From assembly GCF_038502225.1 (NCBI RefSeq), contig NC_091353.1, positions 2,304,116-2,368,115 of the forward strand: a stretch of 64,000 nucleotides of DNA, in the 5' to 3' direction. Of this stretch, positions 1-64,000 are shown piece after piece; the stretch's first letter is position 1; every line of letters starts with the position of its first letter. Source of the DNA: Cherax quadricarinatus (Eukaryota; Arthropoda; Malacostraca; Decapoda; Parastacidae). The position numbers and the translations under genes were made by a program. Under the pieces are notes generated by a model. That model ran no database searches. It saw nothing but the letters and a program-made list of their open reading frames with translations, and was not told where the DNA came from.

Positions 1-185
1 TTTTTGTGGCTTAGATTCATGAAATTCATAACTGATAGCAATGTAACATAACATTCACAGAGGCCTTAGACCTACTTTCTGCATATCATTTATCTACCTA
101 AAGGTTTGTTAAATTTATTCAAAATCATATTTAGTAGATATAGCAACCTAACAACCAATGTTAGATAATGTTAGTTCCAACTTAA

Positions 186-660
186 TTTTTTTTTATGAAC
201 ACATCGGCCGATTCCCACCAAGGCAGGGTGGCCCGAAAAAGAAAAACTTTCATCATCATTCACTCCATCACTGTCTTGCCAGAAGGGTGCTTTACACTAC
301 AGTTATAAAACTGCAACATTAACACCCCTCCTTCAGAGTGCAGGCACTGTACTTCCCATCTCCAGGACTCAAGTCCGGCCTGCCGGTTTCCCTGAATCCT
401 TTCATAAATGTTACTTTGCTCACATTCCAACAGCACGTCAAGCATTAAAAACCATTTGTCTCCATTCACTCCTATCAAATATGCTCACGCACGCTTCCTG
501 GAAGTCCAAGCCCCTCGCACACAAAACCTTTACCCCCTCCCTCCAACCCTTCCTAGGCTGACCTTTACCCCGCCTTCCCTCCACTACAGATTTATACACT
601 CTTAAAGTCATTCTGTTTTGTTCCATTCTCTCTTCATGTCCAAACCACCTAAACATAGAA
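186..660 (-). mobile_element. LINE 3' end remnant (reverse transcriptase tail and 3' UTR)
   Basis: On the minus strand, 656-438 reads as the tail of a non-LTR reverse transcriptase: a W-F-G-H segment followed by basic residues (RWFGHEERMEQNR) and then PRKGWREGVKVL. This layout is usual at the C-terminus of many LINE polymerases. The 3' UTR follows down to 186 and ends in a T-run at 188-194 (a poly-A tail on the minus strand). The last part, GGGCCACCCTGCCTTGGTGG on the minus strand, is shared with the SINE at 9823-10078. The frame is open for about 70 codons only, so this is a 5'-truncated, decayed copy. The LINE clade is not determined. Confidence 0.6.
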
Positions 661-693
661 CTAATTTTGTTTTATTAAAAAATATTCTTATAG

Positions 694-791
694 ATTCTGG
701 AGTTTGAACTGAGTGAAGAAGAGATGACGTTGATGGACAGTATTGATCGAGGTGGTGATGGCAGGATTTGTGACTTCCTTTTATTTCCCGG
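694..791 (+). CDS. AKR gene A penultimate coding exon
   Basis: The acceptor TATTCTTATAG ends at 693 and the donor GGTAAAGT begins at 792. There are 32 full codons plus two bases. The exon starts with I-L-E-F-E-L-S-E-E-E-M, equivalent to the 'FDFELS' region near the AKR C-terminus. In-frame TAA at 793-795 could be read as a stop, but the donor consensus here and a perfect continuation at 4220 favour splicing. Confidence 0.85.
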
Positions 792-3700
792 GTAAAGTAT
801 TGTTAATTTGGTTTCTTAAGGTTTTTGAAAAGTCAATTAATGCAGGAAGATAGTAAAATAATAATTTTAATTTATTAAAAAATATCAGAAAGTAAGCCTT
901 TAGCTGTTTATTTCTGTTTATAGTTTGTTGCCTTGTACTTGAATTTTCACTTACCAATTTAAACTCGAGGGGCAAATTTTGTTGTTATTGGAGGGTATTT
1001 GATCCAAAAAAATGAATTTATTCCCCACTTCTTTAGATCAAACTTGATTAAATACAATTCTTCAGGCAATGTATGGCCCTATGTATTAAGTGCTTCCCCA
1101 TGATTATAATATAATAACAGTAATAAAGTGGTAAATTTATGTATGATATTTTAGAGTTGGTGTATATTATATCCATTGATGTTAATTTGATGTGGCAACC
1201 AATACTGATTGTTAAACCATACCCCCGGCCGGGATTGAACCCGCGGTCATAGAGTCTCAAAACTCCAGCTATCTCTATTGTACTCAGTCATTGTATAGTA
1301 AAGTCAACAGAACGAACTTTGTAATAAACACTCATAATAAATCTGTCATGTCTCCATAAAGCAAGAATTATTTAGTAACAAGTTAAATACTTAAAATTTG
1401 TCGTTTTTAATAATCAGTCAATAATTTATTGTTAAAAATGAATACCAGAAGAGATAGGTTTACAAGGCATAATATTTTTAACACTGACCGTCTCCCACCC
1501 TAGGAATGGAATATTCACTGTTGCTCATTCAATCACTGTCTTGCCAGAAGTATTCTGCTATCACAATTCAGATGCTTCTTGGAACTGCAACATCCCAACT
1601 CTTCCATCAGAGTGCAGCCACTGTAATTTCCACCTCTAGGACTCAAATCCAGATAACAAGTTTCCTTGAATTCCTTCTTTAATGTTTTCTTGACGAACAC
1701 CAACAGCACATCAAGTCTTAAAAACAGCTTGATTTCTTTCACTCTCATCTAATATACTCGCACAAACCTGTTGGATGTTCAGACTCTGAGCATTCTTAAC
1801 TTCCTTTAATCCCTCCCTCCAACCTTTTCTGGGAAGATCCCTCATCTTCCTTCCCTCTTCCCTATATTTATACAGCATCCTGGTCATCCTGTTTATTTCC
1901 ATCCTATCTAAATTCCCAAATCACTTCAACAACCCATCCCGACTTCTCAGAATTCACACCACACATTGCTCTCAAACATGCCGTCTCCACTGCCTGTAAT
2001 GTTTAAAACCAATGATTCACACGAATCTAACAGTATTGAATACCCCCTTTTCTGCCTCCATAGATAAAGTTCATCATTTCTACAGATGCATCCATGCACC
2101 ATCAACACACTTCCTTTTTTAAATTCTATGGTTCCTCTTCTTTCATATACCCATATGCTAATAAAGCCAATCCCAAATATCCCAACAGATTTGGGTGCTC
2201 TTGACTTGATTGATAGTGTCTTTAGCTCACACACTTAAGGAAACAGGTATTCTCCCTAAAACAGGTTGTGGAAATTTGAGGTGCCCAACTCTGGCAATCA
2301 CTGCTGACACAGGCTTTGTAAGATTGACTGTCCTACCCTCACAATACCAATGTTCTCGACTTCCCCATTGAAAAACTAGAACATACTTATTTATGTCATG
2401 GAGTCTATTCTAGCCAGAAATCTTAGAGTTTACTCAGGATAACTTGACTTCTATGTGACTTCTTTCTGGAATGTCATGTTCACAGAAAATTGTACCTGCA
2501 CTCAAAAAATGTTAGTAAATCTAGTATACATCCTAGAGAGTTACTTGTATTCTCTGGGGTTTTGCTAACTAGCATTAATATTCATTGAGAAGTTACTAAT
2601 TTCTAGACTAAATACTAAAATGACAGTTCACTTAGCAGTCTGGGCTGCTACATATCCTGATTTGGGCTCTTGGCCCACTCATAACAGAAAGCTAAATTAA
2701 CTTGTGTTCCCCCACAATATTTGGAGACTGTCTAGTATTGAGTTGAAAACAGAATGATGACCTCAGGTACAAATATGTTGGGAATGCCTCTATCATTGTT
2801 TTACTGGTTGTCAGACGAGTACTTTGTAGACAACATGGGATGCTGAGCTCAGAGCTCCAATTGGTTCTGATCACCATTAATGTTCGTGCCAGAAGACTGA
2901 ACATGCAGTCTGGGAAGCTCCAGCTTCCTTCTTGCATAACGAGTTGCCAGCTATCTCAATGATGCTTGAAATCTCATTACCTAATGATATTTTAATATTA
3001 ATATCTAAGGCTACTTTATTGATTCTAATATTATTTACTAATGACTGAAGTTACTACACCAGTCATACGGTTCATTTACATATTCTAGGGGTATTGTTAA
3101 GGAGTTTAAGGGTGTGGGACTGCTCTCCCCCATATTGATCAAGTTCACCTCTTGCAAGCCCTTCCAGTGGGCCCTGGACACGAGTGCCGTCCAGCTGCCC
3201 TGGTTTAGTAGACACGGGTTTAACACTGATTGTCCACTTTCCACTGTGTGGACCTCTAGGGTAGATGCTTGACATCCTTCATCTTTACTTTAACTTTTCT
3301 CAAAGTCTAGCCTTGTCTGAGTGGGTTGGTAATTCCCAACCTAGTGGCCCACATGCTCTGGTAGCTTTACTTCCTACTGATACAAAGTTCTTTGGGTTTA
3401 ACCTGTAAATGGTCCAAATGTATATATACGTTTTTTCAACATTTGAAAGTATGTAAAAAAAGTAGATGATCTTTTTTTTTTTTTTTGTACATTTGAAAAC
3501 GTGTAAAAAAGCTTTGATCTACTTTTTTTTTTTTGTTATATTTGAAAAATATTAAAAAAAAATGTAGATCTACTTTTGGAACACTACTCATGTGAACATA
3601 GATCTGCTTGGACCGTTTACGGGTTAATGATAATCTGGCTGAGTGATCGTCACTCCCTACCTGGTTCGTTTTACCCACAAATGTGTTCAGATAAGGAGGA

Positions 3701-4262
3701 TGGCCACTTATAATCATATTTTTAGAGTATGTATTGCTAACACAGATGTAGTATGGCCTGAGTACCTGGTTGTAATGGAACAAAGTGGAGCAGTATACAA
3801 CTCGTATTTCCTTCACCAAATAGACAAGCTGGTATTTACAGTGTGTACGCTGTTTACATTATATACAGTAATGTAAGAATAAGTGTACAAGCCCACCTTT
3901 GGTGGGCTTGTACACTTATTCTTGTACACTTATGCTTGACTAATCACAGACTGTGATTGGTCAATGAACCGAGGTACCGATAAAACAATGGGGTCCCTAT
4001 TGATTGTTAAATCCTTAGTACCTGATTCGTTGGGTGTGAGGCAGTGTATATGAGAATGTGGCATATGTTGAATGAAAGGTTACATACTCATAACATGTGG
4101 TAGGTAATACCTGATCAGCAATAATGTTTGAACATTGCTGTGTAGTTAATGCATTAGCTTAAGATTTTTATATTTTGTTTGTACAATGATTTTATTTGAT
4201 TACTTTCTCTTTCTTACAGGATCGACAGACACCCAGAGTATCCATTCCACATTCCATTTTAA
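694..4262 (+). CDS. Aldo-keto reductase gene A, 3' end (two last coding exons)
   Basis: 3' part of a spliced AKR gene: join(694..791, 4220..4262), 46 codons plus stop; upstream exons lie left of the window. The first exon encodes the conserved C-terminal segment containing LEFELSEEEM and RICDFLLFPG. The second encodes IDRHPEYPFHIPF and a TAA stop. AKRs are cytosolic NAD(P)H-dependent carbonyl reductases with a TIM barrel; this tail forms the substrate-specificity loop and C-terminus. The ending with HPEYPF resembles arthropod AKR1-type enzymes often labelled 1,5-anhydro-D-fructose reductase-like (from memory of the family, not a search). The phase-2 splice joins GG|G to make a Gly codon. The intron is 3.4 kb and holds LINE, SINE and piggyBac-like debris. 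A second AKR starts at 40406 on the same strand. Confidence 0.85.
1196..1265 (-). mobile_element. tRNA-derived SINE fragment (family V)
   Basis: The minus strand carries a box-B-like segment (CGCGGGTTCAATCCCGGCC) next to GGAGTTTTGAGACTC, the same head as the copies at 14238-14360 and 21197-21315. Only the tRNA-like head is left here. Confidence 0.6.
1487..2250 (-). mobile_element. LINE 3' end remnant, second copy of the 186-660 family
   Basis: The minus strand repeats the layout of 186-660 but extends further upstream. It carries PRKGWREGLKEVKNAQSLNI (about 1760-1830) and, upstream, a frame at 1947-2234 with SCESLVLNITGSGDGMFESN, which fits the 'CETWxLN...MR' region of LINE reverse transcriptases. 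Frames are broken. It lies in the last intron of AKR gene A. Confidence 0.55.
2260..3397. other. Intronic DNA of AKR gene A with nothing recognised
   Basis: AT-rich sequence with short unsupported frames. I see no RNA gene, known repeat or conserved exon here. Confidence 0.5.
3402..3623. mobile_element. piggyBac-type MITE with TTAA target duplication
   Basis: A 222-bp unit is bounded by TTAA on both sides (3398-3401 and 3624-3627). Its inverted ends are CCTGTAAATGGTCCAA (3402-3417) and, on the other strand, CCCGTAAACGGTCCAA (3623-3608): 14 of 16 match. TTAA duplication with CC-starting ends is the signature of the piggyBac superfamily. The interior is three imperfect ~50-bp repeats with long T/A runs around 'GTAGATCTAC'. 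No transposase. Confidence 0.75.
3875..3923. repeat. Perfect 23-bp inverted repeat (hairpin)
   Basis: AAGAATAAGTGTACAAGCCC... (3875-3897) is exactly reversed and complemented at 3901-3923 with a 3-base TTT loop. No T-run or gene end is linked to it; it sits in the last AKR A intron just after the piggyBac-type MITE. Confidence 0.85.
4220..4262 (+). CDS. AKR gene A terminal coding exon
   Basis: A pyrimidine-rich acceptor (CTTTCTCTTTCTTACAG) ends at 4219. The first base completes the Gly codon split at 791; then IDRHPEYPFHIPF and stop TAA at 4260-4262. The HPEYPF motif is a common C-terminal ending of arthropod AKRs. A 3' UTR must follow, but no clear AATAAA is visible before 4550; an ATTAAA lies near 4475. 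Confidence 0.85.
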
Positions 4263-4714
4263 TGATATAGAAATGTTTCGTGTTTACCATTTTGAGATGA
4301 GTTATAGCATTGTTGATTATGGTAATAATATAATATGTCTGATTCTAATTTCTGTTTTTCATGAATATAGATGAAACAATAGCACTTGCTGTGCACATTG
4401 TACCATAGAAGTTTTTAAATGATTTGCATGGAACTACAAAATCAGTCATTAACATTTTGCTCTAAATCTTGAAGCATTAAATTTGTCTTAAAATTTCTCC
4501 TTCATAGACTGGGAAGGGGATTGGAAACTAGGCTCAGGAAAATTCAATTAAAGAAGTTAAAAGTAAATGTGAAATTTAGTATATATTTTATAAAAAGAAA
4601 AAGAAAGAGGGAGGCGGAAGATGGGAGGGAGAAAAGAGGCAGAAGCACTAGCAGTGACATGTTCACGAAGTTCTAAATATCGATATAAATAGATAGGGAC
4701 AATCTGTTCGAGAA

Positions 4715-4718
<4 letters not shown>

Positions 4719-4747
<29 letters not shown>
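4719..4747. repeat. (CA)n microsatellite, 5' flank of LINE-B copy 1
   Basis: About 14 CA units directly abut the truncated 5' end of the LINE-B copy at 4748. Confidence 0.9.
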
Positions 4748-7258
4748 GGAGATGATGAACCAGCAAGTTTAGACCTTATATTCACCTTGAGTAGTTCAGA
4801 CATTGGGGACATCACATATGAAAGGCCCCTTGGAGCTAGCGATCACATGGTCTTGAGCTTCGAATACATTGTAAAGCTAAAAGTGGAGAGGGAAGCAGCA
4901 TGAGTAGGATGGGAGAAGCCACACTGTAAAAGGAGGGACTACACAGGCATGAGGAATTTCCTGCACGAGGTACAGCTGGAAAGAGAATTGGTGGAAAAAA
5001 GCAGTAAATTAAATGATAGAATATGTGACAACAAAATGCAGGGAGACTGAGGAGAGGTTCGTACCCAAGGGCAACGGAAACCATGGGAAAACTAGAACGA
5101 GTTCGTGGCTCACCCAAAGATGTAGAGAGGCCAAAACTAAATGTGCTAGATAATGAAAAATGTATAGAAGACAAAGGACCCAGGAAAATACGGAGAATAG
5201 TCAAAGAGCCAGAAACAAATGTGCATAGATAAGGAGGGAGACCCAGCGCCAGTACGAGAATAACATAGTGCATCAAAAGTCATATTTGATTCAAAGATGT
5301 TGTGCAGCCATATTAGGAAGATAACAACTGTCAAGGACCAGGTAACCAGGCTGAGGCAGGAAGGAGGGGAGATGACAAGAAAAGACCCAGAAGTATGTGA
5401 AGAGTTCAACACGAGAATTATGGAAGTATTTCCAGTGGTAACAGAAATGACTCCAGCAAAACAGGATAGCAGGGTACACCAACAAGAGCTGGCCACACCA
5501 CACGCAACTGAGGAAGAAGTGAAGAGGCTGCTATGTAAACCAGGTACCTGAAAAGCGATGAGACAAGACAACATCTCTCCATGGGTCCTGAGAGAGGTGT
5601 GGAACACAACAAATATAATCCCAATTTTTAATAAAGGAGACAGACCAGTATCATTGACATGTATAGTATGCAAAGTCATGGAGAAGATTGTCAGGAGACG
5701 AGTGATGGAGCACCTAGAAAGGATTGAGATTATATATGATAACCAGCATGGTTTCAGGAAGAGGAAATCCATTGGTACCCAGTAGCCTGGTGACAAAAGC
5801 TCTCACTTTACATGGCGAGGGTCCGGGTTCAGTTCCCGGCAAGGGTAGAAACATTGGGCTTATTTCCTTACACCAGTTGTCTATGTTCCCCACCAGTAAA
5901 ATGGATATTGGGTGTTAGTCGACTGGTGTTGGTCGCATCCTGGGACAAAACTGACCTAATTTGCCCATAATACTCTGCATAAGAAGCGGCTTTCTATATA
6001 GTAGTATGTCATTGATGTCAGCTAGGCCTATATACCTTGTACGCACATGTACTTGTGGAAATAAAAATAAAGATATTATTGTTACAAACCTACTGGAGTG
6101 TTATGACAAGGTGACAGAAGTAAGACAGGAGAGAGAGGGGTGGGAAGACTATATTTTCTTGGACTATAAGAAGGCTTTCAACACAGTTCCACACAAGATA
6201 TTAGTGCAAAAGCTAGAGGAGTAGTCAGCAATAACATGTAAGGCACTGCAGTGGTTCAGAGAATACCTGACAGGAAGAAAACAACTAGTGATGGTACCTA
6301 ACGAGGTATCAGAGTGGGCGCATGTGATGAGCATGGCTCCACAAAGGTCAGTACTAGGGCCAGTGCTGTTTCTAGTATATGTGAGTGACATGAAGGAAGC
6401 GATAGATTCAGATGTGTCCCTGTTTGCAGACTATGTGAAGCTAATGCTGAGAATTCAAGTGGATGAGGATGAGGCAGAATTACAAAGAGATGTGGACAGG
6501 GAACAAGCCTGCTCCATAAACTGGCTCCTGGAGTTTAATCCCACCAAATGCAAATTCATGAAAATTGAGGAGGGTCAAAGAAGACCGCAGACGGAGTGCA
6601 GGATATGAGGCAAAAGGCTCCAAATTTAACTCAAAGAAAAGGATCTTGGGGTGAGTATCATACCGAGCACATCTCTTGAAGCACACATCAGTCAATAACA
6701 GCTGCAGCACATGGGCTTATGGCAAACCTAAGAATAGAGTTTCGACATCTGAGTAAGGAGTCATTCAAGACACTGTACATAGTGTACTTCAGGCCCATAT
6801 TAGAGCTGCAGCACCAGTCTGAAACCCACACTTGGTCAAGCACATCAGGAAATTAGAGAAAGGGCAAAGGTTTGCAATAAGACTAGTCCCTGATATATCC
6901 TATGAGGAGAAGCAAAGGGAAATGAATGTAACGAGACTGGAGGATAAGGTGGATAGGAACTGGGCAAAATGTTTCAGAGATGGGACACATCAACAAGGGA
7001 TCACAACTGGAAGATGAAAAGTTAGATGAGTCACGGTGTTGTTAGGAAGAACTTCTTTAGTCACAGAGCTGTCAGGAAGTAGAACAATTTGGAGAGTGAT
7101 GTAGTCGAGGCAGAATCCATACATAGCTTTAAGAAGAGGTGCGATAAAGCTCCTGAAGCAGGGAGAGAGTAGACCTAGTAGCGACCAGCAAAGTGGTGGG
7201 ACCAGTAGCTCTGAATCGACTTCTGCAACCATAAATGGGTGAGTACAAATAAATGAGC
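4748..7258 (+). pseudogene. LINE-B copy 1: decayed non-LTR retrotransposon (endonuclease and RT)
   Basis: Plus-strand remnant homologous to the nearly full LINE-B at 49.6-54 kb, so the order of parts can be read by alignment. Endonuclease end: 4748-4860 (LDLIFTLSSSD-like, then a GASDH-like segment). RT: DNQHGFRKRKS at about 5735-5768, IFLDYKKAFNTVPHK at about 6153-6200, SVLGPVLFLVYVSDM at about 6348-6392, and the catalytic box reading FADY (about 6424), where the second Asp is lost. The 3' tail AAATGGGTGAGTACAAAT ends at about 7258. Many stops and frameshifts; 5' truncated. A SINE interrupts it at 5781-6082. Flanked by CA repeats on both sides. The most diverged of the three LINE-B copies. 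Confidence 0.8.
5781..6082 (+). mobile_element. tRNA-derived SINE (family S, AATAAAGATATTATT tail)
   Basis: The tRNA-like head has box B CCGGGTTCAGTTCCCGGC (5822-5840). The core GGGTGTTAGTCGACTGGTGT (5910-5929) is shared with the SINEs at 16061, 32021 and 37065. The 3' half differs from those and ends in AAATAAAGATATTATT. It is inserted inside LINE-B copy 1, between the codons for 'HGFRKRKS' and the following 'LLE-YDKVT', so it is younger than that LINE copy. Confidence 0.8.
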
Positions 7259-7260
7259 GC

Positions 7261-7279
7261 GCACACACACACACACACA
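7261..7279. repeat. (CA)n microsatellite, 3' flank of LINE-B copy 1
   Basis: Short CA run directly after the LINE-B 3' tail; degenerates into (ACAA)n. Confidence 0.85.
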
Positions 7280-7289
7280 AACAAACAAA

Positions 7290-7690
7290 ACAGACGTCAC
7301 AAAGATCTCCGCTAAAATATCCAAGAGATACCACGAGGAGAATAAGAAAATGATGAGCTGCAAACATTAATGAAAACTTCAATAATGTACACAAGAAAAT
7401 GAGAGAGTTACTAAGGAAGTTATATAAGGGAACAACAATTAGACCAGACAAGATATCACCATAGATAATGTGAAAAAGAACAGGAAGAACTGTGTTGTCC
7501 TTCAGAGTGCTAGAGAACTGTGAACACAGTGACTCCAGTGGAAGACAGGAAATAGGCAGGAAGCTGTAAATCAAAGACCAGCTGTTCTGATTAGCATATT
7601 GTCTAAAGTTCTAGAAAAATTTAAGAAAGAAAATAGTGGGCACTTCCAAGACATGAATGCGAGGCAACTAACATGGGTTTAAAAATGGCG
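7290..7690 (+). pseudogene. Highly decayed LINE RT fragment (possible)
   Basis: Plus-strand fragments read RPDKISP near 7440 and a degraded IKDQPV-LISILSKVLEKF stretch near 7570-7620. These resemble 'GPDxI' and 'YRPVSLxSxxxKxxEK' of LINE reverse transcriptases. No open frame is left. Weak; could be chance similarity. Confidence 0.4.
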
Positions 7691-7774
7691 AATCTTTATT
7701 GAAGAATTATAATTTCCAGAACTTTAAAACATTTCCAACTTCCTTCTCTTCAACAGCTTTTTGTTCTGGTAATT

Positions 7775-7777
<3 letters not shown>

Positions 7778-7819
<42 letters not shown>
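7778..7819. repeat. (TA)n microsatellite
   Basis: Uninterrupted TA run abutting the left end of the Tigger-like element at 7820. Confidence 0.95.
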
Positions 7820-7822
<3 letters not shown>

Positions 7823-8343
7823 GTCTCCCTCAACATTCGCGAGGGTTAGGGGATCAAGAGCCTCGCGAATGTTGAAAAACCGTGAATGTTCGGTGCTCCA
7901 ATATATTGTAGGGAAATATATTACAATACTGCTTCCTTAACTTGTTGAACCATGAATAATCATAAAATACATGAAAACGTCGTAAATTGTACTAAATATA
8001 TACATGTTATGCTTTAATAATGTGTGTTATTTAATAACATGTATGTTAATAACATGTATGTTATTAAATACCACAGACTCCACCACTGCCTCCACCACTG
8101 CGAGTCCCTACTACCCTCCCTCCGACCCCCGCAACTGGCAGCCAGCCCTCCCACCACTCAGTGTGGTGAGTGTTTTGTTTGTTCATTATTTGCTATTAAA
8201 CTACAGTATAAATAATGTAAACCCATTCATGACTGCACATTGGAATGGCTATTCGGACAGGTATTAGACGGTGACATCATGTGTTGTTTACTCTTGAACA
8301 CTGCAAAGAATCGAACATTTCTGCTATTGCTAATAATAACAAC

Positions 8344-8387
<44 letters not shown>

Positions 8388-8822
8388 CAATATAATTGAA
8401 GAAGGAAATTGTACAAAAATACGAGGAAGTGGTTGACACATCGTCAGTGTGGCTTTGTTTATGCTGGAGTGAACATTAGTCTCCCTGCTCTTCCAAACAT
8501 TTCACAATAATTCAGTGGTTGAGGCAGTGGTATTTAATAACATATATGTTATAAATAATAATAGTACATGTTATTATTAATAACATGTATTATTATTAAC
8601 ATGTATGTTATTAAATACCATTGCCTCAATCACTGCCTCTACCACTCCAGTCACACTCAATCTACAAGCACCAAACACAGTGAATTATTGTGAAATGTTT
8701 GGAAGAGCAGGGAGACTAATGTTCACTCCAGCATAAACAAAGTCACACTGACGATGTGTCAACCACTCCCTCGTATTTTTGTACAATTTCCTTCTTCAAT
8801 TATGTCATATTTATTATTATTA

Positions 8823-8859
<37 letters not shown>

Positions 8860-9221
8860 TGTTATTATTAGCTGTAGTAGAAATGTTTAATTCTTTGCAG
8901 TGTTCAAGAGTAAACACATGATGTCACCGTCTAATACCTGTCCGAATAGCCATTCCAATTTGCAGTCATGAATGGGTTTACATTATTTATACTGTAGTTT
9001 AATAGCAAATAATGAACAAACAAAACACTCGCCACACTGAGTGGTGGGAGGGCTGGCTGCCAGTTGCGGGGGTCGGAGGGAGGGTAGTAGGGACTCGCAG
9101 GTGGCGGGAAACTTAAATATGATTTGGCAGCTGGAAATTTAGTTGCTGGGAATTTGGCGGTTGGGAATTCGCGAATGTGTGAAGCCCGTGAAAGTTGAAA
9201 ACGTGAATGTTGAGGGAGACC

Positions 9222-9223
<2 letters not shown>
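7820..9223. mobile_element. Non-autonomous Tigger/pogo-like DNA transposon with long inverted arms
   Basis: 1404-bp unit with a perfect 19-bp terminal inverted repeat, CAGGTCTCCCTCAACATTC (7820-7838 and 9223-9205). The subterminal hairpin-like text (CGCGAGGG ... CCTCGCGAATGTTG) is typical of Tigger-type ends as I know them. The interior is a giant inverted duplication: about 8075-8545 is mirrored at about 8560-9100, including an AAT run at 8337-8383 and its ATT mirror at 8811-8855. No transposase. TA flanks fit Tc1/mariner-superfamily TA targets, but the insertion lies in a TA array, so the duplication cannot be shown. Confidence 0.75.
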
Positions 9224-9337
<114 letters not shown>

Positions 9338-9631
9338 AGCTACTCACATTATATTTTATTTAGTAAATGATACTAATTATATTGTTTAGTGTTAAATCAG
9401 TCTCCATCTGTAATAATAATCCTTCTGTCAGTCTTTAACATGTAAATGCAAGTTATTTAAAAATTTTAAATTTAATTTTACTAATCCCATTGAAAAAAGT
9501 GCTCCTTGATCAAGATCCTGAAAAGTTCTTGACCAAAGGGACTGGAGCTATTGTTCCCTTCCTATGATCAAGACTGATTTGCTCTCTTCCCTCAGTACTC
9601 TTCCTCTTCCCTGTCTCCTTGAAATTGTAAC

Positions 9632-9692
9632 AAGGCCTGGTCATGGACCGGGCCATGGGGGCACTGACCCCCGGAACACCCTTCAGGTATAT
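9632..9692 (+). mobile_element. LINE-A 3' tail fragment
   Basis: About 60 bp (GGCCTGGTCATGGACCGGGC ... CCCCGGAACACCCTTCAGGT) matching the last bases of LINE-A copies, e.g. 24770-24815. An extremely 5'-truncated insertion. Confidence 0.7.
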
Positions 9693-9822
9693 ATTTTATT
9701 ACTGCACCTTGTGGGTCTTCTCCAGATGCTCTGATGACCACCTTTTTTGAATTATTACTGTTGCTATTTTTGTATACCCATTGCTTTATTGTGGGAATTC
9801 TGCTTTTATTTCTTCTTTCAAC

Positions 9823-10078
9823 AAACTGGCTGTATCCCACCGAGGCAGGGTGGCCCAAAAAGAAAAACTAAAGTTTCTCTTTTTAAATTTAGTAATTTAT
9901 ACAGAAGGGGTTACTAGCCCCTTGCTCCTGGCATTTTAGTCACCTCTTACAACACGCATGGCTTACGGAGGAAGAATTCTGTTCCACTTCCCCATGGAGA
10001 TAACAGAAATAAACAAGAACAAGAACTAGTAAGAAAATAGAAGAAAACCCAGAGGGGTGTGTATATTTTTTTTTTTTT
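9823..10078 (-). mobile_element. SINE (family G) sharing its 3' tail with a LINE
   Basis: Minus-strand element that contains AAGCCATGCGTGTTGTAAG, GGGGCTAGTAACCCCTTCTG and ends with GGGCCACCCTGCCTCGGTGG followed by a poly-A/T-rich end. The second copy is at 59000-59190. The final segment also ends the LINE at 186-660. At 10079-10113 another very short copy of just this tail is present. Confidence 0.65.
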
Positions 10079-10109
10079 TTCAACAAGTCGGCCGTCTCCC
10101 ACCGAGGTA

Positions 10110-10178
10110 GGGTGTATATATGTGTATATATGTATATATGTATATATATTTATATATATATATGTATATATGTATATA
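10110..10178. repeat. TA-rich microsatellite (interrupted by TG)
   Basis: TATATATG-type run abutting the left end of the element at 10179. Confidence 0.9.
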
Positions 10179-11992
10179 CAGGAAGGCCCCACTTATACGG
10201 CTGGTTAGGTTCCAGGCTACCGCCGTAAAGCGGAAACTGCCGTAAAGTGGAACACCCTTTTTTTCCACTTACAAATGCATACAAACACTAGATAACAAGT
10301 TTACACTAACATATATTAAGTTAGCAATAGAACCAGGCATCAAAAAAACAATAAAGTACAATACACACATAGTGCACTCATTACTTACCTTAAAATATTT
10401 ATAGTCTTAATCTAGGGTGAGACAAGTAGTATTTATTGTAAGAAATCAAGTGTGGTATGTATGGTAGTCAGCCAGGCTACCATACCAGGCCACCCCACCC
10501 ACACATGCAATTCTATGATATTTAAGCATCCCAGAGCGATAAAATGTATATACAGTTCACTCATTACTTACCTTAAAATATAGGGTGAGATGAGTAGTAT
10601 TTATTGTAAAAAATCAAGTGTGGTATGTAAGGTAGTCAGCCGGGCTACCATACCAGGCCAACCCACCCACACATAATATTCTATTACATTTAAGCATCCC
10701 AGAGCGATAAAATGTATATTCAGTTCACTCATTACTTACCTTAAAATATTTGTAGTCTTAATGTAGGGTCAGGAGTAAGTAAATGAGATAAAACGAATAA
10801 ATGAGAGAGAGAAAGAATGAGTACATGAGAGTGGACAGGCGCAGAGTTATGTAAACAAACCAGGCGAAGGTAAGTTTTGTAAACAAAGTGTACACGTCTG
10901 GTTTGTGTACAAGTTACATTGTGTACAAGTTGTCTCTACATTGATACGGTAGAATAAATAAAGAAGAACACTCCCATTCTCATGTAACATCATTTTGAGA
11001 AGAAATGATGCTCTGAGTGAAGGCAATGGAAATAAGTCACTCTGACTTTTTTGGGTTATCCTAGGTTCTCTACACATATGTTGTTATGTATGATAATCTA
11101 TGTAACTGTATTTGTGTATACCTGAATAAACTTACATACATACGAAAGGAATAATTTTCTACATTACCCCCAGGAACACATTTTCTCGTATGTTAGATTA
11201 GAGAAAATGTTATTCTTGGCGTCACTTGTACAAGTAACCTGGCTCCCACATCTCATATTTATGTTTATTTATTCTATTGTGGGGTGTATTTATCGTCTTT
11301 TTATGTTATGTATCGTGTTTATTACATAATTTTGAAAAAAAATATCCTGGATGGATTAATGAAAATGTGTATATTAACTTAATATACAACATTTAATGAG
11401 ACTCGGTGATTATTATTATTATTATTATCATTTCTAATATGGCGTCACTTGTGCAAGTCGTCTGCTACCACATCTCATATTTATGTTTATTCTATTGTGG
11501 GGTGTATTTATCATCTTTTTATGTTATGTATCGTGTTTATTATATAATTTTGAAAAAATATCATAGATGGATTAATGAAAATGTGTATTTAACGTAATAT
11601 ACGACATTTAAATGAGACTCGATGATTATTATTATCATTATTAATATGACGTCTGGAGACATAAGACACTCTTACTGATTTTAATGTGTACCTGCATGCC
11701 AGCACAGTATGTAAGCTTATTTAAGTACAGGTATACATAAGTATAATTATTAGAGTATATATAAAATATGAAATAACTTTTAAAAACATTTGAAATTTTG
11801 GAGTTTCCAGACAAAATGCAGAGACTTAGTGCTTACTGAGCTCACGAAGAATGTAAACAAACAAGGTGGGGCGCGGTGACCGTATTAGAAAGTCAGGTGG
11901 GGGGAGCCGTATAGTGAGTTTTGGTCATAATTTGAAATGACCGTATTAGCGGAACGCCGTAAAGTGAAACGCCGTAAAGCGGGGCCTTCCTG
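10179..11992. mobile_element. Non-autonomous Tigger/pogo-like DNA transposon, second family
   Basis: 1814-bp unit with perfect 12-bp inverted ends CAGGAAGGCCCC (10179-10190 and 11992-11981), followed by imperfect complementarity around CCGTAAAGCGG, present near both ends. The inside holds two internal tandem duplications: about 10378-10556 repeated at 10557-10730, and about 11230-11400 repeated near 11450-11640. A SINE 3' end lies at 11033-11140. No transposase frame. TA array on both sides. Confidence 0.75.
11033..11140 (+). mobile_element. SINE 3' portion (AATAAACTTACAT tail type)
   Basis: Shares GAAATAAGTCACT, GGGTTATCCTAGG and GATAATCTATGTAACTGTAT ... GAATAAACTTA with 44738-44861. The first part (GAAATAAGT...GGGTTATCC) is also in the 3' half of the SINEs at 16061, 32021 and 37065. 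Confidence 0.6.
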
Positions 11993-12016
11993 TATATATA
12001 TATATATATATTATAT

Positions 12017-12093
<77 letters not shown>
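11993..12093. repeat. (TA)n microsatellite
   Basis: TA run abutting the right end of the element at 10179-11992. Confidence 0.95.
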
Positions 12094-12096
<3 letters not shown>

Positions 12097-12330
12097 TATA
12101 TATGCTTGTACATGTTTGTGTAGTGTGACCTAAGTGTAAGCAATGTCCATTCCAAATTCTTTGATTATAAAATTCTTAATAACATTAATTTTCTGAGACA
12201 TAGTCCAGAGCCACTTCTAGTCCCAAAACCTGGATAGATGCTAGAGAAATTTAAAGTTTTCTGTTTCTTTTTCCATAGTATTTTTTTAACCAATTCGAGT
12301 ATTGGCAGGCTTCTGGAAGGTTAAATATTT

Positions 12331-12735
12331 TCAGCGGGTTTTATCTGGTGTGTGTAACCTACTAAGGTTTATCTGTCCTGAGTGTTCTCTACCATTTATG
12401 TGTCCAGTAAAGTAGCTAGGTATGCCGTGTTTCTCCCAAGTTTTATTCATATCTGGGTCTGGTATGTTTCCAGTTTCTGTGTTAGTTGGCTGAGTGGTTT
12501 CTCTTGCTTGGTTGTCCATGATCAGAACCCTAGTTTCTGTTTTATCGCTGGTCAGAGGGTCGATGATGTGATGTACGTTGTTGGTGGCCCCCTGGTTTGC
12601 TGGTTGTTCTGAGGGCATGTTAGTCTGATGTTGGAGTGCTTCTTGTTGCAAGAGTTTCTCGGCCTGTTTTGACCTTGTGATCATTTGTAGTTCATAGGCT
12701 TGGTTGTCAAAATTCTCTGTGTCTTCTATTCTCAT
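12331..12735 (-). CDS. Unrecognised 134-residue ORF (possible retroelement remnant)
   Basis: Starts at a true ATG (12735) and ends with TGA. The protein is hydrophilic, rich in Gln, Asn and Thr, with no membrane segment or cysteine pattern. It contains ITRSKQAEKL, which resembles linker text between RNase H and integrase in some LTR-retrotransposon polyproteins; this is a weak hint only. The frame is closed upstream by a TGA about 16 codons before the ATG. No splice sites or partner ORFs are evident. It could be chance. Confidence 0.3.
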   Translation of the reverse strand: MRIEDTENFDNQAYELQMITRSKQAEKLLQQEALQHQTNMPSEQPANQGATNNVHHIIDPLTSDKTETRVLIMDNQARETTQPTNTETGNIPDPDMNKTWEKHGIPSYFTGHINGREHSGQINLSRLHTPDKTR

Positions 12736-13059
12736 TGAAAAATTTGTAGAACTAGGCGAATGAAAGGTTGTAGGTATAAAGTTTCACAAGAAACGAAGGC
12801 CTTGCAGAAAGGCGAGATTGTACCTTATCCGGACTACGTGTTTCTGTAGCTCACACTACGTCATCAGGTCATAGATTCAGACGGTATCTTCCACTGAAAC
12901 TGGCCAGAATACTGGGAAAGAAAGGGAGGTCTTGTCTTACTGTATGGGCCTGACAGAGGAGGTCATCTATGGTACTTCGAGGCGCCTCCACCAGATTTCC
13001 CCAGGTCTAGTATGTGTAGACACGTGGGGCACTGCCCTGCTGTTCACGGCAGTGTGCCA

Positions 13060-13480
13060 AACTTGGAGTCTCATCTTAGAAGAAGGCACTTGTTTCTCAA
13101 AACCCCGTGCCTCGCCGTTCAAACTTGAGGCTCCCAGTTCTCGCTAGCTAATATGACCTAGTGTTTGCCTATATTAAAGACCTATTCCTACCTACATTAA
13201 GGTCTTAGGTCTACATTATTAATACCTACAGTTGTCTCAATAATTCTAATATTAGTTTACTAACAGTATAAGGTATCTACCTCTTCCTTGATGGGTAAAT
13301 CTATCAATTAAAATGTACCTTCCAACCACCTTCGCCAACCCAGGTGTATGTATGTGTTTTGGGTAGATGCGAGAGCCCGCAAAACTCAGACGGTCTATCT
13401 GTGAAATGTTAGGGCTTTCATATGGCTTATTTACCTTGTGGAACTTAGGACTGAATAAGTTCCAACAGTGGAAATCATTT
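13060..13480 (+). repeat. Unclassified dispersed repeat, copy 1
   Basis: About 420 bp strongly similar, in the same orientation, to 41765-42175 (shared landmarks: CTAGTGTTTGCCTA, TACCTACAGTTG, CAACCACCTTCGCCAAC, GAACTTAGGAC-GAATAAGTTCC). No ORF, no clear terminal repeats. Confidence 0.75.
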
Positions 13481-14237
13481 TGGTGCTGCCACTATAACCT
13501 TTGATCACTATATACACTCTATATATACACCCACTTTTCTCTTACCATAAACACCGACAAACAGTTACATGGGGAGTCGAGCAGACTGGAGAGCCGCAGA
13601 AAATAAATAAATACATGGAAGTATGAGGTGGTGCACAGTACTCTACCTTCCTGACAAGACCATGTTATCCAAATTCATCAGTTCTTCACTCAGCTAACAG
13701 AGCTCTGACTACATCAGTCCCAGTGAGCCTGCTGGAAAGCACTAAAGTAACCTATTACGTGAGGAGCACAAAAAACTTAGCTCAAATACACAGCGTTTGG
13801 ACTGCATCTACTTCCTCCTGCTGCTTCCACGTGACTGCCTCTCCCCAGCCATTCACACTTACACCCATGCTATCCTATCCTTGGAAAATAAATCCCGACA
13901 GCATTTCCAACATTCCACAGTTTAAACTACTTTACAGTATCCACAAAATGCATAGCATATTTTTTAAATTATGGTTTACATTTATCCATAGGTCATTCAT
14001 TATGATTTACAGTTGTTCATAAAAATTATGGCACATGTCTCCATACATTTACACAGCAATGAAGCAACTTGCATAATAATAATAATACTAATAATAGTTT
14101 TTATTTGAACATGATACACTAGCTTTCTCTAACATAGCTCATATCTGCTGAGATGTAAACTATGAGTGATTATTCTGAACTATTCATTCTAATGGGGCTT
14201 CTTTTTTCTTTATTTGTATCTACTCCCATATCTATTA
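13481..14237. other. Spacer with nothing recognised
   Basis: No credible exon, RNA gene or repeat seen. The 99-codon frame at 13723-14022 has no homology that I recognise. Confidence 0.4.
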
Positions 14238-14360
14238 TGAATCACGAAACCGTAATGACACAATTGCAAACAAACCATACCATGGGCGGGGTTAGAACCC
14301 GTGATCAGAGCGTCTCCAAACTCCAGATTGATGCATTAGCCACTGGGCTAGCTAGCCATA
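14238..14360 (-). mobile_element. tRNA-derived SINE (family V)
   Basis: Minus strand: GCCCAGTGGCTAATGCATC (box A region), GGAGTTTGGAGACGCTC, box B ACGGGTTCTAACCCCGCCC, then GGTATGGTTTGTTTGCAATT and a stretch ending CATTACGGTTTCGTGATTCA. The same body recurs at 21197-21315. Confidence 0.7.
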
Positions 14361-14574
14361 ATAAAATTCATCCAATTAAGTATATTTATACACCAAAGGA
14401 AGGTTAGCATAGGCACCACTGTGAACATAAATGCAAGCTTTTACAGACGAATCTCTCCAATTTGAGCCATCGATCCTACAAATAGGAGGTTGCAGAAATT
14501 AATCCTTGATCAAACATCTGCCACGACTGCCCTCCCAACATGAAACAAGCCTAGTTCGCTAGGCTCATGTTGTT

Positions 14575-14690
14575 TGTAGGATCGATGGTTCAGATGGTAA
14601 GGTGACATGTACGTTGTGTGGCCTGTTGGGGCAGGACAGCATGTTGTGGGGTCGAATCCTGAGCTGCAACAGTTTGGTAAATGATTCAAT
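14575..14690 (+). mobile_element. tRNA-derived SINE (family W)
   Basis: Plus strand: GGTTCAGATGGTAAGGTGAC (box A region) and box B GGGGTCGAATCCTG (14649-14662). A related copy lies on the minus strand at 15275-15380 with the mirrored landmarks (AAGGTGACATGTACATTGTG). Confidence 0.55.
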
Positions 14691-14924
14691 ATACGTACGT
14701 ACATATATATATACACTGATCTCTGGCCGAAGAATCCTCAAACCTACGAACATTGGAACAAGTTACACAGTGCTTTACCAACCGTACCACACTGGACCAA
14801 TACCTTGGCGCCCAGCTCACGCTAAACGTTTTTATCCAAGGCAGCCAGAGATCAGTGTTTGTGAATATTTCTCCTGTTCTTGCGAATTCTAAGCATATAT
14901 ATTCTAACATCACATAAACAGGTG

Positions 14925-15220
14925 ATATCAGAATATGCAAAACAACCACTGTGAAAGAATAGTGAAATTCCAAGTGCTTTCGTGACTTCTCACATTATCA
15001 AGGAACTATAAAAGCATTACATCAAAGGAAGGCGTACAAAGTGTCGAGACCAAACCTAACCATCACATCCCACAACAAAGTAACACCTGACATGCAACAG
15101 CACCCGACTCATAAGAAAGGAGGAACATGGCAGCAGGCCTGTTGACCCAATTAGGCAGGTCCTTCATCCTGCTTGGAATTTCACTGTTCATAAAACAGTG
15201 GTTGTTTTGCATATATAACC

Positions 15221-15222
<2 letters not shown>
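14925..15222 (+). mobile_element. Penelope-like element terminal-region remnant
   Basis: 14930-15100 (GCAAAACAACCACTGTGAAAG ... CATCACATCCCACAACA) matches the terminal inverted repeat of PLE-2 (minus strand of 62960-63175). A mirrored bit (CAGTGGTTGTTTTGC) at 15199-15213 closes the unit. Between them, 15108-15172 is a short SINE-like piece (GGAGGAACATGGCAGCAGGC) also found at 37421-37491. Confidence 0.6.
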
Positions 15223-15255
<33 letters not shown>

Positions 15256-15274
15256 CATATATACACCAGACTGC

Positions 15275-15380
15275 GGCAGGGCAGGGTTCGATCCCACAAC
15301 ACATTGTCCGCCTCAAGAGACCACACAATGTACATGTCACCTTATCCATGCATCCATTGCTCCTACAAAGATCATGTACA
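15275..15380 (-). mobile_element. tRNA-derived SINE (family W), reverse copy
   Basis: Reverse-strand relative of 14575-14690; flanked on the left by a short TA array (15222-15262). Confidence 0.5.
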
Positions 15381-15508
15381 CAACAGAGCTAGGTGGTGTT
15401 ATGATCCGAGGACATTTGTGACAGTGGTGTGTTCATGGATTAATTTCAGCCTCCTGTTTAAATATTCGCCTCCACAAGCAGTCCATATAGCAATGAAACC
15501 ACGAAACG

Positions 15509-15512
<4 letters not shown>

Positions 15513-15600
<88 letters not shown>
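15513..15600. repeat. (TA)n microsatellite
   Basis: 44 TA units immediately left of the 389-bp TIR element. Confidence 0.95.
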
Positions 15601-15603
<3 letters not shown>

Positions 15604-15989
15604 GTGCCGAATAGGCAGAACTTGCGATCTTGGCTTAAATAGCAACGCTCATCTTGCCATATACGACAAGTTAAAATTTGTGTATGCAATAATTTCGCCA
15701 AAATCATTCTGAACCTAACGAAAAAAATATATTTCACTGTGTTTGTTTAGTATTAAATTAATATAAATGTTTCTAAAATATATTTAGTTGGATTAGGCTA
15801 AAATAAATTGTTCTTGTTATAATAAGGTTAGGTAAGTTTTCTAAGTTCCTTTTGGTGCAAAATTATAAATTTTTACATCAGCATTAATGAAAAAAAATAT
15901 ATCTTTAAACGTAGAAGAGAAAATTTTAGAAAGGACTTAATTTTAAATGAGTTCTTCATAATTGACCAGTTTTACATATTCGGCACGAC
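15601..15989. mobile_element. 389-bp MITE with 13-bp TIR GTCGTGCCGAATA
   Basis: Perfect inverted ends: GTCGTGCCGAATA at 15601-15613 and TATTCGGCACGAC at 15977-15989. AT-rich interior without ORF. A second copy (25681-29939) is split by a LINE-A insertion. Both copies lie in TA arrays, so the target preference is probably TA-rich DNA. The superfamily is not assigned. Confidence 0.85.
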
Positions 15990-15990
15990 A

Positions 15991-15995
15991 TTATA

Positions 15996-16060
<65 letters not shown>
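15991..16060. repeat. (TA)n microsatellite
   Basis: TA run right of the MITE and left of the SINE at 16061. Confidence 0.95.
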
Positions 16061-16063
<3 letters not shown>

Positions 16064-16350
16064 ATAAGATTTTCGTTCGGATTTTTAACCCCGGAGGGTT
16101 AGCCACCCAGGATAACCCAAGAAAGTCAGTGCGTCATCGAGGACTGTCTAACTTATTTCCATTGGGGTCCTTAATCTTGTCCCCCAGGATGCGACCCACA
16201 CCAGTCGACTAACACCCAGGTACCTATTTGCTGCTAGGTGAACAGGACAATAGGTGTAAGGAAACGTGTCGAAATGTTTCCACCCGCCGGGAATCGAACC
16301 CGGGCCCTCCGTGTGTGAAGCGGGAGCTTTAGCCACCAGGCCACCAGGCC
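16061..16350 (-). mobile_element. tRNA-derived SINE (family S, TCTTA tail)
   Basis: Minus-strand copy, head to tail: GGTGGCTAAAGCTCCCGCTT (box A region), box B CCCGGGTTCGATTCCCGGCG, core GGGTGTTAGTCGACTGGTGT, then CCCCAATGGAAATAAGTTAG, GGGTTATCCTGGGTGGCTAA and a tail CGAAAATCTTATCTT. Siblings: 32021-32310 (-) and 37065-37353 (+). Confidence 0.9.
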
Positions 16351-16649
16351 ACCACCTCTAGAACTGGACTGGGGACCCGCATCCTCAAAGACAATAAACG
16401 CACCTCAGGGAAAACTCAAGGTTCTCCTCGGAGCTGTTTGAATATTTTCTTCTCCTACCACCCCATATATTTTTAAGCTACATGTGAACTTTATTAATAG
16501 ACAGAATACATTGATAGAAAACACAAACATGAATACATTCTTACAATATATCAAAGGTTATGAATCTCCTCCAGCTCCTCCGAAGCTGGATGAGAGCCCA
16601 GTATGCAGCAAGCATTTCCCCTCTGGATGGCCACGCTGAGGTTTGCCCG

Positions 16650-18446
16650 GAGTTTACCTGGAGGGAGTTCCGGGGTCAACGCCCCCGCGGCCCGGTCTGT
16701 GACCAGGCCTTCTGGTGGATCAGAGCCTGATCAACCAGGCTGTTGCTGCTGGCTGCACGCAAACCAACGTACGAGCCACAGCACAGCTGGTCAGGAACCG
16801 ACTTTAGGTGCTTGTCCAGTGCCAGCTTGAAGACTGCCAGGGGTCTGCTGGTAATCCCCCTTATGTATGCTGGGAGGCAGTTGAACAGTCTCGGGCCCCT
16901 GACACTTATTGTATGGTCTCTTAACGTGCTAGTGACACCCCTGCTTTTCATTGAGGGGATGGTGCATCGTCTGCCAAGTCTTTTGCTTTCGTAGTGAGTG
17001 ATTTTCGTGTGCAAGTTCAGTACTAGTCCCTCTAGGATTTTCCAGGTGTATATAATCATGTATCTCTCCCTCCTGCGTTCCAGGGAATACAGGTTTAGGA
17101 ACCTCAAGCGCTCCCAGTAATTGAGGCGTTTTATCTCTGTTATGCGCGCCGTGAAAGTTCTCTGTACATTCTCTAGGTCGGCAATTTCACCTGCCTTGAA
17201 AGGTGCCGTTAGTGTGCAGCAATATTCCAGCATAGATAGAACAAGTGACCTGAAGAGTGTCATCATGGGCTTGGCCTCCCTAGTTTTGAAGGTTCTCATT
17301 ATCCATCCTGTCATTTTTCTAGCAGATGCGATTGATACAATGTTATGGTCCTTGAAGGTGAGATCCTCCGACATGATCACTCCCCAGGTCTTTGACGTTG
17401 GTGTTTCGCTCTATTTTGTGGCCAGAATTTGTTTTGTACTCTGATGAAGATTTAACTTCCTCGTGTTTACCATATCTGAGTAATTGAAATTTCTCATCGT
17501 TGAACTTCATATTGTTTTCTGCAGCCCACTGAAAGATTTGGTTGATGTCCGCCTGGAGCCTTGCAGTGTCTGCAATGGAAGACACTGTCATGCAGATTCG
17601 GGTGTCATCTGCTAAGGAAGACACGGTGCTGTGGCTGACATCCTTGTCTATGTCGGATATGAGGATGAGGAACAAGATGGGAGCGAGTACTGTGCCTTGT
17701 GGAACAGAGCTTTTCACCGTAGCTGCCTCGGACTTTACTCTGTTGACGACTACTCTCTGTGTTCTGTTAGTGAGGAAATTATAGATCCATTGACCGACTT
17801 TTCCTGTTATTCCTTTAGCACGCATTTTGTGCGCTATTACGCCATGGTCACACTTGTCGAAGGCTTTTGCAAAGTCTGTATATATTACATCTGCATTCTG
17901 TCTGTCTTCTAGTGCATTTAGGACCTTGTCGTAGTGATCCAATAGTTGAGACAGACAGGAGCAACCTGTTCTAAACCCATGTTGCCCTGGGTTGTGTAAC
18001 TGATGGGTTTCTAGATGGGTGGTGATCTTGCTTCTTAGGACCCTTCCAAAGATTTTTATGATATGGGATGTTAGTGCTATTGGTTTGTAGTTCTTTGTTG
18101 TTGCTTTACTGCCCCCTTTGTGGAGTGGGGCTATGTCTGTTGTTTTTAGTAACTGTGGGACGACCCCCGTGTCCATGCTCCCTCTCCATAGGATGGAAAA
18201 GGCTCGTGATAGGGGCTTCTTGCAGTTCTTGATGAACACGGAGTTCCATGAGTCTGGCCCTGGGGCAGAGTGCATGGGCATGTCATTTATCGCCTGTTCG
18301 TAGTCATTTGGCGTCAGGATAACATCGGATAGGCTTGTGTTAATCAAATTTTGTGGCTCTCTCATAAAAAATTCATTTTGATCTTCGACTCTCAGTCTGC
18401 TTAGCGGCTTGCTAAAAACTGAGTCATATTGCTGTCATCTGTGTAG
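16650..18446 (-). pseudogene. LINE-A copy 1, 5'-truncated, RT frame broken
   Basis: Minus-strand non-LTR RT. Frame 18365-17343 holds APGPDSWNSVFIKNC, GFRTGCSCLSQLL, YTDFAKAFDKCDH and VPQGTVLAPILFLILI, with the catalytic box reading LADD (usually FADD in this family). Frame 17380-16676 holds the thumb and C-terminal part (LVLSMLEYCCTL, RGPRLFNCLP). A single extra C near 17383-17386 causes the break. Near the 5' end, 28 bases are missing relative to other copies. The 3' tail is CCAGGTAAACTCC. It abuts at 18446/18447 a plus-strand copy, giving a head-to-head pair. Confidence 0.9.
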
Positions 18447-20457
18447 TCACACAACCCAGGCAACATGTGTTCAGAAAAGGTCACTCCTGCCTTTCCCAAC
18501 TACTGGACCACTATGACAAGGTCCTGGATGCTCTAGAAAACAAACAGAAAACAGATGTTGTATACACAGATTTTGCAAAAGCCTTTGACAAGTGCGACCA
18601 TAGTGTAATAGCACAGTGTGCTAAGCGCACAAAATGCGTGATAATAAGGACTAACAAGGACAGTTGGAAGATGGATATATAAATTCCCAACAAATAGAAC
18701 ACAAAGAGTAATGTTAAACAGAATAAAATCTGAGGCAGCTACTGTGGAAAGCTCTGTTCCACAAGGCGCAGTACTCGCTCTCATCCTGTTCCTCATCCTC
18801 ATATCTAACAGTGACAGGGATAACAGCCACAGCACCGTAATATATACAGACTTTGCAAAAGACTTCGACAAGTGTGACCATGGCGTAATAGCGCACAAAA
18901 TGCGTGCTAAAGGAATAACAGGAAAAGTCGGTCGATGGATCTATAATTTCCTCACTAACAGAACACAGAGAGTAGTCGTCAAAAGAGCAAAGTCCGAGGC
19001 AGCTACGGTGAAAAGCCTGTTCCACAAGGCACAGTACTCGCTCCCATCTTGTTCCTCATCCTCATATCCGACATAGACAAGGATGTCAGCCACAACACCG
19101 TGTCTTCCTTTGCAGATGACACCCGAATCTGCATGACAGTGTCTTCCATTGCAGACACTGCAAGGCTCCAGGCGGACCTCAACCAAATCTTTCAGTGGGC
19201 TGCAGAAAACAATATAAAGTTCAACGATGAGAAATTTCAATTACTCAGATATGGTAAACATGAGGAAATTAAATCTTCATCAGAGTACAAAACAAATTCT
19301 GGCCACAAAATAGAGCGAAACACCAACGTCAAAGACCTGGGAGTGATCATGTCGGAGGATCTCACCTTCAAGGACCATAACATTGTATCAATCGCATCTG
19401 CTAGAAAAATGACATGATGGATAATGAGAACCTTCAAAACTAGGGAGGCCAAGCCCATGATGACACTCTTCAGGTCACTTGTTCTATCTAGGCTGGAATA
19501 TTGCTGCACACTAACAGCACCTTTCAAGGCAGGTGAAATTGCCGACCTAGAAAATGTACAGAGAACTTTCACGGCGCGCATAACGGAGATAAAACACCTC
19601 AATTACTGGGAACGCTTGAGGTTCCTAAACCTGTATTCCCTGGAACGCAGGAGGGAGAGATACATGATTATATACACCTGGAAAATCCTAGAGGGACTAG
19701 TACCGAACTTGCACACGAAAATCACTCACTACGAAAGCAAAAGACTTGGCAGACGATGCACCATCCCCCCAATGAAAAGCAGGGGTGTCACTAGCACGTT
19801 AAGAGACCATACAATAAGTGTCAGGGGCCCGAGACTGTTCAACTGCCTCCCAGCACACATAAGGGGGATTACCAACAGACCCCTGGCAGTCTTCAAGCTG
19901 GCACTGGACAAGCACCTAAAGTCAGTTCCTGATCAGCCGGGCTGTGGCTCGTACGTTGGTTTGCGTGCAGCCAGCAGCAACAGCCTGGTTGATCAGGCTC
20001 TGATCCACCAGGAGGCCTGGTCACAGACTGGGCCGCGGGGGCGTTGACCCCCGGAACTCTCTCCAGGTAAACTCCAGGTAAACCGTGTCTTCCTTTGCAG
20101 ATGACACCCGAATTTGCATGGCAGTGTCCTTCATTGAAGACACTGCAAGACTCCAGGCAGACATCAAAAAAATCTTTAAATATGCCGCAGAAAACACTAT
20201 GATGTTCAATGATGAGAAATTTCAATTACTCCGATATGGAAAATATAAGGAAATTAAAACTATATTGAGTATAAAACATATTCTAACCACACAATAGATC
20301 GAAAAACTAATATAAAAGACATGGGAGTGATAATGTCAGGGGATCTCACTTTCAATGAAAACAACATTGTATCAATCGCATGTGCTAGAAAAATGACAAT
20401 GAATATTGAGAACCTTCAAAACGAGGGATGCCAAGCCCATGATGGCACCCTTCAGGG
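18447..20457 (+). pseudogene. Older LINE-A relative, split by a younger LINE-A insertion
   Basis: Segments 18447-18839 and 20083-20457 form one diverged RT copy on the plus strand. The first part reads LSQLLDHYDKVLDALENKQK and VPQGAVLALILFLILISNSD; the second resumes with SSFADDTRICMAVSF. They are separated by the 18841-20082 copy. The bases ACCGT at the left edge (about 18834-18838) recur at 20083-20087, consistent with a short target duplication. The copy decays after about 20457. Confidence 0.8.
18841..20082 (+). pseudogene. LINE-A copy 2, nested inside an older LINE-A relative
   Basis: 5'-truncated copy starting in the RT at YTDFAKDFDKCDH. A 1-nt deletion near 19017 shifts the frame inside VPQGT. 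SSFADDTRICMTVSSI is intact at about 19110-19155. TGG/GGA context at 19415-19417 now reads TGA, a nonsense change. From 19424 the frame continues to the C-terminus (20047). It ends with the doubled tail CTCCAGGTAAACTCCAGGTA. Confidence 0.9.
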
Positions 20458-21190
20458 GGTACCGGTCAATTTCGTTCACCTTTATTTTTTGCCCGATTTC
20501 TTTTATTTTTGGTGTACGTTTATAAGTGCATATGTAAATGAATATGACAAAGTTTCAATATGATTGGCCAATAAACAACAGAAAAAAATATTTACTGATT
20601 TTGACATATGGCAGCATGACGTGTCAAATTGGCACTACGAGTGACACTCCGACAATCAGCACTGTTAGAATACGTCTAACACGACTTCTTGGTGTATCCA
20701 TTTCACCTAATATATCTTATTATCATTGCAAAACAAAATACATTTGGTAGACTTTTTTTGGTATTCGCCAAAATATATGCCTTTTACCCCTTACAAAATC
20801 AAAAATATTTGAGATATTCCAAAAAACGAAACTTCAAAAAGTCAAACACACTTTGTTTTATATTGCCTGTGAAAATTATTGCTGTATAATCCTACGTGTT
20901 TAGCGCTCCCCCATGATTATGATCATAATGTGAAAATAAATTTAATACAATTATTAATAATGGCGCAGTCACAATCAGTAGACCAAAATCCTACGTTCGA
21001 GATATTCGGGTAAACGCGCGGACTAGCTAATTACGTCAAGAAATTTAAAAAAAAAAATACGAAAATCGTGTTACATTGGGCTTTTTTATGCAATGTAAGT
21101 GATTTCTTATTGTTTCCCGTGTATAGTATACCGTTTTCTGTAATGCTACCTGAGGTAACATAGAAAACCATTCTCTTATAGTGAGGAACT
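20458..21190. other. Spacer with nothing recognised
   Basis: AT-rich, starts with GGGGTACCGGTCAATTTCG right at the end of LINE-A homology. I looked for a mirrored end and found none. No ORF above 80 codons with recognisable content. Confidence 0.4.
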
Positions 21191-21196
21191 GATGTA

Positions 21197-21315
21197 ATGA
21201 CTCACGAAATCGTAATGACACGATTGCAAACAAACCATACCACGGGCGGGGATGGAACCCGCGATCAGAGAGTCTCAAAACTCCATACCGTCGCGATGTA
21301 ATCATTTCATCAAGG
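21197..21315 (-). mobile_element. tRNA-derived SINE (family V)
   Basis: Minus strand: CGACGGTATGGAGTTTTGAG, box B CGCGGGTTCCATCCCCGCCC, then GTGGTATGGTTTGTTTGCAA and CATTACGATTTCGTGAGTCA. Best preserved copy of this family in the window. Confidence 0.75.
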
Positions 21316-21521
21316 TCAGCCACCACCTCCGGGTATAATATACGAATAATATAATTTTGCTGGGTTTCTTATGCGTTTATCCAAGTTAACTTATGCATAC
21401 TATCATTACTGAATAAATGATATAATCAGAAAAAGGATATTAGTAATAATAGCGTCAGTATAAGACATCTTGTGAGAGGTGATCAGACTGACGTCATTGG
21501 CAACTGGTTGTTGCACCATCA

Positions 21522-21673
21522 TGCAAGCTCCTTCCACCTCTGCAACAAGCTCCTCCCACCTCTGCTGTAAGCCCCTCCCACCTCTGCAACAAGCTCCTCC
21601 CACCCCTGCAACAAGCTCCTCCCACCTCTGCTGTAAGCTCCTCCCACCTCTGCAACAAGCTCCTCCCACCTCT
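21522..21673. repeat. 22-bp minisatellite, left half
   Basis: Tandem units AAGCTCCTCCCACCTCTGCA + AC, alternating with a variant ending GCTGT. It continues at 24123-24398 on the other side of LINE-A copy 3. Confidence 0.95.
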
Positions 21674-24122
21674 GGAGTTTACCTGGAGAGAGTTCCGGGG
21701 GTCAACGCCCCCGCGGCCCGGTCTGTGACCAGGCCTCCTGGTGGATCAGAGCCTGATCAACCAGGCTGTTGCTGCTGGCTGCACGCAAACCAACGTACGA
21801 GCCACAGCCCGGCTGATCCGGAACTGACTTTAGGTGCTTGTCCAGTGCCAGCTTGAAGACTGCCAGGGGTCTGTTGGTAATCCCCCTTATGTGTGCTGGG
21901 AGGCAGTTGAACAGTCTCGGGCCTCTGACACTTATTGTATGGTCTCTTAACGTGCTAGTGACACCCCTGCTTTTCATTGGGGGGATGGTGCATCGTCTGC
22001 CAAGTCTTTTGCTTTCGTAGTGAGTGATTTTCGTGTGCAAGTTCGGTACTAGTCCCTCTAGGATTTTCCAGGTGTATATAATCATGTATCTCTCCCTTCT
22101 GCGTTCCAGGGAATACAGGTTTAGGGACCTCAAGCGCTCCCAATAATTGAGGTGTTTTATCTCCGTTATGCGCGCCGTGAAAGTTCTCTGTACATTTTCT
22201 AGGTCGGCAATTTCACCTGCCTTGAAAGGTGCTGTTAGTGTGCAGCAATATTCCAGCCTAGATAGAACAAGTGACCTGAAGAGTGTCATCATGGGCTTGG
22301 CCTCCCTAGTTTTGAAGGTTCTCATTATCCATCCTGTCATTTTTCTAGCAGATGCGATTGATACAATGTTATGGTCCTTGAAGGTGAGATCCTCCGACAT
22401 GATCACTCCCAGGTCTTTGACGTTGGTGTTTCGCTCTATTTTGTGGCCAGAATTTGTTTTGTACTCTGATGAAGATTTAATTTCCTCCTGTTTACCATAT
22501 CTGAGTAATTGAAATTTCTCATCGTTGAACTTCATATTGTTTTCTGCAGCCCAGTGAAAGATTTGGTTGATGTCTGCCTGGAGCTTTGCAGTGTCTGCAA
22601 TGGAAGACACTGTCATGCAGATTCGGGTGTCATCTGCAAAGGAAGACACGGTGCTGTGGCTGACATCCTTGTCTATGTCGGATATAAGGATGAGGAACAA
22701 GATGGGAGCGAGTACTGTGCCTTGTGGAACAGAGCTTTTCACCGTAGCTGCCTCGGACTTTACTCTGTTGACGATTACTCTCTGTGTTCTGTTAGTGAGG
22801 AAATTATAGATCCATCGACCGACTTTTCCTGTTATTCCTTTAGCACGCATTTTGTGCGCTATTACGCCATGGTCACACTTGTCGAAGGCTTTTGCAAAGT
22901 CTGTATATATTACATCTGCATTCTTTTTGTCTTCTAGTGCATTTAGGACCTTGTCGTAGTGGTCCAATAGTTGAGACAGACAGGAGCGACCTGTTCTAAA
23001 CCCATGTTGCCCTGGGTTGTGTAACTTATGGGTTTCTAGATGGGTGGTGATCTTGCTTCTTAGGACCCTTTCAAAGATTTTTATGATATGGGATGTTAGT
23101 GCTATCCGTCTGTAGTTCTTTGCTGTTGCTTTACTGCCCCCTTTGTGGAGTGGGGCTATGTCTGTTGTTTTTAGTAACTGTGGGACGACCCCCGTGTCCA
23201 TGCTCCCTCTCCATAGGATGGAAAAGGCTCGTGATAGGGGCTTCTTGCAGTTCTTGATGAACACAGAGTTCCATGAGTCTGGCCCTGGGGCAGAGTGCAT
23301 GGGCATGTCATTTATCGCCTGTTCGAAGTCATTTGGCGTCAGGATAACATCGGATAGGCTTGTGTTAATCAAATTTTGTGGCTCTCTCATAAAAAATTCG
23401 TTTTGATCTTCGACTCTCAGTCTGGTTAGCGGCTTGCTAAAAACTGAGTCATATTGGGACTTGAGTAGCTCACTCATTTCCTTGCTGTCATCTGTGTAGG
23501 ACCCATCTTGTTTAAGTAGGGGCCCAATACTGGACGTTGTTCTCGATTTTGATTTGGCATAGGAGAAGAAATACTTTGGGTTTCTTTCGATTTCATTTAT
23601 GGCTTTTAGTTCTTCCCGCGATTCCTGACTCCTAAAGGATTCTTTTAGCTTAAGTTCGATGCTTGCTATTTCTCTGACCAGTGTCTCCCTACGCATTTCA
23701 GATATATTGACCTCTTTTAGCCGCTCTGTTATTCTTTTCCGTCGCCTGTAAAGGGAGTGCCTGTCTCTTTCTGTTTTACATCTACTCCTCCTTTTTCTTA
23801 GAGGAATAAGCCTTGTGCATACATCGAGTGCCACCGAGTTAATCTGTTCTAGGCATAAGTTGGGGTCTGTGTTGCTTAGTATATCTTCCCAGCTTATATC
23901 GGTTAGGACTTGGTTTACTTGGTCCCACTTTATGTTTTTGTTATTGAAGTTGAATTTGGTGAATGCTCCCTCGTGACTAATCTCATTATGTCGGTCTGGG
24001 GCTCCGCGCATACATGACTGAACCTCAATTATGTTGTGATCTGAGTATATTGTTTTTGATATGGTGATATTTCTTATCAGATCGTCATTGTTAGTGAAGA
24101 TGAGGTCTAGTGTATTCTCCAG
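21674..24122 (-). mobile_element. LINE-A copy 3, inserted in the 22-bp minisatellite
   Basis: 5'-truncated minus-strand copy whose RT frame is uninterrupted from the truncation point to the stop at 21702. It begins inside the endonuclease domain (LENTLDLIFTNNDDLIRN), includes the endonuclease SDHNI motif, RT boxes APGPDSWNSV, GFRTGRSCLSQLL, FAKAFDKCDH, SVPQGTVLAPILF and SSFADDTRIC. Both sides are the same 22-bp minisatellite. Few differences from the 25.8-29.7 kb copy suggest recent insertion. Confidence 0.92.
21702..24122 (-). CDS. LINE-A ORF2 fragment (endonuclease C-term + reverse transcriptase), intact frame
   Basis: About 805 codons without a stop. It encodes the last part of the apurinic-type endonuclease, the linker, the RT fingers/palm with FADD, and the C-terminal domain ending SQTGPRGR. 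The frame runs without a stop into the flanking minisatellite to 24356, producing an artificial N-terminal repeat of GGACCRGGRS/LQRWEE type; that extension is not part of the LINE. No start codon of its own remains, so protein production is unlikely. Confidence 0.8.
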   Translation of the reverse strand: MENTLDLIFTNNDDLIRNITISKTIYSDHNIIEVQSCMRGAPDRHNEISHEGAFTKFNFNNKNIKWDQVNQVLTDISWEDILSNTDPNLCLEQINSVALDVCTRLIPLRKRRSRCKTERDRHSLYRRRKRITERLKEVNISEMRRETLVREIASIELKLKESFRSQESREELKAINEIERNPKYFFSYAKSKSRTTSSIGPLLKQDGSYTDDSKEMSELLKSQYDSVFSKPLTRLRVEDQNEFFMREPQNLINTSLSDVILTPNDFEQAINDMPMHSAPGPDSWNSVFIKNCKKPLSRAFSILWRGSMDTGVVPQLLKTTDIAPLHKGGSKATAKNYRRIALTSHIIKIFERVLRSKITTHLETHKLHNPGQHGFRTGRSCLSQLLDHYDKVLNALEDKKNADVIYTDFAKAFDKCDHGVIAHKMRAKGITGKVGRWIYNFLTNRTQRVIVNRVKSEAATVKSSVPQGTVLAPILFLILISDIDKDVSHSTVSSFADDTRICMTVSSIADTAKLQADINQIFHWAAENNMKFNDEKFQLLRYGKQEEIKSSSEYKTNSGHKIERNTNVKDLGVIMSEDLTFKDHNIVSIASARKMTGWIMRTFKTREAKPMMTLFRSLVLSRLEYCCTLTAPFKAGEIADLENVQRTFTARITEIKHLNYWERLRSLNLYSLERRRERYMIIYTWKILEGLVPNLHTKITHYESKRLGRRCTIPPMKSRGVTSTLRDHTISVRGPRLFNCLPAHIRGITNRPLAVFKLALDKHLKSVPDQPGCGSYVGLRAASSNSLVDQALIHQEAWSQTGPRGR

Positions 24123-24398
24123 TAAGCTCCTCTCACCTCTGCAACAAGCTCCTCCCACCTCTGCAACAAGCTCCTCCCACCTCTGCTGTAGGCTCCTCCC
24201 ACCTCTGCAGAAAGCTCCTCCCACCTCTGCTGTAAGCTCCTCCCACCTCTGCAGAAAGCTCCTCCCACCTCTGCAACAAGCTCCTCCCACCTCTGCTGTA
24301 AGCTCCTCCCACCTCTGCAGAAAGCTCCTCCCACCTCTGCAACAAGCTCCTCCCACCTCTGCAACAAGCTCCTCCCACCTCTGCTGTAAGCTCCTCCC
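24123..24398. repeat. 22-bp minisatellite, right half
   Basis: About 12-13 tandem 22-bp units; variants ending GCAAC, GCTGT and GCAGA alternate irregularly. All forward and reverse frames are largely open because the unit lacks stops, giving spurious ORFs. Confidence 0.95.
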
Positions 24399-24446
24399 AC
24401 ATTGTAATAATATTAAGTGGTATATTTAGTGTATTAGAAGAAAAAA

Positions 24447-24840
24447 ACAAAATCTGCACACAGAAATCACTCCCTACGAAAGTAAAAGACTGGGCAGGCG
24501 ATTCAAAATGCCCCCAATAAAAAGTAGAGGCGCCATTGGTACACTAAGAGAAAACACTATAAGTGTCCGGGGCCCAAGACTGTTCAACAGCCTCCCATCA
24601 AGCATTAGGGGAATTACCAATAAACCCCTGGCTGCCTTCAAGAGAAAGCTGGACAGATACCTAAAGTCAGTGCCGGATCAGCCGGGCTGTGGCTCGTACG
24701 TTGGACTGCGTGCGGCCAGCAGTAACAGCCTAGTTGATCAGGCCCTGATCCATCGGGAGGTCTGGTCATGGACCGGACCGCGGGGGCGTTGATCCCCGGA
24801 ATAGCCTCCAGGTAACCTCCAGGTAACCATGCCTAGCCCT
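24447..24840 (+). pseudogene. LINE-A subfamily copy, 3' end only
   Basis: Plus strand, starting at the segment NLHTEITPYESKRLG; contains RGPRLFNSLPSSIRGITNKP and SVPDQPGCGSYVGLRAASSN. About 15-20% different from the young copies by eye. Tail CCTCCAGGTAACCTCCAGGT. Confidence 0.85.
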
Positions 24841-25150
24841 TCTAGGGTAGGGTAGGTGCCTGAGCCAGAGCTTGCAGCTCACAAGACTGTTATTCCCATT
24901 AGCCCCCTTGGGGCGAGGATGGTAGACCAGAGAGGCCTAGCTTCTCCCTACGAGCCCCGTGAGGGCTGGGAATGTGGCTAGGCCTGGGGATAGTTGGTCC
25001 CAAAGATGAGGAGGTACTTGTACCTCCTCCCATGGGAGACTTAGGTCTCAGACACTCCCAAGACAGGGAGCCAAGGCCGGGCCACCACTTGGAAAATGCC
25101 CGGGCCGGGAGAATACCGGCGAATCTTTAATAATAAAGACAGAAAATTAA
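24841..25150. repeat. GC-rich unclassified sequence
   Basis: Compositionally distinct GC-rich block following the LINE tail, ending with CTTTAATAATAAAGAC. It looks like a dispersed repeat, but no second copy is in this window. Confidence 0.35.
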
Positions 25151-25196
25151 GAAACAAACAAAAATATATAAAGAATTCACCTCGCACTTACGCATA

Positions 25197-25312
25197 TATT
25201 TACCTGGCGAGTCGTCACCTGACATAAATTTACCTGGCGGGTCGTCACCTGACATAAATTTACCTGGCGGGTCCTCACCTGACATATTTACCTGGCGGGT
25301 CGTCACCTGACA
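25197..25312. repeat. 30-bp minisatellite, about four units
   Basis: Units begin TACCTGGCGGGTCGTCACCT at 25201, 25231, 25261 and 25289; the last spacing is 28 bp. Confidence 0.9.
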
Positions 25313-25486
25313 TGTTTCAAGTAGGTATAATTTGCTTTAGAAACATTTTATTACGATGAGCTTTTTCACCAAAATGTTCCCAGATACTTACACTATTTTT
25401 CTGTAAACAAAACCCAAAATCATATTTTTTTCGCATAATTATCATGACTGCGTCAGAAATTGACCCACGGCACACATAACTGCGAC

Positions 25487-25575
25487 AAAACACCTCAATT
25501 ACTGGGAATGCTTAAAGTTCCTCAACCTGTACTCCCTAGAACACAGGCGAGAGAGATTCATGATTATATACACAC
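25487..25575 (+). mobile_element. LINE-A internal fragment
   Basis: AACACCTCAATTACTGGGAA ... GATTATATACAC corresponds to the LINE-A segment 'HLNYWERLRFLNLYS' (compare 19595-19680). Broken on the right by a TA array. Confidence 0.7.
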
Positions 25576-25577
25576 TT

Positions 25578-25683
<106 letters not shown>

Positions 25684-25879
25684 GTGCTGAATAGCCAGAA
25701 CTTGCGATCTTGGCTTAAATAGCAACGTTCATCTTGCCATATAGGACAAGTGAAAATTTGTGTATGCAATAATTTCGCCAAAATCATTCTGAACCTAACG
25801 AAAAAAAATATATTTGATTGTGTTTGTTTAGTACTAAATTATTGTTTACCTGGAGTTTACCTGGAGAGAGTTTCGGGGG

Positions 25880-28800
25880 TCAACGCCCCCGCGGCCCGGT
25901 CTGTGACCAGGCCTCCTGGTGGATCAGCGCCTGATCAACCAGGCTGTTGCTGCTGGCTGCACGCAAACCAACGTACGAGCCACAGCCCGGCTGATCAGGA
26001 ACTGACTTTAGGTGCTTGTCCAGTGCCAGCTTGAAGACTGCCAGGGGTCTGTTGGTAATCCCCCTTATGTGTGCTGGGAGGCAGTTGAACAGTCTCGGTC
26101 CCCTGACACTTATTGTATGGTCTCTTAACGTGCTAGTGACACCCCTGCTTTTCATTGGGGGGATGGTGCATCGTCTGCCAAGTCTTTTGCTTTCGTAGTG
26201 AGTGATTTTCGTGTGCAAGTTCGGTACTAGTCCCTCTAGGATTTTCCAGGTGTATATAATCATGTATCTCTCCCTCCTGCGTTCCAGGGAATACAGGTTT
26301 AGAAACCTCAAGCGCTCCCAGTAATTGAGGTGTTTTATCTCCGTTATGCGCGCCGTGAAAGTTCTCTGTACATTTTCTAGGTCGGCAATTTCACCTGCCT
26401 TGAAAGGTGCTGTTAGAGTGCAGCAATATTCCAGCCTAGATAGAACAAGTGACCTGAAGAGTGTCATCATGGGCTTGGCCTCCCTAGTTTTGAAGGTTCT
26501 CATTATCCATCCTGTCATTTTTCTAGCAGATGCGATTGATACAATGTTATGGTCCTTGAAGGTGAGATCCTCCGACATAATCACTCCCAGGTCTTTGACG
26601 TTGGTGTTTCGCTCTATTTTGTGGCCAGAATTTGTTTTGTACTCTGATGAAGATTTAATTTCCTCATGTTTACCATATCTGAGTAATTGAAATTTCTCAT
26701 CGTTGAACTTCATATTGTTTTCTGCAGCCCACTGAAAGATTTGGTTGAGGTCCGCCTGGAGCCTTGCAGTGTCTGCAATGGAAGACACTGTCATGCAGAT
26801 TCGGGTGTCATCTGCAAAGGAAGACACGGTGCTGTGGCTGACATCCTTGTCTATGTCGGATATGAGGATGAGGAACAAGATGGGAGCTAGTACTGTGCCT
26901 TGTGGAACAGAGCTTTTCACCGTAGCTGCCTCGGACTTTACTCTGTTGACGACTACTCTCTGTGTTCTGTTAGTGAGGAAATTATAGATCCATCGACCAA
27001 CTTTTCCTGTTATTCCTTTAGCGCGCATTTTGTGCGCTATTACGCCATGGTCACACTTGTCGAAGGCTTTTGCAAAGTCTGTATATATTACATCTGCATT
27101 CTTTTTGTCTTCTAGTGCATTTAGGACCTTGTCGTAGTGATCCAGTAGTTGAGACAGACAGGAGCGACCTGTTCTAAACCCATGTTGCCCTGGGTTGTGT
27201 AACTGATGGGTTTCTAGATGGGTGGTGATCTTGCTTCTTAGGACCCTTTCAAAGATTTTTATGATATGGGATGTTAGTGCTATTGGTCTGTAGTTCTTTG
27301 CTGTTGCTTTACTGCCCCCTTTGTGGAGTGGGGCTATGTCTGTTGTTTTTAGTAACTGAGGGACGACCCCCGTGTCCATGCTCCCTCTCCATAGGATGGA
27401 AAAGGCTCGTGATAGGGGCTTCTTGCAGTTCTTGATGAACACAGAGTTCCATGAGTCTGGCCCTGGGGCAGAGTGCATGGGCATGTCATTTATCGCCTGT
27501 TCGAAGTCATTTGGCGTCAGGATAACATCGGATAGGCTTGTGTTAATCAAATTTTGTGGCTCTCTCATAAAAAATTCATTTTGATCTTCGACTCTCAGTC
27601 TGGTTAGCGGCTTGCTAAAAACTGAGTCATATTGGGACTTGAGTAGCTCACTCATTTCCTTGCTGTCATCTGTGTAGGACCCATCTTGTTTAAGTAGGGG
27701 CCCAATACTGGACGTTGTTCTCGATTTTGATTTGGCATAGGAGAAGAAATACTTTGGGTTTCTTTCGATTTCATTTATGGCTTTTAGTTCTTCCCGCGAT
27801 TCCTGACTCCTAAAGGATTCTTTTAGCTTAAGTTCGATGCTTGCTATTTCTCTGACCAGTGTCTCCCTGCGCATTTCTGATATATTGACCTCTTTTAGCC
27901 GCTCTGTTATTCTTTTCCGTCGCCTGTAAAGGGAGCGCCTGTCTCTTTCTATTTTACATCTACTCCTCCTTTTTCTTAGAGGAATAAGCCTTGTGCATAC
28001 ATCGAGTGCCACCGAGTTAATCTGTTCTAGGCATAAGTTGGGGTCTGTGTTGCTTAGTATATCTTCCCAGCTTATATCGGTTAGGACTTGGTTTACTTGG
28101 TCCCACTTTATGTTTTTGTTATTGAAGTTGAATTTGGTGAATGCTCCCTCGTGACTAGTCTCATTTTGTCGGTCTGGGGCTCCACGCATACATGTCTGAA
28201 CCTCAATTATGTTGTGATCTGAGTATATTGTTTTTGATATGGTGACATTTCTTATCAGATCATCATTGTTAGTGAAGATGAGGTCTAGTGTATTCTCCAG
28301 TCTAGTAGGCTCTATTATTTGCTGGTTTAAATTGAATTTTGTGCAGAGATTTAAAAGCTCGTGTGAGTGTGAGTTTTCATCAGAGCTGCCTCCTGGTGTT
28401 ATTACTGCAACAATATTATTTGCTATATTCCTCCATTTTAGGTGCCTTAAGTTGAAATCCCCCAGGAGCAAGATGTTGGGTGCAGGAGCTGGAAGATTTT
28501 CCAGACAGTGGTCAATTTTTAACAGCTGTTCCTGGAATTGCTGGGATGTTGCATCCGGAGGCTTGTAGACTACCACAATGACTAGGTTTTGGTTCTCGAC
28601 CTTTACTGCTAAAACTTCCACTACGTCATTTGAGGCATTAAGCAGTTCTGTGCAAACAAGTGACTCTGCAATGTACAGGCCAACCCCCCCCTTTTGCCTG
28701 TTCACTCTGTCACATCTGTATAGGTTGTAACCTGGGATCCATATTTCGTTGTCCAAGTGATCCTTTATGTGGGTCTCAGTGAAAGCCGCGAACATTGCCT

Positions 28801-28972
28801 TTGCCTCTGCAAGCAGTCCACGGATGAAAGGTATTTTGTTGTTTATTGCTGGCTTTAGACCCTGTATATTTGCAAAGAAGAATGTTATCGGACTGGTGGT
28901 ATTGTTGGTACTGGGGGGGGATTTTTTTTCCGGCATTAGTATCTGTATCTGTTGGTTTGGAGTGGAGGCCAT
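25880..28972 (-). CDS. LINE-A ORF2: endonuclease-reverse transcriptase (intact)
   Basis: 1030 codons from ATG at 28972 (a GTG 15 bases upstream is not a plausible eukaryotic start). N-terminal apurinic-type endonuclease, about residues 25-260: ANIQGL, the catalytic FTETHI, KGGVGLYI, LLLGDFNLRHLKW and SDHNII (Asp at about residue 252). RT about residues 450-760: APGPDSWNSVFIKNC, SHIIKIFERVLR, GFRTGRSCLSQLL, YTDFAKAFDKCDH, VPQGTVLAPILFLILI and catalytic SSFADDTR (Asp pair at about 721-722). The C-terminal domain has LEYCCTL and RGPRLFNCLP. No stop or frameshift, so it could encode an active enzyme that nicks DNA and reverse-transcribes LINE RNA. Translation probably depends on reinitiation after ORF1. 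Confidence 0.93.
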   Translation of the reverse strand: MASTPNQQIQILMPEKKSPPSTNNTTSPITFFFANIQGLKPAINNKIPFIRGLLAEAKAMFAAFTETHIKDHLDNEIWIPGYNLYRCDRVNRQKGGVGLYIAESLVCTELLNASNDVVEVLAVKVENQNLVIVVVYKPPDATSQQFQEQLLKIDHCLENLPAPAPNILLLGDFNLRHLKWRNIANNIVAVITPGGSSDENSHSHELLNLCTKFNLNQQIIEPTRLENTLDLIFTNNDDLIRNVTISKTIYSDHNIIEVQTCMRGAPDRQNETSHEGAFTKFNFNNKNIKWDQVNQVLTDISWEDILSNTDPNLCLEQINSVALDVCTRLIPLRKRRSRCKIERDRRSLYRRRKRITERLKEVNISEMRRETLVREIASIELKLKESFRSQESREELKAINEIERNPKYFFSYAKSKSRTTSSIGPLLKQDGSYTDDSKEMSELLKSQYDSVFSKPLTRLRVEDQNEFFMREPQNLINTSLSDVILTPNDFEQAINDMPMHSAPGPDSWNSVFIKNCKKPLSRAFSILWRGSMDTGVVPQLLKTTDIAPLHKGGSKATAKNYRPIALTSHIIKIFERVLRSKITTHLETHQLHNPGQHGFRTGRSCLSQLLDHYDKVLNALEDKKNADVIYTDFAKAFDKCDHGVIAHKMRAKGITGKVGRWIYNFLTNRTQRVVVNRVKSEAATVKSSVPQGTVLAPILFLILISDIDKDVSHSTVSSFADDTRICMTVSSIADTARLQADLNQIFQWAAENNMKFNDEKFQLLRYGKHEEIKSSSEYKTNSGHKIERNTNVKDLGVIMSEDLTFKDHNIVSIASARKMTGWIMRTFKTREAKPMMTLFRSLVLSRLEYCCTLTAPFKAGEIADLENVQRTFTARITEIKHLNYWERLRFLNLYSLERRRERYMIIYTWKILEGLVPNLHTKITHYESKRLGRRCTIPPMKSRGVTSTLRDHTISVRGPRLFNCLPAHIRGITNRPLAVFKLALDKHLKSVPDQPGCGSYVGLRAASSNSLVDQALIHQEAWSQTGPRGR

Positions 28973-29725
28973 CGACTGTGGTTCCACTCCAGGAATGACT
29001 GGATTTGGTGTACGATTTCTGCCATTTCCTGCCAGTTTTTTTTTCTTCCTGGCACTAAAAAACCTCTCCCTCTTGAGTGGCTGTGGCTACCCAGGTTTTC
29101 CCATGGCCTGGATGTTTTGTATCTTTTTGTCCCCTTTAGATGGTATGCCTGGCAATTTAAGTTATAGCACAGTCTTTCCTGTACTGAAGAGGTACACATT
29201 TCAGGGTGAAAAAGCTTACAGGAAGGGAGTTTGCATTTTCCTGTTGTCATATGGGCATGACATTTTCTAGGGTGGTCATAGTTGCATGTCCCATCTGTTT
29301 TTCCAGATTTCCCATGCCAGCAGATACCAAGTGCATAGTATGTGCACAGGCTTGGTTTCCGTTTGCCTTGGGTTTCTGTGACTGTATTCCCTGTTGGTGC
29401 ATGTTTCCCTGTCTTATTCCTATCCTCCTTAGCACCAACAATGGAGCTCCCACCAGTTGTTTTTGGTAATTTATCCTCACTATTGCTATTGGAGTCCTCT
29501 TGTTTGCTATTTCCTGCGGTATTTCTGGTTTGCAATATTGGTTTTATCTTATCTTTGACTACACTTGTTTCCCTACTATGGCTCCTGTCCTCTATGAGGT
29601 CATTTATATGTATTCCTTCCTGCGTATAATTCCCGACTACCTGGACAAAATCTCCAGCTTCACCATTACTGTCTCCCAGGACAATATCTCCAACTTCACC
29701 ATTTCTGTCTCCCAGGACAGTATTT
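28936..29725 (-). CDS. LINE-A ORF1: CCCH zinc-finger protein (5' truncated)
   Basis: About 262 codons open from the truncation point near 29725 to the stop at 28936-28938. N-terminal part: an acidic tandem motif (VLGDRNGE / VLGDSNGE), then a Ser/Asn/Lys-rich linker. Three cysteine-histidine units follow in 29346-29140: C-x7-C-x11-C-x3-H, C-x8-C-x4-C-x3-H and C-x8-C-x4-C-x3-H. The last two fit the CCCH type found in RNA-binding proteins. The C-terminus is basic (SRGRGFLVPGRKKNW). By position it is the RNA-binding ORF1 protein of the LINE. The usual ORF1 domains I know (CCHC knuckles, RRM, esterase, coiled coil) are not apparent. No ATG is left near the 5' end, so this copy is probably not translated normally. 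Confidence 0.75.
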
Positions 29726-29936
29726 AAAATATATTTAGTTGGGTTAGGCTAAAATAAATTGTTCTTGTTATAATAAGGTTAGGTAAGTTTTATAAGTTCC
29801 TTTTGGTGCAAAATTATAAATTTTTACATCAACATTAATGAAAAAAATATATCTTTAAACGTATAAGAGAAAATTTTAGGAAGGACTTAATTTTAAATGA
29901 GTTCTTGCTAATTGACCAGTTTTACATATTCGGCAC

Positions 29937-29939
<3 letters not shown>

Positions 29940-30012
<73 letters not shown>
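29940..30012. repeat. (TA)n microsatellite
   Basis: TA run right of MITE copy 2. Confidence 0.95.
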
Positions 30013-30013
<1 letters not shown>

Positions 30014-30069
30014 CAATGTACACTATGTATAGGATATGAATATAAATGCACCACATGATGATTAAAGAG

Positions 30070-32012
30070 CAAGCACAGAAGCCAGAGAGAGTTAGTTTAA
30101 TATCTTCAAGAAGATCTAAAAGCCATAAAGGAAACTGAAAAATAAAAAAAATACTTCTTCTCTTATGCCAAATCTAAGGAAAATCCAACATCCAGTATTG
30201 GGCCCCTGCTTAGGCGGGATGGGACATACAGAGATGATAGCCAAGAAATGAGTGAGATACTAAAGTCCCAATATGACTCAGTGTTCAGCCAGCCACTGCC
30301 CACTCTAAGGGTCGACAATCCAAATGAATTCTTTATGAACGAAACCCAAAATTTGGTCATCCCAAAACTCTCGGATATTATTTTAACTCCACAAGACTTT
30401 GAAGATGCAATTAATGACATGCCCATGCACTCTGCCCCAGGCCCAGACTCGTGGAACTCTGTGTTCATCAAGAATTGCAAGAAGCTCCTATCGCGTGCCT
30501 TCAGCATTTTATGGAGAGGGAGCATGGACACAGGGGTCATCCTACACACACTAAAAACAACAGACATAGCCCCACTCTACAAAGGTGGCAGTAAAGTAAT
30601 TGCAAAGAACCACAGACCGATGGCACTAACATCCCATATCATAAAAATCTTTGAGAGGGTTCTAAGAAGCAAGATAGCCAACCACCTAGATGCCCATCAG
30701 TTACACAACCCAGGGCAACACGGGTTTACTGGACCACCAGGACAAGGTCCAGGATGCTGTAGAAGATAAACAAAATACAGATGTAGTATACACAGACTTT
30801 GCAAAAGCTTTAGACAAGTGTGACCATGGTGTAGTAGCAAACAAAATGTGTGATAGAGGAATAACGGGAAAAGTTGGTAGATGGATCTACATCTTCCTGA
30901 CAAACAGAACACAAAGAATAATAGTAAACAGAGTAAAGTCTCAGACAGCCATGATAAAAAGCTCTGTTCCACAAGGCACAGTACTCGCTACCATTCTATT
31001 CCTCATCCTCATTTCTGACATAGACAGAGGTGTAAGTCATAGCTCCGTGTCTTCCTTTGCGGATGACACCCGGATCACCATGACAGCGACCTCCATCGAA
31101 GACACTGCCAGACTCCAAGCGGACATCAACCAAATCTTCGAATGGGCAACTCAAAACAATATGAAGTTCAAGGAAGAGAAATTTCAACTACTCAGATATA
31201 GAAAACTTGAAGAAATTAAAAATGTGTCAGGGTATACCACAAATTCTAACCATACAATAGAGCGGAAAAGTAATGTGAAGGACCTGGGAGTGATAATGTC
31301 AGTGGACCTCGCCTTCAAAGACCACAACAATGTATCTACCTCGTCTGCTAGGAAAATGGTAGGATGGATAATGAGAACCTTCAAAACTAGGGATGCCAAG
31401 CCCATGATGATTCTCTTCAAATCGCTTGTGCTCTCTAGGCTGGAATACTGCTGTACACTAACGGCCCCCTTCAAGGCTGGCAACATTGCAGACCTGGAGA
31501 GTGTACAAAGAACTTTCACGGCACACATAAGTGTGATAAGGCACCTAAACTACTGGGAACGGTTGAAGGTCCTTGATCTGTATTCTCTCGAATGCAGGCG
31601 AGAGAGATACATGATAATATACACTAGGAGGTCCTGGAGGGATTGGAACCAAACCTGCATACGAAAGTCACTCTATATGAATGGAAAAGATTCGGCAGGA
31701 GATGCAAAATTCCCCCGATGAAAAGCAGGGGTGCCACGAGTACACTGAGAGACAACACAGTAAGTGTCCGGTGCCGAAGACTGTTCAATTGCCTCCCAGC
31801 ATACATAAAGGGGATTACCAATAGACCCCTGGCTGTCTTCAAGAAGGCACTGGACAGGCACCTAAAGTCAGTACCTGAACAACCGGGCAGTGGTTCGTAC
31901 GTCAGCTTGCGTGTGGCCAGCAGTAACAGCCTGGTTGATCAGACCCTGATCCACCATGATGCCTGGTCTCAGACCGGGCCGCGGGGGAGTTGACCCCCGA
32001 AACCCTCTCTAG
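30070..32012 (+). pseudogene. LINE-A subfamily copy, old, RT to 3' end
   Basis: Plus strand. 30163-30769: KYFFSYAKSK-like start, SSIGPLL, SQYDSVFSQPLPTLRV, APGPDSWNSVFIKNC, LTSHIIKIFERVLR. Near 30727, part of the 'GFRTGRSCLSQLLDH' segment is missing and the frame shifts; 30690-31721 continues with VYTDFAKALDKCDH, VPQGTVLATILFLILI, SSFADDTRITMTA. A second shift near 31630-31640 moves to the frame 31643-31993 ending SQTGPRGS. Clearly more diverged than the young copies, so an older subfamily. Confidence 0.88.
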
Positions 32013-32020
32013 GTATTAGA

Positions 32021-32310
32021 GATAAGGTAAGATTTCGTTCGGATTTTTTACCCCAGAGGGTTAGCCACCTAGGATAACCCAAGAAAGTCAGTGCGTCATC
32101 GAGGACTGTCTAACTTATTTCCATTGTGGTCCTCAATCTTGTCCCCCAGGATGCGACCCACACCAGTCGACTAACACCCGGGTACCTATTTGCTGCTTGG
32201 TGAACAGGACAACAAGTGTAAGGAAACGTGTCGGAATGTTTCCAACCGCCGGGAATCGAACCCGGCCCCTCTGAAGCGGGAGCTTTATCCACCAGGCCAC
32301 CGGGCCGCCT
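32021..32310 (-). mobile_element. tRNA-derived SINE (family S, TCTTA tail)
   Basis: Minus-strand sibling of 16061-16350. A few bases are missing beside box B (CGGGTTCGATTCCCGGC retained). It lies directly downstream of the old LINE-A copy. Confidence 0.88.
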
Positions 32311-32315
32311 CATAT

Positions 32316-33683
<1,368 letters not shown>

Positions 33684-33721
33684 CACACACACACACACAC
33701 ATACACACACACACACATACA
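33684..33721. repeat. (CA)n microsatellite, 3' flank of LINE-B copy 2
   Basis: CA run directly after the LINE tail. CACA/TACA-rich DNA continues to about 33910, with a short (CTAA)n at 33780-33801. Confidence 0.9.
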
Positions 33722-34362
33722 CGTACTCATATACAACAGGCCTAGTGTCTAATCGACATGTGCCTAGGACAAAATGTTAACTAACTAACTAACTAACTAA
33801 CACACACAAATAGGTGAGTACACACATACACGAGTATACATACACACACGAGTACAAGCACTCACACATATATGAGTACACAAATACACATGCAAACACA
33901 CATACACAGACAGAGAGAGAGCACTGTGCTTCAACCAGCAAGAGGCAAGTCTAGTAAATGCTGACGATGAATGATACCATACCGCCTCAGTACTTGGTGG
34001 GCCCGCCTGTACTGATTTAACGATGGGTACCCAAATCGTTAAACCCTTAGTGTCCGGTTCACTGGTTGGGAGGCAGCCTATATGGGGGTGTGCACATACG
34101 CCCAATAAATTGTAACATACTCTTTGCATTTCACACTCCTACCCCAAAAAGGTTCTAACAGTCAGCACTAAGCTTCCACCTCCATGGATAGCGTACCGTC
34201 ATGGCAGTGAACAATAATGACACCGTCTTTCCTCTCAACCATCCAACTAATTAGATAGAGCTCAACTTTTCTCGAGACATAAAGTCAAACTCTAAACTGG
34301 TTCAAGACACCTGCGGACAGAAGCAGAATATCCCCTCAAAAGAAAAAAAAAAACGCTGGTGA

Positions 34363-34421
34363 AGCCTGGTCACAGACCGGGCCGGGGGTGCGTTGTCCCC
34401 TGAAATCCTCTCCAAGTATAT
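34363..34421 (+). mobile_element. LINE-A 3' tail fragment
   Basis: GGTCACAGACCGGGCCGGGG ... CCTCTCCAAGTATAT matches the last 55-60 bases of LINE-A. Confidence 0.65.
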
Positions 34422-34429
34422 ATTATATA

Positions 34430-35339
34430 TATTAGTCATACAGAGGTGCAACTTGTCCTGTAAACATAAGAAACAGTAGCAGCACAATACTAAATATCAA
34501 TCAGCTTGATTAATTATAAGAATGTCATGGTGAGTTACCTACTGATATGCGCCTCTTATCTTCCCAAGGTTACTTATAGATGCACATCTTGTATGCTCTT
34601 AGGCCACCTACACCAGGCTTGTAGTAATTACTTAATTCAACGTTCATCACAATCACATGTTATATTTACAATTATTTAATCAGAAAAATAACAATTTACA
34701 GTTACATTTACTTAATAATTTATATTAAATTATTTTCATCAATTACCTGAAAATTTACTAATGTTGAAATCATTGTTAAATGTTCGAAATAATAGACGAA
34801 CATGAATGGTAATTAAATGTGAGTACGTGAACATTGCACAATATTATATTAATTACATTTTCGATTGCAGTCAAACATGTTGAACATAAGCATCACTTTG
34901 GTTACACTAAATTAGTAAAAAAACAGGAAGATGACAACTAATTGGGCTTCGTTGCACATAATATACTTTATTGTGGTGGATCTTAGACACAGTGTTTAAT
35001 AATTATTTTTTTTTCATTCAATACAATTTAAATAAGAAAACTGGACCTAAAGGCTCAGGAAAATTACAAGAAATGTTGCATTGAATTGTTACAGAAAGTT
35101 ACCAGTGACTTATTTAACAGCGTGATTAACAATAATGAAAATATTATTGACTTTAATGATACACGACAACTGACGTAAGTTCACAAATTACGGATCATGG
35201 AAAGTGCTCATAAATTTCTCGATTACATATAATAACATTCACGGAAGACTCCAGGCTCAAGCTGCGCCCTGTTGGTGTATACCAAATTTCTGTTATTACA
35301 AAGGTTCTCTCTGATGGTGCTGCAGTGGCTGTGCAATCC
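34430..35339. other. AT-rich spacer, nothing recognised
   Basis: No ORF, RNA gene or repeat that I can support. Confidence 0.5.
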
Positions 35340-35426
35340 ATTATTTCTCTTGTAATAAAGTTGGTAGAATTACCGACAATATGTAAAGTAAAAGGACACA
35401 AGTGCAACTAATGTGACATTTTATTG

Positions 35427-35463
35427 TGGCAACGTTTCGCTCTCCAGGAGCTTTATCAAGCCA
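35427..35463 (-). ncRNA. Hammerhead-ribozyme-like motif, PLE-1 left arm
   Basis: On the minus strand: TGGC, core TTGATAAA, stem II GCTC-CTGGA-GAGC, then GAAACGTT and GCCA. Helix I (TGGC/GCCA) and helix II pair perfectly. AATAAA follows four bases later. Compared with the hammerhead core CUGANGA...GAAA, position 3 is U and position 8 is A, so that pair is conserved in kind; one extra A precedes stem II. Activity is not shown. Confidence 0.5.
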
Positions 35464-35740
35464 TTACAAACAGTACATGGACACAGAGGGTATATATAGG
35501 CTCAGAGTGAGGTGCAATACTAGTGGTAGTAGTAGTAGTAGTAGTAGTAGTAGTGACAAAAGTTGTAGTAGTAGTAGTAATACAATATGGTAGAGCAATT
35601 AATTCGTACGTGAGTAAAAGGATATAAAAGCTATTACTTGGGTAACATAAAAATAGGTTGGACAAATATAGACTGGATAGAGGCAGGTTGTTTCAGTGTT
35701 CACTCTCTGTAATGTGCTTTGTGTAGTATAACAGGAGAGA

Positions 35741-36690
35741 CTATGTGATGGCAGGGTTTACTGTTTTCAGGAGGATTCTTGCTAAGACTTCGGAGATGGT
35801 GAAGCTGCCGTTGTTTTGTTTAATTGTATTCGAAACAGCGATCAGTGCTGATTCGAGGCACTTGCCTCTGCGGAAATTAGTTTCTTTGATCACTAATTGG
35901 GCGTCTCTGAATTTCATGAGATGATTGGTGGAATTTCGGTGTTGTACACAGGCGTTGTTCAAGTTATCGTTCCTACATGCGTAAATGTGTTCATTGAGGC
36001 GGGTGTCGAGGTTTCTTGCTGTTTCACCTACGTAAATCTTGTCACAGCCTCCACAGGGTATAGTGTAAACTCTTGCGTTGACTGGTTCGTGGTACTTTGA
36101 TTTTGTCCTGGTTAGATTCTTTATTGAAGTGCTAGAAGCGATGGCGACTCTGGTGTTAGCTTGTGAAAGTACTTTAGAAACGTTCAGTGCAACCTGGCTG
36201 TTGGGAAGAATTATAACTTTGTTGGGAGTTGTGTTGGTGCGTGGAGAATTAATGATCTGAAGAGCTCTTTTCTTGCAGTCTTTGATGAAAAAGGAAGGAA
36301 AATGTAATTCAGTGAATGTTTGGTGAATGTATGTACATTCCTCGTCAAGAAACTCAGGACTACAAATTCGGTATGCTCTTAGGAAAAACCCGATGATGAT
36401 GCCTCTTTTGGTCTTGGTATCTTGACTGGAATAGAAGTGTGTGAGATCATTTTTATTGGTAGGTTTCCGATAAACTTGAAATCTTAGATTGTTGTCTACT
36501 TTGTGAATGAGGACATCGAGGAAAGGTAGCTTGTCATTGGACTCTTCTTCTAGTGTAAACTGGATCGCCGGTTCAACTGCGTTGAGCCTTGCCTGAAGAT
36601 TCCGTACATCAAAACGTTTGGGAGTTATTACGAGGACGTCGCCCACGTAACGTAACCAAGTGACGCTTGAAGGGAATAGGCAGTGCTCCA
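35741..36690 (-). pseudogene. PLE-1 left arm: RT palm end + GIY-YIG endonuclease, truncated
   Basis: About 316 codons open. Starts within the RT at MEH-type text next to the arm junction, then LRYVGDVLVI, the catalytic box in which the first Asp of the usual Y-x-D-D is Gly. Next come QFTLEEESNDKLPFLDVLIH and YRKPTNKNDLTHFYSSQDTK (RT thumb region), a linker, and a C-terminal GIY-YIG nuclease: VYTIPCGGCDKIYVGETARN with the catalytic-type Arg and EHIYACRN. The combination RT + GIY-YIG identifies an endonuclease-bearing Penelope-like element. Truncated 5' and with a lost catalytic Asp, so not active. Confidence 0.85.
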
Positions 36691-37064
36691 CACAAACTAG
36701 CCGGAGTTCTTACCAAACATCTTTCCTGCCTTCTGGGGACCACCAGCCCCGCTCATCTTAAACACTCAGGCGACCTTCTCAACCGCATCCGAAACCTCTC
36801 CATCCGTAACAAGAAACTAAGCAGTTTGGACGTGACTTCCCTCTTCACAAAAGCACCTACCACAAAAGCCATCGAGGTTCTACGACGTAAAGTCAATCAG
36901 GACCTTAATCTTCTTCTACCTCCCGGAGATTTTGTTGACTTGATTGAACTCTATGTTAATTTCAACTGTTTTTCTTTTAATAACAAGCTCTACAAACAAA
37001 CCTACGGCATGGGAATGGGGTCCCCCATCAGTGCCGTCCTAGTCAACTTATACATGGAACACCT

Positions 37065-37353
37065 AGCCTGGTGGCTAAAGCTCCCGCTTCACACATGGAG
37101 GGCCCGGGTTCGATTCCCGGCGGGTGGAAACATTCGACACGTTTCCTTACACCTGTTGTCCTGTTCACCTAGCAGCAAATAGGTACCTGGGTGTTAGTCG
37201 ACTGGTGTGGGTCGCATCCTGGGGGACAAGATTAAGGACCCCAATGGAAATAAGTTAGACAGTCCTCGATGACGCACTGACTTTCTTGGGTTATCCTGGG
37301 TGGCTAACCCTCCGGGGTTAAAAATCCGAACGAAATCTTATCTTATCTTATCT
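37065..37353 (+). mobile_element. tRNA-derived SINE (family S, TCTTA tail) inside PLE-1
   Basis: Full-looking copy: GCCTGGTGGCTAAAGCTCCC (box A region), box B GCCCGGGTTCGATTCCCGGC at about 37102-37121, core GGGTGTTAGTCGACTGGTGT, CAATGGAAATAAGTTAGACA, tail (CTTAT)n. It splits the RT frame of PLE-1 and is absent from the mirrored arm, so it is younger than the PLE insertion. Confidence 0.92.
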
Positions 37354-37420
37354 CACTTGGTTACGTTAAGTGGACGACGTCCTCGTAATAACTCCCAAAC
37401 GTTTTGATGTACGGAATCTG

Positions 37421-37491
37421 ATGTAAGGACCTGCCTAGTATGGGCCAACAGGCCTGCTGCAGTGTTCCTCCATTCTTACGCTCTCTTATAA
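37421..37491 (-). mobile_element. Short SINE-like insertion in PLE-1
   Basis: About 70 bp absent from the mirrored arm and flanked by AATCT on both sides. On the minus strand it contains GCAGCAGGCCTGTTGGCCCA and AGGCAGGTCCTTACATC, shared with 15108-15172. Confidence 0.7.
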
Positions 37492-38621
37492 TCTTCAGGC
37501 AAGGCTCAACGCAGCTGAACCGGCGATCCAGTTTACACTACTAGAAGAAGAGTCCAATGACAAGCTACCTTTCCTCGACGTCCTCATTCACAAAGTAGAC
37601 AACAACCTAAGATTTCAAGTTTATCGGAAATCTACCAATAAAAATGATCTCACACACTTCTATTCCAGTCAAGATACCAAGACCAAAAGAGGCATCATCA
37701 TCGGGTTTTTCCTAAGAGCATACCGAATTTGTAGTCCTGAGTTTCTTGATGAGGAATGTACATACATTCACCAAACATTCACTGAGTTACATTTTCCTTC
37801 CTTTTTCATCAAAGACTGCAAGAAAAGAGCTCTTCAGATCATTAATTCTCCACGCACCAACACAACTCCCAACAAAGTTATAATTCTTCCCAACAGCCAG
37901 GTTGCACTGAGCGTTTCTAAAGTACTTTCGCAAGCTAACACCAGAGTCGCCATCGCTTCCAGCACTTCAATAAAGAATCTAACCAGGACAAAATCAAAGC
38001 ACCATGAACCAGTCAACGCAGGAGTTTACACTATACCCTGTGGAGGCTGTGACAAGATTTACGTAGGTGAAACAGCAAGAAACCTCGACACCCGCCTCAA
38101 TGAACACATTTACGCATGTAGGAACGATAACTTGAACAACGCCTGTGTACAACACCGAAATTCCACCAATCATCTCATGAAATTCAGAGACGCCCAATTA
38201 GTGATCAAAGAAACTAATTTCCGCAGAAGCAAGTGCTTCGAATCAGCACTGATCGCTGTTTCGAATACAATTAAACAAAACAACGGCAGCTTCACCATCT
38301 CTGAAGTCTTAGCAAGAATCCTCCTGAAAACAATAAACCCTGCCATCACATAGTCTCTCCTGTTATACTACACAAAGCACGTTACAGAGAGTGAACACTG
38401 AAACAAGCTGCCTCTATCCAGTCTATTTTTGTCCAACCTATTTTTATGTTACCCAAGTAATAGCTTTTATATCCTTTTACTCATGTACGAATTAATTGCT
38501 CTACCATGTTGTATTACTACTACTACTACAACTTTTGTCACTACTACTACTACTACTACCAATAGTATTGCACCTCACTCTGAGCCTATATATACCCTCT
38601 GTGTCCATGTACTGTTTGTAA

Positions 38622-38658
38622 TGGCTTGATAAAGCTCCTGGAGAGCGAAACGTTGCCA
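38622..38658 (+). ncRNA. Hammerhead-ribozyme-like motif, PLE-1 right arm
   Basis: TGGC-TTGATAAA-GCTC-CTGGA-GAGC-GAAACGTT-GCCA, identical to the left-arm motif. It lies about 270 bases after the ORF stop, followed by ATAATAAAATGTC. Same structural comments as for 35427-35463. Confidence 0.5.
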
Positions 38659-38719
38659 TAATAAAATGTCACATTAGTTGCACTTGTGTCCTTTTACTTT
38701 ACATTATTTCTCTTGTTCA

Positions 38720-39195
38720 TTTCTTCAGAGGAAGCATTTATGGAGAAGAATCCATCCAATAAACCAAATCCAGCACAATCCCAATGTATATACTATTTAA
38801 AAACTTCTTCTAGTTTAGAAGTGGGTGATTTTGCCTCCAACTGAAGAGGAAATGCGCCAGAAAAAAGTTGGAGCCTCTTCCGTAGATTTGGCTTAGACTC
38901 AGATGATTCTTCCTTTTGGACCATTTCACACTATGTTTCTTCATTCTCAGATTCGCTTGCAGCAAAAATCGTGATATCTTGAAGCACTTTTTTTTTTTTT
39001 TTATCTTTTGACGGAAGACAAATCGGCTTGAAACAAACCGCTGCCGATCTTCAAAAACGGAATAAGTCATCGTTACTTTGCTTCATGCACGTCTTTGGCC
39101 AAAGTTTTACAGTGAGACAGATTAGTATCTAGTAGTTGCTGGGTGGACTGATGTAATCCAGTGATTACGAGTTCATTTGTTGAGATGGTGACCAT
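38720..39195. other. Spacer with nothing recognised
   Basis: Contains a T-run at 38989-39002. No supported gene or repeat. Confidence 0.45.
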
Positions 39196-39204
39196 TTTTC
39201 TGAT

Positions 39205-39830
39205 TTAGAAAAACACTTAAGCAAACACTAGGCCATATTTATTGGGAAATATTTCGGTCCTGAGACCTTGATCACTTCTAACATACAGAACAGATCAGAG
39301 GACTCACAGGTAAGGACCCACGAGGGGCGAGGGGCAAGTGGGGACAGTGCGAAGGATAGACGGTGAGAGGAATGTATTGAGTTTTTAACATACAGAGGTT
39401 AAAAGACAGTATATATAGACGGTGAGTGAGGTGTGAGTGACGCATAGTGACCTGAAGAATGTCATATTGGGATGAGGACGGGTAGACGATGAGATCATGT
39501 GACTCCTGTGTTGTTGGGTAGGTGCTGCTTTGCCTAGTTGAGTATCATCTATCTTTATGTTACAGAAATTTTGTAGTTTCCAGTGTTAATCTTTATTGTG
39601 TCGGTGATGGTGATTAGCGCCTCTTCCAGACATCTTCGGCGTCTAAGGTCTTGTCCGGTAAGAACGAGTTGTGCTTCATCATGGTGACCTGGCATTCTTC
39701 AGGTCACCAAGCGTTGCTCACACCTCACTGTTTTAGCCTCTGTATGTTACAAGTGATCAAGGTTCCAGGAATGAATCTTTTGTAATAGATATGTCCTAGT
39801 GTTTGCTTACGTGTCGGTACGTGTCGGTAT
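39205..39830 (-). mobile_element. PLE-3 remnant with mirrored ends
   Basis: Outer ends mirror each other: AAGCAAACACTAGGCCATAT (39209-) and CCTAGTGTTTGCTTACGTG (near 39798). On the minus strand, about 39660-39555 reads CLEEALITITDTIKINTGNY, matching the PLE-1 C-terminus (CLESALIAVSNTIKQNNGSF). So it is a deleted PLE. Each end has a hammerhead-like core with GTGATCAA. Confidence 0.7.
39244..39279 (-). ncRNA. Hammerhead-like motif, G-C core variant (PLE-3)
   Basis: Minus strand: GTGATCAA, stem II GGTC-TCAG-GACC, then GAAATATT, with CAATAAAT a few bases on. Positions equivalent to 3 and 8 are G and C. A more decayed mirror (GTGATCAA, GGTTCCAGGAAT, GAATC) lies on the plus strand at 39753-39776. 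Confidence 0.4.
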
Positions 39831-40216
39831 TTATCACCAAGGTTTTTACCATATCAAAGATATGTATACATGCGCAAATGCATACATGCTGTACATATGT
39901 ATATAAATACATAAGTTAATATTTTGCTGCATTAGAATTTTATCCCCACCCTGCACTATTCCTTTTGCTTGATTTGAGGTAGAGGAGACTGAGATTATGG
40001 AATATGGGGATACTTTTCTAAGATCCTGCAGCAACTGAACGACATATAGTTCTGTCTTAAATTTCAATCAATGCTTGATTACAGTAGATCGATATAAAAT
40101 TATACTTTCGGTAATATGCTGTTGATGTTAAGAGAAACTTAAGATAACAGTAATGTGTGCCCATAAATAAACCTGTGGTTGAGATAACTGAAAGGAGTGA
40201 TGATAACATATTAGTG

Positions 40217-40320
40217 CCAGGTCCCAGCTAGGCACTGACACTCTCCCAGCCAGGCCAGCCAGGCACTGACACTCTCCCAGCTAAGCCAGGACACTGCCAG
40301 CCAGGCACTGACACACTCCC
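40217..40320. repeat. Short tandem repeat upstream of AKR gene B
   Basis: The phrase AGGCACTGACACTCTCCCAG occurs twice, with a third partial unit (AGGCACTGACACACTCCC). It ends about 85 bases before the ATG, so it lies in the promoter or 5' UTR of gene B. No TATA box or certain initiator is visible. Confidence 0.7.
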
Positions 40321-40405
40321 GTGATCACCACCCTCACACACCTCTCCTCTCTACTGCTGGTATTATCATCATCTGACATTATTACAGTCAAGTAAGAGTA
40401 CCAGG

Positions 40406-60584
<20,179 letters not shown>

Positions 60585-60716
60585 GTTGGTACTCATACTT
60601 ATTTTACCACCTCTAATAATTTATTTTTTTAAAAATTCTGTAGACATTATAAAGGTTAATAATAGTAATGCAGTTAAGTAAAAAGAAACAAGCGCAACTA
60701 ATTCGACATTTTCTTT

Positions 60717-60819
<103 letters not shown>

Positions 60820-60927
60820 AACAAAATATCAAAGGAAGGCATATAAAGGGTCAAGACTACACCTCACCATCACATCCCACAATAAAGATACACCTCACAC
60901 ATGCGTGACGACACGCGACTCTGTCAA

Positions 60928-60977
60928 ACCTGGAGTTTACCTGGAGAGAGTTCCGGGGGTCAACGCCCCCGCGGCCC
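60928..60977 (-). mobile_element. 50-bp LINE-A tail insertion
   Basis: ACCTGGAGTTTACCTGGAGA ... GCCCCCGCGGCCC is just the last 50 bases of LINE-A, placed inside the left end of PLE-2. The mirrored end lacks it. Confidence 0.9.
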
Positions 60978-61678
60978 ACCTAATACCCTACCCAAATAAC
61001 TCATTGTCTTTTCTAGATGTTTTAATTATTAAGGGTACCAATGGCTTTAAATTTAGAATTTACAGAAAACCTACAAATAACTGTTCCTATGTCCACTATT
61101 ATTCTTCACATCAAGATACAATTCAACTGTTGGTTTTCTCATCAATGTTTTTGACAGATTTACGTATTTGTAATCTAGAATTCGTATATAAAGAAACATC
61201 CAAAATTTATGAAATAGCTAGTGATCTAAAATACCTATGAAACGTAATTGATAAATGTTATAAAATTGCTAGAAATACTTTTTACAATCCAAAAAGGGAC
61301 AACCAACTTTATTTAACTAAAAATATGTTGGTTCTCCCTTACCATGAAAACTTAGTTGATATGCCTTCTCTTCTTAAGACTTTTAATATTAAAGTTGTAT
61401 TTAAAAATCTTGATACAGTAAAAAAAACTTTTGATAAAGAATTCCCCCCAAAATGCTGATGGATGTGTCTATAAGATTCCTTGCAAAATTTGCGATAAAG
61501 TTTATTACGGTCAAACTGGTAAAAATCTCGAACTAAGATTAAAACAACATAAATATAACATCAGAACTGGACAAGATTCCAATGCTCTATTTATTCATGT
61601 GAGATATTTTAGCCATCCAATTGATTTTCAAAAAGTTGAGAAAGTTGTATCAAGCAATTCCATGGTCGACAGGAATAT

Positions 61679-62829
61679 TACCTGGAGTTTACCTGGAGAG
61701 AGTTTCGGGGGTCAACGCCCCCGCGGCCCGGTCTGTGACCAGGCCTCCTGGTGGATCAGCGCCTGATCAACCAGGCTGTTGCTGCTGGCTGCACGCAAAC
61801 CAACGTACGAGCCACAGCCCGGCTGATCAGGAACTGACTTTAGGTGCTTGTCCAGTGCCAGCTTGAAGACTGCCAGGGGTCTGTTGGTAATCCCCCTTAT
61901 ATGTGCTGGGAGGCAGTTGAACAGTCTCGGGCCCCTGACACTTATTGTATGGTCTCTTAACGTGCTAGTGACACCCCTGCTTTTCATTGGGGGGATGGTG
62001 CATCGTCTGCCAAGTCTTTTGCTTTCGTAGTGAGTGATTTTCGTGTGCAAGTTCGGTACTAGTCCCTCTAGGATTTTCCAGGTGTATATAATCATGTATC
62101 TCTCCCTCCTGCGTTCCAGGGAATACAGGTTTAGAAACCTCAAGCGCTCCCAGTAATTGAGGTGTTTTATCTCCGTTATGCGCGCCGTGAAAGTTCTCTG
62201 TACATTTTCTAGGTCGGCAATTTCACCTGCCTTGAAAGGTGCTGTTAGAGTGCAGCAATATTCCAGCCTAGATAGAACAAGTGACCTGAAGAGTGTCATC
62301 ATGGGCTTGGCCTCCCTAGTTTTGAAGGTTCTCATTATCCATCCTGTCATTTTTCTAGCAGATGCGATTGATACAATGTTATGGTCCTTGAAGGTGAGAT
62401 CCTCCGACATAATCACTCCCAGGTCTTTGACGTTGGTGTTTCGCTCTATTTCGTGGCCAGAATTTGTTTTGTACTCTGATGAAGATTTAATTTCCTCATG
62501 TTTACCATATCTGAGTAATTGAAATTTCTCATCGTTGAACTTCATATTGTTTTCTGCAGCCCACTGAAAGATTTGGTTGATGTCCGCCTGGAGCCTTGCA
62601 GTGTCTGCAATGGAAGACACTGTCATGCAGATTCGGGTGTCATCCGCAAAGGAAGACACGGTGCTGTGGCTGACATCCTTGTCTATGTCGGATATGAGGA
62701 TGAGGAACAAGATGGGAGCTAGTACTGTGCCTTGTGGAACAGAGCTTTTCACCGTAGCTGCCTCGGACTTTACTCTGTTGACGACTACTCTCTGTGTTCT
62801 GTTAGTGAGGAAATTATAGATCCATCGAC
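61679..62829 (-). mobile_element. LINE-A copy 9, nested in PLE-2
   Basis: 5'-truncated, almost identical to the 25.8-kb copy. It ends 5' at CCATCGACCGA (62829), after which PLE coding resumes. The 3' tail begins ACCTGGAGTTTACCTGG on the plus strand. Confidence 0.93.
61712..62829 (-). CDS. LINE-A ORF2 C-terminal fragment (intact frame)
   Basis: About 370 codons without stop: SVPQGTVLAPILFLILI, catalytic SSFADDTRICMTV, LLRYGKHEEIKSSSEY, LEYCCTLTAPFKAG, RGPRLFNCLPAHIRG, end SQTGPRGR. No start codon belonging to the LINE, no upstream palm or endonuclease; not functional. Confidence 0.85.
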
Positions 62830-63181
62830 CGAGTTTTGAAAATAATATGAATATTTCTTTTGGTTTATATAAATTGGATTCATGTATAATTTATAAAATT
62901 TGGGAAGAATTTAATGATACATTAAGCAAGTAATAAATCTTAATTTTTGGGTAGAGTATTAGGTAGGTTTCAGAGTCGGGTGTTGTCACGTGACTGTAAG
63001 GTGTAGCTGTGTTGTGGGATGTGATGGTGAGGTGTAGTCTTCATCCTTTATATGCCTTCCTTTGACATTTTGTTTTTATAGTTCCTTGATAATGTGAGAA
63101 GTCATGAAAGCATTTGGAATTTCAATATTCTTTCACAGTGGTTGTTTTGCATATTGATATCACCTGTTTACTGTGATCTTA

Positions 63182-63183
<2 letters not shown>

Positions 63184-63220
<37 letters not shown>
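63184..63220. repeat. (TA)n microsatellite
   Basis: Short TA array right of PLE-2 and left of the last LINE-A copy. Confidence 0.95.
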
Positions 63221-63221
<1 letters not shown>

Positions 63222-63224
<3 letters not shown>

Positions 63225-64000
63225 GAAAAAACATGAGGAAATTAAGACTTCATCAGAGTACAAAACAAATTCCGGCCACAAAATAGAGCGAAAAACCAAC
63301 GTCAAAGACCTGGAAGTGATCATGTCGGAGGATCTCACCTTCAAGGACCATAACATTGTATCAATCGCATCTGCTAGAAAAATGACAGGATGGATAATGA
63401 GAACCTTCAAAACTAGGGAGGCCAAGCCCATGATGACACTCTTCAGGTCACTTGTTCTATCTAGGCTGGAATATTGCTGCACACTAACAGCACCTTTCAA
63501 GGCAGGTGAAATTGCTGACATAGAAAATGTACAGAGAACTTTCACGGCGCGCATAACGGAGATAAAACACCTCAATTACTGGGAGCGCTTGAGGTTCCTA
63601 AACCTGTATTCCCTGGAACGCAGGCGGGAGAGATACATGATTATATACACCTGGAAAATCCTAGAGGGACTAGTACCGAACTTGCACACGAAAATCACTC
63701 ACAACGAAAGCAAAAAACTTGGCAGACGATGCAACATATCCCCAGTGAAAAGCAGGGGTGTCACTAGCACGTTAAAAGACAATGCAATAAGTGTCAGGGG
63801 CCCGAGACTGTTCAACTGCCTCCCAGCATACATAATGGGGATCACCAATAGACCCCTGGCAGTCTTCAAGCTGGCACTGGACAAGCACCTAAAGTCGGTT
63901 CCTGACCAGCCGGGCTGTGGCTCGTACGTTGGATTGCGTGCAGCCAGCAGTAACAGCCTAGTTGATCAGGCTCTGATCCACCAGGAGGCCTTGTCACAGA
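63222..64000 (+). pseudogene. LINE-A copy 10, cut by the window end
   Basis: Starts at HEEIKTSSEYKTNSGHKIER in the RT C-terminal region, contains LVLSRLEYCCTLTAPFKAGE, and runs off the window in the 3' coding end. About 2-4% different from the young copies by eye. Confidence 0.9.

Follow-up and report, generated by a model that had tools for sequence, protein, structure and literature searches.

Along the window, i.e., the whole stretch of 64,000 nucleotides of Cherax quadricarinatus DNA analysed here, we have found nine sites that are probably hammerhead-like motifs placed at what are likely the ends of Penelope-like retroelements (PLEs). Our prediction is that they act as minimal ribozymes of type I, cleaving the RNA of the element as dimers or with the assistance of its protein, and their 3-8 pair, which can be U-A, C-G or G-C, is never mismatched. 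The 3-8 pair is part of the active site of the hammerhead. The sites and the associated retroelement features are listed in Table 1.

Table 1. Hammerhead-like sites and retroelement features found in the window.
Feature	Position	Strand	Core first base	Description
Site A1	38620..38664	+	38626	Motif same as A2; U3-A8; 3' of the GIY-YIG frame; AATAAA after
Site A2	35421..35465	-	35459	TGGC - TTGATAA - A - GCTC..GAGC - GAAACGTT - GCCA; U3-A8; helices I and II intact
Site A3	59208..59252	+	59214	TTGACAA, U3-A8; older relative of A; helix I broken, 1/4
Site B1	47812..47857	-	47851	TGAC - TTGATAA - A - GCCCAC..GTGGGC - GAAACATT - GTCA; U3-A8; helices I and II intact
Site B2	48056..48101	+	48062	TTAATAA (G5 lost); 3-8 still U-A; helix I intact; mismatch in helix II
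Site C1	44101..44146	-	44140	CTGAAGA, C3-G8; helix II 6 bp; helix I 3/4
Site C2	44531..44576	-	44570	Same as C1 letter for letter; direct repeat of 171 nt without differences, 430 bp apart
Site D1	39239..39281	-	39275	GTGATCA, G3-C8; helix II GGTC/GACC; helix I 2/4
Site D2	39747..39788	+	39753	GTGATCA, G3-C8; GAAT replaces GAAA; decayed
PLE ORF in left arm (insert A)	35741..36709	-		GIY-YIG at C-terminal side, 22.8 bits (cut-off 22.6)
PLE ORF in right arm (insert A)	37439..38353	+		GIY-YIG, 27.1 bits (cut-off 22.6)
Reverse transcriptase frame piece, insert A	36664..37182	+		Weak: RVT_1 18.2 bits (cut-off 29.6, not reached)
Flanking repeat of insert A (15 bp), left copy	35339..35353			15/15; likely target-site duplication
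Flanking repeat of insert A (15 bp), right copy	38702..38716			15/15
AATAAA and tail of A2	35363..35425	-		CGGTA..TACC hairpin-type end; A1 is without that end
AATAAA and tail of B2	48096..48157	+		Contains CGGTATTTTATACC
AATAAA and tail of C2	44475..44535	-		Contains CGGTATTTTATACC
AATAGA and tail of D2	39784..39838	+		Contains CGGTATTTATCACC

Nine sites in four families

The nine sites are not nine independent cases. A1 and A2 are the arms of a single head-to-head insert and are 98% alike over an ungapped stretch of 1028 nt, while B1/B2 and D1/D2 are the two copies of outward-facing pairs whose arms match in 91/104 and 64/77 columns, respectively. Since C1 and C2 belong to one repeat and A3 is a relative of A, we have treated the sites as four families (A to D).

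The core letters that the first-pass annotation had assigned were correct at all nine sites, its minus-strand coordinates being the low end of each motif. It had also pointed out one extra A before helix II and a helix III reduced to ACGU: the extra A is found in 9/9 sites, and between GAA and the cut the helix III of a type I hammerhead is reduced to ACGT or to a related string. The ACGU, which is self-complementary, is intact in five of the nine (A1, A2, B2, C1 and C2). As for the order that had been described, helix I, core, helix II, GAAA and helix I again, the layout is indeed of the hammerhead type, but it is incomplete, with all four pairs of helix I present only in A1, A2, B1 and B2 (3/4 in C, where the mismatch is the inner one, 2/4 in D1 and 1/4 in A3) and with GAAT in D2.

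Residues U4, G5, A6, A9, G12, A13, A14, A15.1, U16.1 and H17 are all intact in 7/9 sites, the exceptions being B2, without G5, and D2, on account of its GAAT. Only A1, A2 and B1 have the core and helices I and II all intact, and these three are U3-A8. Read as letters, the C3-G8 of the consensus CUGANGA appears in just two of the nine sites (C1 and C2), with U-A in five and G-C in two; seven sites thus have a non-canonical 3-8 pair, and 3-8 is paired in 9/9.

Descriptor and model searches

When the descriptor was strict, requiring GAAAC-N-T, a standard pair at 3-8 and no fewer than 4 bp in helix II, it identified six sites in the window; 60 dinucleotide shuffles averaged 0.12 and never exceeded one. 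The loose descriptor identified 27, where the same number of shuffles averaged 11.2 and reached 21 at most, and the pattern with AATAAA added gave four matches against none in 100 shuffles. A covariance model built from all nine sites recovered them with 36.5–58.3 bits, as expected for its own training set, and the next match in the window reached 12.8. When the model was trained on A and B alone, C1 and C2 were the top non-training matches (E 0.0031). D1 came at E 0.63, after two unrelated places, and D2 was absent from the 25 matches of this model. The case for D as a member leans on its tail and position.

It had been claimed that a strict CUGANGA search would miss these sites, and the Rfam hammerhead models do miss them: none of those families has a match in the window at gathering thresholds, and none of the 13 Rfam matches obtained over 35000-60000 with E up to 10 is a hammerhead. 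Folding of single strands gave helices I and II for A1 and B1, and other stems that use core letters for C1 and D1. Two-strand folds gave long duplexes, the active dimer not being obtained.

Two kinds of candidates were rejected. The string CTGATGA at 17441, 22466, 26644 and 62476 (+) and at 19283 and 56619 (-) belongs to near-identical repeats with no helix I pairing in the four core-adjacent positions, and D-like tails at 13150-13171 (+) and 41844-41865 (+) are short matches in a different repeat with no motif upstream. Outside the window, pattern searches yielded 2, 104 (80 among the matches listed) and 20 stretches in viral_contigs and 8 in genome_contigs. Of the 114 loci taken from the matches listed, 13 passed a filter of GAAACGT, TGA, A9 and a helix II of at least 4 bp, and none of them had four contiguous helix I pairs together with a standard 3-8 pair. 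A PLE protein scan of viral_contigs gave seven pattern matches and no relative. In the protein database 21 relatives were found.

Probable retroelement context

The location of the motifs at PLE termini, already proposed in the first-pass annotation, holds up as likely, as indicated by the tail that they have in common, the GIY-YIG frames of family A, the 15-bp flanking repeat and the inverted arms. The GIY-YIG frames run in the same sense as the motif, and the closest protein to that of the right arm comes from Cherax quadricarinatus itself (94% identical). Insert A is flanked at both sides by CATTATTTCTCTTGT, with a score of 30 (random flank pairs have a median of 12, with 18 and 22 at 95% and 99%). 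The flanks of B contain a longer imperfect match, also above random (score 25), those of A3 match in 11/13 with a score of 16 that random flanks reach too, and those of D have no repeat (score 12). The termini are inverted in A, B and D and form a direct repeat in C.

In the alignment of all nine sites, the tail common to the four families contains an invariant TGC and GTGT. AATAAA (AATAGA in D2) is found no more than about 8 bases after the predicted cut in 8/9 sites, B1 being the exception. The tail of the CGGTA-hairpin type is present at only one of the two ends of each insert (A2, B2, C2, D2 and the left end beside A3). Given the common tail, and the outward-facing inverted pairs in which B and D are arranged like A, we infer that B, C and D are PLE ends as well.

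The inserts at 35339-38716, 47775-48157 and 39213-39838 are head-to-head pairs with both tails outward, an arrangement that fits an in vitro result for the Anolis Poseidon PLE motif PAc, namely that extension proceeds from both strands of the target (PMC11167929). A-type PLE tails without a motif upstream were detected at 58962-59006 (-) and 60673-60715 (-); the first of them lies opposite A3 and forms with it an outward pair, of which it is the left end. There are TATA-like strings 39 bases before the core in A1 (38587-38593, +), mirrored before A2, and 45 bases before the core of B2 (48017-48023, +), so that a transcript could start just before the motif in these sites; none was found within 60 bases before the core in the other six. 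Insert A also includes, at 37059-37360 (+), a likely SINE with a tRNA-like head (Rfam tRNA, 20.2 bits, below its cut-off of 29) and a repetitive end. By eye, pieces of the C-terminal region of another diverged PLE-like element can be recognized at 61451-61700 (+) and 61000-61240 (+), with a broken frame, and 60821-61240 had no Pfam match.

Possible covariation of the 3-8 pair

All eight distinct rows of the alignment have a standard pair at 3-8 (five U-A, two G-C and one C-G), so the three pairs that had been described for these positions are all present. The structure as a whole is supported: 84.1% of the cells are paired, compared to 64.1% (sd 3.9) in shuffles, none of 500 being as high, and when the structure was slid along the alignment the values were between 31.0 and 59.4%. 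The covariation score was 0.545 versus 0.261 in shuffles (0/500). Two of the five alignment measures were not above shuffles, namely the pair changes at both sides (5 versus 3.3, equalled in 50/500) and the further pair types (8 versus 8.0, 333/500).

The rows of the alignment are related, and for this reason we have taken one well-kept copy per family (A1, B1, C1 and D1, leaving out A2, A3, B2, C2 and D2) for a permutation at the family level. Over these four families, 3-8 alone gave 0.083, helices I and II gave 0.005 and 0.009, respectively, and all pairs together gave 0/20000. For 3-8 the value became 0.033 with the row of the Anolis PLE (PAc) added and 0.034 with six window rows, i.e., adding A3 and B2. 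At the family level 3-8 alone is not significant from the window sites and is weak also with PAc included, and the covariation is suggestive, not proved. The natural series of core-swapped hammerheads that had been announced stands as regards the pairing in 8/8 rows and the PLE context; on the other hand, U3-A8 had already been published and G3-C8 is a single decayed family. G3-C8 is the most novel part of the series and yet the weakest, with two poorly paired copies of one family.

Alternative explanations

Old copies of an ordinary C3-G8 motif could have mutated at positions 3 and 8, with the pairing left by chance. U-A would be the easiest double change, C-to-U and G-to-A being both common transitions, and A3, B2 and D2 are plainly decayed, while the 3-8 pairing at the family level has the chance value of 0.083 given above. 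We nevertheless regard this decay as rather unlikely, because the otherwise intact sites A1, A2 and B1, from two families, are all U-A and their source elements likely carried it. In addition, the intermediates U-G or C-A, the half-way cores, appear in none of the nine sites, and transitions alone cannot make G-C. The conservation of U4, G5, A6, A9 and GAAA amid changing helix letters, together with the 3-8 pairing, would be left unexplained if the stem and GAAACGTT had been conserved as a signal for recognition or RNA processing next to the polyadenylation-type AATAAA, and not for cleavage. Such a signal seems improbable to us, even considering that AATAAA or AATAGA is that close in 8/9 sites and that in PAc the ribozyme mutants left insertion in vitro unchanged and no reads end at the cut (PMC11167929).

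That these are chance matches to a short motif is hardly credible, and for A, B and C the results already contradict it. It is true that the loose descriptor finds places beyond the nine sites (27 in total) and that repeats place D-like tails without a motif at 13150 and 41844, but the strict descriptor found 6 sites where shuffles gave at most 1 in 60, the pattern with AATAAA gave 4 versus 0/100, and the tail is common to all nine. We retain the reading as hammerhead-like motifs at likely PLE ends.

Comparison with known hammerheads and proposed mechanism

Minimal PLE hammerheads, such as those of Cervera and de la Pena in 2014 and Lunse in 2017, reportedly cleave as dimers. In the available parts of two reviews, they are described as type I, with a diminished helix III, and as able to cleave as dimers (PMC7761336, PMC6155905); our sites resemble them in type, in the reduced helix III and in being located in PLEs. 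The covariation of C3 and G8 to U3 and A8 has been described in several natural hammerheads, and cores with U3-A8 are active in vitro, according to the accessible text of a 2011 study (PMC3088659, 2011). The likeness to our sites is that 3-8 has changed as a unit to U-A; unlike them, those hammerheads are not placed in PLEs in that text, which makes no mention of G3-C8, whereas here the sites are at likely PLE ends and G3-C8 is present.

The closest parallel in layout is PAc, which has the same order of elements and sits in the pseudo-LTR of a PLE (PMC11167929). As we interpret its printed sequence, it reads CUGAGGA, one U, helix II and then GAAACGUC, a layout equal to that of the window sites: A9 is separated from helix II by one extra base, and the ACGU is bare. 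There are also differences: the reading frame of PAc begins at helix II, unlike here, and its natural core is C3-G8, G3-C8 being a laboratory construct (PMC11167929), whereas our D sites carry G3-C8 naturally. In PAc, the change C3G combined with G8C restores cleavage partly; the motif cut only with protein, the mutants still inserted in vitro, no public reads end at the cut, and extension from both target strands was reported in vitro (PMC11167929). Insert A has in turn the layout of the Penelope elements of Adineta vaga, whose pLTRs are inverted, with a duplication at the flanks and, optionally, a tail on one of the two (PMC3846280, from the available part). The main text of that paper does not contain the term hammerhead, in contrast to the motif-bearing inserts of the window.

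U3-A8 covariation (PMC3088659, in its accessible text) and the extra base with a tiny helix III (PMC11167929) are thus already known, as they appear in print in those papers. What is possibly new is the presence of U3-A8 in PLE motifs and of a G3-C8 family in nature. Neither a natural G3-C8 hammerhead nor U3-A8 in PLE motifs was found in the literature searched, and the absence is a weak one since the main PLE hammerhead work lies outside it.

In the mechanism that we propose, the transcripts of the element would carry the motif in each terminal repeat, and cleavage is predicted after GAAACGUU (U17), with GAAACAUU as the equivalent in B1 and GAAAUAUU in D1. Two copies in one RNA might pair through the self-complementary ACGU and build between them the helix III that each one is missing. 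Alternatively, by analogy with what has been reported for the Anolis element, the protein of the element could hold the fold instead of a dimer. The 3-8 contact would need a Watson-Crick pair and not particular letters, so it could turn over as a unit wherever dimer or protein carries the fold. It can be speculated, though we regard it as less likely than not, that the pair in these PLE ribozymes does turn over in this manner, with U-A, C-G and even G-C carried by moving elements, that the dimer partner or the protein relaxes a core which elsewhere hardly varies, and that searches with CUGANGA overlook much of the class. As for the reading as hammerhead-like motifs at PLE ends, the ten core residues outside 3-7-8 that are kept in 7/9 sites while 3 and 8 vary support it, and the broken B2 and D2 and the absence of helix I in A3 oppose it. 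If retroelements had swapped 3-8 more than once and still cut, they would offer a natural series for geometry versus letters in the core. Natural families would also allow the relaxation of the core by a protein partner to be asked about, and the PLE hammerhead counts obtained with strict cores would be too low.

Other features of the window

An exon-like stretch of an aldo/keto reductase was found at 47395-47559 (+) (PF00248, 38 bits, cut-off 24), with further exons recognized by eye near 58764-58885 and 60484-60588. With the exons placed in this way, B2 and A3 would sit in introns of this gene in the sense orientation. The window also contains, at 25880-29086 (-), an open LINE frame (1068 aa) in which endonuclease and RT domains are recognized.
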